A DNA stretch of 64,000 nt from Caballeronia sp. BR00000012568055. GTDB lineage: Bacteria > Pseudomonadota > Gammaproteobacteria > Burkholderiales > Burkholderiaceae. Below are positions 1-64,000 of the stretch, piece after piece (the stretch's first letter is position 1; every line of letters starts with the position of its first letter). The DNA lies in NCBI RefSeq assembly GCF_029439455.1, contig NZ_JAQFVG010000358.1, forward strand, positions 140,076-204,075, in the 5' to 3' direction. The position numbers and the translations under genes were made by a program. A model generated the notes under the pieces. It was given only the letters and a program-made list of their open reading frames with translations, was not told where the DNA came from and ran no database searches.

Positions 1-9
1 CACAATGTC

Positions 10-18
10 TGTGGATAA
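10..18 (-). promoter_or_regulatory. Single DnaA-box-like 9-mer in the unassigned left edge
   Basis: TGTGGATAA is the reverse complement of the consensus DnaA box TTATCCACA. A second, one-mismatch copy (TGTGGAAAA) follows within about 15 bases. The rest of bases 1-256 shows no convincing gene; it is the 3' flank of comM plus AT-rich sequence. A single box does not make an origin and dnaA is not nearby, so this may be chance or a titration site. Confidence 0.25.
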
Positions 19-256
19 CTGTGTGGAAAAGAGTGTGCGCCGACCCTCAAAAGCCCGATCCATGCGGTTTACCTTAAATTGCCTTTCTTCGTGGCAAGTT
101 AAATAGTTCAATAAAATCAATGGTCTGTAAAAAAGGCGCAAACGATTGGTTAGTTACGACGAAAATCCGATCCGGATCGCGTTGGTGTGCATAAGTCAAG
201 ACTTGACAGGCAATTTTTCACCAGAGCATTGCGCAGACCCAATTGATTTCGCTTTC

Positions 257-1801
257 TCAAGCAATCGATAACGCGCGCCGATATTGGATGCCCTCTGCCA
301 CGTGAGCAGCGCTCGGCGCGTCTGTGCCCGCCAAATCCGCGATCGTGCGGATGACCTTCAGCACGCGATAGTGCGCGCGCGCCGACCAGCCGAATCGTTC
401 GCCGGCGGCGCGCAGGAATGCTTCGCCGTGCGAGTCGAGACTGCAGACATCGTCGGCTTCGCGGCCATCGAGTTCGCGATTGGTTTTGCCTTGGCGACGC
501 AGTTGGATGTCGCGCGCCACGGCCACGCGTTCTGCGACCATCGCGCTCGATTCGCCGCGCGGTGCATCGCGGGCGGATAACTCGGCGGGCGAGAGCGCAG
601 GCAGTTCGATCTGCATATCGATGCGATCCATTAGCGGACCAGAGAGCTTGCGCAGATATCGCGTGGCGATGTCCGGTGAGCAGCGGCATCGGCCACTCGG
701 ATCGCCGTGCCAGCCGCACGGGCATGGGTTCATCGCCGCGATCAACTGGCAAGACGCGGGGAAATCGGCTTGCTGCGCGGCGCGCGAGATCGTGATGCGG
801 CCCGCTTCGAGCGGCTCGCGCAGCGTTTCGAGCACTTTTCGATCGAACTCGGGAAGCTCATCGAGAAACAAAACGCCCAGATGCGCCAAGGTGATTTCGC
901 CCGGTTGCGGCGGATTGCGCCCGCCGACCAGCGCCGCCGAACTCGACGAATGATGCGGCGCGCGGAACGGCCTTCGACGCCACTGCGCAGGCGTAAAGCC
1001 GATCGCGCTGGCCGAAAGAATCGCGGCGGAGGAAAGCGCTTCGTCGTCGGTCATCGGCGGCAAAAGTCCGGGCAAGCGCGATGCGAGCATGGACTTTCCC
1101 GCGCCGGGCGGACCCATCATCAGCAAGTGATGACCGCCCGCCGCCGCGACTTCGAGTGCGCGACGCGCCGCCGCCTGACCGATCACATCGGATAAATCGG
1201 GCGATGGCGCGCTCGTCGCAACGTCCAGCGTTTCGACGGCTTGCACCGGTCTGAGGCGCGCATCGGGCACGCCGTTCAGATGCGCGCAAAGCGATGGCAA
1301 ATCCGCCGCGCCGAACACATCGATGCCCGGCACCAGCGCCGCTTCCGCTGCACTCGCCAGCGGCACGTAGACCTCGGGCACACGCGCGTCGGGCATCGAC
1401 AAGAACTGGCGGGCTGCACCGCAGACCATTGCGAACGCGCCGCGCATGGGACGCAGCGCGCCCGTCAGCGACAACTCGCCCGCAAACTCCCGATGCTCCA
1501 GCGATTCAGCCGGAATCTGGCCGCTCGCCGCCAGAATGCCGAGCGCAATCGGCAAGTCGAATCGGCCAGTTTCTTTGGGCAGATCGGCAGGCGCGAGATT
1601 GACGGTGATACGACTGACGGGAAAATCGAAGCCGCAGTTCTGCAACGCGGCGCGCACGCGCTCACGGCTTTCGCGGACTTCGAGATCGGGCAATCCGACG
1701 ATGGAAAACGACGGCAACCCGTTTGAGAGATGAACTTCGACGACAACTTCCGGCGCGCGCCCAGGGGCGGGCGCGCGGCTGCGCACCACGGCAAGCGACA
1801 T
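257..1801 (-). CDS. comM: ComM/YifB family AAA+ ATPase (Mg-chelatase-like)
   Basis: Full-length 514-residue member of the YifB/ComM family. The N-terminal ChlI-like domain occupies about residues 20-180. A Walker A motif GPPGAGKS sits at residues 230-237 and a Walker B segment VLFLDELPEF near 305, followed by the Mg-chelatase C-terminal domain, which carries a Cys-rich CPCGWHGDPSGRCRC segment typical of the family. ComM is known as a hexameric branch-migration helicase that helps integrate single-stranded DNA during natural transformation. The ATG start gives the usual family N-terminus (MSLAVVRSRA). It lies downstream of ubiK on the same strand with a gap of about 100 bases. comF is also in this window, but no DNA-uptake pilus genes are visible. 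Confidence 0.95.
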   Translation of the reverse strand: MSLAVVRSRAPAPGRAPEVVVEVHLSNGLPSFSIVGLPDLEVRESRERVRAALQNCGFDFPVSRITVNLAPADLPKETGRFDLPIALGILAASGQIPAESLEHREFAGELSLTGALRPMRGAFAMVCGAARQFLSMPDARVPEVYVPLASAAEAALVPGIDVFGAADLPSLCAHLNGVPDARLRPVQAVETLDVATSAPSPDLSDVIGQAAARRALEVAAAGGHHLLMMGPPGAGKSMLASRLPGLLPPMTDDEALSSAAILSASAIGFTPAQWRRRPFRAPHHSSSSAALVGGRNPPQPGEITLAHLGVLFLDELPEFDRKVLETLREPLEAGRITISRAAQQADFPASCQLIAAMNPCPCGWHGDPSGRCRCSPDIATRYLRKLSGPLMDRIDMQIELPALSPAELSARDAPRGESSAMVAERVAVARDIQLRRQGKTNRELDGREADDVCSLDSHGEAFLRAAGERFGWSARAHYRVLKVIRTIADLAGTDAPSAAHVAEGIQYRRALSIA

Positions 1802-1905
1802 GATTTCACCCGAATCGGCGCGACGGCCAAACTAGCCACGCGCCGGTAATAGAACTAGAACGTCACGGCTCGCTCGCCGAGGTTTCTACGCAAGAAGCGG
1901 AACGC

Positions 1906-2178
1906 TCAGTCTTGCGACTGCGACGAACCCGAGCCGGACGCGCCCAGCTTCTGCTCGAGCTGCGCAACGCGCTTTTCCAGCTCTTCCAGCCGCGCACGCG
2001 TGCGTACGAGGACTTGCGTCTGCGTATCGAATTCTTCGCGCGTGACCAGATCGAGCTTGGAAAAGCCCTGCGCGAGCATCGCCTTCATATTCTTTTCGAC
2101 GTCTTTAGCCGGCGAATTCTGGAAAAACTCGCTCATTTTCTGCTGCAGATCGTTGAAAACGTCGTTGGGCTGTTTCAT
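1906..2178 (-). CDS. ubiK: UbiK, accessory factor of ubiquinone biosynthesis (BMFP family)
   Basis: A 90-residue protein of the YqiC/BMFP family (DUF526). The N-terminal half is an amphipathic helix region containing FFQNSPAKDVEKN. Residues about 50-80 form a coiled coil (RARLEELEKRVAQLEQKLGA), followed by a Ser/Gly/Gln-rich tail. Family members promote aerobic ubiquinone synthesis by bridging Ubi proteins and membrane lipid, and form trimers. The ATG at 2178 is preceded by a good AAGGGAG ribosome binding site; the same frame is open further upstream but without a better start. It is divergent from glnK across about 400 bases. Confidence 0.9.
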   Translation of the reverse strand: MKQPNDVFNDLQQKMSEFFQNSPAKDVEKNMKAMLAQGFSKLDLVTREEFDTQTQVLVRTRARLEELEKRVAQLEQKLGASGSGSSQSQD

Positions 2179-2482
2179 CGTTGCTCCCTTCTTGCACAAA
2201 TTTAGTGCGTTCATTGTTAGGTCAGTGCCCCGAATTATCGAATGATCGATTTTGGTGCGTAACGAAAGACTGTCTGCGCACTTCGAAGCACCTTTCAGGC
2301 GTCGCGATTTTAAGCTCGCGCCGCCCTGGCGATTTCCGCCCTTGCCCCTTTTTGCGGGACTCGGCGACCACTCTAGCAACGAAGCCCAAGCCGCGCCAGC
2401 GGGCGGACCGGGCATTAGCCATTCGGCCGACCCTTTGCAGCCGAGTTTCACGAAATCCCGCAAACCCGCGAAAACATTAGCA

Positions 2483-2498
2483 TGGCATACGAGTTGCA
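2483..2498 (+). promoter_or_regulatory. Sigma-54 (-24/-12) promoter of glnK-amtB
   Basis: TGGCAT-ACGAG-TTGCA matches the RpoN consensus TGGCAY-N5-TTGCW with the GG and GC doublets at the required spacing, about 85 bases before the glnK start. This fits NtrC-activated transcription of the P-II/ammonium transporter pair. The surrounding 2179-2584 gap holds no gene; I did not find an unambiguous paired NtrC site in it. Confidence 0.85.
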
Positions 2499-2563
2499 TA
2501 AGAGGCGCGGACCAAATCTGCACGCTTCTCCGAGCGGCCCCGCAGAACGGACGAAGGATCTGA

Positions 2564-2923
<360 letters not shown>

Positions 2924-2971
2924 CAACATCAATTTCGACGTAAGAAACAAGCGACAAGAGGAACCAGAAGA

Positions 2972-4447
2972 ATGCGCAACTTTTTGATGTCACTGTTGGT
3001 GGCGGGCGCGCTGGTCGGCGCGAATGTCGGCACCGCTCTCGCCCAGGACGCGTCCGCTCCGGCCGCCGCCTCGGCACCCGCGGCCTCCGATTCCGCCGCA
3101 AGTGCACCGGCCAGCGCCAATACGGCGATGGCTTCATCGGCTGATGCAGCTTCGGCGGCGGCCGCCGCTTCGGGCGCATCCGATGCCGCACCCGCCGCAC
3201 CGACCGAGCCGGTCATGGTCGATTCGTCCAAGATCAGCTCGGGCGATACCGCCTGGATGCTGACCTCCGTCGCACTCGTGCTGTTCATGACCATCCCCGG
3301 TCTGGCGCTGTTCTACGCCGGCATGGTCCGCAAGAAGAACGTGCTCGCCACCGTCATGCAGAGCTTCGCGATCTGCTGTCTGGTGACGATCCTCTGGACC
3401 GTGGTGGGCTACAGCATCGCGTTCACGCCGGGCGGGTCGTTTATCGGCGGCTTCTCGCGTGTGTTCCTGCACGGCATGGCCTATATCAAGGGCGACAAGG
3501 CGACCACGCTCACCGTCAGCCATCTGGCCACGACGATTCCCGAGTCGGTCTACTTCGCCTTCCAGCTCACGTTCGCGATCATCACTCCGGCGCTTATCAC
3601 CGGCGCGTTCGCTGACCGCATGAAGTTCTCGGCGATGCTGGTGTTCATGGCGCTGTGGTCGCTGATCGTCTACTCGCCGATCGCGCACATGGTCTGGGAA
3701 CCGACCGGCTGGCTGGCTTCTGCTGGCGTGCTCGACTTCGCAGGCGGCACGGTGGTTCACATCAACGCGGGTATCGCGGGTCTGATGTGCTGTCTGGTGC
3801 TCGGCAAGCGCGTCGGCTATGGCCGTGAAGTGATGGCCCCGCACAATCTCGTGCTCTCGCTGATCGGTGCATCGATGCTGTGGGTGGGCTGGTTCGGTTT
3901 CAACGCGGGTTCGGCAGTCGCAGCAGACGGCCGCGCCGGCTTCGCGATGCTTACCACGCAGATCGCAACCGCCTTCGCCGCTTTCGGCTGGATGTTCGCG
4001 GAGTGGATTTCGAAGGGCAAGCCTTCGGTGCTCGGCATCATCTCGGGCGCGGTGGCCGGTCTGGTGGCAGTGACGCCGGCTTCGGGCTTCGTCGGCGTGA
4101 CGGGCGCGATCGTGATCGGCATCGTGGCGGGCGTGGTCTGCTTCTGGTCGGCCACGTGGCTCAAGCACAAGTTCGGCTACGACGATTCGCTCGACGCGTT
4201 CGGCGTGCACGGCGTGGGCGGTATCCTCGGCGCGCTGCTGACGGGCGTGTTCGCGGTGAAGGATATCGGTGGCTTCGACGGCAGCGTGCTGGTGCAGGCG
4301 AAGGGCGTGCTCGTGACGCTGGTGTACTCGGGCGTCGTCAGCTTCGTGCTGCTGAAGGTCATCGACATGGTCATGGGTCTGCGCGTCACGGAAGAAGAGG
4401 AGCGCGAAGGTCTGGACGTCACGCTGCACGGCGAGCACGTCGAATGA
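2972..4447 (+). CDS. amtB: Ammonium transporter with alanine-rich N-terminal extension
   Basis: A 491-residue Amt/MEP/Rh channel of the cytoplasmic membrane. A signal peptide (residues 1-24, MRNFLMSLLVAG..ALAQ) is followed by an Ala/Ser/Pro-rich stretch to about residue 85, then eleven predicted membrane helices. Family landmarks such as the FYAGMVRKKN segment and the GGTVVHINAG and GVHGVGG histidine regions are visible. It takes up ammonium, gated by GlnK. The start is supported by a GAGGAA ribosome binding site 48 bases after glnK, so the two form an operon. The long low-complexity linker before the first core helix is an addition to the minimal E. coli form. A strong terminator follows at about 4.55 kb. 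Confidence 0.94.
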   Translation: MRNFLMSLLVAGALVGANVGTALAQDASAPAAASAPAASDSAASAPASANTAMASSADAASAAAAASGASDAAPAAPTEPVMVDSSKISSGDTAWMLTSVALVLFMTIPGLALFYAGMVRKKNVLATVMQSFAICCLVTILWTVVGYSIAFTPGGSFIGGFSRVFLHGMAYIKGDKATTLTVSHLATTIPESVYFAFQLTFAIITPALITGAFADRMKFSAMLVFMALWSLIVYSPIAHMVWEPTGWLASAGVLDFAGGTVVHINAGIAGLMCCLVLGKRVGYGREVMAPHNLVLSLIGASMLWVGWFGFNAGSAVAADGRAGFAMLTTQIATAFAAFGWMFAEWISKGKPSVLGIISGAVAGLVAVTPASGFVGVTGAIVIGIVAGVVCFWSATWLKHKFGYDDSLDAFGVHGVGGILGALLTGVFAVKDIGGFDGSVLVQAKGVLVTLVYSGVVSFVLLKVIDMVMGLRVTEEEEREGLDVTLHGEHVE

Positions 4448-4542
4448 TGAAACTGCCGCGTCGATCGATCGGCGCGGCGAGCAAGTTGCAGCACGCGGAC
4501 CGGCACAGGTCCGCTGTTCACGGAACGAGCGCAGCGACTTGG

Positions 4543-4567
4543 CCCGCCTCAATGGCGGGTTTTTTTT
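4543..4567 (+). terminator. Rho-independent terminator after amtB
   Basis: Perfect CCCGCC/GGCGGG stem with a short TCAAT loop and an eight-T tract. It closes the glnK-amtB operon before gshA. Confidence 0.9.
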
Positions 4568-4705
4568 CGTCCGTAGCGCGTGCGTCGTGGTTTCGTCCAA
4601 CGTGTGCGGAAGCCAGGCCCGGAAACCCTTGGTAATCACCGGTTCATACCCAATTAGGCAAAGCAATTGCTCTACAATCTTTTCTCCCCCGATCGCGAGT
4701 AATCA

Positions 4706-5995
4706 ATGGTCCCGCATTTAGTTACGGCGTTGAGTGGCCCGCTGCTCGATCTCGAGCGGAAAATTCTCGAAGCCACGCCCGCCATCGAGCGGTGGTTCCG
4801 GCTCGAATGGCAGGAGCACACGCCGCCGTTCTACTGTTCCGTCGATCTGCGTAACGCGGGGTCCAAACTCGCGCCCGTCGATACGAACCTGTTCCCCGGC
4901 GGCTTCAACAATCTGCCGCAGGAAGTGCTGCCGCTGGCCGTGCAGGCGGCGATGGCATCGATCGAAAAGATTTGTCCGGACGCGAAGAACCTGCTGGTCA
5001 TTCCCGAACGGCATACGCGCAACGCGTTCTATCTGGAAAACGTCGCGCGCCTCGCGCTGATCATGCGTCAGGCGGGCTTGAACGTCCGTTTCGGCACGCT
5101 CGATGAAAACATCCATGGACCGGTGACCATTCCGCTCGCGGACGGCCAGAAGATCGTGCTGGAACCGCTGGAGCGTTCGCATCGGCGGCTCGGATTGAAG
5201 AATTTCGATCCGTGCTCGATCCTGCTGAACAACGATTTGTCGGCGGGCATTCCGCCCGTGCTCGAGAACCTGCACGAGCAATACATTCTTCCGCCGCTGC
5301 ACGCGGGTTGGGCCGTGCGTCGCAAGTCCACGCATTTCTCCTGCTATGACGAGATCGCCAAGAAGTTCGCCAAGCTGGTCGAGATCGATCCGTGGATGGT
5401 GAATCCGTACTTCGCGCATGTCGAAGGCGTGGATTACGAAGCGCGCACCGGCGAGCAGGAATTGACCGATGCCATCGATGGCGTGCTGAAGAAGATCGCG
5501 AAGAAGTATCGCGAGTATGGAATCAGCGAGAAGCCGTATGTCGTCATCAAGGCGGATGCGGGCACGTATGGCAAGGGCGTCATGACCGTGCACGATGCCA
5601 GCGAAGTCGCCGCGCTCACCAAGCGCGAACGCACGAAGATGAACGACGCGAAGGAAGGGCTGGAAGTGCACGATGTGATCGTGCAGGAAGGCGTGCATAC
5701 CTTCGAGCGCGTGGAGAACGCGACGGCCGAGCCAGTCGTGTACATGATCGATCGATACGTCGTCGGCGGTTTCTATCGCGTGCACGACTCGCGCGAACGC
5801 GATCAGAACCTCAACGCGCCCGGCATGCACTTCGTGCCGCTGGGCTTCGAACATACCGCGTTGCCGGACACGCACGCCAAACCCGGCGCGGCGCCGCCGA
5901 ATCGCTTCTACATGTACGGCGTGGTGGCGCGGCTGGGGCTGCTGGCGGCATCGGTGGAACTGGAACGGACCGATCCGGAAGCCATTCAGGTGTGA
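4706..5995 (+). CDS. gshA: Glutamate-cysteine ligase, proteobacterial GshA_3-type (PF08886-like)
   Basis: A 429-residue enzyme joining glutamate and cysteine, the first step of glutathione synthesis, in the cytoplasm. It belongs to the compact glutamate-cysteine ligase family seen in beta- and some gammaproteobacteria, not the E. coli GshA family. I recognise conserved blocks such as FPGGFNNLP near residue 55 and KADAGTYGKGVM near residue 290, which has an ATP-grasp-like look. gshB follows 51 bases downstream on the same strand, which supports the pathway call. The ATG at 4706 has a weak upstream GAG-type ribosome binding site. Confidence 0.92.
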   Translation: MVPHLVTALSGPLLDLERKILEATPAIERWFRLEWQEHTPPFYCSVDLRNAGSKLAPVDTNLFPGGFNNLPQEVLPLAVQAAMASIEKICPDAKNLLVIPERHTRNAFYLENVARLALIMRQAGLNVRFGTLDENIHGPVTIPLADGQKIVLEPLERSHRRLGLKNFDPCSILLNNDLSAGIPPVLENLHEQYILPPLHAGWAVRRKSTHFSCYDEIAKKFAKLVEIDPWMVNPYFAHVEGVDYEARTGEQELTDAIDGVLKKIAKKYREYGISEKPYVVIKADAGTYGKGVMTVHDASEVAALTKRERTKMNDAKEGLEVHDVIVQEGVHTFERVENATAEPVVYMIDRYVVGGFYRVHDSRERDQNLNAPGMHFVPLGFEHTALPDTHAKPGAAPPNRFYMYGVVARLGLLAASVELERTDPEAIQV

Positions 5996-6046
5996 TCGCG
6001 CGGTCTGCGGTAAGCTCGCAACCCGCGCATCAACTAGCAAACGCAC

Positions 6047-7009
6047 ATGGACATCCTCTTCATCGCCGATCCTCTGGATCATTTCAAGATCTACAAGGAC
6101 ACCACCTACACGATGATGGCCGAAGCCTTCCGGCGCGGCCACACGCTCTACGCCTGCGAGCCGCATCATCTCGCGTGGACGGGCGGCGGCGTGGAGGCGA
6201 GCGCGCGGCGCATCACGATCGTCGGGGATCTGGCCAACAGCGATCGCTCGCCGTGGTACGCGGCCGAGCAAGCCGAGTACAAGAAACTCACCGATTTCGA
6301 CGCCATTCTGATGCGCAAGGACCCGCCCTTCGACATGGAATACGTCAATTCGACGTGGCTGCTCGAAATGGCCGAACGCGCGGGCGCGAAAGTCTTCAAC
6401 AAGCCGCAGGCAATCCGCGATCACTCCGAAAAGCTCGCCATCGCCGAATGGCCGCAATACGTCGTGCCGACGCTCGTCACGCGCGATGCAGCGCGTCTGC
6501 GAGCCTTCCACGCCGAACACGGCGATGTGATCCTGAAGCCGCTCGACGGCATGGGCGGCATGGGCGTGTTCCGCGTCAAGGCGGACGGCATGAACCTCGG
6601 TTCGATCGTCGAAATGTTGTCGGAGAATGGCGCGCGTTCGGTGATGGCCCAGCGCTTCATCCCCGAAATCGTCGATGGCGACAAGCGCATTCTGGTGATC
6701 GGCGGCCGTCCGGTGCCGTATTCGCTCGCGCGGATTCCGCAAGGCAGCGAAGTGCGCGGCAATCTCGCGGCGGGCGGTCTTGGGCGAGCGCAGCCGCTGT
6801 CGGCGCATGATCGCGAAATCGCCGAGACGCTCGGGCCGGTGCTTCAGTCGCGCGGTCTGCTGCTCGCGGGACTGGACGCGATCGGCGACTATCTCACCGA
6901 AGTGAACGTGACCAGCCCGACGTGCTTCCGTGAAATCATGGATCAGACCGGTTTCGATGTCGCCGGTATGTTCGTCGATGCGCTGGAACAAGCTGCCGGC
7001 AAGCACTGA
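6047..7009 (+). CDS. gshB: Glutathione synthetase
   Basis: A 320-residue ATP-grasp enzyme adding glycine to gamma-glutamylcysteine. The N-terminal substrate domain begins [20 protein letters not shown]. The ATP-grasp region carries a Gly-rich loop ([12 protein letters not shown]) and the late metal-binding segment [13 protein letters not shown]. Length and motif order match E. coli GshB. It completes a two-gene glutathione operon with gshA. The ribosome binding site is weak, consistent with coupled expression from gshA. Confidence 0.95.
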
Positions 7010-7267
7010 CGGAAACTGAAGCGCGCGCACAAAACGGTCGTGGCAGGGACTGTTACAATCGGTCTCGCGCTGCAACAAATAACAGGGCGCGAACACCTGC
7101 TTTCGCTTTCATCCGTGATTAAGAATCCGGGCGCAAGCTGAATTCAGGTCGGTTGAAAGTCTCGGGTTGAGAACCATCTGAGACTCATAAGGATATCGTC
7201 CCGCGCCGCTCGCGCGCTTTCGAGCGATCTTCGACATTTCTGTCGCTAGAGAGGCAGCAATCCTGAC

Positions 7268-7762
7268 ATGGCTGGCATTCTGATCATTGCGCATGCACCG
7301 CTCGCAACCGCGCTTCGCGACTGCATCGCACATATTTACGGCGGCTTGCCCGCGCGTATTGGTGTTATCGACGTGACGCCGGACTGCGATCCGGTCGAGG
7401 TGCGTGCGTTTGCGCGCTCCGAAATCGATCGTCTGAGGGAAGAGAACGGCGCAATCGTGCTGACCGACGTGTTCGGCGCCACGCCCGGCAATATTGCCGC
7501 GAGCCTGTACGACGCCAACGTGCGCGTACTCGCCGGCTGCAATCTTCCGATGCTCGTGCGCGCCGTGTGTTACCGCACCACGCCGCTCGACACGCTCACC
7601 GAAAAAATCCTGCAAGGCGGCACCAAGGGCATCCAGGAACTCGATTCATCGACGCCGCTCAATCCATGCGCGTTGGCCAACAAGGCGGCCAGTTCGCCCG
7701 ATGCGGTCGCCGCCTGTCCGGTGACGCCGGAACTGGCCACTGCCAAGGCCGCCAGCCACTGA
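7268..7762 (+). CDS. PTS mannose/fructose-type EIIA domain protein
   Basis: A 164-residue single-domain EIIA of the mannose (ManX) fold. The phosphorylatable histidine is His9 (ILIIAHAPL). The LTDVFGATPGNIA loop and the NLPMLVRA segment match the fold. The last ~30 residues are a family-variable tail. HPr and enzyme I follow immediately, but there is no EIIB or EIIC, so sugar transport is unlikely. I infer a regulatory phosphorelay like the IIA-HPr-EI chains of other betaproteobacteria, possibly acting on a kinase or carbon-storage regulator. A GAGAGG ribosome binding site precedes the ATG. Confidence 0.88.
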   Translation: MAGILIIAHAPLATALRDCIAHIYGGLPARIGVIDVTPDCDPVEVRAFARSEIDRLREENGAIVLTDVFGATPGNIAASLYDANVRVLAGCNLPMLVRAVCYRTTPLDTLTEKILQGGTKGIQELDSSTPLNPCALANKAASSPDAVAACPVTPELATAKAASH

Positions 7763-7798
7763 CGTCGCTCAATTCTCAACTTGCCTGACCGGAGCATC

Positions 7799-8068
7799 AT
7801 GCTGCAACAGGAAACAACGATCGTTAATAAGCTGGGGCTTCACGCACGCGCATCCGCGAAGCTCACGCAACTGGCAGGCAACTATCAATGCGAAATCTGG
7901 ATGAGCCGCAACGGCCGCCGGATCAACGCGAAAAGCATCATGGGCGTGATGATGCTGGCGGCGGGTATCGGCAGCACGGTGACGATTGAGACCGAAGGTT
8001 CCGATGAAGCCGAGGCCATGCAGGCCATTCTCGCGCTGATCGCCGACAAGTTCGGAGAAGGGCAGTAA
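7799..8068 (+). CDS. ptsH: Phosphocarrier protein HPr
   Basis: An 89-residue HPr. His15 lies in the active-site block KLGLHARASAKL, and Ser46 in NAKSIMGVMM is the site that HPr kinase would phosphorylate. It passes phosphate from enzyme I to the upstream EIIA. The ATG at 7799 is chosen because a GGAG ribosome binding site sits directly before it and because it places His15 and Ser46 at their canonical numbers; an in-frame TTG at 7781 is less likely. A terminator follows. Confidence 0.94.
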   Translation: MLQQETTIVNKLGLHARASAKLTQLAGNYQCEIWMSRNGRRINAKSIMGVMMLAAGIGSTVTIETEGSDEAEAMQAILALIADKFGEGQ

Positions 8069-8096
8069 GCGCTTCGGTGTATCGTCAGTTTCCTGG

Positions 8097-8122
8097 AAAG
8101 CCGCGTTTCTACGCGGCTTTTT
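8097..8122 (+). terminator. Terminator between ptsH and ptsI
   Basis: AAAGCCGCG/CGCGGCTTT stem around a TTTCTA loop, ending in a T-rich tract. It would separate IIA-ptsH transcripts from ptsI or attenuate read-through, so ptsI may be expressed at a lower level or have its own promoter in 8123-8240. Confidence 0.8.
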
Positions 8123-8240
8123 CATGTCCGGAGCAAATCCGACCCCGCCTTCCGCGACTCCGCAAACGTTCGAACTTATAATGATCGCGCGGCTTTCGGG
8201 GCCAACGCCGGCCGCGTAGAAATCGAATAAGGAGAAGCGC

Positions 8241-10001
8241 GTGTCCTTCACGCTGCACGGAATTCCCGTCTCACGCGGCATCGCCATCGGGCGCGCGTAT
8301 CTGATCGCGCCGGCGGCGCTCGATGTCGCGCATTATCTGATCGAACCGGATCAGATCGACGCTGAAATCGCGCGTTTCCACGCTGCGCAGGCAACCGTGC
8401 TCGCCGAACTCGAAACGCTGCGCGAAGACCTCTCCGCCGACGCGCCCAGCGAAATGAGCGCGTTCATTAACGTTCATACGATGATCCTGAACGACGCCAT
8501 GCTCGTGCAGGAAACCATCGATCTGATTCGTACGCGGCGCTACAACGTGGAATGGGCGCTGACCGAGCAGCTCGAAATTCTCGGCGGCTATTTCGATGAA
8601 ATCGAAGACGAATATCTGCGCGAGCGCAAAGCGGACGTGGAGCAGGTCGTCGAGCGTTTGCTGAAGGCGCTGGCGGGCGCGCCGACGACCGCGTCCTTGG
8701 TGGCGCATACGGCCGCGAGCAACGGCCATAACGAGATGATTGTCGTCGCGCACGATATCGCGCCGGCCGACATGCTTCAGTTCAAGACGCAGGCGTTCAA
8801 GGGCTTTGTGACGGACCTCGGCGGTCGCACGTCGCATACGGCGATCGTCGCGCGCAGTCTCGGCATTCCGGCCACGGTCGGCGTGCAGCAGGCGAGCGTG
8901 CTGATCCGGCAGAACGATCTGATCATCGTCGATGGCGACCACGGGATCGTGATCGTCGATCCCGCGCCGATCGTGCTCGAAGAGTATTCGTATCGGCAGA
9001 GCGAAAAGCTGCTGGAACAGCGCAAGCTGCAACGCCTCAAGTTCTCGCCCACGCAAACGCTGTGCGGCACGAAGATCGAACTGTGCGCGAATATCGAATT
9101 GCCGGAAGATGCGCAAGTCGCCGTGGAAGCGGGCGCGATGGGCGTCGGCCTGTTCCGCACGGAATTCCTCTTCATGAACCACAAAGATCAGTTGCCCGAA
9201 GAAGAGGAGCAGTTCGAAGCATATAAGCGCGCGATCGAGCTGATGAACGGCAAGCCGGTGACCATCCGCACGATCGATGTCGGTGCGGACAAGCCGCTCG
9301 ATTCCATGACCGCCGCCGATGGTTACGAAACCGCGCCGAACCCCGCGCTCGGTCTGCGCGCGATCCGCTGGAGCCTGTCCGAACCGCAGATGTTCATGAC
9401 GCAACTGCGCGCGATTCTGCGCGCATCGGCGTTCGGTCCGACCAAGATTCTGATTCCGATGCTCGCGCACGCGCAGGAAATCGATCAGACGCTCGACTTG
9501 ATTCAGGAAGCCAAGCGCCAATTGGACGATGCCGGTATCGCCTACGATCCGAAGGTGCAGGTCGGCGCGATGATCGAGATTCCGGCAGCGGCGATTGCCG
9601 TGCGGCTATTCCTGTCGCGTCTGGATTTTCTGTCGATCGGCACGAACGATTTGATCCAGTACACGCTGGCGATCGATCGCGCGGACAACGCCGTCGCGCA
9701 TCTCTACGATCCGCTGCATCCCGCGGTGTTGAACCTGATCGCGTACACGTTGCGCGAGGCGAAGCGCGCGGGCGTGCCGGTTTCCGTATGCGGCGAAATG
9801 GCCGGCGATCCGACCGTCACGCGCTTGTTGCTCGGCCTCGGTCTGACCGAATTTTCGATGCACCCGAGCCAGTTGCTGGTCGTGAAGCAGGAGATTCTGC
9901 GCTCGAATCTGAAGGCGTTCGAAAAGCCCGTCGCGGATGTGCTCGCGGCTTACGAGCCGAACGAGTTGCAGGCCGCGCTGGCTGCGTTACAGAAGGTGTG
10001 A
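8241..10001 (+). CDS. ptsI: PTS enzyme I (phosphoenolpyruvate-protein phosphotransferase)
   Basis: A 586-residue enzyme I, near the usual length. It transfers phosphate from PEP to HPr. Domain order: N-terminal HPr-binding helices, the phosphohistidine domain with active His199 in GGRTSHTAIVARS, then the PEP-binding TIM barrel with GLFRTEFLFM, the DVGADKPL loop, and the VSVCGEMAGDP active-site segment. The GTG start at 8241 is set by an AAGGAG site seven bases upstream. It ends convergently with, and overlaps by 15 bases, the moeB-like gene on the other strand. It is the terminal member of the IIA-HPr-EI set. Confidence 0.95.
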   Translation: MSFTLHGIPVSRGIAIGRAYLIAPAALDVAHYLIEPDQIDAEIARFHAAQATVLAELETLREDLSADAPSEMSAFINVHTMILNDAMLVQETIDLIRTRRYNVEWALTEQLEILGGYFDEIEDEYLRERKADVEQVVERLLKALAGAPTTASLVAHTAASNGHNEMIVVAHDIAPADMLQFKTQAFKGFVTDLGGRTSHTAIVARSLGIPATVGVQQASVLIRQNDLIIVDGDHGIVIVDPAPIVLEEYSYRQSEKLLEQRKLQRLKFSPTQTLCGTKIELCANIELPEDAQVAVEAGAMGVGLFRTEFLFMNHKDQLPEEEEQFEAYKRAIELMNGKPVTIRTIDVGADKPLDSMTAADGYETAPNPALGLRAIRWSLSEPQMFMTQLRAILRASAFGPTKILIPMLAHAQEIDQTLDLIQEAKRQLDDAGIAYDPKVQVGAMIEIPAAAIAVRLFLSRLDFLSIGTNDLIQYTLAIDRADNAVAHLYDPLHPAVLNLIAYTLREAKRAGVPVSVCGEMAGDPTVTRLLLGLGLTEFSMHPSQLLVVKQEILRSNLKAFEKPVADVLAAYEPNELQAALAALQKV

Positions 10002-10742
10002 AGCGCAGATCGCGCAGTCTTTCTGCCGCGCGATCTTCATCGTGTTCCATTCCATGCGCAGCGAGTCGAGCATCATCAGGCGGCCCGCGAGCGTTTCGCC
10101 GAAGCCGCCGATCACGCGCAGCGCTTCGGCCGCCTGCATCGCACCGATGATGCCGACGGTCGGCGCAAACACGCCCATCGTCGAGCAGGCGATTTCTTCG
10201 AATTCCTGATCGGGCGGGAACACGCACGCGTAGCACGGCGATTCGGCGCTGCGGAAATCGAAGGTGCTGATTTGGCCGTCGAAACGCAGCGCAGCGCCGG
10301 AAACCAACGGCATTTTATGCGCGACGCACGCGGCGTTGATGGCATGACGCGTGGCGAAGTTATCGCTGCAATCGAGCACGACCGAGGCTTGCGGGACGTT
10401 TTCATCGAGCCATTTCGCGTCGGCGCGCCTGTTGACGGCTTCGACCACAACATCCGGATTCAACGCGTTCAACGTCGTCCGTGCCGATTCCACTTTCGGC
10501 TGACCGACCGATGAAGTCGCATGCACGATCTGTCGTTGCAGATTGGTGAGATCGACCACATCCGCATCGACCAGCGTGATCTTTCCGATGCCCGCCGCCG
10601 CAAGATACATCGCGGCAGGCGCGCCCAGACCGCCCGCGCCGATGATGATCGCGTGGGCATCGAGAAAGCGCTGCTGCGCTTCGATACCGATTTCATCGAC
10701 GAGAATGTGGCGGGAATAGCGGAGAAGTTGGTCGTCGTTCAT
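9987..10742 (-). CDS. HesA/MoeB/ThiF family adenylyltransferase
   Basis: A 251-residue E1-like enzyme that adenylates the C-terminal Gly-Gly of a sulfur-carrier protein (MoaD or ThiS type). The nucleotide-binding loop GAGGLG is at residues 35-40, followed by VDADVVDLTNLQRQ. The zinc pairs CYAC and CAIC are present, as is the CSTMGVFAP block with a candidate catalytic cysteine. Length matches MoeB/ThiF without a rhodanese tail. No mo- or thi- gene is adjacent, so which carrier it serves cannot be told from context. It is the last gene before the convergent ptsI. Confidence 0.88.
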   Translation of the reverse strand: MNDDQLLRYSRHILVDEIGIEAQQRFLDAHAIIIGAGGLGAPAAMYLAAAGIGKITLVDADVVDLTNLQRQIVHATSSVGQPKVESARTTLNALNPDVVVEAVNRRADAKWLDENVPQASVVLDCSDNFATRHAINAACVAHKMPLVSGAALRFDGQISTFDFRSAESPCYACVFPPDQEFEEIACSTMGVFAPTVGIIGAMQAAEALRVIGGFGETLAGRLMMLDSLRMEWNTMKIARQKDCAICASHLL

Positions 10743-10756
10743 ATCGTGATGCCAAA

Positions 10757-10792
10757 GAAAAAGGCTCCGCGACGATCAATCCGCGAAGCCTT
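10757..10792 (-). terminator. Terminator downstream of the S41 protease gene
   Basis: On the minus strand, an 11-bp stem (AAGGCTTCGCG against CGCGGAGCCTT, one G-U pair) is followed by a T-rich run. It lies just past the protease stop and just before the moeB-like start, so it should separate the two transcripts. Confidence 0.75.
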
Positions 10793-10822
10793 CCGATACT
10801 ACCGCGAAGCAGCGAAAACGCC

Positions 10823-12403
10823 TTACTTCGTCTGCGCAGTCGGCGATGAAGCCGGTTCCGCGCCCGAAGCCGGAGCCGAACCCGGCGTGGCAGGCAGCGC
10901 AGGCGCCGCAACCACCGGTGCCGATGCCGAACGCGCCGGCTTGTTCTGCGCCAGCTTGCGCTCCGCGTACGACTTCGACTCGACGACCGGCTTGCCTTCC
11001 AGCTTGTTCAAAGCCTGCTGGAGCATGAAGTCGTCGTTGGTGCCGAACTCGACCGGCTTGCGCTCGCGATCCTTGCGGCGCTGCTCGGGCGTCTTCTTGT
11101 CGTTCTGCTCTTCGAGAATCCGCAACTGTTCCAGGCGATCGGCTTCGCGCTGTTCCTGTTCCTTCTTCTCGTTCGGATCCTGCGTGTTGGCGAGGTGGTT
11201 GGAGTAATCCACTTCGCGCGTGACGAGTGCGTCGTCCGGATCGCCGTCGGCGTATTGATCGACCGGCACGTCGGGGCGCACGCCCTGGTTCTGAATCGAC
11301 TTGCCGCTCGGCGTGTAGTAGTACGCCGTGGTCAGACGCAGCGCGGAATCCGCGGTCATCGGACGGACGGTCTGCACCGAGCCCTTGCCGAACGTCGTCT
11401 TGCCGACGATCAACGCGCGATGATGATCCTGCAATGCACCCGCCACAATCTCCGATGCCGACGCCGAGTAAGCGTTGGTCAGCACGACCATCGGCACCTT
11501 CTTGAAGATTTCCGGCACGCCCTTGAGCGGATCGGAGTCGAAAGACGGCAGGCGATAGTTGTCGTAGGTGTCGCGGAACGTCTGCTTCGCGTCCGCAATC
11601 TGGCCGTTCGTCGATACCACCACCGAGTTATCCGGCAGGAACGCGCCCGCCACACCGACCGCGCTTTGCAGCAGACCGCCGCCGTTGTTACGCAGGTCGA
11701 GCACGAGGCCCTTCAGATTCGGTTGCTGGCGCGCGAGGTCTTGCAGCTTCGACGCGAGATCCGGCACCGTGCGCTCCTGGAAGCTGGTGATGCGGATATA
11801 GCCGTAACCTGGCTCCGGCACCTTCATCTTCACCGACTGAACCTTGATCACGGCGCGCGTGACGGTCAGCGGGAAGGTGCGGTCGTCGCTCTTGCGGAAG
11901 ATGGTCAGCGTGACCTTGGTGCCCGGCTCGCCGCGCATCTGCTTGACGGCCTTGTCGAGCGTCATGCCGCGAACCGGCTTGTCGTTGATGCGCGTGATCA
12001 GATCGCCCGGACGGATACCGGCGCGGAACGCGGGCGTGTCTTCAATCGGCGAAATGACTTTGATCAGGCCGTCTTCGGAAGAAATTTCAATACCGAGACC
12101 CGCAAAGCGGCCCTTGGTTTGCTCTTGCAGTTCTTCGTAATCGGTCTTGTCGAGATACGACGAGTGCGGATCGAGGCTCGACACCATGCCTTTGATGGCG
12201 GCGGTGAGGAGCTTTTTATCATCGACCGGTTCGACGTATTCGTGTTTGATTTGCCCGAAGACTTCAGCGAACAGCCGTAGCTGGTCTAGCGGCAACGGCG
12301 TTGAGGCGGCTTGCTGTGCGGATGCGGAAATCTGCAAGGTAGCGAGTGCGCCGGCAGCAACGCCTGCGGCGACCAGGCCGAAGTTTTTCAGGTTCTTTCG
12401 CAT
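10823..12403 (-). CDS. S41 family carboxyl-terminal processing protease (CtpA/Prc type)
   Basis: A 526-residue periplasmic serine protease. An N-terminal signal segment (MRKNLKNFGLVAAGVAAGALATL) is followed by an activation helix region, a PDZ domain with GLGIEISSEDG and RPGDLITRINDKPV, and the S41 core. The core contains the catalytic serine in NAYSASASEI and the lysine in GKTTFGKGSVQT. A charged coiled segment and an Ala/Pro-rich tail end the protein. Such proteases trim C-termini of exported proteins or cell-wall enzymes. The ATG at 12403 starts the signal peptide directly; an in-frame ATG at 12436 is possible. gpmA lies upstream on the same strand, a common order. Confidence 0.92.
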   Translation of the reverse strand: MRKNLKNFGLVAAGVAAGALATLQISASAQQAASTPLPLDQLRLFAEVFGQIKHEYVEPVDDKKLLTAAIKGMVSSLDPHSSYLDKTDYEELQEQTKGRFAGLGIEISSEDGLIKVISPIEDTPAFRAGIRPGDLITRINDKPVRGMTLDKAVKQMRGEPGTKVTLTIFRKSDDRTFPLTVTRAVIKVQSVKMKVPEPGYGYIRITSFQERTVPDLASKLQDLARQQPNLKGLVLDLRNNGGGLLQSAVGVAGAFLPDNSVVVSTNGQIADAKQTFRDTYDNYRLPSFDSDPLKGVPEIFKKVPMVVLTNAYSASASEIVAGALQDHHRALIVGKTTFGKGSVQTVRPMTADSALRLTTAYYYTPSGKSIQNQGVRPDVPVDQYADGDPDDALVTREVDYSNHLANTQDPNEKKEQEQREADRLEQLRILEEQNDKKTPEQRRKDRERKPVEFGTNDDFMLQQALNKLEGKPVVESKSYAERKLAQNKPARSASAPVVAAPALPATPGSAPASGAEPASSPTAQTK

Positions 12404-12549
12404 AGAGTGGTGCGGTCGGAATCGAATGGACGGCATCGTAGGTGACGGGCCAGTATAACCGTTCACCTTAATTGGCGACTTAAACGCAACTTAAATGCCT
12501 GAGCAATTCACGCCCGGCAATGTCCGTTTCTGTCGATATCGACGGCATG

Positions 12550-12607
12550 GCGTCAGGCGAGCGCCACTTGGCGCAATCGCCTGACGCATTGCCCGACTGC
12601 GGGCAAT
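12550..12607. other. Two tandem strong hairpins in the gpmA-protease spacer
   Basis: Hairpin one pairs GCGTCAGGCGA-GCGCC with GGCGC-(AA)-TCGCCTGACGC around an ACTT loop: 16 base pairs with a two-base bulge. Hairpin two, immediately next to it, pairs ATTGCCCG with CGGGCAAT around an ACTG loop. Neither is followed by a T-tract on either strand. They begin about 15 bases after the gpmA stop on the minus strand, which suggests a 3' stabilising structure or an atypical terminator. The rest of the 12404-12622 gap holds nothing else I recognise. Confidence 0.6.
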
Positions 12608-12622
12608 CATTCAGCAGCGAGA

Positions 12623-13369
12623 TCAGCCTGCTTTGCCTTGCTTGGCGACGGCGGCTTGCGCAGCCGCGATTGCATCGGCATCGCCCAGATAGTAGTGCTT
12701 GATGGGCTTGAGGTTCTCGTCCAGTTCATAGACGAGCGGCACGCCGTTCGGGATATTCAGACCGACGATATCGGCGTCCGAAATATCGTCGAGATACTTG
12801 ACCAGCGCGCGGATGGAGTTGCCATGCGCCGAAATCACGACCTGTTTGCCCGCCTTGATGGCCGGCGCGATCGATTCGTTCCAGATGGGCAGCACGCGCG
12901 CGACCGTGTCTTTCAGGCATTCGGTCAGCGGCAACTGCTCGCGCGGCACCTTGGCGTAACGCGGGTCGTTGAAGGACGCGCGTTCGTCCGACGGGTCGAG
13001 CGAGGGCGGCGGCGTGTCGTAGCTGCGGCGCCAGACGAGAACCTGATCGTCGCCGTACTTCTTGGCGGTTTCGGCCTTGTTGAGACCGGCGAGCGCGCCG
13101 TAATGGCGTTCGTTCAGACGCCACGAATGCACGACCGGAATGTACATCTGGTCCATTTCGTCCTGAACGTGCCAGAGCGTGCGGATGGCGCGCTTGAGCA
13201 CGGACGTGTAGGCGATGTCGAATGCGTAGCCGGCTTCCTTCAGCAGCACGCCTGCCTGGCGCGCTTCGCGGTTGCCTTGCTCGGTGAGGTCGACATCGAC
13301 CCAGCCGGTGAACCGGTTTTCCTTGTTCCACGTCGATTCGCCGTGGCGGATGAGCACGAGCTTGTACAT
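12623..13369 (-). CDS. gpmA: 2,3-bisphosphoglycerate-dependent phosphoglycerate mutase
   Basis: A 248-residue cytosolic glycolytic enzyme interconverting 3- and 2-phosphoglycerate. The phosphohistidine is His9 in [10 protein letters not shown]. The [15 protein letters not shown] segment and the late [15 protein letters not shown] histidine block are present. Length equals the E. coli enzyme. The ATG at 13369 starts the canonical [10 protein letters not shown]; the upstream in-frame extension has no homology to the family. It is divergent from the rhodanese gene across about 190 bases. Confidence 0.96.
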
Positions 13370-13555
13370 GATTGATAGGTCGGTCAGTTGGAAAGCATTG
13401 CACGCCGAAAGACGCCCTGGAATCCTGCCAATATCTGCGGAGCGTCGCAATCGGCCGAATGGCCTAGGCCATCGCGGGAAACGGTTATTTTATAATGTTG
13501 CGATTGTTCTCATTTCCCTTTTCTCCCTTCCCTCTACATTTCGGCGGCTCTCGAC

Positions 13556-13984
13556 GTGAAGTTTTTCACTGAATACACGAATATCGCGCTCATCGTCATT
13601 GCGCTCGTTTCCGGCTTTCTGCTCCTGTGGCCGGCCATTACGCGGCGCGGCGGGCGCGGCGGCGTCACCGCTGCCGAGGCCACGACGCTCATCAATCGCC
13701 GCAATGCCGTGGTGATCGACCTTCGTCCCGCCGCGGAATTCGCGACGGGTCACTTGCCGCAGGCGCGCAATATCGAGCCGGCGGAGCTTCAAGCAAAAAT
13801 CGGCCAGATCGCCAAGAATAAGGGCAATCCGGTCGTGCTCGTATGCCAGACCGGTCAACAGTCGCAGCGCGCCAGCCGCACCGTGACCGAAGCGGGCTAC
13901 GCCGAGGTTCACGTTTTGCAGGGCGGAGTCGATGCCTGGCAAAAGGCAGGTATGCCGGTCGTGAAACAAGGAGCAGTCAAGTGA
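13556..13984 (+). CDS. Membrane-anchored rhodanese-like sulfurtransferase
   Basis: A 142-residue protein with one N-terminal membrane helix (about residues 8-28) and a single rhodanese domain. The active-site cysteine is Cys97 in VLVCQTGQQSQRA, and the DLRPAAEFATGHLPQARN block is typical. It resembles E. coli YibN, which also sits next to grxC and secB. The GTG start at 13556 has only a weak ribosome binding site. Its stop overlaps the grxC GTG start (GTGA), so the two are probably coupled. Confidence 0.88.
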   Translation: MKFFTEYTNIALIVIALVSGFLLLWPAITRRGGRGGVTAAEATTLINRRNAVVIDLRPAAEFATGHLPQARNIEPAELQAKIGQIAKNKGNPVVLVCQTGQQSQRASRTVTEAGYAEVHVLQGGVDAWQKAGMPVVKQGAVK

Positions 13985-14241
13985 AAAAGGTTTTGATGTA
14001 CAGCACGCAAGTGTGCCCGTATTGCCAGATGGCCGAACGTCTACTAAAGTCGCGCGGGGTCGAATCGATCGAAAAGGTCTTGATCGACCGTGAACCGGGG
14101 CGTCGCGAGGAAATGATGTCGCGCACCGGCCGCCGCACCGTGCCGCAGGTTTATATCGGCGAGACGCATGTGGGCGGTTATGACGATCTTTCGGCTCTCG
14201 ACCGCCAGGGCGGTCTCGTGCCGCTGCTCGAGTCGGCCTGA
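13981..14241 (+). CDS. grxC: Glutaredoxin 3
   Basis: An 86-residue glutaredoxin with the redox pair CPYC at residues 12-15 and the cis-proline segment TVPQVYIG followed by HVGGYDD, which bind glutathione. It reduces disulfides and ribonucleotide reductase using glutathione. The GTG start at 13981 overlaps the rhodanese stop and has an AAGGAG site upstream; starting here gives the normal GrxC length. The order rhodanese-grxC-secB-gpsA matches the yibN-grxC-secB-gpsA arrangement of enterobacteria. Confidence 0.95.
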   Translation: MKKVLMYSTQVCPYCQMAERLLKSRGVESIEKVLIDREPGRREEMMSRTGRRTVPQVYIGETHVGGYDDLSALDRQGGLVPLLESA

Positions 14242-14301
14242 AATGCAATGGCTGCCCGGCCGGAAACCGGGCGGCAGAACCGAATCACCTAGGAAATCAT
14301 T

Positions 14302-14772
14302 ATGTCCGACGAGAACAACCAGCCGTTTTTCAATATTCAGCGCATTTACCTGAAGGATATGTCGCTCGAGCAGCCGAACTCGCCGGCCATCTTCCTCGAA
14401 CAGGAAATGCCGTCGGTCGAAGTCGAAGTCGATGTGAAGGCCGAGCGTCTGGCTGAGAGCGTCTTCGAAGTGCTGGTCACGGGCACGGTCACGGCGAAGG
14501 TCAACGACAAGGTCGCTTTCCTGATCGAAGCCAAGCAAGCAGGCATTTTCGACATCCGCAATATCCCGGCTGAACAGATCGACCCGCTCGTCGGCATTGC
14601 ATGCCCGACCATTCTGTTCCCGTATCTCCGTTCGAATATTGCCGATGCGATCACGCGCGCCGGCTTCCCGCCGATCCACCTCGCCGAAATCAACTTCCAG
14701 GCGCTGTACGAACAGCGTCTCGCGCAGTTGTCGGGCGCGCAGGAAGGCGCGGCGAACGGCGCGACGCACTGA
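14302..14772 (+). CDS. secB: Protein-export chaperone SecB
   Basis: A 156-residue SecB, the usual length. The N-terminal beta segment [20 protein letters not shown] and the [26 protein letters not shown] block are diagnostic. The tetramer keeps preproteins unfolded and delivers them to SecA. An AGGAAATC ribosome binding site precedes the ATG. It is co-oriented with grxC (60-base gap) and gpsA (40-base gap). Confidence 0.97.
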
Positions 14773-14812
14773 GCGTCGATAACCGTCTGACTCTGCCAAT
14801 CCGGAGCCGAGC

Positions 14813-15811
14813 ATGAAAGTAGCCGTTCTCGGCGCCGGCGCGTGGGGCACCGCTTTGGCGGGGCACCTCGCGACGCGGCACGACACGTTGCTCTGGGCGC
14901 GCGATGGCGCGCTCATCGAATCTCTTTCCCGTACGCACGAAAACACGCGCTATTTGCCGGGCGTTGCGCTGCCGCGCGCGCTTTCGTTCGATGCGGATCT
15001 CTCGCACGCTTTGAGCCACGCCGCTGCTGACGATGCCCTCTGCGTCGTTGCCACGCCGGTCGCGGGCTTGCGCGCGCTGTGCCGCACCATGCGCGATGCG
15101 GGCATCGTTCCCGCGCATATCGTCTGGTTGTGCAAAGGCTTCGAAGCCGATACGCAATGCTTGCCGAACGAAGTTGTCGCCGCCGAATTGCCGATGCATC
15201 GCAGCAACGGCACGTTGTCGGGTCCGAGCTTCGCACGCGAAGTGGGGCAGGGTTTGCCGGTGGCGTTGACGGTGGCGAGTGCATCGGCGGAACTGGGTGT
15301 GCGGACCGTCGCCGCGTTCCATCACGGCGCAATGCGTATCTATACCGGCGATGACGTTATCGGCGTGGAAGTGGGCGGCGCGGTGAAGAACGTGCTCGCG
15401 ATTGCCACCGGCATTTCCGATGGCCTCGGCCTCGGTCTCAACGCACGCGCCGCGCTTATCACGCGGGGTCTCGCGGAAATGTCGCGCCTCGGCGTGGCGC
15501 TCGGTGGACGCGCGGAGACGTTCACCGGCTTGACCGGTTTAGGCGATCTGATTCTCACCGCGACGGGCGATCTCTCGCGCAATCGCACGGTTGGCGTTCA
15601 GCTCGCCAGCGGCCGCACACTCGATGAAATTCTCGCCGCGCTCGGCCACGTCGCGGAAGGCGTGCGATGCGCGCGCGCCGTGCTTGGTCTCGCGCAATCG
15701 CGCGGTATCGAAATGCCGATCACGCAGGCCGTTTGCCGCGTGCTATTCGACCAAGTCGCACCGCGCGATGCCGTGCAGGCGCTGCTCAGCCGCGACGCAA
15801 AAGCCGAGTGA
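14813..15811 (+). CDS. gpsA: Glycerol-3-phosphate dehydrogenase [NAD(P)+]
   Basis: A 332-residue GpsA producing sn-glycerol 3-phosphate for phospholipids. The dinucleotide-binding loop GAGAWG is at residues 7-12. The catalytic lysine lies in [16 protein letters not shown], and the substrate segment [20 protein letters not shown] is present. Length matches the family. It ends convergently with trmL only a few bases away, with no room for a separate terminator. Confidence 0.96.
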
Positions 15812-15815
15812 GCCT

Positions 15816-16286
15816 TTAAGCGCCGCCGTCGAAGCCCGCCTGACGCCACGCTTCGAACGTCACGATCGCCACCGTATTCGACAGATTCAGACTGCGATTG
15901 CCCGGACGCATGGGCAATCGCACGCGCTGCTCATTCGGAAAGCGATCGAGCAGTTCTGTCGATAAACCGCGCGTTTCCGCGCCGAACACGAACCAGTCGC
16001 CGGGCTTGAACGCGTGATCGAAGAAGGGCGACGACCCGCGCGTGGTGAACGCGAACATGCGGCTCGCGTCCGGCGCTTCCCTGGCAAGAAACGCGTCCCA
16101 GTCTGCATGCACGTTCATTTCGGCGTACTCGTGGTAATCGAGTCCGGCGCGGCGCAACTTGGCGTCGTCGAGCGGAAAGCCGAGCGGTTCGATCAGATGC
16201 AGACGCGCGCCGGTGTTCGCACACAGGCGAATGACGTTGCCGGTGTTCGGCGGAATTTCGGGCTCGACGAGTACGACGTTGAACAT
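15816..16286 (-). CDS. trmL: tRNA (cytidine/uridine-2'-O-)-methyltransferase TrmL
   Basis: A 156-residue SPOUT methyltransferase that methylates the wobble ribose of tRNA-Leu. The N-terminus MFNVVLVEPEIPPNTGNVIRL, the middle FVFGAETRGLS loop and the C-terminal LPMRPGNRSLNLSNTVAIV knot are characteristic. The ATG at 16286 starts that conserved N-terminus; the long upstream in-frame extension has no family similarity. No strong ribosome binding site is seen. comF lies just upstream on the same strand. Confidence 0.95.
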   Translation of the reverse strand: MFNVVLVEPEIPPNTGNVIRLCANTGARLHLIEPLGFPLDDAKLRRAGLDYHEYAEMNVHADWDAFLAREAPDASRMFAFTTRGSSPFFDHAFKPGDWFVFGAETRGLSTELLDRFPNEQRVRLPMRPGNRSLNLSNTVAIVTFEAWRQAGFDGGA

Positions 16287-16305
16287 AATTAGGACGTTGT
16301 GACGG

Positions 16306-17079
16306 TTAATCCTGAGGCGTACGCAGCGCCACGAAATTCGTGACGCGTCGCGCGCCCGCGAGCTTGAGCGTGCGCGCAAGGGCATCGAGTGTAGCGCCTG
16401 ACGTCATCACATCATCGACGATGCCGATGTGTTTGCCGCGCACATCCTCAGTCACTTGAAACGCGTTGGCGACGTTGCGGCGGCGCGTATCGATATCGAG
16501 CTTCGATTGCGGCGCGGTATGCGTCACGCGTTTGACCAGCGTCGCATTTGCGCGCGTGCCGAGCAAACGCGCAAGCGGACGCGCAATTGTCCACGCCTGG
16601 TTGTATCCGCGCGCAATCAGCCGTTTGGACGATAACGGTACGGGCGCGATGACATCGGGCATCGGCAAATTGCTGTCTTCGAACAAGGTGTGCAGATGCC
16701 GCGCGAACTCCGCGCCCGCTGCCAGTCGTCCGCGAAATTTCAACTCCACCGCCAGCAAATCGAGCGGCGCGCGATAGTCGGCGAGCGCGAGCGTGTCGTT
16801 GAATGCGGGCGGATTCTCGAGACACGCGGTGCAGTGCAAGCGCACATCGTCGCGATCGCGCCGCGTGTATTCCGTGCGCAGCGGCAACGCACACGTCGCG
16901 CAGCGCAGACGCGGCTCGTTCCAGTACTGCGCATCGCAGCCAGCGCACAACACACCATGCGACACATTGCCGCACAACGCACACTGACCAGGCAGCGCGA
17001 TGTCGAAGGCGCGCTTCAGCATCGCCGCGAGATCGCGTCCGCGCGCGCCGAACGGTAAAGAGATGCTCACGCCTTTCAT
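16306..17079 (-). CDS. ComF family phosphoribosyltransferase-like protein
   Basis: A 257-residue ComF/GntX-type protein. Four CxxC-type elements in the first ~90 residues (CALC, CAGC, CATC, CTAC) suggest zinc fingers. A type I phosphoribosyltransferase domain follows with the PRPP loop VDDVMTSGAT near the C-terminus. ComF proteins are implicated in processing or transport of single-stranded DNA during transformation. It is divergent from the BioC-like gene, with a 150-base spacer that contains a plausible TATACT -10 element. Confidence 0.88.
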   Translation of the reverse strand: MKGVSISLPFGARGRDLAAMLKRAFDIALPGQCALCGNVSHGVLCAGCDAQYWNEPRLRCATCALPLRTEYTRRDRDDVRLHCTACLENPPAFNDTLALADYRAPLDLLAVELKFRGRLAAGAEFARHLHTLFEDSNLPMPDVIAPVPLSSKRLIARGYNQAWTIARPLARLLGTRANATLVKRVTHTAPQSKLDIDTRRRNVANAFQVTEDVRGKHIGIVDDVMTSGATLDALARTLKLAGARRVTNFVALRTPQD

Positions 17080-17231
17080 GTGCTTCGAGAGTCCCGCTGA
17101 AGTGATGATGCCAGGCCTCGAATCCGCACCTTTACGCCGTGAATAAAGCTGTTTTCGCGTCGTATCGGCCGGTTACAGAGGCTTATTTCGAGACGACCGA
17201 GTATACTTCGCACTCTCCGCGAAAAACCGCC

Positions 17232-18212
17232 ATGTCTTCCACGTCCCCCAAAACTAGCCGACCGGCCTATGATCCGCGCCGCCTGCGCGAGATCTTCGAC
17301 CGTCGTGCGGCCGACTTCAACGAGGTCGCGTTTCTGCCGCGCGAAATCGCGTCGCGGATGCGGGAGCGGCTGGAGTACATCAAGGTCGCGCCCACGCGCG
17401 TGCTCGATGCAGCATGCGGCGCAGGCTCCGATCTCAGCGGTCTGCGCGAGCGATTCACCGAAGCATCCGTGCTCGGCGTCGATATTTCGTCCGCCATGCT
17501 CAAGCGCGCGAGCCTAGCCGATTCGGCCGATGCCGAAAGCACCACAGGCTGGAAACGCTTCCTCCCATCGACGCTCGCGAAAGCCTTCGGCGCGCGCGGC
17601 CCGCAACTCGCGCAGGCGGATTTCTCGGCGCTGCCGTTTGCATCGGAAGCGTTCGAATTGCTGTGGTCGAATCTCGCGCTGCACTGGCACGCCAGCCCCG
17701 ACGCAGTGTTCCCCGAATGGCAGCGCGTGCTCAAAGTAAACGGCCTGCTGATGTTCAGCACCTTCGGTCCCGATACGCTGCGTGAACTCGCCGCCGCGTA
17801 CCGCGAAGCCGAACGCACGCTCGGTCTCGCGCCGCATCCCCACACGATCGACTTCGTCGATATGCATGATCTCGGTGACATGCTGGTGGAAAGCGGCTTC
17901 GAAATTCCGGTGATGGATCAGGAAGTCATCACCATCACGTATAAGTCTCCCGAATCTTTGTTGAAGGACGTCACGCGCTGGGGCGCGTACCCGTTCGAGC
18001 GCGCGACGCCCGCGCACGCCGCCGACGCGCAAGCCTTGCGTGGCGCGGTTCACGAGAAGCTCGACGCGCTGCGTCGTGAAGACGGCACTATCCCGCTGAC
18101 GTTCGAAGTGATTTACGGCCACGCATGGAAAGCGGTGCCGCGCATGACGGCCGAAGGGCACGGCATCGTCCGGCTGGAGGATATTGGCCGGGGCCCGAAA
18201 CGGAATCGCTGA
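17232..18212 (+). CDS. BioC-like SAM-dependent methyltransferase
   Basis: A 326-residue class I methyltransferase. Motif I is VLDAACGAGSDLSGL near residue 60, followed by the VLGVDIS acidic-loop region and a LLWSNLALHWHASPD block. The overall pattern, including the FDRRAADF N-terminal region, resembles the malonyl-ACP O-methyltransferase BioC that starts biotin synthesis. No other bio gene is adjacent, so the role rests on sequence resemblance. I chose the ATG at 17232 because it begins just ahead of the conserved region; an in-frame ATG at 17139 would add 31 residues without recognised similarity. Confidence 0.75.
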   Translation: MSSTSPKTSRPAYDPRRLREIFDRRAADFNEVAFLPREIASRMRERLEYIKVAPTRVLDAACGAGSDLSGLRERFTEASVLGVDISSAMLKRASLADSADAESTTGWKRFLPSTLAKAFGARGPQLAQADFSALPFASEAFELLWSNLALHWHASPDAVFPEWQRVLKVNGLLMFSTFGPDTLRELAAAYREAERTLGLAPHPHTIDFVDMHDLGDMLVESGFEIPVMDQEVITITYKSPESLLKDVTRWGAYPFERATPAHAADAQALRGAVHEKLDALRREDGTIPLTFEVIYGHAWKAVPRMTAEGHGIVRLEDIGRGPKRNR

Positions 18213-18342
18213 AAGGTTTCGTGCAAGGCCGAAAGAGGGCGATTGTTATGTCAGAGATTTCCGCTTAAAAGTCGCCCGAAAAGGTGCGTCAAATCGGCGC
18301 AGAAGCTTGTGGCATATGGGTTTGCGCTGTTATGCCCCTTGC

Positions 18343-18371
18343 TTGTGGATGCAAACCATCCCGCCTATAAT
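18343..18371 (+). promoter_or_regulatory. Sigma-70 promoter for the cytochrome oxidase cluster
   Basis: TTGTGG-N17-TATAAT is close to consensus, with a perfect -10. It lies about 75 bases before the DUF2244 gene, the first gene of the cluster. Confidence 0.75.
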
Positions 18372-18373
18372 GC

Positions 18374-18396
18374 GTCAGTTTGTCGCCCGAACTGAC
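18374..18396. promoter_or_regulatory. Inverted repeat at the predicted start site of the cox cluster
   Basis: GTCAGTT-N9-AACTGAC is a perfect 7-bp inverted repeat starting three bases after the -10 element, so it spans the expected +1 region. It could be an operator or a 5' hairpin in the transcript. Confidence 0.5.
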
Positions 18397-18447
18397 ACAA
18401 ATTTGGGCAAAATCCGAGCGAAATTGTGAGGATTGGTGGAGGCTGTG

Positions 18448-18921
18448 ATGCAAGTGAGCCAGACGCTGACAGATTCTGAGCCGCTCATCAAAGACTGGTT
18501 GATGAAGCGGAATTGCTCGGTCTCGCCACGGCAATTCGTGGGGTTTTATCTGTCGTTGGCGCTGGTTTCGGCTGTGATCGCAACTTTGCTGTTTCTGAAC
18601 GGCGCCTGGCTGGTGCTGCCGTTCACCGGAATCGAGCTGACCGTGGTCGGCGTCGCGTTCGTGATCTACGCGCGGCATGCCGTCGACTTCGAGCGAATCC
18701 GGCTGTATCAAAACCGGTTGTTGATCGAGCAGATGAACGCCGAAGAATTGACGCAGTTCGAGTTCAATCCGCGCTGGGTGCGGGTCGAAACGGGCGCGAC
18801 ACCGAGAGAACCGCTCACGATCGTATCGCGCGGGCAATCGGTGAAAATCGGACAACACCTTGCACAGCATCGTCGCAAACAGTTTGCTGCCGAGTTGCAG
18901 GCGTCGCTCAGACGCCTTTGA
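18448..18921 (+). CDS. DUF2244 membrane protein
   Basis: A 157-residue protein with two adjacent membrane helices (roughly residues 30-75), then a basic C-terminal domain. It matches the DUF2244 pattern, whose members often sit at the head of cytochrome c oxidase operons in proteobacteria; the molecular role is not known to me. Several start codons cluster here (TTG, two GTGs and ATG); I chose the ATG at 18448 because a GGAGG site lies five bases before it. The ctaC gene follows after 46 bases. Confidence 0.8.
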   Translation: MQVSQTLTDSEPLIKDWLMKRNCSVSPRQFVGFYLSLALVSAVIATLLFLNGAWLVLPFTGIELTVVGVAFVIYARHAVDFERIRLYQNRLLIEQMNAEELTQFEFNPRWVRVETGATPREPLTIVSRGQSVKIGQHLAQHRRKQFAAELQASLRRL

Positions 18922-18967
18922 GAGGAGCCGGCAGCCTGCACGATGTCCACGGGGGTCGAGGGATTGA

Positions 18968-20575
18968 ATGGAAATTTTGGGTAAGGATGCTATGAAAACA
19001 ATCAAGCGAGCCCTCTCGGGCGTGCTGGCGGCGGGCGCAATGCTCAACGCCGGTGTCGCCCTTGCGGCCAGTGACGTTCCTGGCGGTCCCGCTGTCAACG
19101 AGATCAACTTCCAGCCGCCCGTGACGAAGATCGCCGAGGAGCTCTACGGCCTCCATATCTTCATGCTCATCATCTGTACCGTCATTTTCCTGGGCGTGTT
19201 CGGGGTGATGTTCTATTCGCTGGTCAAGCATCGCAAGTCGAAGGGTTTCAAGCCCGCCAATTTCCATGAGAGCACCACGGTCGAAATCATCTGGACGATC
19301 GTGCCGTTCATCATCGTCATTCTGATGGCGCTGCCGGCCACGCGCGCCGTGGTCGCCATGAAGGACACCAGCAACGCCGATCTCACCGTGAAGGTCACGG
19401 GTTATCAGTGGAAGTGGGGCTACGACTACGTGAAGGGTCCGGGCGAAGGCATCAACTTTCTCTCGACGCTGACCACGCCGCGTAGCGAAACCAACGGCCA
19501 GAAGCCGATCTCCGAGTTGTATCTGCAGGAAGTGGACAACCCGCTGGTCGTGCCGGTCGACAAGAAGGTTCGCATCATAACCACCGCGAACGACGTCGTG
19601 CACTCGTGGTACGTGCCCGCGTTCGGCGTGAAGCAGGATGCGATTCCCGGCTTCGTGCGCGACACGTGGTTCAAGGCGGAGAAGGTCGGGACGTATCGCG
19701 GCTTCTGTACGGAACTGTGCGGCAAGGAGCACGCGTACATGCCGGTCGTCGTCGAAGTCTTGTCCGCCGATGACTACGCGAAGTGGGTCGATGCCCAGAA
19801 GCAGAAAATGGCGGCATCGACGGACGATCCGCTCAAGACTTACACCATGCCCGAACTGATGGCGCGCGGCGAGAAGGTCTACAACTCGAATTGCGCGGTC
19901 TGCCACCAGCCGACCGGCAAGGGCGGTGGCCCGTTCCCGGCTATCGACGGTTCGAAGATCGCGAGCGGTTCCATCGCCGATCACCTGAGCCTCGTGCTGC
20001 ACGGCAAGGGCGCAATGCCCGCGTGGCAAGGCGTGCTGAACGATGTCGAGATCGCGTCTGTCGTGACGTTCGAGCGCAATCACTGGAGCAACCACACGGG
20101 CGACATGCTTCAGCCGAAGCAAGTCATCGATGCTCGCGCCGGAAAGATGCCGGCAGGCGGCGCGCCTGCGGGCGCGGCGGCGGAAGCGCCTGCATCGGCT
20201 CCGGCTGCCGAAGCCAGTGCGCCGGCAGCGGCAGCATCGGCTCCGGCAGCGGCCGAAGCAACGCTGCCCGCCAGCGTCTACTTCGAAACAGGCAAAGACG
20301 CCATGCCCGCCGATGCCAACACCGCAGTTCAAGCCGCAGCCGCATATGTGAAAGCCCACCCGGACGCGAAACTCGCGCTGTCGGGCTTCACAGATGCGAC
20401 CGGCAACGCCGACCTGAACGCCGATCTCGCCAAGCGCCGCGCGCAAGCCGTGCGCGACGCGCTGAAGGCAGCAGGCGTTCCGGAAGACCATATCGTGCTG
20501 AAGAAGCCCGAGTCCGTCACGGGCGGCACGGATGCGAAGGAAGCACGCCGCGTCGAAATCAGTCCGGCTGCTTGA
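18968..20575 (+). CDS. ctaC: Cytochrome c oxidase subunit II fused to cytochrome c and an OmpA-like domain
   Basis: A 535-residue subunit II (shorter if the ATG at 18992, which also has an upstream AAGGA, is used). Domain order: signal peptide to about 34; two membrane helices (about 60-85 and 105-128); the CuA cupredoxin with ligands His212, Cys247, Glu249, Cys251, His255 and Met258; a cytochrome c domain with CAVCH at 309-313 and likely axial Met350; an Ala/Pro linker (396-433); and an OmpA-like domain (434-535) with the family TD..G...N..L...RA..V...L pattern. Electrons pass from heme c to CuA and then to subunit I. The OmpA-like tail suggests peptidoglycan binding by the oxidase in the periplasm; this last point is inference. 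Confidence 0.94.
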   Translation: MEILGKDAMKTIKRALSGVLAAGAMLNAGVALAASDVPGGPAVNEINFQPPVTKIAEELYGLHIFMLIICTVIFLGVFGVMFYSLVKHRKSKGFKPANFHESTTVEIIWTIVPFIIVILMALPATRAVVAMKDTSNADLTVKVTGYQWKWGYDYVKGPGEGINFLSTLTTPRSETNGQKPISELYLQEVDNPLVVPVDKKVRIITTANDVVHSWYVPAFGVKQDAIPGFVRDTWFKAEKVGTYRGFCTELCGKEHAYMPVVVEVLSADDYAKWVDAQKQKMAASTDDPLKTYTMPELMARGEKVYNSNCAVCHQPTGKGGGPFPAIDGSKIASGSIADHLSLVLHGKGAMPAWQGVLNDVEIASVVTFERNHWSNHTGDMLQPKQVIDARAGKMPAGGAPAGAAAEAPASAPAAEASAPAAAASAPAAAEATLPASVYFETGKDAMPADANTAVQAAAAYVKAHPDAKLALSGFTDATGNADLNADLAKRRAQAVRDALKAAGVPEDHIVLKKPESVTGGTDAKEARRVEISPAA

Positions 20576-20673
20576 CATGACTCACCCGCGCTCTTCATTC
20601 GCTGATATCGGGCAACTGAAGAGCAGGGTGGGAAAGCCAAGTGCCTCGAGTATTGCTTTAGGAGATCATTGTC

Positions 20674-22287
20674 ATGTCTAGCATCGGACACGATGTACAC
20701 GCGGGTCACGACCACGCGCACGACGACCACGCGCACGAGTTGCCGACAGGTTGGCGCCGGTGGCTGTTCGCCACCAACCACAAGGACATCGGTACGCTGT
20801 ACCTGTTGTTCTCGTTCATCATGTTCCTGTCCGGCGGCGTCATGGCGCTGGGCATTCGCGCCGAGTTGTTCGAGCCGGGTCTGCAGATCATGCGCCCCGA
20901 GTTCTTTAATCAGCTCACCACCATGCACGGCCTGATCATGGTGTTCGGCGCGATCATGCCGGCCTTCGTCGGCTTCGCGAACTGGATGGTGCCGCTGCAG
21001 GTCGGCGCATCGGACATGGCGTTCGCGCGCATGAACAACTTCAGCTTCTGGCTGCTGCCGGTGGCGGCGTGTCTGCTGGTCGGCTCGTTCTTCGTGCCGG
21101 GCGGCGCGACGGCTGCGGGCTGGACGCTCTACGCACCGCTTTCCACGCAGATGGGCCCGGGCATGGACTTCGCGATTTTCGCGGTCCACTTGATGGGTGC
21201 ATCGTCGATCATGGGCGGTATCAATATCGTCGTGACGATTCTGAACATGCGCGCGCCCGGCATGACGCTGATGAAGATGCCGATGTTCGCGTGGACGTGG
21301 CTAATCACCGCGTACCTGCTGATCGCCGTGATGCCGGTTCTGGCAGGCGCGATCACCATGGTGCTGTTCGATCGCCACTTCGGCACGTCGTTCTTCAACG
21401 CAGCGGGCGGCGGCGATCCGGTCATGTACCAGCATATCTTCTGGTTCTTCGGTCACCCCGAGGTGTACATCATGATCTTGCCGGCGTTCGGGATCGTGTC
21501 GCAGGTGATTCCGGCGTTCTCGCGCAAGCCGCTGTTCGGCTATAGCTCGATGGTGTACGCAACCGCATCGATCGCGATTCTCTCGTTCATGGTGTGGGCG
21601 CACCACATGTTCGCGACCGGCATGCCGGTGACGGGCCAGCTGTTCTTCATGTACGCGACCATGCTGATCGCGGTGCCGACGGGCGTGAAGGTGTTCAACT
21701 GGGTGGCCACGATGTGGCGCGGCGCGATCAGCTTCGAAACGCCGATGCTGTTCGCCATCGGCTTCCTGTTCGTGTTTACGATGGGCGGCTTCACCGGCCT
21801 GATCCTTTCGATGGCCCCGCTCGATATCCAGATGCACGGCACTTATTACGTGGTGGCGCACTTCCACTACGTGCTGGTGGCGGGTTCGCTGTTCGCGCTG
21901 TTCTCCGGGTGGTACTACTGGGCGCCGAAGTGGACCGGCTGGATGTACAACGAAATGCGCGGGAAGATTCACTTCTGGGCGTCGATGATCTTCTTCAACA
22001 TCACGTTCTTCCCGATGCACTTCCTGGGTCTCGCAGGCATGCCGCGTCGTTATGCGGACTACCCGGCGCAGTTCACGGACTTCAACCAGATCGCGACCAT
22101 CGGCGCGTTCGGTTTTGGTCTGGCGCAGGTGTACTTCCTGTTCGCGGTGGCGCTGCCGACGTATCGCGGTGGCGGCGAGCTTGAGAAGGCGAGCGACAAG
22201 CCGTGGGATGGCGCAGAAGGTCTCGAATGGACCGTGCCGAGCCCGGCGCCGTTCCATACCTTCGAAAATCCGCCGACGGTTGAGTAA
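20674..22287 (+). CDS. ctaD: Cytochrome c oxidase subunit I (aa3 type)
   Basis: A 537-residue, twelve-helix heme-copper oxidase subunit carrying heme a and the a3-CuB site. Visible landmarks are the HGLIMVFGAIMPAF helix, HPEVYIMILPAFG with the CuB histidine and cross-linked tyrosine, the HHMF pair, and YYVVAHFHYVL with the two heme histidines. The histidine-rich start (HDVHAGHDHAHDDHAHE) is longer than in E. coli-type oxidases. A TTAGGAG ribosome binding site precedes the ATG. It reduces O2 to water and pumps protons. Confidence 0.97.
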   Translation: MSSIGHDVHAGHDHAHDDHAHELPTGWRRWLFATNHKDIGTLYLLFSFIMFLSGGVMALGIRAELFEPGLQIMRPEFFNQLTTMHGLIMVFGAIMPAFVGFANWMVPLQVGASDMAFARMNNFSFWLLPVAACLLVGSFFVPGGATAAGWTLYAPLSTQMGPGMDFAIFAVHLMGASSIMGGINIVVTILNMRAPGMTLMKMPMFAWTWLITAYLLIAVMPVLAGAITMVLFDRHFGTSFFNAAGGGDPVMYQHIFWFFGHPEVYIMILPAFGIVSQVIPAFSRKPLFGYSSMVYATASIAILSFMVWAHHMFATGMPVTGQLFFMYATMLIAVPTGVKVFNWVATMWRGAISFETPMLFAIGFLFVFTMGGFTGLILSMAPLDIQMHGTYYVVAHFHYVLVAGSLFALFSGWYYWAPKWTGWMYNEMRGKIHFWASMIFFNITFFPMHFLGLAGMPRRYADYPAQFTDFNQIATIGAFGFGLAQVYFLFAVALPTYRGGGELEKASDKPWDGAEGLEWTVPSPAPFHTFENPPTVE

Positions 22288-22344
22288 TTGTTGATATCGC
22301 GGGGCGTTTCACTCGAAATGCCCCGCGAATGAAAAGCAGAAAGA

Positions 22345-22485
22345 ATGGCCCCGAATCCACCAAAAAGACGCACGCCCGACGAAATCCGCGCGGGCAACAA
22401 GCGGCTCGGAATCGTCATGATGTTGATTGCCGCCGTTTTCTTTGTGGGTATCGTCGTCAGGCAATACCTGTTGTCGAGAGGTTAA
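22345..22485 (+). CDS. Small single-helix cytochrome oxidase assembly protein
   Basis: A 46-residue open reading frame, ATG to TAA, between ctaD and ctaG. It has a basic Pro/Arg-rich N-terminus (MAPNPPKRRTPDEIRAGNKR), then one membrane helix (about residues 22-44) and a short RG end. Proteins of this size, position and layout are annotated in Burkholderia relatives as cytochrome oxidase small assembly proteins. It ends three bases before the ctaG GTG start, and the ctaG ribosome binding site lies inside its last codons, which suggests translational coupling. The length is easily missed by gene callers with a minimum size filter. Confidence 0.8.
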   Translation: MAPNPPKRRTPDEIRAGNKRLGIVMMLIAAVFFVGIVVRQYLLSRG

Positions 22486-22487
22486 AC

Positions 22488-23060
22488 GTGTCGACTCAGC
22501 AGGAAGAAACACATATCGACCGCAGCTTCAACCGGTCGATGCTCATGAAGCTCTTCGTCGTCGCGCTGATGATGTTCGGCTTCGGCTTTGCACTGGTGCC
22601 GATGTATCGCGCGATCTGTTCGATTACCGGCGTCAACAATCTGGTGCAGAAGGATATCGGCGCGAAAGAGGCGAAGAACACGCAAGTGGACATGAGCCGC
22701 ACGATTTCCGTCGAATTCGATGCAAACGCGCGCGGTGCGCTGGAGTTCAAGCCGGAGCAGTCGAATCTCGATCTTCACCCCGGTGAAGTGATGACGGTGA
22801 TGTACCAGGTGACCAACGATCAGAACCGCACGGTGAAGGCGCAGGCCATCCCGAGTTACGCGCCGAAGCAGGCCACCGAGTACTTCAAGAAGATCGAATG
22901 CTTTTGCTTTACGCAGCAGACGCTGTTGCCGGGCGAAACGAAGCGCATGCCGGTGGTGTTCGTCGTCGATCCGAAGCTGCCCAAGGATGTGAAGACGATC
23001 ACGCTGTCGTACACGTTCTTCGAACTGGATGCGCCGAAGTCGGTGGCCAAGGGATCGTGA
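22488..23060 (+). CDS. ctaG: Cytochrome c oxidase assembly protein CtaG (COX11)
   Basis: A 190-residue COX11 homologue. One N-terminal membrane helix (about residues 18-40) is followed by the periplasmic immunoglobulin-like copper domain with the copper-binding ECFCFTQQ motif. It delivers copper to the CuB site of subunit I. The GTG start at 22488 gives the expected N-terminus and has a GAGAGG site; the frame is open further upstream only by overlapping the small assembly gene. The DUF2970 gene follows after 14 bases. Confidence 0.94.
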   Translation: MSTQQEETHIDRSFNRSMLMKLFVVALMMFGFGFALVPMYRAICSITGVNNLVQKDIGAKEAKNTQVDMSRTISVEFDANARGALEFKPEQSNLDLHPGEVMTVMYQVTNDQNRTVKAQAIPSYAPKQATEYFKKIECFCFTQQTLLPGETKRMPVVFVVDPKLPKDVKTITLSYTFFELDAPKSVAKGS

Positions 23061-23074
23061 GGTTAGAGAGGGAC

Positions 23075-23287
23075 ATGAGCGCCATGAACGCGGAAACACC
23101 GAACAAGGGCGGTTTCCTGAAACTGGTGAAGGCGGTCTTCTGGTCGTTCTTCGGCGTGCGGCGGCGTGCAGATCTCGAAAGCGATGCCGCGCAACTGAAG
23201 CCGCTGCATTTGATCGCGGCCGGCGTGATCGGCGCGGTGCTGTTTATCGCCGTGCTGCTGTTGATCGTGCGCGCGGTGGTGGGATAG
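23075..23287 (+). CDS. DUF2970 small membrane protein
   Basis: A 70-residue protein with an amphipathic N-terminal segment (FLKLVKAVFWSFFGVRRRADLE) and one C-terminal membrane helix (about residues 45-69). The pattern matches DUF2970 proteins encoded in betaproteobacterial oxidase operons, function unknown to me. A GAGAGGG ribosome binding site fixes the ATG at 23075. It sits between ctaG and ctaE, so a role in oxidase assembly is a reasonable inference. Confidence 0.85.
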   Translation: MSAMNAETPNKGGFLKLVKAVFWSFFGVRRRADLESDAAQLKPLHLIAAGVIGAVLFIAVLLLIVRAVVG

Positions 23288-23361
23288 ACGGATCGCCGTG
23301 ACGTTCACTGAACGGCGAGATAAGAAAACTCAAGTAACTGGATCGAAGTGGAGAATCAACA

Positions 23362-24219
23362 ATGAGCGGTCAAAACGAGAGCCCGTATTACTTCGTGCCG
23401 CATCCGTCGCGGCATCCGGTCATGGCTGCGGCCGGCCTGCTGCTGGCGATGGCGTCGCTGGCGTCGTGGGTGAACGGACATACGTGGGGGCCGTTCGGTA
23501 CGCTGATCGGCGTGCTGTTCCTGCTGTTCGTGCTGTGGCACTGGTTCGGCGACGCGATTTCCGAGTCCGAAGGCGGCATGTATGGCAAGCGCGTGGACGT
23601 GTCGTATCGGTGGAGCATGAGCTGGTTCATCTTCTCCGAAGTGATGTTCTTCGCGGCATTCTTCGGCGCGCTGTTCTATGCGCGTCAGATCGCGCTGCAC
23701 GAACTCGGCAGCCTCGATTACAAGCTGATTTGGCCGGACTTCTCCGCCGTGTGGCCGAACAACGGTCCCGCCGCGCTGGTCCCGCATTTCCGCGCGATGG
23801 TGCCGTGGCCTCTGCCGACTATCAATACGGCGCTGCTGCTGTCCTCGGGCGTAACGCTGACGATTTCGCACCATGCGCTGCGTGAAAACCATCGTCACAA
23901 AGCGATCATCTGGCTGGCGGCTACCGTGCTGCTCGGTCTGATCTTCTTGTTCTGCCAAGGGTACGAGTACTTCCACGCCTACAACGAACTGAACCTCACG
24001 CTGTCGTCGGGCGTGTACGGCTCGACGTTCTTCCTGCTGACCGGCTTCCACGGTTTCCACGTGTTCCTCGGCGGCACGATGCTGACCGTCGTGCTGGTCC
24101 GGATGATTCGCGGTCACTTCACGGCGGACCATCACTTCGCGTTCGAAGGCGCGGCCTGGTACTGGCACTTTGTCGACGTCGTGTGGCTCGGGCTGTACGT
24201 CGTCGTCTACTGGCTGTAA
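23362..24219 (+). CDS. ctaE: Cytochrome c oxidase subunit III
   Basis: A 285-residue subunit III with seven predicted membrane helices. Diagnostic blocks are FIFSEVMFFAAFFGALFYAR, the GFHGFHVFLGG pair and the C-terminal AAWYWHFVDVVWLGLYVVVYWL-type ending. It stabilises proton pumping by subunit I. A GGAG ribosome binding site precedes the ATG. A bidirectional hairpin terminator follows before the convergent small membrane gene. Confidence 0.96.
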   Translation: MSGQNESPYYFVPHPSRHPVMAAAGLLLAMASLASWVNGHTWGPFGTLIGVLFLLFVLWHWFGDAISESEGGMYGKRVDVSYRWSMSWFIFSEVMFFAAFFGALFYARQIALHELGSLDYKLIWPDFSAVWPNNGPAALVPHFRAMVPWPLPTINTALLLSSGVTLTISHHALRENHRHKAIIWLAATVLLGLIFLFCQGYEYFHAYNELNLTLSSGVYGSTFFLLTGFHGFHVFLGGTMLTVVLVRMIRGHFTADHHFAFEGAAWYWHFVDVVWLGLYVVVYWL

Positions 24220-24241
24220 GTCATACGCGCGCTGAGCGCAA

Positions 24242-24274
24242 AAACGCCGCCCTGATGTTGCCCGGGCGGCGTTT
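24242..24274. terminator. Hairpin between ctaE and the convergent DUF2909 gene
   Basis: AAACGCCGCCC pairs with GGGCGGCGTTT around an 11-base loop, followed by GCTTTT on the plus strand. It probably ends the oxidase structural operon. Confidence 0.75.
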
Positions 24275-24363
24275 GCTTTTGCAGAATCGGCGGCGGTAAG
24301 AACTGCCGCGACAATAGGCGGCGGGGCCGAACCTTTGTTCCGCGTTATCGTCGTAATCGGGGC

Positions 24364-24573
24364 TTATCGACCAATGGGAATGCCGCTGGTCTGAATCCAG
24401 CCCATCCAGTGCGCGAACAGGATGAACAGGAACAGCGAGATCGATAGTCCGACGCGCATGGCGAGCGACCAGACCATCCGCTTGGTCTTGCCTTTGTCGG
24501 TCATCATGAAATACAGCGCCGACGCAAGACTGCTGAGGATGAGGATGAAAGCGATAGCAACGAAGATGTGCAT
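24364..24573 (-). CDS. DUF2909 twin-transmembrane protein
   Basis: A 69-residue protein with two membrane helices (about residues 2-24 and 35-55) separated by a positively charged loop (MMTDKGKTKRMVW). It resembles the DUF2909 twin transmembrane proteins found opposite SURF1 in oxidase clusters. It is transcribed against the cluster, between ctaE and SURF1. Function is unknown to me; the conserved position suggests a link to oxidase assembly. Confidence 0.82.
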   Translation of the reverse strand: MHIFVAIAFILILSSLASALYFMMTDKGKTKRMVWSLAMRVGLSISLFLFILFAHWMGWIQTSGIPIGR

Positions 24574-24674
24574 GAAACCAGCCAGCGTGTTCGCTCAGGA
24601 ATGACCGTGAGCAGTTTTGAATTGAGTCATCTCATTATCTCACTCGATGCAACCGCCCGTACGGAGCGGCCGTC

Positions 24675-25394
24675 GTGAAGATCCGCCTTCTGCCGACGCT
24701 GCTGATTCTGATCGTCGTCGCGGTGACGGTGCGCTTGGGCTTCTGGCAGCGCGACCGAGCGCATCAGAAAGAAGCGCTGAACGCGCAGATCACGGCTTTC
24801 GAGAACGCGCCCGCGCAGCGTGTGAGCGCGAACCCGCTGCCGCTTAAGTCGATCGAATTCCATCGCGTGGAGGCGCGAGGCGAGCTTATGCCGGAACGCG
24901 TGGTGTATCTCGATAATCGTCCGTATAACGATCAGCCGGGCTTTTATGTCGTGATGCCGCTTAAACTCGAAGGCGGCGGTTATGTGCTGGTGAATCGCGG
25001 ATGGCTGCCGCGCAATCTCGCGGATCGCACGGGCATCGAGCCTTATGCAACGCCGAAAGGTATCGTCGATGTGCAGGGCATCGCGCGTGCCAATCCGTCG
25101 CAGGCGTTCGAATTGGGGCACGGGGGATCGGCGGCGCATCAGGAAATTCGGCAGAACCTCGACGTCGCGGCTTACGCGCGCGAAACCGGCCTCGCGTTCC
25201 AGCCTTTCGTGATTCAGCAGACCAACGATACCGGCGACAAACTTGTGCGCGACTGGCCCGCGCCGACGCTCGGCGTCGAACGTAATTACGGCTACATGTT
25301 TCAGTGGTGGGGCATGGCTGCGGCGGCGATCGGCTTCGGCCTGTATGCTGCGCGCCGCGCCGCGAAGAAAGGCGAAGCCGCGTCACATGCCTAG
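24675..25394 (+). CDS. SURF1 family oxidase assembly protein
   Basis: A 239-residue SURF1 homologue with an N-terminal helix, a periplasmic domain and a C-terminal helix (about residues 212-228). The LGFWQRDRAHQKEAL and VLVNRGWLPRN blocks and the NYGYMFQWW segment before the last helix are family signatures. It helps insert heme a into subunit I. The start is GTG at 24675. The next gene overlaps or closely follows its end. Confidence 0.92.
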   Translation: MKIRLLPTLLILIVVAVTVRLGFWQRDRAHQKEALNAQITAFENAPAQRVSANPLPLKSIEFHRVEARGELMPERVVYLDNRPYNDQPGFYVVMPLKLEGGGYVLVNRGWLPRNLADRTGIEPYATPKGIVDVQGIARANPSQAFELGHGGSAAHQEIRQNLDVAAYARETGLAFQPFVIQQTNDTGDKLVRDWPAPTLGVERNYGYMFQWWGMAAAAIGFGLYAARRAAKKGEAASHA

Positions 25395-25419
25395 AAAACG
25401 ACGCCCAGAGAACGAATTC

Positions 25420-26061
25420 ATGCAAACTCAGCAACCCGCCGCGCCGCGCGGCAATCGACGTAATTCGAAACCCGGCTCGTGGACCAGCGGACGCTGGATG
25501 CTCGTGCTGCTCGCGCTCGTGTGTGCAGCGCCGGTGATTGCATCGTATTTGATGTATTACGTGTTCAAGCCCGCGGGCGGCACGTCCAGCTATGGCACGC
25601 TGATCGACCCGCAACGGCCGATTCCCGCGCAACTCGTCGTCACGGATGAGAAAGGGCAGAGCATTCCGCTCAAGTCGCTCGAAGGCAAATGGCTGATGGT
25701 CACCGTCAACGGCAGCGACTGCGACGAGCAATGCGTGACGCGCCTGTACTTCATGCGCCAGGTGCGCGTGCTGCAATCGGGCGAGCGTGAGCGCGTGGTC
25801 AACGTCTGGCTGCGTACGGACGATAAACCCGTGTCGGACGTGATCGAGAAAGCGTATCCGCAGCCGGACACGCGCAAGCTCGTCGCGGATCCGAAAGCCA
25901 TCGCGTCGTGGCTTCCGGTCGATGACGGCACGAAACTCACGGATCACATCTTTCTCGTCGATCCGAATGGCAATTTGATGATGCGCTTCCCTAAGAATCC
26001 CGATCCCAAAAAGATCAACGCGGATGTGGCGAAGCTGCTGAAGTGGTCGCGCATCGGCTGA
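25420..26061 (+). CDS. Membrane-anchored Sco/thioredoxin-fold-like protein of the oxidase cluster
   Basis: A 213-residue protein with one N-terminal membrane helix (about residues 26-47) and a periplasmic domain. GSDCDEQCVTRLYFMRQVR holds a CxxxC pair in the position of the Sco copper motif, and HIFLVDPNGNLMMRFP resembles the C-terminal Sco/thioredoxin strand with its histidine. It looks like a divergent Sco-type copper or redox factor; a true Sco is encoded at the end of the cluster. I chose the ATG at 25420, but the ATG at 25387, overlapping SURF1, is also open. Confidence 0.75.
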   Translation: MQTQQPAAPRGNRRNSKPGSWTSGRWMLVLLALVCAAPVIASYLMYYVFKPAGGTSSYGTLIDPQRPIPAQLVVTDEKGQSIPLKSLEGKWLMVTVNGSDCDEQCVTRLYFMRQVRVLQSGERERVVNVWLRTDDKPVSDVIEKAYPQPDTRKLVADPKAIASWLPVDDGTKLTDHIFLVDPNGNLMMRFPKNPDPKKINADVAKLLKWSRIG

Positions 26062-26086
26062 AATCCAGGTTCAAGGTAGAAGAAAC

Positions 26087-27196
26087 ATGTTTTTGATTCA
26101 ACTCGGGCTGATCGGCATTTGCATTGCGCTGCTGCCGCTCTCCTACGTCTGGGCGAAAGCCGATGACGGCAAATTCCGCAAGCTCGTCTGGCTGACGACC
26201 TTTCTCACGCTCGACCTCATTATGTTCGGCGGCTTCACGCGCCTGACGGATTCCGGCCTCGGCTGTCCCGACTGGCCGGGCTGTTACGGCACGTCGTCGC
26301 CGTTTATCGCGCATGCGCAGATCGCCGCCGCGTATCAGGCGATGCCGACCGGCCCGGTGAGCGTGGCGAAAGCGTGGATCGAAATGCTGCATCGCTATTT
26401 CGCGATGGCGATTGGCGTGCTGATCATCGCGCAGGTGATCATCGCGTGGACGGCGCGCTTCAAGAAGCGTCCGCTGCACGTCTCGCCGTGGTGGCCGACG
26501 GGCATTCTCGCGCTGATCGTGCTGCAAGGCGCGTTCGGCGCGTGGACCGTCACGCTCAAGCTGCAACCGGTCATCGTCACGACGCATCTTTTGCTCGGAC
26601 TCGCGCTGCTCGGCGCACTCGGCTGGCTCGCGGCCCGCATGACGCCGATTCCCTCGCTCGATTCCGCCGCTGCGCGCTGGATGCCCGCCGCCGTGTTCGG
26701 CCTCGTGCTGCTGGTCGTGCAGATTGCGCTCGGCGGCTGGGTCAGCACGAATTACGCGGTGCTTGCCTGCACGGACTTCCCGCTCTGCAATGGCCAGTGG
26801 ATTCCGCCGATGAACTTCGAGCACGGCTTCCACTTGTGGCGCGCGCTCGGCATGACCGGCGACGGCGATGTGATTTCGCAAGACGCGCTGGTCGCGATCC
26901 ACTGGACGCATCGCACGTTCGCGGTCGTGGTGGTGCTTTACATGCTGTGGCTCGCGGCCATGCTGCGGCGCTTCGACTCGCTGCGCAAGCCCGCGAACGG
27001 CGTACTCTTCGTCATTGTGATTCAATTTTTGACAGGTCTTTCCAACATCGTCCTGCAATGGCCGCTGCCGATCGCGGTGGCGCACAATGGCGGGGCCGCG
27101 ATCCTGTTGCTGCTACTCGTTATGCTAAACTTTCGAATCTCCTCCAGCCGTCCCGGCCGCGCCGCAGTTCCTTCGCGCGACGTCGTTTCAGCGTGA
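26087..27196 (+). CDS. ctaA: Heme A synthase CtaA (COX15)
   Basis: A 369-residue, eight-helix membrane enzyme oxidising the C8 methyl of heme O to a formyl group. The GGFTRLTDSGLGCPDWPGCYG block, the first histidine region IEMLHRYFAM and the second IHWTHRTFAV are visible, together with the extracytoplasmic CTDFPLCNG cysteine pair. Twelve bases separate it from ctaB, the enzyme before it in the pathway. Confidence 0.95.
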   Translation: MFLIQLGLIGICIALLPLSYVWAKADDGKFRKLVWLTTFLTLDLIMFGGFTRLTDSGLGCPDWPGCYGTSSPFIAHAQIAAAYQAMPTGPVSVAKAWIEMLHRYFAMAIGVLIIAQVIIAWTARFKKRPLHVSPWWPTGILALIVLQGAFGAWTVTLKLQPVIVTTHLLLGLALLGALGWLAARMTPIPSLDSAAARWMPAAVFGLVLLVVQIALGGWVSTNYAVLACTDFPLCNGQWIPPMNFEHGFHLWRALGMTGDGDVISQDALVAIHWTHRTFAVVVVLYMLWLAAMLRRFDSLRKPANGVLFVIVIQFLTGLSNIVLQWPLPIAVAHNGGAAILLLLLVMLNFRISSSRPGRAAVPSRDVVSA

Positions 27197-27208
27197 CTCC
27201 AATCTCTC

Positions 27209-28114
27209 ATGGATAGCACGACACTCAATTCCCCTCTCGGAAGCCGCGCCGCTCAGTACTGGGCGCTGACCAAGCCGCGCGTCACGCAACTCGCCGTGTT
27301 CTGCGCCGTTATCGGCATGTTCCTGTCCACGCCCGGCATGGTGCCGTGGGACAAACTCATCGGCGGCGCGGTCGGCATCTGGTTGCTGGCGGGCGCGGCG
27401 TTCGCCATCAACTGTCTGGTCGAACAGAAAGTCGATGCCAAAATGCGCCGCACCGCGTGGCGTCCGTCCGCGCGCGGCCAGATTACGCCGACGCAGATTC
27501 TGATCTTCTCGGCCGTGCTCGGCGGGATCGGCATGTGGACGCTTTACACGTTCACGAACGCGCTGACGATGTGGCTGACCATCGCCACCTTCGTTGGCTA
27601 CGCGGTGATCTATACACTGCTGCTCAAGCCTTACACGCCGCAGAACATCGTGATCGGCGGTGCTTCAGGTGCGATGCCGCCTGCGCTCGGCTGGGCCGCC
27701 GTCACCGGCGCAGTTCCCGGCGATGCCTGGATTCTCGTGCTCATCATCTTCGTGTGGACGCCGCCGCATTTCTGGGCGCTGGCGCTGTATCGCCGCAAGG
27801 ATTACGAAAACGCCGGTCTGCCGATGCTGCCTGTCACGCACGGCGAAAAGTACACGCTGCTGAACATCTTCCTGTACACCATCGCGCTGTTCGCGGTCAC
27901 GTTGATGCCGTATATCTCGGGCATGAGCGGCATCGTGTATCTGGTGAGCGCGATTGCGTTGGGCGGCGTGTTTATCGGCTACGCGTGGAAGCTGTATCGC
28001 AATTACTCGGATGAGCTTGCGCGCAGTGCTTTCCGTTATTCGATCGTGTATCTGTCGCTGCTGTTCGTCGCGCTGCTGGTCGATCATTACGTGCGTACGG
28101 TGATTGGCGCATGA
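27209..28114 (+). CDS. ctaB: Protoheme IX farnesyltransferase (heme O synthase)
   Basis: A 301-residue UbiA-family prenyltransferase making heme O from protoheme and farnesyl diphosphate. The first Asp-rich region is represented by [19 protein letters not shown], and [17 protein letters not shown] and the [11 protein letters not shown] segment are diagnostic. About nine membrane helices are predicted. The stop overlaps the sco start (ATGA), so the two are translationally coupled. Confidence 0.96.
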
Positions 28115-28701
28115 CCATTGTTCTTCGCCGCATGCTCGCGTTGTTCGCCTGCGCGATGCTCCTCGCCGCCTGCGATAAAGCGCCCGACTTCAAGAATCTC
28201 GACATCACCGGCAACAAGCAATTCGGCAGCGATTTTTCGTTGCCGGATACAAACGGCAAGACGCGCACGCTCGCGGACTACAAGGGCAAGGCCGTCGTCT
28301 TGTTCTTCGGGTATACGCATTGCCCGGATGTATGTCCGACCACGCTCGCCGAACTGTCCCAGGCCATGCAAAAGCTCGGCGACAAGTCGAAGGACGTTCA
28401 AGTGCTGATGGTCACCGTCGATCCGACGCGCGACACGCCGCAATTGCTTGGTCAATATGTGCAAGCGTTCAATCCGTCGTATGTCGGATTGCGTCCCGCG
28501 AACGACGCGCAATTGGCGCAAGTGGCAAAAGACTTCCGCGTCTATTACGCCAAGTCCGCAGGCAAGAGCGCCGACGACTACACGATGGACCACACCGCCG
28601 CGAGCTATGTCTTCGATAAAGACGGCAAGCTGCGACTGTTCGCACGCGACGGGCAGGGCGTGGAACCGTGGGTTCACGACCTCAAGATTCTGACGGATTG
28701 A
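28111..28701 (+). CDS. SCO1/SenC copper-delivery lipoprotein
   Basis: A 196-residue Sco protein. A lipobox LLAAC places the lipidated cysteine at residue 21. The copper motif is CPDVC (Cys71, Cys75), with the distal ligand His161 in [10 protein letters not shown]. It delivers copper to the CuA site of subunit II or reduces its cysteines. The start overlaps the ctaB stop. A hairpin with a T-rich tract follows. Confidence 0.93.
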
Positions 28702-28710
28702 TGTTCAAAG

Positions 28711-28737
28711 GCGGCCTTTTCAGGCCGCTTTTCTTTT
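28711..28737 (+). terminator. Terminator after sco
   Basis: GCGGCC/GGCCGC stem with a TTTTCA loop and a TTTTCTTTT tail; it ends the oxidase assembly operon and reaches the stop of the convergent YciI gene. Confidence 0.8.
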
Positions 28738-29026
28738 ACGAAGGTTCCGGCAGATTCAACCCTGGCGCTAACCGCGTCGCCTTGAATTCCGTGATGTCGT
28801 AATGCGCGAGCTGCTGCTGCGCGAACGGATCTTCCGCGATGATCGCGTCCAGCCTGTCCCGCTCGATTCCCGACGCGATAATCACGCCGCCTTCGCGCGG
28901 AATCTTCGGTCCGGCCATCACGAACACGCCCGCTTCGAAATAGCGGATCAGGAAGTCGCGGTGTGCATCGAGCGCATCGTCGATTTCGGCGAGTGCGCCG
29001 GTGTATCGCAGGTTGATCACGTACAT
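28736..29026 (-). CDS. YciI family protein
   Basis: A 96-residue alpha-beta barrel protein of the YciI/YCII family. The N-terminal MYVINLRYTGALAEIDDALDAHRDF contains the conserved histidine, and VFVMAGPKIPREGG follows. Some relatives are chlorohydrolase- or dehydrochlorinase-like; the role of this one is unknown. The ATG at 29026 with an AGAGG site is favoured; the frame is open upstream but the extension is not family-like. Divergent from the MetQ-like gene. Confidence 0.85.
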   Translation of the reverse strand: MYVINLRYTGALAEIDDALDAHRDFLIRYFEAGVFVMAGPKIPREGGVIIASGIERDRLDAIIAEDPFAQQQLAHYDITEFKATRLAPGLNLPEPS

Positions 29027-29184
29027 GTTTGCGTGCCTCTGTCTGATGTTGACCGTGTACAGCGATTTTATCGGCACCTTGCCGCGCGTGATATTCACAT
29101 GAGCATTCTGTATTTCCGATCGCACCAACGTTGTGCGAATATCCAAATCCCGTAGCAATCCGCATCATCGAAACAGGAAATACC

Positions 29185-29994
29185 ATGCAGCGCAGAAATT
29201 GGCTTAAGGCAGTGATCGCAGTGGCGGCATCGGCCGCGTTTGGAGTCGGCTTGGCGCATGCTGACGACAAGGTTATCAAGGTCGGCACCATCGCCGGTCC
29301 GGACGCGCAGATTTGGCAAGTCGTGCAGAAGGTTGCGAAGCGCGAAGGGCTGAATGTTAAGGTCATCGAATTCAATGACTACGTGCAGCCGAACGCCGCG
29401 CTCGACGCAGGCGATCTCGATGCCAACAGCTTCCAGCATCAGCCGTATCTCGACAGTCAGATCAAGCAGCGCGGCTACAAGATCGTCAATGCAGGACTAA
29501 CGTATATCTCGCCGCTTGGCGTGTATTCGAAGAAGCTGAAGTCGCTGAAGGATGTGCCGCAAGGCGCGAAGATCGCTGTGCCGAACGATCCGTCGAATGA
29601 GAACCGCGCGCTGCTGCTGTTGCAGGCGCAGGGCGTGATCAAACTGAAGGCTGGCGCGGGCGTGAATGGCAACAACGCCACGCCGCTCGACGTAGCCGAA
29701 AATCCGAAAAAGATCAAACTGATCGAACTCGATGCCGCGCAACTCCCGCGCACACTCGCCGATGTCGATGCCGCCGCCATCAACACGAATTTCGCGCTCG
29801 CAGCCGGTCTGCAGCCGACGAAGGACGCCATCGCGCTGGAAGACGTGCGTAGTCCGTACGCGAACCTGATCGCGGTGCGGATCAAGGATAAGGATCAGCC
29901 GTGGGTGAAGAAGCTCGTGGCGGCGTATCAGTCGGAAGACGTGCGCCAGTTTCTGAAGAGCGAGTTCAAAGGCTCGGTCGTGCCGTCGTTTTAA
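29185..29994 (+). CDS. MetQ/NlpA family substrate-binding protein
   Basis: A 269-residue periplasmic binding protein of the methionine ABC-importer family. The signal peptide ends at ALAHADDK-like sequence (GLAHA), without a lipobox cysteine, so the mature protein is probably soluble. KVGTIAGPDAQIWQVVQKVAKREGLNVKV-type opening and DANSFQHQPYLDSQ are family signatures. No MetN or MetI partner is next to it, so it is an orphan that may serve an importer elsewhere. An ACAGGAA ribosome binding site fixes the ATG at 29185. Confidence 0.88.
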   Translation: MQRRNWLKAVIAVAASAAFGVGLAHADDKVIKVGTIAGPDAQIWQVVQKVAKREGLNVKVIEFNDYVQPNAALDAGDLDANSFQHQPYLDSQIKQRGYKIVNAGLTYISPLGVYSKKLKSLKDVPQGAKIAVPNDPSNENRALLLLQAQGVIKLKAGAGVNGNNATPLDVAENPKKIKLIELDAAQLPRTLADVDAAAINTNFALAAGLQPTKDAIALEDVRSPYANLIAVRIKDKDQPWVKKLVAAYQSEDVRQFLKSEFKGSVVPSF

Positions 29995-30032
29995 TGGCTT
30001 AAGCGCTTCGAGCGCATAGAACGCGGTAGCAA

Positions 30033-30061
30033 AAAAGGGCGTCCTCAGGGACGCCCTTTTG
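30033..30061. terminator. Bidirectional terminator after the MetQ-like gene
   Basis: AAAAGGGCGTCC pairs with GGACGCCCTTTT around TCAG, with A- and T-tracts on both sides. It serves both the MetQ-like gene and the convergent MarR-GNAT gene. Confidence 0.9.
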
Positions 30062-30072
30062 CATGGCGCGCT

Positions 30073-31008
30073 TCAATCCGCGTAGACCTTGCGCAACTCG
30101 CGCCGCCACGTGACACCCGTCGATTCGTCCTGCGACGGCGTGAAACCGGTTCGCATGAAGAGCCCGCACAAATCTTCGTGCGCCATATTCATGCGACAGA
30201 TCACGTTGTCATAACCCGCACCGTGCGCGAAGTTCGTACATGCCGCGACGAGTTGCGCGCCGAGACCCCGACGGCGCGCACTCGGTTCGACAAACAACAA
30301 TTCGATGCGCGCCTGTGAGTCGGAATCGGCTGTCAGCAGCGCGGCCCCGACGCGCGCTTCGCCTTCCTGTTCTGCCACCCAGCACGCGATGCGCGGTGTG
30401 TTCGTTTGCATTGCCGCGAGAAACCGTGCGATCACGGACGCCGCGTGCGCCTCGTTGACGAGCTTTGCCCGCTCGGACGTCTGCAGATGCGCGTGACGCT
30501 CGACCATCCAGCCGAAGTCGCCGCAGCGCGGACTGCGAAGACGTGCATCTCCTAGACTGCTGCCGGCCGGCGACAAGATGCGCTCGATATCTGCCATGCC
30601 GATGGTCAACTGATCGACTTCTCCCGGCGACAGACGGCCGAGCAAATTGGCCGTTTCGGTAGAGATATGAAGATCCATTTCATCGACTTTGGCTCTGGCG
30701 TCCTCGGTCATCATCAGCAGATGGGCGCGGCCGTCTGCTTCGTTCTTGGTGCGTATTACCAGCCCGAGTTTCTGGAAGTTCGTGATCAACCGGCTCAGAT
30801 AGCCGGTATCCAGCCCGAGATTGCGCGACAAGTCCGCCGCCGTATGCGCTCGGTCGTGCGCCAGCTCGTGCAGGATGCGGACTTCAGTCAGGGAAAAATG
30901 GCTCTTGTGAAGCCGCTCATGAAGCGCGCCGGCATGACGCGCGTAAAACCTGTTGAATCGCCGCACGGCTTCCACGGCCCGGATCGGATCTGAACAGCCC
31001 ATCTGCAT
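30073..31008 (-). CDS. MarR-GNAT fusion: helix-turn-helix regulator with acetyltransferase domain
   Basis: A 311-residue two-domain protein. Residues about 10-145 form a MarR winged helix (SLTEVRILHELAHD, TAADLSRNLGLDTGYLSRLI). Residues about 160-311 form a GNAT acetyltransferase, with the acetyl-CoA loop region PSARRRGLGAQLVAAC. Such fusions usually bind DNA near their own gene, and the acetyltransferase may modify the inducer or a small substrate, but the substrate is unknown. It is divergent from the GlcNAc operon regulator across 325 bases. Confidence 0.88.
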   Translation of the reverse strand: MQMGCSDPIRAVEAVRRFNRFYARHAGALHERLHKSHFSLTEVRILHELAHDRAHTAADLSRNLGLDTGYLSRLITNFQKLGLVIRTKNEADGRAHLLMMTEDARAKVDEMDLHISTETANLLGRLSPGEVDQLTIGMADIERILSPAGSSLGDARLRSPRCGDFGWMVERHAHLQTSERAKLVNEAHAASVIARFLAAMQTNTPRIACWVAEQEGEARVGAALLTADSDSQARIELLFVEPSARRRGLGAQLVAACTNFAHGAGYDNVICRMNMAHEDLCGLFMRTGFTPSQDESTGVTWRRELRKVYAD

Positions 31009-31272
31009 TACTCTCTCATCATGTTTGTAATTAGATTTGATTAGTTGCGATTCCGAACTAACAAAAACATTGTGCCAAAGAAAGAACGGTCGTGCTAACG
31101 CTAAATGCCTGAAAAATGAACAATCGTTCTATCGCAGAACCATTCCGATGCGATGGATCGATGATTGGGGTAAGTCCTGATGCCTAAAGTGTTGCATACG
31201 GTCTGCTAAACATCTTTTAAGCAATTGATTTGATTGAAAAACTGCCATTTGTCATGAAGCGTTGGTTCAGCT

Positions 31273-31300
31273 TTGACTGGTATTATGTTGGTTATATAAT
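31273..31300 (+). promoter_or_regulatory. Sigma-70 promoter of the GlcNAc (nag) operon
   Basis: TTGACT-N16-TATAAT is near-consensus and lies about 35 bases before the GntR start. The -10 region is flanked by an ATTAT/ATAAT inverted repeat that could be part of a GntR-type operator, though I cannot confirm this. The rest of 31009-31333 is an AT-richer divergent promoter region without a gene. Confidence 0.75.
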
Positions 31301-31333
31301 GGGCTCCGTTCCAGACGTTCAAGAGCCTTTTCG

Positions 31334-32068
31334 ATGGAAAATCGCTGGCAGGATTTGATGCCTGACGAGAGCAACTGCACGCCGCTTTATTTGCAACTCG
31401 CAGCACGCCTGGCCACCGCAATTCATGCAGGTAGCTGGACAGCGGGTGAAGCGTTGCCGTCGGAACGAAACTTGTCTGAAGGCGTGGGTGTATCGCGTAT
31501 TACTGCGCGCAAGGCGTTGGCGCGGCTGGTCGAGCAGGGATTGATTCGGCGCGTGCGTGGTGCGGGGAGTTTTATTACGCCGCGCGCAAGTGATCCACTC
31601 TCTGGCTTGATTGGTTGCACCGAAATGCTTGAACAGCGTGGCTTTAAATCCGACTCGGTCTGGCTTCAGCGCAGCGTGCGTGCAGCGAGTCGGAGCGAAA
31701 CTATGCACTTTGGCCTGGCACCCGGCGCTTCCGTTGCGAGCTTGCAGCGATTGCGCCGCGCGGACGGCATCGTGATGGCGGTCGAGCATTCTGCGCTGCC
31801 GGTTTGCGTGGTGCCGGAGCCGCTGGCGATCGGGGCATCGCTTTATCGGTATCTCGAGGAGCGCGGGCAGTCGGTGGTGCGGGCGTTGCAGCACTTTCGC
31901 GCGGTCAACGCGAGCGCGGAAATCGCCAGGCTGATGGGCGTTGCACCGCGCGCCGCGTTGCTCGTCATTACGCGCATCGGCTATTCGGCGGATCAGCGCG
32001 CCATTGAACTGACGGACACGTATTGCCGTGACGACTACTACGACTTCGTCGCGGAACTGCATCGATAA
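31334..32068 (+). CDS. GntR/HutC-family regulator of the GlcNAc operon (NagR-like)
   Basis: A 244-residue regulator with an N-terminal winged helix (SWTAGEALPSERNLSEGVGVSRITARKA-type, about residues 15-80) and a C-terminal UTRA effector domain (about 95-240). Its relatives NagR and DasR are released from DNA by phosphorylated amino sugars. The location at the head of nagA-nagB-PTS genes supports the same effector class. nagA begins about 190 bases downstream, with a short untranslated region between them. Confidence 0.88.
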   Translation: MENRWQDLMPDESNCTPLYLQLAARLATAIHAGSWTAGEALPSERNLSEGVGVSRITARKALARLVEQGLIRRVRGAGSFITPRASDPLSGLIGCTEMLEQRGFKSDSVWLQRSVRAASRSETMHFGLAPGASVASLQRLRRADGIVMAVEHSALPVCVVPEPLAIGASLYRYLEERGQSVVRALQHFRAVNASAEIARLMGVAPRAALLVITRIGYSADQRAIELTDTYCRDDYYDFVAELHR

Positions 32069-32259
32069 ACGCCGGGATGTTCATCGACTTATCCGGCGTG
32101 CATGACTGAAAGAAGCATCACGAGAGCAGCTACAAGAACCAGAGGACCAAAGAAAGCCATTCGCACGCCGCGTCTGTTTGGACGCGCGGCACGCCTGCTC
32201 GCAGCATGGCGCGGACGGCGCTGAACCTCATCACGCATCGCGTACTTCCAGAGAACTTC

Positions 32260-33363
32260 ATGCTGAAAGGAAACATACTCACTACGGACGGCTGGATTCA
32301 CGGCACGGTCCGCTTCGAAAACGGCCGCGTGACTGGCCTCGAAGGCCATATCGCCGATCCGCTCGCGAACGACGCGCCGTATATCCTGCCCGGTTTCATC
32401 GATCTGCACGTTCATGGCGGCGGCGGACGCGACATCATGGAAGGCGGCGACGCCTCCGATACTGTCGCGCGTCAACATGCGCAGCACGGCACCACCAGTT
32501 TGCTTGCCACCACCATGACCGCGCCGCGCGACGAACTCATGGAAGTCGTCAAAGGTCTGGGCGAACAGGCGAAGCGCCGTGCGTCCGGCGGCGCGCGCGT
32601 GCTCGGCGTGCATCTTGAAGGCCCGTATATCAACCCCGGCAAGCTCGGCGCGCAGCCGGACGCCGCCGCCGTCGCTGTGCGCGACGAAGTGCTGAAATAT
32701 CTCGAACTCGCGCCCATTCGCGTCGTGACCATTGCGCCGGAAATCTCCGGGCATCTCGACATCATTTCGGAAATGGCATCGCGCGGCGTGCGCGTGCAAC
32801 TCGGCCATTCGCTCGGCACGTACGACGACGCCGTCAATGCGCTCAAGCACGGCGCGCGCGGTTTCACGCATCTGTTCAACGCCATGTCGCCGCTGCATCA
32901 TCGCGATCCCGGCATGGTCGGCGCGGCGCTCGCGCATGCGGAGTACGCCGAACTGATTCCCGATCTGCTGCATGTGCATCCGGGCGCCATCCGCGCCGCG
33001 ATGCGCGCGATTCCGCGTCTCTATGTCGTCACGGACAGCACGTCTGCCGCCGGCATGCCGGATGGCAACTATATGCTCGGCAGCCAGCACGTCACCAAAT
33101 GTATGGGCGGCGTCCGTCTCGCGGACGGCACGCTCGCCGGCAGCACCCTGACCATGGATCAGGCGCTGCGCAACCTCGTTTCGCTGGGCATTCCGCTCGC
33201 GGATGTATCGAATCGCCTGTCGCGTTATGCCGCCGACTATCTCGGGCTCGAAGACCGCGGCCGTATCGCGCGCGGCGCGTGGGCCGATATGGTCGTGCTC
33301 GACCGGGATCACATGCTGACGGCAACGTATGTCGAAGGAGAATCAATTGTCGAATATGCTTAA
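32260..33363 (+). CDS. nagA: N-acetylglucosamine-6-phosphate deacetylase
   Basis: A 367-residue amidohydrolase removing acetate from GlcNAc-6-phosphate. The metal HxH is at His50-His52 in DLHVHGGGG. The HLEGPYINPGKLGA block, the GHSLGTYDDAV histidine and the catalytic aspartate in VVTDSTSAAGMPDG are present. The ATG at 32260 follows an AGAGAA site and begins the usual N-terminus. Its last codons overlap the start of the deaminase gene. Confidence 0.95.
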   Translation: MLKGNILTTDGWIHGTVRFENGRVTGLEGHIADPLANDAPYILPGFIDLHVHGGGGRDIMEGGDASDTVARQHAQHGTTSLLATTMTAPRDELMEVVKGLGEQAKRRASGGARVLGVHLEGPYINPGKLGAQPDAAAVAVRDEVLKYLELAPIRVVTIAPEISGHLDIISEMASRGVRVQLGHSLGTYDDAVNALKHGARGFTHLFNAMSPLHHRDPGMVGAALAHAEYAELIPDLLHVHPGAIRAAMRAIPRLYVVTDSTSAAGMPDGNYMLGSQHVTKCMGGVRLADGTLAGSTLTMDQALRNLVSLGIPLADVSNRLSRYAADYLGLEDRGRIARGAWADMVVLDRDHMLTATYVEGESIVEYA

Positions 33364-34363
33364 TGAGGCGCTGGAGTCCGCCGATGTCGTCGCGGCCCAA
33401 CTCGCCGATACCTCGCAGATCGAGGCACTCGCTGTCAGGCTCGCCGAGCAGCCACGAAACGTTGCACTGACGGTCGCACGCGGCAGTTCGGATCACGCTG
33501 CCAGTTACTTCGCAAGCCTGACGATGAGCCGCATCGGCATTCCGGTGGCGTCGTTGCCGATGTCGGTTGCCACTTTGCAGCAAGCGCCGTTGCGCGTCTC
33601 CGGTCAGCTTGCCGTTGCCTTCTCGCAATCGGGCAAGAGTCCTGATCTCGTCGGCACCATGCAGGCGCTGCGCGAAGCAGGCGCGTTCACGGTCGCGGCG
33701 GTCAACGTCGCCGGTTCGCCGCTCGAAAACGCGTGCGAGTTCTATCTGCCGCTGCTCGCGGGACCGGAGCTTTCGGTTGCCGCAACCAAGAGTTATATCG
33801 CGATGCTGTCGCTTTCGGCCATCGTGATTGCCCATGTTCAGCGCGATGCCGAATTGCTCAACGCATTGAAGACGCTGTCGGACTCGCTGCGCGCCGCAGG
33901 CAAGCTCGACTGGACGCGCGCGGTCAATGAGTTGAAGGACGTCGATCGCATGATTGTGGTCGGGCGCGGCCTCGGACTTGCCATCGCGCAGGAAGCGGCG
34001 CTCAAGCTCAAGGAAACCTCGGGCATTCAGGCCGAAGCGTTTTCGAGCGCGGAAGTGCGTCATGGTCCGATGGAAATCATCGACAAAGACTATCCGCTGC
34101 TGGTGTTCGCGCCGCGCGGACCGGAGCAGGCGGGTCTGATTCAACTGGCAGCCGATATGCGCGCACGCGGCGCACGCGTGCTGCTGGCCGCACCGGGCGA
34201 TGTCGCGGATGCCGAACTGCCGCTCGTCGCCACCGATCATCCGGCGCTCGATCCGATCGCCGCGATCCTTTCCTTCTACGTGATGGCCGCAGGTCTGGCC
34301 GCCGCGCGCGGGCGCAATCCCGACGCGCCGCGCCACCTGAACAAGGTCACCGAAACCCATTGA
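33356..34363 (+). CDS. SIS-domain glucosamine-6-phosphate deaminase (NagB-II type)
   Basis: A protein of about 335 residues with two SIS (sugar isomerase) domains, as in the C-terminal half of GlmS. The TVARGSSDHAASYF and FSQSGKSPD loops bind sugar phosphate, and EVRHGPMEIID is the second-domain signature. NagB-II enzymes convert glucosamine-6-phosphate to fructose-6-phosphate and ammonia. No classical NagB is present in the operon, so this should fill the step. Start choice is unclear: the AAGGAG site best fits the TTG at 33347, while I list the ATG at 33356; both overlap nagA. Confidence 0.88.
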   Translation: MLNEALESADVVAAQLADTSQIEALAVRLAEQPRNVALTVARGSSDHAASYFASLTMSRIGIPVASLPMSVATLQQAPLRVSGQLAVAFSQSGKSPDLVGTMQALREAGAFTVAAVNVAGSPLENACEFYLPLLAGPELSVAATKSYIAMLSLSAIVIAHVQRDAELLNALKTLSDSLRAAGKLDWTRAVNELKDVDRMIVVGRGLGLAIAQEAALKLKETSGIQAEAFSSAEVRHGPMEIIDKDYPLLVFAPRGPEQAGLIQLAADMRARGARVLLAAPGDVADAELPLVATDHPALDPIAAILSFYVMAAGLAAARGRNPDAPRHLNKVTETH

Positions 34364-34374
34364 GCGAGACGACG

Positions 34375-36963
34375 ATGCGCCGTGCCGAGGAGTCCCTGTT
34401 GAACCATTCCACCGATAACCCCAACGACGTCGTGCTGCTCTCGCCGTTCACCGGTCCGGTCGTGCCGCTCAAGGACGTGCCGGACCCCGTGTTCGCCGAA
34501 GGCATGTTCGGCGACGGCATCGGTATCGATCCGCTGGACAACGTGCTGGTGTCGCCGTGCGATGGCGTCGTCACGCATCTGGCGCGGACGCATCACGCCG
34601 TCACGCTGCGCTCGCCGCAGGGCGCGGAAATTCTCGTGCATATCGGTATCGATACGGTCGAGTTGGGCGGCAAAGGCTTCGCGCCGATGGTCGAACAAGG
34701 CGCGACCGTGCGCGCCGGTCAGCCGCTGATCGAGTTCGATGCCGACTTCGTCGCGCGTCATGCGCCGAGTCTCGTATCCGTCATCGCCGTCGCAAACGGC
34801 GATGCGTTCGATGTGCTCGATCGCGCGGGGCGCGGTGTATTGAAAGCAGGCGAGCGCTTGCTGGTGCTGCGCGCGAAAACGGGCGAGAAAGCCGAAAGCG
34901 CGCGTTCAGGCGCGGTGGTGTTGGATGAAGCACGTCGCACGTTGACGCTGGCGCATGCGGGTGGTCTGCATGCGCGCCCGGCAGCGCGGGCGCGTGAAGC
35001 GGCGCGCGGTTTCGACGCCAAGGTCGAAGTGCGTTACGAAGGCAAGAAAGCGCCGGTGGAAAGCGTGGTCGGTCTGCTCGGCCTCGGCGCGGGTGACGGC
35101 GCGACGATCGAATTGGTGGGGATCGGCGCACAGGCGCAGCAAGCGGTCGAAGCGGTCGCGAATGAATTGCTGCGTGCGGCGCATGGCGAAGTGGAAGAGT
35201 CGCCGGCGCGTGCCAAATCGCCTGCGCCGGTTGCGGTGCCGCGCCCGTCGGGCGAACCGTTGCCGCCGAACACGCTCGCGGGCGTGTGCGCTGCGCCGGG
35301 TATCGCGGTGGGTTCGCTGGTGCGTTGGGACGATCAGCCGATCGTGCCGCCTGAACAGGCCACGGGTTCGTCCGCGGCGGAAAGCCGTGCGCTCGATAAA
35401 GCCATCGCTCAGGTCGATGCTGAACTCGAAGAAACCGTGCGCACCGCATCGCAACGCGGCGCGGTGGGCGAAGCGGGAATTTTCGCGGTGCATCGCGTGT
35501 TGCTCGAAGACCCGACGCTCGTCGATGCCGCGCGCGATCTGATCAGCCTCGGCAAGAGCGCGGGCTTCGCGTGGCGCGAAGCGATCGGCGCGCAAATCGC
35601 GCTGCTGAATAACGTCAACGATGAACTGCTCGCCGAACGCGCCGCCGATCTGCGCGATATCGAAAAGCGTGTGTTGCGTGCGCTCGGTTTGAAGAGCGCG
35701 ACCGCGCGCGAGTTGCCGCAGGAAGCGGTGCTGGCCGCCGTCGAATTCACGCCGTCCGATTTGTCTTCGCTGGATCGCTCGCGCGTGACGGCGCTCGTCA
35801 TGTCACGCGGCGGCGCGACGTCGCACGCGGCGATCATCGCGCGTCAGATCGGCATTCCGGCGATGGTCGCGATCGGCGACGCGCTGCATGCTATTCCCGA
35901 TGGCACGCAAGTCGTGGTGAACGCATCGGCGGGACGGCTGGAACATGCGCCGACCGCGCTCGATGTCGAACGCGCGCGCAGCGAACGCGATCGACTGATC
36001 GGCGTGCGTGAAGCGAATCGCAAGATGTCGCAGGAAGCGGCATCGACCAAAGATGGCCGTCATATCGAAGTCGCCGCGAATATCGCTACGCTCGACGACG
36101 CGAAAGCCGCCGTCGAAAACGGCGCGGATGCGGTCGGTTTGCTGCGCACGGAACTGCTGTTTATCCACCGCAAACAAGCGCCGACGGTTGCTGAACATTC
36201 GGAGAGCTATCAAGGCATCGTCGATGCGCTGCAAGGACGCACCGCGATCATCCGCACGCTCGACGTCGGCGCGGACAAGGAAGTCGATTATCTGACGCTG
36301 CCGCCCGAAGAAAATCCGGCGCTCGGTTTGCGCGGTATTCGCCTCGCGCAAGTGCGTCCCGATCTGCTCGACGATCAGTTGCGCGGTCTGCTGGCCGTGA
36401 AGCCGCTCGGCGCGGTGCGCATTCTTCTGCCGATGGTCACCGACTCGGGCGAGCTGCAACGGCTGCGCACGCGTATCGACGAACTGGCGCGTGAAGCGGG
36501 CCGCACGGAACCGATCGAAGTCGGCGTGATGATCGAAGTGCCGTCGGCGGCGTTGCTCGCGGATCAACTCGCGAAACACGCGGATTTCCTCTCGATCGGC
36601 ACCAACGATCTGACGCAATACACGCTGGCGATGGACCGTTGCCAGCCCGATCTCGCCGCGCAATCCGATGGTCTGCATCCGGCCGTGCTGCGTCTCATCA
36701 AGGCGGCAGTGCAGGGCGCGGAAAAGCACGGCAAGTGGGTCGGCGTGTGCGGCGCGCTCGGCGGCGATCCGGTCGCGGCACCGCTGCTGGTCGGCCTCGG
36801 CGTGACCGAGTTGTCGGTCGATCCGGTATCCGTGCCGGGCATCAAGGCGCGTGTGCGCAATCTCGATTACCAACTGTGCCGCCAGCGCGCCGAGGATTGC
36901 CTCGCGCTCGAATCGGCGCAGGCAGTAAGAGCGGCAAGCCGCGAAATCTGGCCGCAGGATTAA
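34375..36963 (+). CDS. Multiphosphoryl PTS protein EIIA(Glc)-HPr-EI
   Basis: An 862-residue fusion. Residues about 15-165 are EIIA of the glucose/GlcNAc type with active His89 in EILVHIGIDT. Residues about 185-275 are an HPr-like domain with His199 in AGGLHARPAAR. From about residue 300 it is enzyme I, with SRGGATSHAAIIARQ and GVMIEVPSAALLADQ. It carries the whole phosphate chain from PEP to EIIA and feeds the NagE permease next to it. An in-frame TTG at 34360 overlapping the previous stop is an alternative start. The operon is thus independent of the ptsH-ptsI genes at 8-10 kb. Confidence 0.93.
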   Translation: MRRAEESLLNHSTDNPNDVVLLSPFTGPVVPLKDVPDPVFAEGMFGDGIGIDPLDNVLVSPCDGVVTHLARTHHAVTLRSPQGAEILVHIGIDTVELGGKGFAPMVEQGATVRAGQPLIEFDADFVARHAPSLVSVIAVANGDAFDVLDRAGRGVLKAGERLLVLRAKTGEKAESARSGAVVLDEARRTLTLAHAGGLHARPAARAREAARGFDAKVEVRYEGKKAPVESVVGLLGLGAGDGATIELVGIGAQAQQAVEAVANELLRAAHGEVEESPARAKSPAPVAVPRPSGEPLPPNTLAGVCAAPGIAVGSLVRWDDQPIVPPEQATGSSAAESRALDKAIAQVDAELEETVRTASQRGAVGEAGIFAVHRVLLEDPTLVDAARDLISLGKSAGFAWREAIGAQIALLNNVNDELLAERAADLRDIEKRVLRALGLKSATARELPQEAVLAAVEFTPSDLSSLDRSRVTALVMSRGGATSHAAIIARQIGIPAMVAIGDALHAIPDGTQVVVNASAGRLEHAPTALDVERARSERDRLIGVREANRKMSQEAASTKDGRHIEVAANIATLDDAKAAVENGADAVGLLRTELLFIHRKQAPTVAEHSESYQGIVDALQGRTAIIRTLDVGADKEVDYLTLPPEENPALGLRGIRLAQVRPDLLDDQLRGLLAVKPLGAVRILLPMVTDSGELQRLRTRIDELAREAGRTEPIEVGVMIEVPSAALLADQLAKHADFLSIGTNDLTQYTLAMDRCQPDLAAQSDGLHPAVLRLIKAAVQGAEKHGKWVGVCGALGGDPVAAPLLVGLGVTELSVDPVSVPGIKARVRNLDYQLCRQRAEDCLALESAQAVRAASREIWPQD

Positions 36964-37013
36964 ACGCAGTCCCCGAAGCAGCAACAACAAGACTTATATT
37001 TTTGGAGAACCCG

Positions 37014-38804
37014 ATGGACGCTAACCCGTTTGCAAAGATGCAGCGACTAGGCCGCGCGCTGATGCTGCCGATCGCCGTACTACCGGTGGCCGGCCTGCTA
37101 TTGCGTCTCGGCCAGCCCGATGTCTTCAACATCAAGATGATCGCCGACGCAGGCGATGCAATCTTCACGAATCTGCCGCTGTTGTTCGCCATTGGCGTGG
37201 CGGTCGGGTTTGCGAAGGACAACAACGGCACGGCGGGTCTGGCCGGTGCGATCGGCTATCTCATCGAAGTGGCCGTGATGAAGGACATCAACGACAAGCT
37301 CAATATGGGCGTGTTGTCGGGCATCGTCGCCGGTATGGTGGCGGGCTATCTGTACAACCGGTACAAGGACATCAAACTGCCCGAGTACCTCGCGTTCTTC
37401 GGCGGGAAACGTTTCGTGCCGATTGTCACGGGGTTGGCGTGTCTGGTGCTCGGCATTGTGTTCGGCTATATCTGGCAGCCGGTGCAGTCCGCCATCGACG
37501 CAGCCGGTAACTGGCTGACGACCGCAGGCGCAATCGGCACCTTCGTGTTCGGCGTGCTGAACCGCATTCTGCTGGTCACGGGTCTGCACCACATCATCAA
37601 TTCGCTGGCGTGGTTCGTGTTCGGCTCGTTCACGCCGCCCGATGGTGGCGCGGTCGTGCACGGCGATCTGCACCGTTTCTTCGCGGGCGATAAAACCGCT
37701 GGCGGCTTCATGACCGGTTTCTTCCCGATCATGATGTTCGGCCTCCCGGCCGCGTGTCTGGCGATGTTCCACGAAGCGCCGAAAGAGCGCCGCGCGGTCG
37801 TCGGCGGTCTGCTGTTCTCGATGGCGCTGACCGCGTTCCTGACGGGCGTGACCGAGCCGATCGAATACAGCTTCATGTTCCTGGCTCCGCTGCTCTACGC
37901 GATCCACGCGGTGCTCACGGGTCTGTCGCTGGCGATCTGTTCGGCGCTCGGCATTCATCTGGGCTTCACGTTCTCGGCGGGCGCGATCGACTATGTGCTG
38001 AACTACGGCCTGTCGCAGCGCGGCTGGATGGCGATTCCGCTGGGACTGGTGTATGGCATCGTGTATTACGGGCTGTTCCGCTTCTTTATCCGCAAGTCCA
38101 ACATGGCGACGCCGGGCCGCGAACCCGCAACGACCGACGCCGAAACTGATGCAACCGCAACCGTCGATGGAGGTCTGATTCCGCCGCTGCCGGGCGCAGC
38201 TTCGGCTGCCAACTCGCGTGCTTCGCGTTATATCGCGGCTTTGGGCGGCGCATCGAACCTGACGCTGGTGGATGCTTGTACGACGCGTCTGCGTTTGTCG
38301 GTGGCGGACACGGCGAAGGTATCGGAAGCGCAGTTGAAGAGCATCGGCGCGCGTGGCGTGTTGAAGCGCGGCGCGACGAGCGTGCAGGTGATCATCGGAC
38401 CGGAAGCGGATTTGATCGCCGATGAAATTCGCGGTGAACTGGAGCATTCGTCGACGCGTGGCGCGACGCCGGCTTCGTCGGGTCCGGCTGTTCCGGTTGC
38501 TTCGGCGGCGGCTTCGGCGGATCAGTCCGCTGGCCCGCTCGATCCGGACCCGCTGCGCTGGCTCGCGGTATTCGGCGGCGCAACCAACGTCGTTTCGCTC
38601 GATGCCGTCGCGGCGACGCGTCTGCGCGTCGTCGTGCGCGATCCGGCTTCGGTGGATCGTCAGCGCCTGTCTTCGCTGGATGTGGCGTGGGTATCGGCGG
38701 ATACGTTCCACATTGTTGTCGGCGCGGCCGCACCGCGTTACGCCGCGACAATGGCGACGCGTCTGCCGAACAACGGCGGCGGCGCATCGCCGATGCCGGC
38801 TTGA
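37014..38804 (+). CDS. nagE: N-acetylglucosamine PTS permease, EIIC-EIIB-EIIB'
   Basis: A 596-residue permease. Residues 1-365 are the EIIC membrane domain, about ten helices with GLHHIINSLAW and GVTEPIEYSFMFLAPLLY. Residues about 403-475 are an EIIB domain with phospho-Cys422 in DACTTRLRL. A second EIIB-like domain at about 511-585 reads DAVAATRLRV at the matching place and lacks the cysteine. It imports and phosphorylates GlcNAc using the upstream IIA-HPr-EI fusion. A TTGGAGA site fixes the ATG at 37014, and a strong terminator follows. Confidence 0.94.
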   Translation: MDANPFAKMQRLGRALMLPIAVLPVAGLLLRLGQPDVFNIKMIADAGDAIFTNLPLLFAIGVAVGFAKDNNGTAGLAGAIGYLIEVAVMKDINDKLNMGVLSGIVAGMVAGYLYNRYKDIKLPEYLAFFGGKRFVPIVTGLACLVLGIVFGYIWQPVQSAIDAAGNWLTTAGAIGTFVFGVLNRILLVTGLHHIINSLAWFVFGSFTPPDGGAVVHGDLHRFFAGDKTAGGFMTGFFPIMMFGLPAACLAMFHEAPKERRAVVGGLLFSMALTAFLTGVTEPIEYSFMFLAPLLYAIHAVLTGLSLAICSALGIHLGFTFSAGAIDYVLNYGLSQRGWMAIPLGLVYGIVYYGLFRFFIRKSNMATPGREPATTDAETDATATVDGGLIPPLPGAASAANSRASRYIAALGGASNLTLVDACTTRLRLSVADTAKVSEAQLKSIGARGVLKRGATSVQVIIGPEADLIADEIRGELEHSSTRGATPASSGPAVPVASAAASADQSAGPLDPDPLRWLAVFGGATNVVSLDAVAATRLRVVVRDPASVDRQRLSSLDVAWVSADTFHIVVGAAAPRYAATMATRLPNNGGGASPMPA

Positions 38805-38825
38805 TGCAGCGTTGAGCTTATGAAG

Positions 38826-38858
38826 AATAATCGGCGCCTCGTGCGCCGATTATTTTTT
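38826..38858 (+). terminator. Terminator after nagE
   Basis: AATAATCGGCGC pairs with GCGCCGATTATT around CTCGT, followed by TTTT. It closes the nag operon and marks the right boundary of the convergent peptide cluster. Confidence 0.92.
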
Positions 38859-38892
38859 GTGCGATGCCTTGTCCATTCACGCCGAAGCGCTG

Positions 38893-39210
38893 TCAGGAAT
38901 GAATCGCGAGCTGTATCACGACATAGACCGCGGTGGAAGCGAGCGTAATAAGCACCAGCCCCAGACGTGTCGATAGTGTTGCAATTGCGGTCACGATAAT
39001 GGCCGCTATCGCAGCCACAGGCGCTGCCTGAATTTCGGTCCAGACAATGTAGACCGTGAAGTTGATGAATACCGCGAGCGGCAGCACGCGTTCCAGCAGT
39101 CCACGGCTTGTTTGCGACAGACGAAGCGGCACCAGCGCGGGGAGCACGCGCACGGTGAGGCTCGTCAGAAACAGCGCGAGAATGGCCAGCGCGTGTGACG
39201 ATTCAATCAT
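38893..39210 (-). CDS. azlD: AzlD family small subunit of branched-chain amino acid exporter
   Basis: A 105-residue protein with four predicted membrane helices, matching AzlD/YgaH. RVLPALVPLRLSQTSRGLLERVLPLAVFIN-type sequence in the first half is the family block. With AzlC it forms an efflux complex; relatives (AzlCD, YgaZH, BrnFE) export valine, isoleucine, leucine and methionine. Its ATG overlaps the azlC stop (ATGA). It is the last gene of the putative peptide operon and ends just after the convergent nagE terminator. Confidence 0.9.
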   Translation of the reverse strand: MIESSHALAILALFLTSLTVRVLPALVPLRLSQTSRGLLERVLPLAVFINFTVYIVWTEIQAAPVAAIAAIIVTAIATLSTRLGLVLITLASTAVYVVIQLAIHS

Positions 39211-39923
39211 GCGCCGGCCCTCCACATACGCCACGTCGAAAAAGCGATGCTGGGCAGCCAGAACCACACCTTGCCGAGCATTCCGAACAGCGCCATCGCA
39301 ACGATGACGCACAGCGCGGTCTCGGCAATACGCCGTGAGTTGGCCGCACCAATGCGCGGCACGCGCACCTTGAGCTGACCAAGCGATAGCACGAGCAGCA
39401 CGACACTCGCCGGAAAGCCTAGATTGATGCCTTTGCCAATCAGACCGGGCGGCATCAGTCCGAGCGCAAGCACGCCGGCGACATTGGAAAGAATCCAGAC
39501 CGAGTAGATGGTCGCGCGGATCGTGACCACGGATGCGACCGAGTCTCGCTCGCTTTCCACCGCGTAGGCTTCGTCGCCGAGCATGTGTGCTGCCATTGCG
39601 CGGGCCGTGCGCGAGGCCGGCAGGCGTGATGCGGTGGCGAACGCAATCGGGATATAGCGGCTGTTGATCGATACCGCCATGAACAACATGGTCAATACGC
39701 CCAGACCTTGACCTGACAGCGGTATGAGTGCGAACTGGCCGCTTCCGGAGAAACCGAGCGTGCTGAACAGCAGAACCTCTTCCACACTCCAGCCGGACTG
39801 GGCGGCGAGCACGCCGCATAGCATTGCTACCGGCACGAGCGTCATCGCGGTAGGAAAAGCGCGGACGAACGCCACCCAGACTCGATTCTGCAAGCCGCTG
39901 CCGGAATAGGCGCTCTCCGTCAT
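39207..39923 (-). CDS. azlC: AzlC family large subunit of branched-chain amino acid exporter
   Basis: A 238-residue membrane protein with about six helices. AFPTAMTLVPVAMLCGVLAA, FSGSGQFALIPL and SINSRYIPIAFA are AzlC/YgaZ signatures. It pairs with AzlD, encoded next with a four-base overlap. Its own start overlaps the dioxygenase stop by four bases (ATGA), so dioxygenase, AzlC and AzlD are translationally linked. That linkage argues that the exported compound is made by, or related to, the dioxygenase. Known AzlCD substrates are free aliphatic amino acids, not long peptides. Confidence 0.92.
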   Translation of the reverse strand: MTESAYSGSGLQNRVWVAFVRAFPTAMTLVPVAMLCGVLAAQSGWSVEEVLLFSTLGFSGSGQFALIPLSGQGLGVLTMLFMAVSINSRYIPIAFATASRLPASRTARAMAAHMLGDEAYAVESERDSVASVVTIRATIYSVWILSNVAGVLALGLMPPGLIGKGINLGFPASVVLLVLSLGQLKVRVPRIGAANSRRIAETALCVIVAMALFGMLGKVWFWLPSIAFSTWRMWRAGA

Positions 39924-40672
39924 AGCGCGAGCTCGGCGGGCAGTTTCGTCTCGCTCGCAAGGCGCTCATGAGCAGGACCGTAAGCGCGCTTGTCCCATCT
40001 GTTGATTTCGATGACCCAGATATCCCGGTAGCCCGTCGTGCCGTGTGCCGGCTTCACGTCGGTCGCGTAGTGAATGTATCGCTCGTCATCGATCAGGACG
40101 GCCTGGTTCTCTCCCAGAACCTGTCGATACACGATGTCACGCGATGCAGGGTCGATCACCTGCGTTTCCCCGCCCGTGACGTTGTGCCTTTTAGCCACGA
40201 CGATGACGCTGAATTCATGCCCGTCCCGATGCGGGCCTTCGGGGACCGTCACGCCTTTGAACTCGCCGTTCGCGATCACGCGTATCTGATTGACGTTGAT
40301 CTGATAGTGCACGGTCTGATCGACACCGAGTGCTTCGAGGACCGCCGAGATCACCGGCGACGGATCGCATTCGAGCTGCTCGCGATGGCGCATGACGCCG
40401 CCCGCTTCCGCGAGCCGGATATAGGCCGCTGACTGAATGTACTTGCGCTTTGGCAGCAGTGCGAATATCCACTGTCCTTCCTCGTGATAGCCGAAGTATT
40501 GCGAAAGACGAATCTGACGGAAGCGACCCGGACTGTGCGTATCACGCGGCATGTTGTCGAACGACGCCGCAACGCCGCCGGACAGGGGCGGCGTATTGAT
40601 GATCGCGTAGCCGTGTGACTTGAAGTGGCCGGGTTGCGTAATGGTGGCGCGCTCGTAGGAGAGGGGATTCAT
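39920..40672 (-). CDS. 2-oxoglutarate/Fe(II) dioxygenase of the amino-acid hydroxylase (PF10014-like) family
   Basis: A 250-residue enzyme. The iron-binding facial triad is visible as His148 and Asp150 in EGPHRDGHEF and His201 in RYIHYATDV; Arg216 in GYRDIWVIEI is placed to bind 2-oxoglutarate. The pattern matches the family that contains bacterial L-isoleucine 4-hydroxylase and related enzymes acting on free Ile, Leu, Val or Met. It lies 21 bases after the radical SAM gene and overlaps azlC. Substrate is not known: free aliphatic amino acid is the family precedent, and the valines of the TVGG peptide are a conjecture from context. Confidence 0.87.
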   Translation of the reverse strand: MNPLSYERATITQPGHFKSHGYAIINTPPLSGGVAASFDNMPRDTHSPGRFRQIRLSQYFGYHEEGQWIFALLPKRKYIQSAAYIRLAEAGGVMRHREQLECDPSPVISAVLEALGVDQTVHYQINVNQIRVIANGEFKGVTVPEGPHRDGHEFSVIVVAKRHNVTGGETQVIDPASRDIVYRQVLGENQAVLIDDERYIHYATDVKPAHGTTGYRDIWVIEINRWDKRAYGPAHERLASETKLPAELAL

Positions 40673-40693
40673 CGGATCAGTTCTCAGTGTGTG

Positions 40694-42172
40694 TCAGTGC
40701 GTCTGCAGATCGAAGGTCGCCACCTCGAACGGCCTCAGCGACTCAATATGTTTGCGCGTGATGCCGCGATAAAAATCGCAGGCGGATGTCTCGACTGCAT
40801 CGATTGCCGCGTATTTCTTTTCCAGCGGACCCAGACACAGGCCGGCACAGAAGCCCTCGATTTCGCATCCCCGGCAGGGCGCGGGGTTTTCGTGACGCAG
40901 GCTTGCATGAGCCTGGTACGGTTGCGCATCGAGCAAGGCCGTTCCTTGGCTGATCGAACCCAGTAAAGTCGATCCCGCCTTGCACGCGAAGACCGAGCCG
41001 TTCGGCTCGATACTCAGTTGCGCGCCCTTTGCCGAACAATTCTTGAAGCCGCGTTCCGGCACGGCGTCGTGGCCAGTCAGGAGTTGGAAAATCTGGTGCC
41101 AGTATCCGGTCAGAACGACTCCCCGATACCTTCCGTATTCGACGACCCGCCATAGCCGTTCGACGATTTGCTGTCCGCCGAAACGTGCGTAGAAACCGGG
41201 ATCGAAATCGACGACCACGCCGATTTCGCCCGCGCCGACGTCCACAGCGAGATCGACGATAGATTCATCGAACTCGTTCCAGGTCGATGATGTGAGCGCT
41301 GCATTGATCGCCACGCGACAGCCCTTCGCCTGCAGGCGGCGCAGGCCTTCCATCACCAGTGGCGTACTGTCGCCGCCGTGTTTGAGCGGTCGGCTCGGGC
41401 TGGTCGGCGAGTCGAAACTCACGCATACCGCGACCTCATACCGCGCAAATGCTTCTGCGATCTCTTCGGTTATCAGCGAGCCATTGGTCACGGTTGACCA
41501 GGCAATCTGCATGCGGTCGCGTTCCCCGTTGCCGAATCGCTCCAGAACGGCCTGGATGGCTTTCCAGTTCAGCAACGGCTCGCCGCCAAAGAATTGGATC
41601 ATCACGCTGTTCACGTCCGACGCGCGCGAGATAGCGAGGGCATTTTCGACGTAGCGCACGGCGTCCTGCGGCTTCATGTGGCGATTGGCCGGATCGTACT
41701 GGTGTTCGAAGCGCTCCTTCGACGCGTACATCGAATCATGGAGGTCGATCTTGATTTCATCTGGTGCGTGCAGCCGGCTCAGATCGATTTTGGTCACCTC
41801 CGCTTCGACGGACATCTCCTTTCCCTGGATGCCTTCGAAACAGTAAGTACAGCCGAAGTTGCAGGCGTTGGCGAGGATGAGCTGAATGACGTTGATCTTG
41901 TTTCCGCTCACGGCCGGCTGAATCGGCGCTTCGTTGGAAACGAGAAGGCCGCGCGCCGCCAGCTGCTGGATCAGCTCGATTTCCCGATCCGCGGCCTCAC
42001 TTTCAAGCCATGTCACAGGAATGGTGCGGCCTTCGCGAAACCCGTGCAGCACGCGACGCGCTGGATCGTCGAGCAAGCACAGGCCGCCTCGCTCGCGGTG
42101 GTAGACGGCCGTGTGCTTGTTCGCCGGAACTTCGATGGCGTCAGCGGACAGGACGTATCGTTTGTACTGCAT
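40694..42172 (-). CDS. SPASM-domain radical SAM peptide-modifying enzyme
   Basis: A 492-residue radical SAM protein. Residues 1-90 look like a small winged-helix, PqqD/RRE-like segment (GGLCLLDDPARRVLHGF..QQLAARGLLVSN). The [4Fe-4S]-SAM motif CxxxCxxC is Cys104-Cys108-Cys111 (ACNFGCTYCF). The core barrel has FFGGEPLLNW and a TNGSLITEE segment. The C-terminal SPASM region follows the seven-cysteine pattern, with CRGCEIEGFCAGLC (CX2CX5CX3C) and a later ACDFYRG cysteine, so two auxiliary clusters are expected. Such enzymes modify ribosomal peptides. The ATG at 42172 has GGAG ten bases upstream; a GTG at 42190 is less likely. The repeat peptide gene lies 78 bases upstream. Confidence 0.92.
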   Translation of the reverse strand: MQYKRYVLSADAIEVPANKHTAVYHRERGGLCLLDDPARRVLHGFREGRTIPVTWLESEAADREIELIQQLAARGLLVSNEAPIQPAVSGNKINVIQLILANACNFGCTYCFEGIQGKEMSVEAEVTKIDLSRLHAPDEIKIDLHDSMYASKERFEHQYDPANRHMKPQDAVRYVENALAISRASDVNSVMIQFFGGEPLLNWKAIQAVLERFGNGERDRMQIAWSTVTNGSLITEEIAEAFARYEVAVCVSFDSPTSPSRPLKHGGDSTPLVMEGLRRLQAKGCRVAINAALTSSTWNEFDESIVDLAVDVGAGEIGVVVDFDPGFYARFGGQQIVERLWRVVEYGRYRGVVLTGYWHQIFQLLTGHDAVPERGFKNCSAKGAQLSIEPNGSVFACKAGSTLLGSISQGTALLDAQPYQAHASLRHENPAPCRGCEIEGFCAGLCLGPLEKKYAAIDAVETSACDFYRGITRKHIESLRPFEVATFDLQTH

Positions 42173-42198
42173 TGGATGTGGACTCCGCACGCGTAGTG

Positions 42199-42244
42199 AA
42201 AAAGCGAATGTGCGGGCGACGCCGGGCGAGGGGCGGCCGCCCGC
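42199..42244 (-). terminator. Possible attenuator between the peptide gene and the radical SAM gene
   Basis: On the minus strand GCGGGCG (42244-42238) can pair with CGCCCGC (42218-42212), with GC-rich sequence between them, and a five-T run follows eight bases later. The spacing is looser than in a strong terminator. Partial termination here would give more peptide transcript than enzyme transcript, as is common in peptide operons. Confidence 0.35.
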
Positions 42245-42250
42245 TTGCTT

Positions 42251-42433
42251 TTACTTCGTCAGGCGCGTTTTGAGAACGCTGCGTTGAGCGCCGGATAGCG
42301 TGCCGCCAACGGTTCCACCCACCGTGCCACCAACTGTTCCTCCGACGGTACCGCCCACCGTGCCGCCGACTGTGCCGCCAACAGTTCCACCCACTGTGCC
42401 ACTCATCGTGCTACTGACTACCTTCGTGTTCAT
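42251..42433 (-). CDS. Putative modified-peptide precursor made of TVGG tandem repeats
   Basis: A 60-residue peptide. Residues 1-8 (MNTKVVSS) form a very short leader. Residues 9-48 are ten consecutive tetrads: TMSG, eight perfect TVGG, then TLSG. Residues 49-60 (AQRSVLKTRLTK) are a basic C-terminal follower. There are no cysteines, aromatics or acidic residues. The ATG at 42433 has a GGAAAGG ribosome binding site; a GTG at 42484 in frame lacks one. It lies between an AraC regulator and a SPASM radical SAM enzyme on the same strand, which is the usual position of a substrate peptide. I know no named family for it. The assignment as substrate is inferred from position, size and repeats. Confidence 0.82.
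   Translation of the reverse strand: MNTKVVSSTMSGTVGGTVGGTVGGTVGGTVGGTVGGTVGGTVGGTLSGAQRSVLKTRLTK
42302..42409. repeat. Nine 12-base coding units with strongly varied synonymous codons
   Basis: Eight TVGG units (42302-42397) plus the TMSG unit (42398-42409) on the minus strand. Threonine is written ACA, ACT, ACG or ACC; valine GTG, GTT or GTC; and the two glycines vary among GGT, GGC and GGA, so few neighbouring units share the same 12 bases. The DNA repeat has decayed while the peptide repeat is exact, which points to selection on the peptide. Confidence 0.9.
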
Positions 42434-42461
42434 CGTGGTTACCTTTCCGTAGTTAAACGAC

Positions 42462-42479
42462 GCATCGATGTTCCGATGC
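42462..42479. promoter_or_regulatory. Inverted repeat upstream of the peptide gene, candidate AraC site
   Basis: GCATCG-N6-CGATGC lies about 29 bases before the peptide start. The same half-site, extended as GACGCATCG, occurs in the larger inverted repeat upstream of the AraC gene at 43450-43488. This suggests one regulator acts at both places. Confidence 0.5.
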
Positions 42480-42557
42480 CCCACGAGATTACGTTTCGGT
42501 GTTTCGATCCGTCTTGAACGATTGTGCGAATCGAAATGGCATGGCGCGAAGGCAGAT

Positions 42558-43394
42558 TCAGACTGCGTCGATTCGTCCGAGCATCTTCAGCCATCGGGCC
42601 GGCGAGATGCCGAACGCCTTGGCGAACTGACGAGTCATGTGGCTCTGATCGGCGAATCCGGCTGCCAGGGAACTTCGTGCAAGCGATCCGCCGGCCAGGA
42701 TCGATCGCTTCACCAGATCGAGGCGGCGCAACGTCAGATAGCGATACGGACTGGTGCCGAAGAACGACCGGAAGTCACGCGAGAGACTCCAGCGATCACG
42801 TCCGCTGATATGCGCGAGATCGTCGAGCGTGACGATGCGGCTCAGGTTGTCGTCGATGTATTCGCGTGCCAGTTGAGCCGCGCGAAAGTCGCCGCGATGG
42901 CGTCGTTGATCCTGACCGGACACGGTCTGCAGCGCGATCGCCAGATTCACCAGCTGGTCGTCGCGTTCGAGTTCGCTGCGCGGCAGCGCGATGTCGGACA
43001 ATAATGCGTGCACGGTGGCGTGCAGACGCGGATCGGCGCAGATGCCGCCATCGACGAAAGGCAAAGGGGCATGCCCCAGCGCCTGCTGCAGCAGGCGCGG
43101 CTCGATATAAGCGATCCGATACAAAAATCCTTCTGACGTGCCGGCTTCACCATCGTGAAGTTCGTCCGGATGAATCACCATCGTGTGGCCGGGCAAGCTG
43201 TGGCGGGTTTCGCGCCGATAGTTGAACGACTGGACGCCCGACAATGTTATGCCGATTGCATACGAGTCGTGCCGGTGCGGCTCATAACCCCGACCGGTGA
43301 AGAACGCTTCGAGGCGCTCTAGTCCCGGCTCGTCGCCCGAGCGGCGAATCCAGTCCCGAGCCGGCGCGGTGATGCATTCATTCTGATTCTCCAC
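42558..43394 (-). CDS. AraC family transcriptional regulator of the peptide cluster
   Basis: A 278-residue regulator. The N-terminal cupin-like AraC-binding domain covers about residues 25-150 (PHRHDSYAIGITLSGVQSF). The double helix-turn-helix covers about 172-270 (TLDDLAHISGRDRWSLSRDFRSFFG and ARSSLAAGFADQSHMTRQFAKAFG). Regulators of this subtype are often paired with amino acid exporters of the LysE or AzlC type and probably sense the exported compound. It heads the minus-strand cluster, with 124 bases between its stop and the peptide start. An extended inverted repeat lies upstream of its start. Confidence 0.9.
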   Translation of the reverse strand: MENQNECITAPARDWIRRSGDEPGLERLEAFFTGRGYEPHRHDSYAIGITLSGVQSFNYRRETRHSLPGHTMVIHPDELHDGEAGTSEGFLYRIAYIEPRLLQQALGHAPLPFVDGGICADPRLHATVHALLSDIALPRSELERDDQLVNLAIALQTVSGQDQRRHRGDFRAAQLAREYIDDNLSRIVTLDDLAHISGRDRWSLSRDFRSFFGTSPYRYLTLRRLDLVKRSILAGGSLARSSLAAGFADQSHMTRQFAKAFGISPARWLKMLGRIDAV

Positions 43395-43449
43395 GATGTT
43401 TCCCTGACCCTTGGCATTCCTCTCCTGAAGATGCTATAGCCGGGTGAAA

Positions 43450-43488
43450 GATGCATCGGTAAAAAAATAAAACGATTACCGATGCGTC
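43450..43488. promoter_or_regulatory. 13-bp inverted repeat upstream of the AraC gene
   Basis: GATGCATCGGTAA and TTACCGATGCGTC pair at 12 of 13 positions around an AT-rich 13-base spacer, 56-94 bases before the AraC start. It is a candidate autoregulatory operator and shares the GCATCG half-site with the repeat before the peptide gene. Confidence 0.55.
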
Positions 43489-43521
43489 GATCCAAAGCAG
43501 ACGCACAAGCGAAAAGCATAA

Positions 43522-43553
43522 AAAAACCCACTGCCAAGCGGCAGTGGGTTTTT
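43522..43553. terminator. Terminator after rpoH
   Basis: AAACCCACTGCC pairs with GGCAGTGGGTTT around AAGC, with A- and T-tracts on both sides. It ends rpoH on the minus strand and insulates the peptide cluster on its upstream side. Confidence 0.92.
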
Positions 43554-43595
43554 AACTTTCAGAGATTCGACTCAGCTACACGTCGAGCAAACTTA

Positions 43596-44534
<939 letters not shown>

Positions 44535-44592
44535 AAGCTCCTTATCAACAATTCGCCCGCCGCTTAACAACGCCAGCGAGCCAGTCACGATA

Positions 44593-44619
44593 TTAGCACT
44601 CCCATTCAGCGAGTGCTAA
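44593..44619 (-). promoter_or_regulatory. CIRCE element (HrcA operator) upstream of rpoH
   Basis: TTAGCACTC-N9-GAGTGCTAA matches the CIRCE consensus at all 18 arm positions. It lies about 60 bases before the rpoH start, so HrcA binding would repress rpoH under non-stress conditions. The rest of the 44535-44882 gap contains promoter sequence for rpoH and pagL but no gene that I can support. Confidence 0.92.
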
Positions 44620-44882
44620 GTGTTAGAGGGGAAGGGAATGTGAGAGTTCCCACAAAGCTATCGACTTTGCGGGAGTCATAGAGACGGTTTCGACGAATTA
44701 AGCGGTCGTTTTTGCCGCTCTCTAATTAACAGTCGAATCCGTTACCGCATTTGTGCGGCGCAGACCTGAATTATTCAAATAAATGAACGACATGCAGGGC
44801 TTTGTGCAAATATGTGAAACCCGCACTACAATCGCCGGGTTTGATTCGGCAAGCGAAACGTCAACCCATATCTGGGGTGCTC

Positions 44883-45449
44883 ATGCAGAAAAATAAAGGT
44901 CTCTGGCGCAACAAACTTGCCCAGGGCGCGATTGCCCTGACACTCGGACTGGCGTCCGCTGCGGCACACGCTGATCGCTGGGGATTGCAGGTTGCCGGCG
45001 GTGTCGCGAATCACGATTTCAAGAAGGCGGACGTCGGCGTCGTGTGGGACCCGGACCTTACGTGGTGGGAAATCGGCGGATTTCACTTCACGCTGCTTGG
45101 TGAAGGCCACGTCGGTTACTGGCATACGAGCGAGAGCAACTCGGTTCATCCGAACATATGGGAAGTCGGCGTGACGCCGGTGCTGCGCTTCGTCAAAAGC
45201 GGCGGCTGGTTCCGGCCGTTCATCGAAGCGGGCGTGGGCGTCCGGTTGCTGTCGCATACGCGGATCACGGACGACTTCTCCATTTCCACCGCGTTCCAGT
45301 TCGCCGATATGGTCGGCGTCGGCGCGATCTTCGGCGACAAACAGAACTATCAGGCGGGCTTCCGCTTCCAGCATCTGTCGAACGCGAGTATCAAAGAGCC
45401 GAATCCTGGTATAAATTTCTCGCAGGTTTATCTGCAATACAACTTCTGA
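44883..45449 (+). CDS. pagL: PagL-type lipid A 3-O-deacylase
   Basis: A 188-residue outer-membrane beta-barrel enzyme that removes the 3-position acyl chain from lipid A. A signal peptide ends near AAAHA (residue 30). The active-site block FRFQHLSNASIKEPNPGIN holds His164 and Ser166, equivalent to the catalytic His and Ser of the Pseudomonas enzyme; where that enzyme has its Glu, this one has Asn178. The C-terminal residue is phenylalanine, as in barrel proteins. The ATG at 44883 starts the signal peptide; an earlier in-frame start is open. It is divergent from rpoH. Confidence 0.88.
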   Translation: MQKNKGLWRNKLAQGAIALTLGLASAAAHADRWGLQVAGGVANHDFKKADVGVVWDPDLTWWEIGGFHFTLLGEGHVGYWHTSESNSVHPNIWEVGVTPVLRFVKSGGWFRPFIEAGVGVRLLSHTRITDDFSISTAFQFADMVGVGAIFGDKQNYQAGFRFQHLSNASIKEPNPGINFSQVYLQYNF

Positions 45450-45494
45450 CGCGGCGCCGGGGAATCGGTTCCGCGACCTACGTGGAGTTGATCG

Positions 45495-45881
45495 ATGCCG
45501 GCAACAACCATTGAGGCGATACGCGGCCTCGAACGAGACCGCTTCCGAGCGATGGTGGAAGGCGACGGCGCAGCGCTCGATACGCTGCTCGCCGAAAACG
45601 TCAGTTATGTCCACACCAACGGCAAGCGCGAGACCAAGCGTCAGTTTATCGATGCGATCACCGCGGGCCGGCGTCGTTATCGGCAGATCGAGATTCAGTC
45701 GCAGGACGTGGTTCCTGCGGGCAAGGATACGTGCATCGTGTCGGGGCGCGCGCTGATCGAGATGGAATCGAAGAATGGCGCGCTGCTGTTTCCGATCGCC
45801 TATACCGCCGTGCATGTTCAGGCCGACGCGGGGCAGTGGCAATTGCTCGCGCTTCAGGCGACGCGCGTGGCGCTCGAATAA
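45495..45881 (+). CDS. DUF4440 / NTF2-like protein
   Basis: A 128-residue protein of the SnoaL/NTF2 fold (DUF4440). The start is RDRFRAMVEGDGAALDTLLAENVSYVHTNGK, a typical helix plus strand with a histidine in the pocket, and the end is WQLLALQATRV. Members include ketosteroid-isomerase-like enzymes and binding proteins; the role here is unknown. It follows pagL by 45 bases and ends convergently with leuA. Confidence 0.83.
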   Translation: MPATTIEAIRGLERDRFRAMVEGDGAALDTLLAENVSYVHTNGKRETKRQFIDAITAGRRRYRQIEIQSQDVVPAGKDTCIVSGRALIEMESKNGALLFPIAYTAVHVQADAGQWQLLALQATRVALE

Positions 45882-45909
45882 GCGCCACGTTTCCGCCACG
45901 CGTCGGGCG

Positions 45910-47559
45910 TTACGCCTCGACCGCCTCGTCCTGAGGCACGCTTTCCACGATTCCCTTCGATCGATTCACCGCGCTCACGACCGCATCCACCACCGCGACC
46001 GCGGGATTCGCGTGCACCGCGACGCCGAAGCGCATCGGCTGATCGCCGACGCGGCAGCCGACGAAGGCCGCCGTCTCGCCCTTCGACGTCAACACGGTTT
46101 CGAACGACACGACGCTCGCGCCCACTTCCAGCGCCGAAGCCACCGCGTTCGCGCATTCCTCGCCGCTCGCCGCGCTCAACGCCGAGACCACGGAAACGCG
46201 CCGCCCAAACACCGAAACCGTCGATGCATCGACGCGCGAGACCGCGCCGCCTGCATCGAAATATTCGCGTTTGAAGAGCGCGCAAACCGCTTCGCCGCTG
46301 ATTTCCTCACCTGAAGAATCCGCGAGCTTCTGAACCGCGTGGCTGAACTCGATCTGCACGCGTCGCGGCGGCGCGAAGCCGAGACCGCGTTCGAGCAGGA
46401 ACGTCGCGCCGCCCTTGCCGGACTGGCTGTTCACGCGGATCACGGCGTCGTAGCTGCGGCCGAGATCGGCTGGATCGATCGGCAAATAGGGCATTTCCCA
46501 GACCGTGCCGGGCACGCGCTGCGCAAAGCCCTTGCGGATTGCGTCCTGATGCGAGCCGGAGAACGCGGTGAAGACGAGATCGCCCGCGTACGGATGGCGC
46601 GGATGCACCGGAATCTGATTGCAACGCTCGACGACGCGGCGCACCGCATCGATATCCGAGAAATCGAGTCCCGGATCGATACCTTGCGTATAGAGATTCA
46701 TCGCCAGCGTGACGAGATCGACGTTGCCGGTGCGCTCGCCGTTGCCGAACAAACATCCTTCGATCCGGTCCGCGCCCGCGAGCAGCGCCATTTCCGCCGC
46801 CGCCACCGCCGTGCCGCGATCGTTATGCGGATGCACCGACAACACGATCGAATCGCGATAACCCATATTCCGATCCATCCATTCGATCTGATCGGCGAAC
46901 ACGTTGGGCATCGCGGCTTCGACGGTCGCCGGGAGATTGACGATCATCTTGTGATCCTGCGTCGGACGCCACATTTGCGCGACCGCGTCGCAGACTTCGC
47001 GCGCGAACGAGAGTTCGGTCATGCTGAAAGTCTCGGGCGAATACTGATACGTCCAGTGCGTATCCGGCCGCGACATCGCGCATTCCTTGATCATGCGCGT
47101 GCCTTCCACGGCGAGCGCCTTCACCTCGTCCTTCGACTGATTGAACACGATCTTGCGGAACGACGGCGCGATCGCATTGTAGAGATGCACGATTACCTTG
47201 CTCGCGCCTTCGACGGCCTCGAACGTGCGTTCGATCAAATCGCGCCGCGACTGCACCAGCACTTCGATGGTGACATCGTCGGGAATGCGCTTTTCGTCGA
47301 TCAACTTGCGCACGAAGTCGAAGTCGGTCTGCGATGCCGACGGAAACCCCACCTCGATTTCCTTGAATCCGATTCCCACCAGCATCTCGAAGAATTCGAG
47401 TTTCGCTTCGATGCCCATCGGCTCGATCAGCGACTGGTTGCCGTCGCGCAGATCGGTGCTCATCCAGATAGGAGCCTTTTCGATCGTGCGATTTGGCCAG
47501 CGGCGGCCATTCAGACGGACTTGCGGAAACGGGCGGTATTTCTCGGCGGGGTTCGGCAT
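45910..47559 (-). CDS. leuA: 2-isopropylmalate synthase, class II (LeuA2)
   Basis: A 549-residue enzyme condensing acetyl-CoA with 2-ketoisovalerate, the committed step of leucine synthesis. The TIM barrel begins [15 protein letters not shown] with metal ligands, and [14 protein letters not shown] carries the metal histidines. The C-terminal ~120 residues are the LeuA allosteric dimer domain, where leucine binds. The start may be the ATG at 47559 or 47562, which are adjacent. It belongs to the longer class common in actinobacteria and some betaproteobacteria. Confidence 0.94.
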
Positions 47560-47974
47560 CATGATCGTCGATCTCTCTTCGGACGGTTTGCGTAGCGCCT
47601 GCGAGAGATTCCGCAGCCGGCGGCTGGCCGGCATCGGCTGAATGCACATGTTGCTTTGCCGCGCGCACGATCACGATGCGTCCCGACGTGGGTAACGCCT
47701 GCGACCAAGGTGAACGTGCGCGAAGCAGCGTGCATTTGACCCTCGCGTTTCCGTATCGCGGGATGCGCGAACGAAAAGCTGACGACTACAAGTGGTAAGG
47801 AGGTACTGCGGGAGACTGCTGGAGGACCGGACGCCTTGCGACGCACGGCGCTACATCTGGCGACTTACGCTAGACGTAGCGATAGAGGCCGCGCTAGGCG
47901 GCCCGAAATAATTCGGAGGGAGGAGAATTGGGTGAAGCGCATGTTGCGACTTTAAACCGATGCAGAAGAATCTG
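47560..47974 (-). other. Intergenic leader region of leuA
   Basis: About 415 bases without a recognised gene. On the minus strand, an ATG at 47735 preceded by GAGGG opens a 58-codon frame whose TGA overlaps the leuA start. The predicted peptide is Arg-rich, has no run of leucine codons and resembles no leader I know, so I do not annotate it as a gene. A GGCCGC/GCGGCC hairpin without a T-tract lies close to the ybiB end. Confidence 0.45.
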
Positions 47975-48964
47975 TCAAATCGGATTTTTCTGGGCTTCGA
48001 GCGGTTTGCGGACGACTTGCGCAATCACATCGACCTGGCGCGTGACGGCGGGCGGCACCGGCACATCGCCGCGCATCACGCTTTCGATCCAGCGCGCGGT
48101 GGTCGCCGCATCGAGCGATTCGGGCATCTCGACGTGCGGCGCGTGCGGCTGTGAGTGCTCCGGCGCGATCAGCGTTTCGGCGTGGCCGTCGTGGAACCAA
48201 TCGACCTGCACCGTGCGACGCGTGTCCGCAACCGCTTCGCCTTCCGTGCCGCGCGCGAGCAATGCGCCGCCGATCGCGGTATCGGGATGTTCGGTGAACA
48301 GGCCCGTCAGACTTTCCCGATACTCCGGATGCGTGTAGTTCACGAGCCGCAGTCCCGGCTCTGCAAACGGCTGAAGAATCTTGACCAGCGTGTGCGTCGA
48401 ATTGCGCACGCCCATGATGCGGCGAATCGATAGCAAGCGCGCCAGCTTCGGCGCGAGCACGCCGATCGGCGCGAACGCGAGCCGGCGCGACGCCAGCGAA
48501 TCCTCGATTTCATCGTGCGATGCCGCGTGCGGAATGCCCAATTCCGCGAAAATTTCCGCACTGGTCACGCGGCCGGGATCATCGACAACGCCATGCACGA
48601 GCACCGGCACGCCTTCGCGCGCCAGCATCAGCGCGAGCAGCGGCGTCAGATTCGGCTGTTTACGCGCGCCGTTGTAGCTCGGAATCGATACGGGCCGCGC
48701 GTGCTCGCGTCCTTCCTGCACATGCAGCGGCTCGAACGATCGATGCGCGGCGGCAAGCATCGCCGCGAGTTCGGCGGACGTTTCACCCTTCACGCGATAC
48801 GCCAGCAGCACCGCGCCGAGTTCGAGATCGGAGACGCGGTTGTCGAGCATGGCTTCGTAGAGCGCGTAGGTTTCGTCGCGGGAGAGGGCGCGCGCGCCGT
48901 TCGGCCCACGGCCGATTTCCTTGATGTAGCGTGCGCAGGCGAAAGCGGAGTCGGTATCGGTCAT
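47975..48964 (-). CDS. ybiB: YbiB-type DNA-binding protein (TrpD2 family)
   Basis: A 329-residue protein of the glycosyltransferase family 3 fold, related to anthranilate phosphoribosyltransferase. The N-terminal helical domain (ALYEAMLDNRVSDLELGAVLLAYRVKGET) and the later GVRNSTHTLVKILQPF block match YbiB/TrpD2. E. coli YbiB binds nucleic acid without sequence preference and lacks phosphoribosyltransferase activity. It is divergent from the hydrolase gene across about 275 bases that contain no supported gene. Confidence 0.85.
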   Translation of the reverse strand: MTDTDSAFACARYIKEIGRGPNGARALSRDETYALYEAMLDNRVSDLELGAVLLAYRVKGETSAELAAMLAAAHRSFEPLHVQEGREHARPVSIPSYNGARKQPNLTPLLALMLAREGVPVLVHGVVDDPGRVTSAEIFAELGIPHAASHDEIEDSLASRRLAFAPIGVLAPKLARLLSIRRIMGVRNSTHTLVKILQPFAEPGLRLVNYTHPEYRESLTGLFTEHPDTAIGGALLARGTEGEAVADTRRTVQVDWFHDGHAETLIAPEHSQPHAPHVEMPESLDAATTARWIESVMRGDVPVPPAVTRQVDVIAQVVRKPLEAQKNPI

Positions 48965-49240
48965 TGGTTGCGTGGGCGGATCGGGCGCTCAATTCGTGGT
49001 CTGAGCGATGCCGTCGCGAAGTTGGTGTGCAGGAAGATATTCAGTATCGCATTTAGCAGGCGCTGACAAGGTGCGTTCCGATTGCGTTCCAATCGATACG
49101 ACTCGCTCATGGCGATTTCATGACGTTGCCGAAGGCGAGTCGAAAGCTCCTGAAAGCCGCGCCGGACAAGCGCCGTCACGATTTCCGCGTGCGCGTTACA
49201 CTCCTCGATCGTGCTGCATATCAAAAACCAGGAGAGCGGG

Positions 49241-49939
49241 ATGAGTTACGTGTTTTCTCCGGCGCCGGCTGCAACGGTGCCCGTCGATGGTTCGGATCAA
49301 CAGTTTCCGGTGCGCCGCATTTATTGCGTCGGACGAAATTACGAAGCGCACGCGCGCGAAATGGGCCACGATCCCGACCGCGAGCCGCCGTTCTTCTTCA
49401 GCAAACCCGCCGATGCCGTGCTTTACGTCGCGCCGGGCGCAACGGGCGAGTTTCCGTATCCCACGCTCACGAAAAACCTGCACTACGAGATGGAACTGGT
49501 CGCGGCCATCGGCAAGCAGGGCAAAAACATTTCCGCCGATACAGCGCTCGACTACGTGTACGGCTACGCGCTCGGCCTCGACATGACGCGCCGCGATCTG
49601 CAAGCCGATGCGAAAAAGCTCGGCCGTCCGTGGGATACGGCGAAGGGCTTCGATCATTCCGCGCCCATCGGCCCGATTCATCCGGTGTCGAAAGTCGGCC
49701 ATCTGGAAAAAAGCGCGATCTGGCTGACGGTCAACGGTGAAGAAAAGCAGCGCTCTGATATCTCGCAACTGATCTGGTCGGTCGGCGAGACGATCGCTTA
49801 TCTGTCCACGCTGTTCGAACTCTTCCCCGGCGATCTCATTTTCACCGGCACGCCGGAAGGCGTCGGCGCAGTCGTGCAGGGCGATGTGATGAAGGGCGGC
49901 GTCGAAGGTATCGGCGAATTTACCGTGCGCGTGGTCTGA
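49241..49939 (+). CDS. Fumarylacetoacetate hydrolase family protein (fumarylpyruvate hydrolase-like)
   Basis: A 232-residue FAH-fold enzyme. The [18 protein letters not shown] opening, the metal-binding [12 protein letters not shown] acidic pair and the DMTRRDLQ aspartate are visible. The following gene encodes a maleylpyruvate/maleylacetoacetate isomerase, so the likely reaction is hydrolysis of fumarylpyruvate to fumarate and pyruvate in gentisate breakdown. An AGGAGAG site fixes the ATG at 49241. No ring-opening dioxygenase is encoded nearby. Confidence 0.9.
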
Positions 49940-50583
49940 TGAAGCTCTATAGCTATTTTCGAAGCTCGGCGGCGTATCGCGTGCGGATTGCGCTGAATCT
50001 GAAGGGACTCGACTACGAGTACGCGCCCGTGCATCTGTTGCGCGATGGCGGGCAGCAGTTGAAGCCGGAGTATCGCGAACTGAATGCGGACGGCATCGTG
50101 CCGACGCTCGTCGATGGTGACGACGTGCTCACGCAGTCGCTTGCGATCATCGAGTATCTGGAAGAGACGCATCCCGAGCCGGCGCTGTTGCCGCGCGATC
50201 CGATCGATCGCGCGTTCGTGCGTTCGGTGGCGTTGCAGGTCGCGTGCGAGATTCATCCGGTCGACAATCTGCGCGTGCTGAAGTATCTGAAGCACGAACT
50301 GAAAGTGGCCGATGACGTGAAGGACGCCTGGTACAGGCATTGGATCGATTCGGGCTTCGCTGCGCTGGAAAAGCGCCTGGCGCGCGACAAGCGCGTCGGC
50401 TCGCTGACTTTTGGCGATACGCCGACCATCGCGGACTTGTGCATCGTGCCGCAGGTGTTCAATGCGCAGCGCTTCAATATCGACCTGACGCCTTATCCGA
50501 CGATTGCGCGTATCGCCGAGGCCGCCAATCAACTCGATGCCTTCGCCAAAGCCGCGCCCGCGCAGCAGCCGGACGCCGAATGA
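49939..50583 (+). CDS. maiA: Maleylacetoacetate/maleylpyruvate isomerase (zeta-class GST)
   Basis: A 214-residue glutathione transferase fold enzyme. The glutathione-activating motif SSAAYRVRIAL is at residues 9-19, followed by NADGIVPTLVDGDDVLTQSLAIIEYL, and the C-terminal helical domain is complete. It isomerises the cis to the trans keto-acid with glutathione as cofactor. Its ATG overlaps the hydrolase stop and its own stop overlaps the next start, so the three genes are a tight operon. Confidence 0.92.
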   Translation: MKLYSYFRSSAAYRVRIALNLKGLDYEYAPVHLLRDGGQQLKPEYRELNADGIVPTLVDGDDVLTQSLAIIEYLEETHPEPALLPRDPIDRAFVRSVALQVACEIHPVDNLRVLKYLKHELKVADDVKDAWYRHWIDSGFAALEKRLARDKRVGSLTFGDTPTIADLCIVPQVFNAQRFNIDLTPYPTIARIAEAANQLDAFAKAAPAQQPDAE

Positions 50584-51197
50584 CGGGCGATTGGGCGGCG
50601 TTATTTTCGGGCGCGGGGCTGGGCGCGAGTCTGATCGTCGCGATCGGGGCGCAGAACGCGTTCGTGTTGCGGCAAGGGCTGAAGCGCAGGCACGTCGGTA
50701 TCGTCGTGTCGATTTGCGCGTTGATCGATGTGCTGCTGATCGGCTTGGGTATCGGCGGAATGGGCGCGTTGATTCAACGCGCGCCCGTTTTGCTCGATGT
50801 GATTCGCTGGGCCGGCGCGGCCTTCGTGTTTCTCTACGGCTTGCGCGCGTTTCTGGCGGCGTGGCGCGGGCCGGGGCATCTGAACGCGGCGGCGCAGGAA
50901 TCGCAAACCGCGATGAGCGCAGCGACTACGGTGATCGCGTTGTCGCTGCTCAATCCGCACGTTTATCTCGATACCGTGGTGCTGCTCGGCGGCATCGGCG
51001 CGCGGCATGCGTATCCGGGCAACGCGTGGTTCGCCGCCGGCGCGATGTGCTCGTCGATCGTGTGGTTCACGGCGCTTGGCTACGGCGCGCGCCTGCTCGA
51101 ACCGTGGTTCGAGAAAGACGTGTCGTGGCGCGTGCTCGATGTGATCGTCGGCTGCGTGATGTGGTGGATTGCGGCGTCGTTAGTCTTCGCGCGATAA
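50580..51197 (+). CDS. LysE/ArgO family amino acid exporter
   Basis: A 205-residue membrane protein with about six helices. GAGLGASLIVAIGAQNAFVLRQGL is the ArgO/LysE signature, and SLLNPHVYLDTVVLLGGIG is the second conserved block. It probably exports basic amino acids such as arginine or lysine. The ATG overlaps the maiA stop by four bases, though the functional link with aromatic breakdown is not obvious. An AT-rich spacer of about 130 bases follows before the two-partner secretion pair. Confidence 0.88.
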   Translation: MTGDWAALFSGAGLGASLIVAIGAQNAFVLRQGLKRRHVGIVVSICALIDVLLIGLGIGGMGALIQRAPVLLDVIRWAGAAFVFLYGLRAFLAAWRGPGHLNAAAQESQTAMSAATTVIALSLLNPHVYLDTVVLLGGIGARHAYPGNAWFAAGAMCSSIVWFTALGYGARLLEPWFEKDVSWRVLDVIVGCVMWWIAASLVFAR

Positions 51198-51329
51198 AAA
51201 TAACGAATAGATTTGCCTTCACTGGCAAATCACCGATTAGCGACCGACTGCAACAATTAACATCATAATTACGATTTAATTCGGATTAGTTTCATTATCA
51301 TTTCAGTCGTTCATATCTAAGATTTCGGG

Positions 51330-53087
51330 TTGCTAATCATTGGCTTTCCCGTGTCTCATCGAACTCCATCGCTGACTGCGACTGCCACTTCGCTGGCGCT
51401 TTTCGGCCTCACACTCAACGCACAGGCCGCGGCGCCCATCGCCTCCGAAGCGCCAGCCATCAACGATCTGGCGCGCGCGTCCCAAACGCAGCAACTGCAA
51501 CAGCAACGTTTGGATGCCGAAACAAATTCCGGCGAACTCGCCAATACGCTGACGCCCGGCGGCGATCTCAAACAAACCTTCGATATCGGGCATTTGCCCG
51601 CGGAATCGCCGTGCTTTCCGATCAGCGAAGTCAGGCTTGTCGATTCGCCCTTCGACTGGCTCGATGCGAAAGCGCAAAAGGCCGCAGGCCAGTGCATTGG
51701 CACGCAAGGTTTGAAGCTCGTTTTGCGCGAGTTGGGCAATGAGCTGATCGATCGTGGCTACATCACCTCGCGCGTGACGCTGCCGGAGCAATCGCTTGCG
51801 TCGGGCGTGTTGACGCTGAATATCGCGCCGGGGAAAGTTGCCGATATCCGCACCGAAGGCGATGGCATCGGCACGCTCGGCGCGGCGCTACCCAGTCACC
51901 AAGGCGCGCTGCTCAATCAACGCGATGTGGATCAGGCGCTCGAGAATATCCGCCGCTTGTCGTCGCAGTCCGGTGCGCGGTTCGCCATCATGCCCGGCAG
52001 CGAAGCGGGTGATTCCGACATCGTGCTGACGCCGGACACGGGCAAGCGCTGGCAAGGCGTGGTTGGTTACGACAACGCCGGCCAAAAGGCGACGGGCAAG
52101 AACGAAGTTTTCGCCGCGCTCGTCGTCGATTCGCCGTTTCATCTTTACGACCAGCTTCAGCTTTTCGGCCTGACCAATGCCGATCGCGGCGCGTCCGGAC
52201 ACGGCACGGATCAGGTGGCGGCCGGCTATAGCGTGCCGTTTGGTTACGGCATGTTGAGCCTCGACGCGAGCCGCGCAAGTTATGAGCAAACCGTGCGCGC
52301 GAGTGTCGGCCCGGTGCAATACACCGGCGACCAAAAGAACTTCGGCGCGAAGTTGTCCGCGGTCGTGCAGCGCAACGCGCATTCACGCACGGAACTGCGC
52401 GTACGCGCGTTTCGCTCGATGGCCGCGAACGCGATCAACGCTCAGCCTACCGACATCCAGAACCGCGATGTCTACGGCTACGAACTCGGCGCATCGCACC
52501 GGCGCTATGTCGGGCGCGCGCAGATCAACGCGTCGCTTGGCTGGCGGGAAACGCTGCCGGGGCTGTCGAGGAATCCGGGATATGCGGTCGGACCCGGCTT
52601 CAGCGGCCGCGAGCAAATCGAAACGGCGAATCTGAGCGTGCTCGCGCCATTTCGGATCGGCAAACAGCCGTTTTCTTATCGATTCGGATGGGCGGCCCAG
52701 AACGCGCGTACGCCTGTCAATGCTCAGGATTACTTCACGATCGGCACACGTTATTCGGTGCGCGGCTTCGACCAGCAATCGACGCTGTCCGCCGAAAGCG
52801 GCTGGGCCGTATCCAACGAACTCGACTGGTACGCGCCTACGCGCATCGGCACGCAGTCCGTGTACGTCGGCGCCGACGTTGGACGCGTGCGTGGGCCGAC
52901 GGCGCCGTTTCTGGCGGGTGACACGCTGGTGGGGGCAGTGGTCGGTGTCAGAGGCACTTTGGCTCCGGCGAACCGGTTCGTCGGTGGCGTCGATTTCGAC
53001 GTATCGCTGGGTTGGCCGCTTTACAAGCCCAAGGCGTATCCGAATAAGTCGCCGACTGTGCTCGTGCAGATGAGCATACGCATCTGA
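51330..53087 (+). CDS. TpsB/ShlB-type outer-membrane transporter of two-partner secretion
   Basis: A 585-residue Omp85-superfamily transporter. An export signal ends near LNAQA. A Gln-rich helix (QTQQLQQQRLDAE) is followed by two POTRA regions (about residues 85-230; FPISEVRLVD opens the first) and a 16-strand barrel. The L6 hairpin motif VRGF is in YSVRGFDQQ. The TTG at 51330 is listed, but a GTG at 51351 leading straight into the signal peptide is equally plausible. It should export the TpsA protein encoded 54 bases downstream. Confidence 0.9.
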   Translation: MLIIGFPVSHRTPSLTATATSLALFGLTLNAQAAAPIASEAPAINDLARASQTQQLQQQRLDAETNSGELANTLTPGGDLKQTFDIGHLPAESPCFPISEVRLVDSPFDWLDAKAQKAAGQCIGTQGLKLVLRELGNELIDRGYITSRVTLPEQSLASGVLTLNIAPGKVADIRTEGDGIGTLGAALPSHQGALLNQRDVDQALENIRRLSSQSGARFAIMPGSEAGDSDIVLTPDTGKRWQGVVGYDNAGQKATGKNEVFAALVVDSPFHLYDQLQLFGLTNADRGASGHGTDQVAAGYSVPFGYGMLSLDASRASYEQTVRASVGPVQYTGDQKNFGAKLSAVVQRNAHSRTELRVRAFRSMAANAINAQPTDIQNRDVYGYELGASHRRYVGRAQINASLGWRETLPGLSRNPGYAVGPGFSGREQIETANLSVLAPFRIGKQPFSYRFGWAAQNARTPVNAQDYFTIGTRYSVRGFDQQSTLSAESGWAVSNELDWYAPTRIGTQSVYVGADVGRVRGPTAPFLAGDTLVGAVVGVRGTLAPANRFVGGVDFDVSLGWPLYKPKAYPNKSPTVLVQMSIRI

Positions 53088-53141
53088 GCGGCCCCACTTT
53101 CTCAATTGCGGCCACAAGCCGCAGCTTTCTTAAAAATAATC

Positions 53142-55289
53142 ATGAACAAAGGTATTTTTCGAGTGATCTTCAATGCTCGCCAGGGCGAACGCGTCGTCGC
53201 CGATGAGCACGCGCGTTCGAGCGCGGGTGGCTTGCAAACAGCGAGCGCTTCGCAACCTGCGGCAGCGCAGACATCGTCCAATCACGTTTGGTTCGCGGCG
53301 CGCGCGCTGGCGTTCGCGTCGCTCTGCACGTTCGGCATGCAGCCGATGGTCGCAAGCGCTCAGGCCAATCTGCCGATCTCGGCTCAAGGCGCGGGCACCA
53401 CGCTCGGCAAATCGTCGAACGGCACTTCGGTGGTCAATATCGCCGCGCCGAATCAGGCGGGTGTATCGAACAATATGTTCAATCAGTACAACGTCGGCAC
53501 GGCGGGCGTGATTCTGAACAACAGCCAGACGGCCGCGCAAACCGCGATCGGCGGCACGGTTCAGGGCAACGCGGCTCTGACGCAAGGCCCGGCGAATCTG
53601 GTCCTCTTGCAGGTCAACGGTGGCTCGCCGTCGCAACTGCTCGGCGCGACCGAAATCGCCGGTAAGGGCGCGAATCTGGTGCTCGCCAATCCGGCAGGCA
53701 TCACGTGTTCGGGTTGCGATTTCCTGAACGCGCCGCGCGTCACGCTGACGACCGGCACGTCGGTGCTCGACCAGAACGGCGCGATGGCGGCGCTGCTGGT
53801 GAAGGGCGGCGATATCGCGATCGAAGGCAAGGGGCTGAGCGCGAAGGATAGCGGCGTCGATCTCATTTCCCGCGTGATGACGATCAACGGCGCGGTCCGT
53901 GCCAAGACGATCGACGCGATCGGCGGTTCGAACACCGTCGATTACGCGCGCAAGACCGCGACCGTGCTGAACGTCGGGCCGGGACCGGATGTGTCGATCG
54001 ATGTGCAGGCGCTCGGCAGCATGTACGGTGACGGCGCGGTGCGCCTCGTCTCGACCGGTGCGGGCGTGGGCGTGCGCGACAACGGCAAGATCAGTTCGCT
54101 GACGGGCGATGTCGCGGTGTCGTCGAACGGCGATATCACGATCGGCGCGCCTGCCTCGATCGCAGCCGACAGCGCGGTGACGCTGAGCGGCGCGAACGTC
54201 GTCAACGATGGCAAGCTCGCAGCCGACACCGTGCGTGTCGATGCCACGCGTTCGGCGACGAACAGCGGCGCGATGGAAGGCCGCAATGTCATCGTGAATT
54301 CGAACGGCTCGATCACCAGCAGCGGCACGCTGAACGCGAGCAACGGCCTGTTCCTGATCGGCGCGCGCGACGTGAACCTCGACGGCGGCAGCGCGACTGC
54401 TGGCGGCGCGCTGTACGCATCGGCGGGCGGCACGCTGTCGAACCGTGGCGGCACGCTGAAGTCCGGCAGCACGATGAATGTCGATGCGAACCGCGTCGAC
54501 AACACCAACGGCAGCATGACATCGGACGATACCGTCACGGTGAACGCCGCGACCGTGCTTAACGAAGGCGGCGTGATCCACGGCGCGAAGGACGGCGCAG
54601 CGAGCGTCGAACCGACCACGCCGGAGCAGGGCGGTGACCAGACCGACGCAGGCCAGAACCCGAAACCGGTCGATCCGGCCGGCGAGGAAATGGTCACGGT
54701 GTTGTCCGATGGCGGCGCGGTGACGCTCCGCCGTCGTGAACTGGATCAGTTCGCCGGCCGCGATCTGGTGTCGATCGGCAACGACACGTACGTGCCGCGC
54801 AATCTGCTCGCAAGCATGGGCTTCGACGAAAACGGCAAGCCGCTTCACGCCGGCCCGGTCATGCCCGATCAGGGGCAGGCTCCGGTCACGCCCGATCACG
54901 GCACGGCTCCGGTCGATTTCATTACCTTGATGACCGGCGCGAACACCAGCATCTCCGTTCCGCGTGGCGATCTGGAGCATCTGGCGGACCGCGATCTGGT
55001 CTATATCGGCAACGACACGTTCGCACCGCGCGCGCTGCTGGCGTCGATGGGCCGCGATCAGAACGGCAACCCGATCGTGCCAGGCTACCCGGTCGAGCGT
55101 CCGGTCGATCCGTCGATGGACGAGCGCGTAACGCTGGTCACGCCGACCGGTGACTCGTTCATTCGCCGCGGCGAACTGAGCCAGTACGCCGGCTCGGATC
55201 TGGTCTACGTCGGTGACAACCGTTACGTGCCGCGCGCATTGCTGAGTCTGGTCGGTCTTGACCAGGCTGGTAATCCGTTGGTGCGCTAA
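53142..55289 (+). CDS. Short TpsA filamentous hemagglutinin-type exoprotein with a C-terminal triple repeat
   Basis: A 715-residue secreted protein. The N-terminus (MNKGIFRVIFNARQGERVVA) is an extended-signal-peptide (ESPR) type, cleaved near VASAQA. Residues about 85-330 form the TPS secretion domain, with GTSVVNIAAPNQAGVSNNMF-type sequence and the NPAGITCSGCDFLN block. A short beta-helix with hemagglutinin repeats runs to about 500. Residues 515-715 hold three copies of an unfamiliar ~60-residue repeat. It lacks the multi-kilobase repeat region and any CDI-type toxin tip. It is probably an adhesin or surface protein exported by the upstream TpsB. Function of the repeats is unknown to me. 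Confidence 0.88.
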   Translation: MNKGIFRVIFNARQGERVVADEHARSSAGGLQTASASQPAAAQTSSNHVWFAARALAFASLCTFGMQPMVASAQANLPISAQGAGTTLGKSSNGTSVVNIAAPNQAGVSNNMFNQYNVGTAGVILNNSQTAAQTAIGGTVQGNAALTQGPANLVLLQVNGGSPSQLLGATEIAGKGANLVLANPAGITCSGCDFLNAPRVTLTTGTSVLDQNGAMAALLVKGGDIAIEGKGLSAKDSGVDLISRVMTINGAVRAKTIDAIGGSNTVDYARKTATVLNVGPGPDVSIDVQALGSMYGDGAVRLVSTGAGVGVRDNGKISSLTGDVAVSSNGDITIGAPASIAADSAVTLSGANVVNDGKLAADTVRVDATRSATNSGAMEGRNVIVNSNGSITSSGTLNASNGLFLIGARDVNLDGGSATAGGALYASAGGTLSNRGGTLKSGSTMNVDANRVDNTNGSMTSDDTVTVNAATVLNEGGVIHGAKDGAASVEPTTPEQGGDQTDAGQNPKPVDPAGEEMVTVLSDGGAVTLRRRELDQFAGRDLVSIGNDTYVPRNLLASMGFDENGKPLHAGPVMPDQGQAPVTPDHGTAPVDFITLMTGANTSISVPRGDLEHLADRDLVYIGNDTFAPRALLASMGRDQNGNPIVPGYPVERPVDPSMDERVTLVTPTGDSFIRRGELSQYAGSDLVYVGDNRYVPRALLSLVGLDQAGNPLVR
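54684..55286. repeat. Three tandem protein repeats at the end of the TpsA exoprotein
   Basis: Copies begin at residues 515, 591 and 660. Each has the plan (V/I)T(V/L) - variable - RR(G/R)(E/D)L - GRDLV(S/Y)IGN(D)T(Y/F)(V/A)PR(N/A)LLASMG-D-(E/Q)NGNP(I/L). They are separated by Pro/Asp/Gln-rich linkers. Copy three is the most diverged and ends the protein. Confidence 0.85.
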
Positions 55290-55296
55290 AACGCAA

Positions 55297-55322
55297 AACG
55301 CCTGACGTTGCAGTCAGGCGTT
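55297..55322 (+). terminator. Hairpin after the TpsA gene
   Basis: AACGCCTGAC pairs with GTCAGGCGTT around GTTGCA just past the stop. The T-tract is short, so strength is uncertain. Confidence 0.65.
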
Positions 55323-55332
55323 GAGTGTCGAT

Positions 55333-55368
55333 AAAAAAACAGCCTTCGGTTTCGGCCGAAGGCTGTTT
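55333..55368 (-). terminator. Terminator after ftsY
   Basis: AAACAGCCTTCGG pairs with CCGAAGGCTGTTT; on the minus strand the stem is followed by seven Ts, so it ends ftsY. Confidence 0.9.
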
Positions 55369-55407
55369 CGTTTGGTGCGTGAGAGCGATGCAGTGCGGTG
55401 CGTGAAC

Positions 55408-56616
55408 TCAGCCGAGCAACGCGTCGGCAAATTCCTCGGCGCTGAACGGCTGCAAATCTTCGACCTTCTCGCCCACGCCGATGAAATACACCGGAATCGG
55501 CCGCTGACGCGCGATCGCCGCGATAATGCCGCCCTTCGCCGTGCCATCCAGTTTCGTGATGATGAGGCCGGTTAGACCGAGCGCGTCGTCGAACGCTTTG
55601 ACTTGCGCGAGCGCGTTCTGTCCGGTGTTGCCGTCGATCACCAGCAGCACTTCGTGCGGCGCATCGGGCATTGCTTTGGCGATCACGCGGCGCACCTTGC
55701 GCAACTCTTCCATCAGATGCAATTGCGTCGGCAGGCGTCCGGCGGTGTCGGCCATCATCACGTCGATCTTGCGTGCGCGCGCCGCGCCGACGGCATCGAA
55801 AATCACGGCGGCTGCGTCGCCGCTTTCCTGCGCGATCACCGTCACGTTGTTGCGCTCGCCCCAGACCGTGAGCTGTTCGCGCGCGGCGGCGCGGAAGGTG
55901 TCGCCCGCTGCGAGCAGCACCGACTGGTTGAAGCGCTGCAAATGCTTCGCCAGCTTGCCGATGCTCGTCGTCTTGCCGACGCCGTTCACGCCCGCGATCA
56001 TCATCACCAGCGGCTGCGCGCGGCCGAGCATCAGCGTTTTTTCGAGCGGACGCAGCAGATCGACCAGCAGTTCGCGCAGCGCATCCTTTACCTGCGATGC
56101 TTCCGTCAGGCGTTCCGCGCGCACTTTCTCGCGCAAGGATTCGAGCAGGAATTCGGTCGCATCGACACCGGCGTCGGACATCAGCAGCGCGGTCTCGAGT
56201 TCTTCATAAAGATCCTCGTCGATCTTCGCGCTGACGAAAATGCCCGTCAGATTCGAACTCGTCTTCGATAACCCATTCCGCAGCCGCGACAACCACGATT
56301 TCTTCGCGACAGGATCGGGTTCCGGCGGCGGCAGCACTTCTTCGCTGGCCTCATCGGTTTCGGGCACGCGCGTCCATTGCGATGCCGTGCGGCCTTGCCA
56401 ATAAGGCTTTGGCGCATCGGGAACCGGGGCAGGCTCAGACTCAGGCTCCTGAGGAATCGCGGCATCGATAGCCGGCTCGCGTTCGAGTCCTGGCTCGTCG
56501 ATTTCATCGGACAAAGCGGACGCTTCTTCGTCCTCGGCCGCTTGGACGGCTTCGTCCTCTTGCGTGTCGAGCGGCGCGTCAGCCGGCTTTTTGAATTTCT
56601 TGAAGAAGCTGAACAT
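55408..56616 (-). CDS. ftsY: Signal recognition particle receptor FtsY
   Basis: A 402-residue SRP receptor. Residues about 10-100 are the acidic A domain with lipid-binding start MFSFFKKFKKP. The N and G domains follow, with GTPase motifs GVNGVGKTTSIGKLA, DTAGRLPTQ and ITKLDGTAKGG. With SRP it delivers nascent membrane proteins to the translocon. It is divergent from rsmD, as in many proteobacteria where the two are neighbours. Confidence 0.96.
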   Translation of the reverse strand: MFSFFKKFKKPADAPLDTQEDEAVQAAEDEEASALSDEIDEPGLEREPAIDAAIPQEPESEPAPVPDAPKPYWQGRTASQWTRVPETDEASEEVLPPPEPDPVAKKSWLSRLRNGLSKTSSNLTGIFVSAKIDEDLYEELETALLMSDAGVDATEFLLESLREKVRAERLTEASQVKDALRELLVDLLRPLEKTLMLGRAQPLVMMIAGVNGVGKTTSIGKLAKHLQRFNQSVLLAAGDTFRAAAREQLTVWGERNNVTVIAQESGDAAAVIFDAVGAARARKIDVMMADTAGRLPTQLHLMEELRKVRRVIAKAMPDAPHEVLLVIDGNTGQNALAQVKAFDDALGLTGLIITKLDGTAKGGIIAAIARQRPIPVYFIGVGEKVEDLQPFSAEEFADALLG

Positions 56617-56853
56617 GGGTGCGTGAGGATGATGCGCGCTTGATGAATCGGCGTTCGCGTGCGTCGTAAAAACGCAGCGTGGAAAGCCCGCGCGAAAGGA
56701 TTGAAGGCGCGTATTTTATCAGGCAAGGCGCGATGCTTCCGCGCCCGCTCGGTGCGGTTCCCGGCATAACGGGCGGCTGTGGTAACGTGGGCGCTCATTG
56801 TTCGCGCCGTCGCAAATATGCGCGTCGGCCGAGTCGAATCGATTTTTGTCCCT

Positions 56854-57465
56854 ATGCCTCGCTCGTCTCTCACTCAGCACACGCCGTCACGCGGCGGCAA
56901 AGCCCACACTATTCGCATCATCGGCGGGGACTGGAAGCGCACGCCGCTGCCGGTGCTCGATCTCGATGGCCTGCGCCCGACGCCCGATCGCGTGCGCGAA
57001 ACGCTGTTCAACTGGCTCGGTCAGGATTTGAGCGGTCAACGTTGCCTCGATCTGTTCGCGGGCAGCGGCGCGCTCGGTTTCGAAGCGGCATCGCGCGGGG
57101 CGGCGCGGGTGCTGATGGTCGAAAAAAGCGCGAAAGCCGCTGCGCAGATTCGCGCGAATCAGGCGAAACTCGGCGCGCGCAATATCGAAATTGCCGAAGC
57201 GGACGCGCTGCGCCTCGCGGCTGGCTTGGCACCCGGTTCATTCGACGTAATCTTCCTCGATCCCCCGTTCGGCGATGCGGCCCTGCTCCAGCGCGCAATC
57301 GATGCCGTCGCGCCGCCCGCCGCGCCCGATGCCGCGATCTACGTCGAATGCGGCGATCCGCTCGATCCATCCGCCATCGAATCACTGGCTGGATGGACGG
57401 TCGTGCGGGAAGGAAAGGCGGGCGCGGTTCGCTATCATTTGCTGCGTCGCCAAAATGAGGAATAA
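56854..57465 (+). CDS. rsmD: 16S rRNA (guanine966-N2)-methyltransferase
   Basis: A 203-residue methyltransferase modifying G966 of 16S rRNA. IRIIGGDWKRTPLPVLD, RPTPDRVRETLFNWL, the SAM motif LDLFAGSGALGFEA and the catalytic FLDPPFG are signatures. The ATG at 56854 gives the usual length; in-frame ATGs at 56779 and 56818 would add an unusual extension. coaD follows after 99 bases, the standard rsmD-coaD order. Confidence 0.94.
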   Translation: MPRSSLTQHTPSRGGKAHTIRIIGGDWKRTPLPVLDLDGLRPTPDRVRETLFNWLGQDLSGQRCLDLFAGSGALGFEAASRGAARVLMVEKSAKAAAQIRANQAKLGARNIEIAEADALRLAAGLAPGSFDVIFLDPPFGDAALLQRAIDAVAPPAAPDAAIYVECGDPLDPSAIESLAGWTVVREGKAGAVRYHLLRRQNEE

Positions 57466-57564
57466 TGCGCGTTCCCTGATCGGGCGCGCGGCGGAGACCA
57501 CGCGCGCACGGGGAATCGATCGTCGCGGCGACGCGGCGCGAGGTCAATAAGAGAGGAGAAACTC

Positions 57565-58062
57565 ATGGTTGTCGCCGTGTATCCGGGAACGTTCGACCCG
57601 CTCACTCGCGGTCATGAAGATATCGTCCGGCGCGCATCGAGCATTTTCGATACGCTGATCGTAGGCGTGGCCGACAGCCGCGCGAAAAAGCCGTTTTTTT
57701 CGTTGCAGGAACGGCTCGACATCGCCAATGACGTGCTCGGGCACTATCCGAATGTGCAGGTCAGCAGTTTTACCGGCCTGCTGAAGGATTTCGTCAGAAA
57801 GAACAACGCGCGCGTGATCGTGCGCGGGCTGCGCGCCGTGTCGGATTTCGAGTATGAGTTCCAGATGGCGGGGATGAACCGCTATTTGCTGCCCGACGTC
57901 GAAACCATGTTCATGACGCCGTCCGATCAGTACCAGTTCATTTCCGGCACCATCGTGCGCGAGATTGCGCAGCTTGGCGGCGATGTGAGCAAGTTCGTGT
58001 TTCCGTCGGTGGAGAAGCGTCTGATCGACAAGGTGACGGATCAGTCGCAGAAAGCACCTTGA
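57565..58062 (+). CDS. coaD: Phosphopantetheine adenylyltransferase
   Basis: A 165-residue nucleotidyltransferase making dephospho-CoA from ATP and 4'-phosphopantetheine. The nucleotide-binding [13 protein letters not shown] with His17 and the C-terminal [12 protein letters not shown] motif match the family, as does the length. An AGAGGAG site precedes the ATG. The ferredoxin gene follows 65 bases later, again a typical order in Burkholderia. Confidence 0.97.
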
Positions 58063-58097
58063 ATTTGTTAAGGGCGTCGGACCGCGTGTTCTCTTAG

Positions 58098-59455
<1,358 letters not shown>

Positions 59456-59475
59456 TTTCGGCTCCTCGTTAGTCG

Positions 59476-60078
59476 TTACGAATTGCGGTGCAGATTCATC
59501 ATCGCGCGTTCGGTCTCGCCCGCGACTACGAAGGGCATCACGGCGAGCGCGCGTTCGATCGACTGATCGATCACGTCCTGTTCTTCCTTGCGCGGCGGCT
59601 TCAGCACGAAATTAGCGACGTCCGGCTTCGCGCCCGCACGCGCGCCTTCGGGAATCAGATCACGCGGATGCCCGATACCAATCCGCAACCGCCAATACTG
59701 CTGCGATGACAGATGCGCGGAAATATCCTTCAGCCCGTTATGGCCGCCGCTGCCGCCGCCGAGCTTCATTTTGACGGTGCCGGGCGGCAGATCCAGTTCG
59801 TCATGCGCGACGAGAATTTCATCGGGGAGAATCTTGAAGAATTGCGCCACCGCCACGACCGATTGACCCGATCGGTTCATGAACGTCTGCGGTTCGAGCA
59901 GATGCACTTCGTGCCCGTTCATGCGGCCTTTGCCATAGAAACCGTGAAAGCGGCGTTCATCGCGCAGTGTCGCGCCGGCGTCGCGTGCGAACTGGTCGAT
60001 AAACCAGAAGCCCGCGTTATGCCGCGTCGCAGTGTATTCGGCGCCCGGATTGCCCAGGCCGACGATCAGCTTGATCAT
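59476..60078 (-). CDS. pth: Peptidyl-tRNA hydrolase
   Basis: A 200-residue hydrolase that frees tRNA from stalled peptidyl-tRNA. Asn10 and catalytic His20 lie in [17 protein letters not shown], Asp at [10 protein letters not shown] and the [13 protein letters not shown] loop are conserved. The ATG at 60078 starts the canonical [12 protein letters not shown]; the open frame upstream is not family sequence. rplY lies upstream, separated by a strong terminator. Confidence 0.96.
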
Positions 60079-60097
60079 GTCGAATTCGTTTAGTGCG

Positions 60098-60130
60098 AAA
60101 AAAACCCGCCGGGGCTTGCGCTCCGGCGGG
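60098..60130 (-). terminator. Terminator after rplY
   Basis: On the minus strand CCCGCCGG pairs with CCGGCGGG and is followed by seven Ts. It lies between rplY and pth. Confidence 0.88.
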
Positions 60131-60175
60131 TCATATCGACCGTTCGCGAGAACGAATCGAGAGGATACTTCAGTC

Positions 60176-60796
60176 TTACTCGGCTGCCGGCGTTTCGCCT
60201 GCAGCAGGTGCGTCCGACTCTTCCGACACGACAGCAGCCGGAATGGTCGCCGATGCGACAACGGGGTTTTCCGTTTCGACCGACAGAACCAGGCTCACGC
60301 CCTTCGGCAGCTTGATGTCCTTCGCGTGCATCGTCTGACCGGCTTCGATCTTGGCCAGATCGATTTCCAGGAACTCGGGCAGGTCTGCCGGCAGGCATTC
60401 CACTTCGAGTTCAGTGATGACGTGCGAGATCACCGCGCCCGACAGCTTCACAGCCGGGTTGGTTTCCTGGTTCATGAAGTGCAGCGGCACCTTGGTGTGC
60501 AGCTTCTTCTTCGCGTCCACGCGCTGGAAGTCCACGTGCAGCACGTACTGCTTGAACGGGTGGTATTGCACGTCACGCAGCAGAACTTGTTGCGACTTGC
60601 CGGCAATTTCCAGATCCAGAATGGACGAGTGGAAAACTTCTTTCTTCAGGGCGTGCCACAGGGCGTTGTGGTCCAGTTCGACCAGTTGAACGTCCGATGC
60701 ACCACCGTACACGATACCCGGGGTCTTGCCCGAGTTACGCAGGCGGCGGCTCGCACCCGTACCTTGCTTGCTACGCTCGAAAGCGACGACTTTCAT
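60176..60796 (-). CDS. rplY: 50S ribosomal protein L25/general stress protein Ctc
   Basis: A 206-residue L25 of the long Ctc/TL5 type. Residues about 5-95 are the 5S rRNA-binding L25 domain ([17 protein letters not shown]), and the rest is the TL5 beta domain ending in an Ala/Glu-rich tail. It binds 5S rRNA in the large subunit. It follows prs on the same strand with a gap of about 160 bases and an intervening terminator. Confidence 0.95.
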
Positions 60797-60905
60797 AACT
60801 GACTCCTTGATCTGCCCGCGACCAGGCAGGGAAACTTGGGATCATCGAAAAAGTGTGATCCCACAACAAGCGGCGTGAACCTTCGTTCGCTCACGCCGAT
60901 TATGC

Positions 60906-60932
60906 AAAAACGCGAAGCGCAGGCTTCGCGTT
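60906..60932 (-). terminator. Terminator after prs
   Basis: On the minus strand AACGCGAAGC pairs with GCTTCGCGTT around a CTGC loop, then TTT follows. Confidence 0.8.
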
Positions 60933-60955
60933 CATTGCTAATACGGCTCTACTGC

Positions 60956-61909
60956 TTAACTTTCTGCAAACAGCGACATCACCGAGTCACCGCGACGGAT
61001 ACGCGAGAACGTCTCCGCGAGCAGACCGGCGCTCGACAGCGGACGAATCTTCGGGCAAGCCAGCGATTCAGCGCTCAGAGGAATGGTGTCCGTGACAACC
61101 AGTTCATCCAGTTCCGATGCCGCGATACGCGCTGCCGCGCCGCCCGACAGAACCGGGTGCGTGGCGTACGCGAAAACCTGCTTCGCACCGCGCGCCTTCA
61201 GCACTTGCGCGGCCTTGCACAGCGTGCCGGCGGTATCGACCATATCGTCCATGATGACGCATGTACGGCCTTCCACTTCACCGATGATGTTCATCACTTC
61301 GGCGACATTCGCCTTCGGACGACGCTTGTCGATGATGGCGAGATCCGTGTTCATCTGCTTGGCGAGCGCACGCGCGCGCACCACGCCGCCGACGTCCGGC
61401 GACACGATCAGCAGATGGTCATGGTTCTGCTTGCGCAGATCGCCGAGCAGAACGGGCGTTGCGTAGATATTGTCGACGGGAATGTCGAAGAAGCCTTGAA
61501 TCTGGTCGGCGTGAAGGTCCATGGTGATCACGCGATCGACGCCGGCAATTTCCAGCATGTTCGCGACGACCTTCGCCGAGATGGCCACACGCGCCGAACG
61601 CGGACGGCGATCCTGACGCGCATAACCGAAGTAGGGGATGGCTGCGGTGATCCGGCCTGCGGATGCGCGCTTGAGCGCATCGACCATGATCATCAGTTCC
61701 ATCAGGTTGTCGTTCGTGGGGGCGCAGGTGGACTGCAGAACGAATACGTCTTTACCCCGAACGTTTTCCTGAATCTCGACCATGATCTCGCCGTCTGAAA
61801 AGCGGCTGACCATTGCTTTGCCGAGAGGAATTCCAAGGATTTTGACGACTTCCTGTGCAAGCGCGGGATTCGCGTTGCCAGTAAAAACCATCAGGCCGTC
61901 ACTGCTCAT
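60956..61909 (-). CDS. prs: Ribose-phosphate pyrophosphokinase (PRPP synthase)
   Basis: A 317-residue class I PRPP synthase. [11 protein letters not shown], the flexible-loop region, [16 protein letters not shown] and the PRPP loop [12 protein letters not shown] are present, and length is canonical. It makes PRPP for nucleotide, histidine and tryptophan synthesis. tRNA-Gln and ispE precede it on the same strand, the conserved ispE-tRNA-prs-rplY-pth block of betaproteobacteria. Confidence 0.97.
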
Positions 61910-61957
61910 CGTGCACCTGTCTGCGGCTGGAAACGAGAGGAATAGAACGAGAAGAAA

Positions 61958-62034
61958 TGGCAGGGGAGGAAGGACTCGAACCCTCGCATGCCGGAATCAA
62001 AATCCGGTGCCTTGACCAACTTGGCGACTCCCCT
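61958..62034 (-). tRNA. tRNA-Gln (anticodon UUG)
   Basis: A 77-base tRNA with encoded CCA. The acceptor stem pairs AGGGGAG with CTCCCCT; the anticodon stem CCGGA/TCCGG holds loop TTTTGAT with anticodon TTG; the T-loop reads TTCGAGT. It lies between ispE and prs. Confidence 0.97.
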
Positions 62035-62089
62035 ACACAAACTGCAAGTCTCGCCGGGAAGTTTAGGACATACCCGACAAAACAAAACC

Positions 62090-62971
62090 TTATGACGCGA
62101 AAGCGAAGAGAGGATGTGAATCCAGACTTGCTGTGACCACGCTTTTCCAGCTTGCCGGGAGTTTGGCTTGTGCCATCTCCGCTTCGGCCTGGCTGTTAAA
62201 AGCAGCAAAAACACTTGCTCCGGACCCAGTCATTCGCGCTGGTGCGAGGTTCGAAAACCATTCGAGCACCGTTGCAACTTCCGCGTACTTTTCCGCAACC
62301 ACAGCCTGCATGTCGTTCCGACCGAAGCTGTCTGGCCAGTTTGTGTCTGACCTTTGTGCTGCAAGAAAGTCCATCATTGTGGCGACTTTCGTATCCCGTG
62401 TCAAGCTTTTTTCGGAGAAAATCGCCGCGGTGGGGACGTGAACAGTAGGATTCACCACCAGGAAGGAACGTTGAGGCAATTTCACCGCCTGTAACGCTTC
62501 GCCCACTCCTTCTGCGAAAGCATTCTGTCCGAAGACAAAAAACGGCACGTCCGCGCCGAGTTGCAGGCCGAGATTCTGCAGAATCTCACGCGAAAGATCA
62601 ACACCCCAGAGACGATTCAACGCTAAAAGCGTGGTGGCCGCGTCGGAACTGCCTCCGCCGAGGCCTGCACCCATTGGCAGACGCTTGTCGATTTCGATGT
62701 CCACGCCGTAATGCGTGCCCGTGTGTTGCTGCAACAGGCGCGCGGCGCGCACGACCAGATCGTCGGCTTCGGGGACGCCGGGCACGTCGGTCTTGCGCGC
62801 GACGATACCGTCATCGCGACGCGTGAAGTGCAGGTAATCGCCCCAGTCGAGCAACTGGAAAACGGTCTGCAACGCGTGATAGCCGTCCGGACGACGGCCG
62901 GTGATATGCAGGAAAAGGTTCAGCTTCGCGGGCGCGAGGCAGTTGCGAAGCGAATCGGCAGATGAGGACAT
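62090..62971 (-). CDS. ispE: 4-diphosphocytidyl-2-C-methyl-D-erythritol kinase
   Basis: A 293-residue GHMP kinase of the non-mevalonate isoprenoid pathway. The [21 protein letters not shown] start and the ATP loop [15 protein letters not shown] are diagnostic, and [14 protein letters not shown] is the third GHMP motif. I chose the ATG at 62971; an in-frame start at 63022 would overlap lolB. It is ten bases after lolB, so the two are co-transcribed. Confidence 0.95.
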
Positions 62972-62981
62972 GCGTGAAGCG

Positions 62982-63614
62982 TTATTGATCGAGAACGAGT
63001 TTGATGGCGAGCGGCGGTTCATCGCGCGAAAGGTTCACGCGCCTGACGCCGGTGGCAGGCGCATCGGCATAAGCGATGTAGTCGATGGTCCAGCCGTCCT
63101 GTTTGATCTGCTTCGGCCGGTCATTGTTCGACGATGGATCGAGTTCCGTCTGCGCGCGCGAGTTCGGCGCGGCGGACGGCTGGAGCCAGTAGCGCAAGCC
63201 TTCGACCGGCAGCGCGAAACCGAGCGTGTTCTGCATCAGCTCCGACGTGCTCTCCGCATTCACCGGCTGCCGATTCGGCAATTCCAAAGTCGCCAGCGAA
63301 GGCGACGACGTGACGATCGCCATGGTCGAGCCGAGCGGGTTGCGCAATTGCAGCGTCACGGTATCGCCGGTTTCCTGCCAGTCGAAGTTGCCGTACGCGT
63401 TACGCTGCGTGCCGTTCTGGTCGTTATACGTGACGGCGAAACGGCCGTGATACGCGCGGCTCGTCTGTGTGGCGAGCGAATTCGTGGCGTTGCTGGTGGT
63501 CGGTGTCGGCGTGCGCGGCTGAACCGCGCAGCCCGACAAGACGATCGCGGCAAAGGCCGCGAAGCCGAGCGCGCCGCGTCGAAGCGATGCGCCGGTGAGA
63601 GAATCGAAAGCCAT
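62982..63614 (-). CDS. lolB: Outer-membrane lipoprotein LolB
   Basis: A 210-residue lipoprotein with lipobox LSGC near residue 29. The mature domain has the half-open beta-barrel pattern of LolB ([22 protein letters not shown], ending with KLVLDQ). It receives lipoproteins from LolA and inserts them in the outer membrane. The ATG at 63614 overlaps the upstream TPR gene stop (ATGA). lolB-ispE is a conserved pair. Confidence 0.9.
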
Positions 63615-64000
63615 CAAAGATCGTTTACCTGAAGTCGTTTCAACGTTTTGACGAGCGTGTCGTTGTCGGGTTCAAGCTTTTGCGCCTGACGGAACGCAGC
63701 GCGCGCCTGATCCTGCTGACCCGACTTCCACAATACTTCGCCCAGATGCGCGCCGATTTCGGCGTTCGGCTGAAGGTTGTATGCGTTCTTCAGAATCTTT
63801 TCGGCTTCGGCGGCGTTGCCCTGACGGAAGCGCGCCCAGCCGAGACTGTCCATGATGAACGCATCGTTTGGAGCGAGCGTTACGGCTTTTTCGATTAGCT
63901 TCACGGCTTCATCGAGCCGCTGGTTGCGATCGACGAGCGAATAGCCGAGCGCGTTATACGCTTGCGGGTTGTTCGGCTGAAGACGCATCAGCGAGCGCAA
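63614..64000 (-). CDS. TPR-repeat protein, C-terminal part (cut by the window edge)
   Basis: The visible 128 residues contain about three to four tetratricopeptide repeats (NPQAYNALGYSLVDRNQRLDEAV, NDAFIMDSLGWARFRQGNAAEAE, NAEIGAHLGEVLWKSGQQDQARA). The reading frame stays open to base 64000, so the N-terminus lies outside. In related genomes a long TPR protein precedes lolB; its function is poorly known, with roles in envelope assembly proposed for some relatives. Four-base overlap with lolB suggests coupling. Confidence 0.88.
   Translation of the reverse strand: MRSLMRLQPNNPQAYNALGYSLVDRNQRLDEAVKLIEKAVTLAPNDAFIMDSLGWARFRQGNAAEAEKILKNAYNLQPNAEIGAHLGEVLWKSGQQDQARAAFRQAQKLEPDNDTLVKTLKRLQVNDL

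What the first reader, a model, noticed from the sequence alone, without database searches (positions are those of the whole stretch)
38893..43488. Putative new modified-peptide system: AraC regulator, TVGG-repeat peptide, SPASM radical SAM enzyme, amino-acid-type dioxygenase and AzlCD exporter
Seen: six genes on one strand between two strong terminators; a 60-residue peptide of ten Thr-x-x-Gly tetrads next to a SPASM radical SAM enzyme; a 2OG/Fe(II) dioxygenase with a clear His-Asp-His triad; AzlC and AzlD joined to it by ATGA overlaps. Known: SPASM enzymes commonly modify ribosomal peptides; the dioxygenase family hydroxylates free aliphatic amino acids; AzlCD exports branched-chain amino acids. 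Inference: the peptide is a repetitive substrate whose Thr/Val residues are altered by the radical SAM enzyme and perhaps hydroxylated, with either a modified peptide or a small valine-derived product exported. I recall no described system with this exact combination. No peptidase, ABC peptide exporter or immunity gene is visible, which makes a small-molecule product worth considering.
Basis: partly seen in the sequence, partly recalled or inferred. Interest (0 to 1): 0.93.

Follow-up and report, generated by a model that had tools for sequence, protein, structure and literature searches.

The report
TVGG-repeat cyclopropylglycine peptide cluster (tvg)
This is another copy of a gene cluster already described in 2022, in which a radical enzyme turns the valines of a TVGG-repeat peptide into the unusual amino acid cyclopropylglycine; relatives of the cluster suggest that the peptide may be a throw-away scaffold for making a small amino-acid product.

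Summary
In detail: on the minus strand lie an AraC regulator, a 60-residue peptide with ten T-x-x-G tetrads (eight TVGG), a SPASM radical SAM enzyme, a PF10014 dioxygenase and an AzlC/AzlD-like pair.

It is not new. It is the tvg cluster of Kostenko et al. 2022 (PMC9062424), whose TvgB from Halomonas anticariensis turns Val of TVGG into cyclopropylglycine (Cpg). The window's enzyme is 68% identical to that strain's. The TVGG peptide and the dioxygenase accompany the enzyme in 18 of 18 proteobacterial relatives. Inside the repeats 283 of 284 base departures are at third codon positions.

I found no report of the final product. My addition: TvgA may be a scaffold for a free amino acid. TvgC's closest solved relatives act on free amino acids; TvgD is AzlC-family; five of 19 relatives carry further amino-acid-type enzymes (NRPS with an AsnO-like oxygenase, an L-amino acid ligase-like protein, a carbamoyltransferase with a LysE exporter). 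An Actinocrinis variant has TI[A/G]G repeats. Membership about 0.98; free-amino-acid product about 0.55.

The parts
42558..43394 (-). AraC-family regulator; 57% identical to the one beside tvg in L. anticariensis
   Evidence: Pfam AraC_binding 5.1e-24, HTH_18 4.1e-18; 57% over 262 aa to L010; a homologue lies beside tvg in 12 of 18 relatives
42251..42433 (-). tvgA: 60-aa precursor peptide, TMSG-(TVGG)8-TLSG core
   Evidence: TVGG peptide in 18 of 18 relatives; silent-site drift with protein-level conservation
40694..42190 (-). tvgB: SPASM radical SAM enzyme, expected to convert Val to cyclopropylglycine
   Evidence: Pfam; 68% identity over 494 aa to the protein of L010, the strain of the characterised TvgB; C110, C114, C117 and SPASM-region cysteines invariant in the 19 rows (L011, L022, L023 not in that alignment)
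39920..40672 (-). tvgC: PF10014 Fe(II)/2-oxoglutarate oxygenase
39207..39923 (-). tvgD: AzlC-family membrane protein
   Evidence: PF03591 2.4e-24; 50% over 210 aa to L010
38893..39210 (-). tvgE: AzlD-like small membrane protein
   Evidence: no Pfam match itself; 3 of 13 aligned members match PF05437; ATGA overlap with tvgD
43522..43553 (-). intrinsic terminator behind the rpoH-like gene, upstream border
38823..38858 (+). hairpin with T-run between the PTS gene and tvgE, downstream border
   Evidence: seen by eye; not listed by the scan

Best explanation
This is a tvg cluster. TvgA is translated; TvgB, a SPASM radical SAM enzyme, joins the two methyl groups of each Val in the TVGG repeats to give cyclopropylglycine (shown in print for the H. 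anticariensis enzyme; inferred here from 68% identity and the same substrate motif). I infer that TvgA then serves as a multi-copy scaffold: cellular peptidases, none of which I see in the cluster, release the cyclopropyl amino acid (or a very short piece), TvgC oxidises it, most likely as the free amino acid, and TvgD/E, resembling the branched-chain amino acid exporter AzlCD (function recalled), pump the valine/isoleucine-like product out, which would also protect the maker. The AraC protein probably switches the operon. Shown elsewhere: Val to Cpg. Inferred: release, TvgC's substrate, the export role, regulation.
Against: The 2022 authors expected TvgC to oxidise the peptide and TvgD/E to hydrolyse and export it; I found no experiment on TvgC, D or E. 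A fold match to HrmJ/BelL does not show the substrate. Release is assumed, since no peptidase is seen. The window's AzlD has no Pfam match of its own, and its AzlC is far below the NCBIfam azlC equivalog cut-off (23.7 against 332 bits). Variants with extra enzymes are few (5 of 19 relatives, counting Actinocrinis; 13 of 18 proteobacterial loci show plain tvgABCDE, L007 is cut by its contig end), and their link to the tvg product is by gene order only. The NRPS of L018 has a stretch of N and a change of frame; in L016 the contig ends about 2.3 kb after the NRPS start. The Actinocrinis locus has no TvgC or AzlCD match.
Confidence: 0.6

Rival explanations
1. The product is a modified peptide: TvgC oxidises residues of the poly-Cpg peptide while it is still a peptide, and TvgD/E (with host peptidases) export short units or the whole peptide. 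This is close to the expectation of the 2022 paper.
For: Stated by the authors (section 9 read); the repeat design would give several equal units; tvgC goes with tvgA and tvgB in 18 of 18 relatives.
Against: TvgD is AzlC-family, not a known peptidase or peptide exporter; TvgC's nearest solved relatives act on amino acids; some variants carry an amino-acid ligase-like protein, an NRPS or a LysE exporter.
Confidence: 0.3
2. The poly-Cpg peptide is itself the end point, for example a structural or membrane-active intracellular peptide, and AzlCD only balances branched-chain amino acids.
For: The tail after the repeats is kept in outline (most end in L-[S/T]-K), as for a peptide with its own role, though it could equally be a recognition tail; no peptidase is a standing part of the cluster.
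Against: The number of TVGG units runs from 3 to 11 among relatives, which suits a multi-copy scaffold better than a defined structure; variants with small-molecule enzymes.
Confidence: 0.1
3. Chance or pseudogene: a low-complexity ORF that happens to lie by a radical SAM gene.
For: The ORF is highly repetitive and the opposite strand is open too.
Against: 283 of 284 base departures within the repeats are at third positions; the same peptide lies upstream of the enzyme in 18 of 18 relatives; the TvgB reaction is shown in print.
Confidence: 0.005

Closest known systems
tvgABCDE cluster of Halomonas (Litchfieldella) anticariensis DSM 16096, Kostenko et al. 2022 (PMC9062424)
   Same: TVGG-repeat precursor, SPASM radical SAM enzyme (68% id), Fe/2-oxoglutarate oxygenase (64% id), two membrane proteins (AzlC-like 50% id), same order
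   Different: Different host family; the window has eight TVGG units against ten plus one TVSG and one TIGG in L010. The regulator is not named in the parts of the paper I read, although an AraC gene lies there too.
IDO and Hil operons (free L-isoleucine hydroxylation; PMC3684760, abstract and passages)
   Same: PF10014 oxygenase with an amino acid exporter; some Hil operons also hold an ATP-grasp ligase and a PALP-type enzyme, as some variant tvg clusters do
   Different: No precursor peptide or radical SAM enzyme is described in the passages seen; the substrate is a standard amino acid; the exporter is RhtA, not AzlCD
belactosin and hormaomycin pathways (BelL, HrmJ; PMC10764440, passages)
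   Same: Nearest solved relatives of TvgC; a cyclopropane amino acid joined, by gene analysis, by ATP-grasp ligases (belactosin) or NRPSs (hormaomycin), the two kinds also seen in variant tvg clusters
   Different: There the cyclopropane is made by the 2-oxoglutarate enzyme on L-6-nitronorleucine derived from lysine, not by a radical SAM enzyme on a peptide
3-thiaglutamate pathway (PMC9016710; start of the abstract seen in the listing only)
   Same: A ribosomal peptide used as a scaffold from which a small amino acid analogue is released
   Different: The residue that is modified is first appended to the peptide C-terminus from cysteinyl-tRNA

Membership tests
tvg (poly-cyclopropylglycine) cluster | Small precursor with repeated TVGG | tested here: met
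   Eight TVGG in tvgA
tvg (poly-cyclopropylglycine) cluster | Adjacent SPASM radical SAM enzyme homologous to TvgB | tested here: met
   68% identity over 494 aa to the protein of the characterised strain
tvg (poly-cyclopropylglycine) cluster | Fe/2-oxoglutarate oxygenase and two membrane proteins downstream | tested here: met
tvg (poly-cyclopropylglycine) cluster | Enzyme converts Val of TVGG to cyclopropylglycine | not testable with these tools
   Shown in print for TvgB of H. anticariensis; needs mass spectrometry for the window's enzyme
AzlCD branched-chain amino acid exporter | AzlC family profile | tested here: met
   PF03591 2.4e-24
AzlCD branched-chain amino acid exporter | NCBIfam azlC equivalog cut-off | tested here: not met
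   23.7 against 332.35 bits; so AzlC family, not the azlC equivalog
AzlCD branched-chain amino acid exporter | AzlD family profile | tested here: inconclusive
   No match for the window protein; 3 of 13 members of the alignment match PF05437
AzlCD branched-chain amino acid exporter | Exports branched-chain amino acids | not testable with these tools
   recalled function of the family
PF10014 amino acid oxygenases (IDO, HilB, BelL, HrmJ) | Family profile, HxD...H triad and fold | tested here: met
PF10014 amino acid oxygenases (IDO, HilB, BelL, HrmJ) | Acts on a free amino acid | not testable with these tools
   no assay
PapB-type ranthipeptide maturase (best NCBIfam match) | Reaches the curated cut-off | tested here: not met
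   82 against 340 bits

The most novel reading that the evidence does not exclude
tvg clusters are ribosomal factories for a free, non-proteinogenic cyclopropyl amino acid: each repeat peptide yields up to eleven Cpg residues, which are released, oxidised by TvgC and exported through AzlCD as an antimetabolite, or in variant clusters built into small peptides by an L-amino acid ligase or a nonribosomal peptide synthetase. The Actinocrinis variant with TI[A/G]G repeats would make the isoleucine-derived methylcyclopropyl analogue. A ribosomal scaffold peptide feeding an NRPS or amino acid ligase would be an unusual link between the two worlds.
Probability: 0.45. Interest if true: 0.78.

Novelty: new member of a known kind. 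Interest (0 to 1): 0.45.

Why it matters
The cluster as such is known, so the window adds one more host. What matters is the question left open by the 2022 paper, the product of the pathway. The comparison made here points to a released amino acid and offers natural variants that make the question testable: clusters where the same core sits with an NRPS, an L-amino acid ligase-like protein or a carbamoyltransferase, and one where Ile replaces Val. If right, it is a genetically encoded route to cyclopropyl amino acids, several per peptide.

Tried and rejected
Rejected: a wholly new system (the literature search led to PMC9062424); chance ORF; ranthipeptide, sactipeptide or cyclophane maturase by name (no Cys or aromatic residue in the repeats; NCBIfam matches far below cut-off).

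A first version of the repeat test counted only units already translating to TVGG, so its 'third position only' result is true by construction; I replaced it, which takes every tetrad between the first and last TVGG (the two end units are TVGG by choice). L048 was left out because its peptide is the same as that of L009.

Led nowhere: the plasmid search gave one distant Streptomyces record; a scan of 346 genomes of the Actinocrinis phylum at E<=1e-60 found only Actinocrinis itself; a scan of 195 genomes of the Pseudoduganella family at E<=1e-60 found only that genome, though L016 (Massilia) was known, so the draw missed at least one; paper searches for natural methylcyclopropylglycine or cleonine gave no tvg product. 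I tried to read the NRPS substrate code by eye and do not report it.

Searches behind 'no follow-up found': all in an open-access library that lacks most subscription journals. PMC9062424: abstract and start of the introduction, sections 4 and 9 whole, passages of 2, 4, 5, 7, 8, 9, 12 and 22; figures and supplement not seen. PMC11002830, PMC10764440, PMC12710340: passages only. PMC3684760: abstract and passages. PMC10885120: one passage of its reference list. PMC9016710: start of the abstract in a listing.
Full report
What is there. On the minus strand, between a PTS transporter gene (plus strand; name by recall) and an rpoH-like sigma factor gene (Sigma70_r2 and r4), lie six genes: an AraC regulator (43394-42558), a 60-residue peptide (42433-42251), a radical SAM/SPASM protein (42190-40694), a PF10014 oxygenase (40672-39920), an AzlC protein (39923-39207) and an AzlD-like protein (39210-38893). 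One border terminator is listed by the scan; the other I saw by eye.

It is a known system. A full-text search for 'TVGG' and 'radical SAM' led to Kostenko et al. 2022 (PMC9062424). They describe tvgABCDE: precursor with repeated TVGG, radical SAM enzyme, Fe/2-oxoglutarate oxygenase and two membrane proteins. They reconstituted TvgB from Halomonas anticariensis DSM 16096 and concluded from MS, NMR and an authentic Cpg-containing peptide that TvgB joins the two methyl groups of Val in the TVGG motifs to give cyclopropylglycine. My locus L010 is that strain (record title; taxonomy). The window's proteins are 68% (TvgB), 64% (TvgC), 50% (TvgD) and 57% (AraC) identical to those of L010. 'Azl' has 0 hits in the paper's main text. 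A 2024 review repeats the finding and gives the oxygenase as IPR018724, which I recall is PF10014 (PMC11002830).

Distribution. In the window's family 2 of 349 genomes have the enzyme at E<=1e-40, own included; the other is G059, whose contig length fits Trinickia sp. Y13. Of 398 genomes drawn from the phylum, 2 match at E<=1e-50, own included. A pattern scan of the genome collection gave 42 loci: 18 proteobacterial loci with a near full-length enzyme (L006-L023; L023 with frame changes), two remnants (L034, L047), Actinocrinis (L024, 52%) and 21 Streptomyces-type loci at about 30%. The scan uses two short patterns, so this is a lower bound. Of the 18: TVGG peptide 18, PF10014 oxygenase 18, AzlC 15, AzlD 14 (in L007 the contig ends just after AzlC), AraC 12, in L019 on the other strand and downstream. 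Without AzlC and AzlD: L014, L016, L018. The relatives placed in the tree carry labels of nine proteobacterial families (L011, L022 and L023 are not in that tree). In Stutzerimonas L047 AraC, AzlC and AzlD matches remain while the repeats, most of the enzyme and the oxygenase match are gone.

Selection. Between the first and last TVGG of 19 loci lie 153 tetrads; they depart from the locus majority base 283 times at codon position 3, once at position 1 and never at position 2. The DNA units have drifted apart while the protein repeat is held. The number of TVGG units runs from 3 to 11.

Arrival. Twelve loci around the rpoH-like gene were fetched out of 41 same-genus genomes matched, one of them the window's own. 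In 10 of the other 11 the PTS gene ends about 135 to 170 bp (aligned ends) from the rpoH-like gene, i.e. the site is empty; in L055 there is no PTS match and the fetched stretch ends about 190 bp past the gene, so it cannot tell. The cluster was therefore inserted in the window's lineage or lost elsewhere; with 2 of 349 in the family, insertion is likelier. The TvgB tree puts the window with Trinickia, Herbaspirillum and a Pseudomonas (support 96/99), which crosses family lines (long outgroup branches make the deeper forks unsure).

Variants as natural experiments. L016 (Massilia) and L018 (Pseudoduganella): tvgABC, then an oxygenase of one family, the L018 copy nearest asparagine oxygenase (9.7e-18) and arginine/lysine hydroxylases, a threonine dehydratase-like protein and an NRPS. 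In L018 (Pfam) the readable parts are A-PCP, then a stretch of N, then C-A-PCP with a change of frame, followed by an MFS transporter and a thioesterase; in L016 the NRPS was named by eye and the contig ends about 2.3 kb after its start. L008 (Pseudomonas): tvgABCDE, the same oxygenase family, a carbamoyltransferase and a LysE translocator; a LysE-like gene also lies farther upstream in L017, perhaps by chance. L014 (Rhizorhapis): tvgABC and a WelO5-family oxygenase with His-Asn-Asp where I recall halogenases have His-x-Gly, so probably a hydroxylase. L024 (Actinocrinis): precursor with TIAG and TIGG alternating, eight units in all, two tandem radical SAM genes, two ATP-grasp proteins, one with LAL_C2, and an MFS transporter. 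These enzyme types work on free or carrier-bound amino acids by what I recall of them, which is why I favour a released amino acid. Thirteen of the 18 proteobacterial loci show plain tvgABCDE and give no such hint either way; L007 is cut.

Regulation and resistance are inference only. An AraC gene beside the cluster in 12 of 18 suggests induction; AzlCD could double as self-protection; the threonine dehydratase-like gene in L016/L018 could be supply or resistance. None was tested.

Verdict. Membership in the tvg system about 0.98; Val to Cpg by the window's enzyme about 0.95; free-amino-acid product about 0.55; the overall statement 0.6. What may be new is the reading of the variants, which I did not find in the open-access papers searched. 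[quoted passage not shown] its figures and supplement were not seen and may already list them.

Noticed in passing
L005 6887-17419; L025-L033, L035-L046: A Streptomyces-type clade of the enzyme (about 30% identity) sits in a conserved cluster. Of 22 loci, families named by position and by the annotation of L005: carbamoyltransferase 21, NAD(P)/FAD oxidoreductase 19, a 305-aa protein annotated 'inducer of phenazine A' 18, MFS transporter 17, PhyH-type oxygenase 16 (lower bounds, some contigs end early). A 55-aa peptide with TASSRPC[A/G]FVS..GNAPTI was found by my ORF filter in 15 of 22. No TVGG seen. Product unknown to me.
   Followed up: partly
L024 5307-5510: Actinocrinis precursor with TIAG/TIGG repeats instead of TVGG, beside two tandem radical SAM genes and an L-amino acid ligase-like gene.
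   Followed up: partly
L016 9309-11851 onward; L018 9345-11900 onward: tvgABC followed by an oxygenase (L018 copy AsnO/VioC-like), a threonine dehydratase-like gene and an NRPS.
   Followed up: partly
L047 469-2953; L034 7001-7429; L023 7001-9203: Decayed or broken tvg clusters: Stutzerimonas keeps regulator and AzlC/AzlD matches but not the repeats or most of the enzyme; Pseudomonas sp. LD120 keeps a C-terminal remnant of the enzyme; P. lopnurensis shows frame changes in enzyme and oxygenase.
   Followed up: no
window 40694-42190: A solved radical SAM protein (PDB 8vpo, 472 aa) is a clear relative of the window's TvgB (1.8e-84); I found no description of its substrate (one paper mentions the code only).
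   Followed up: partly
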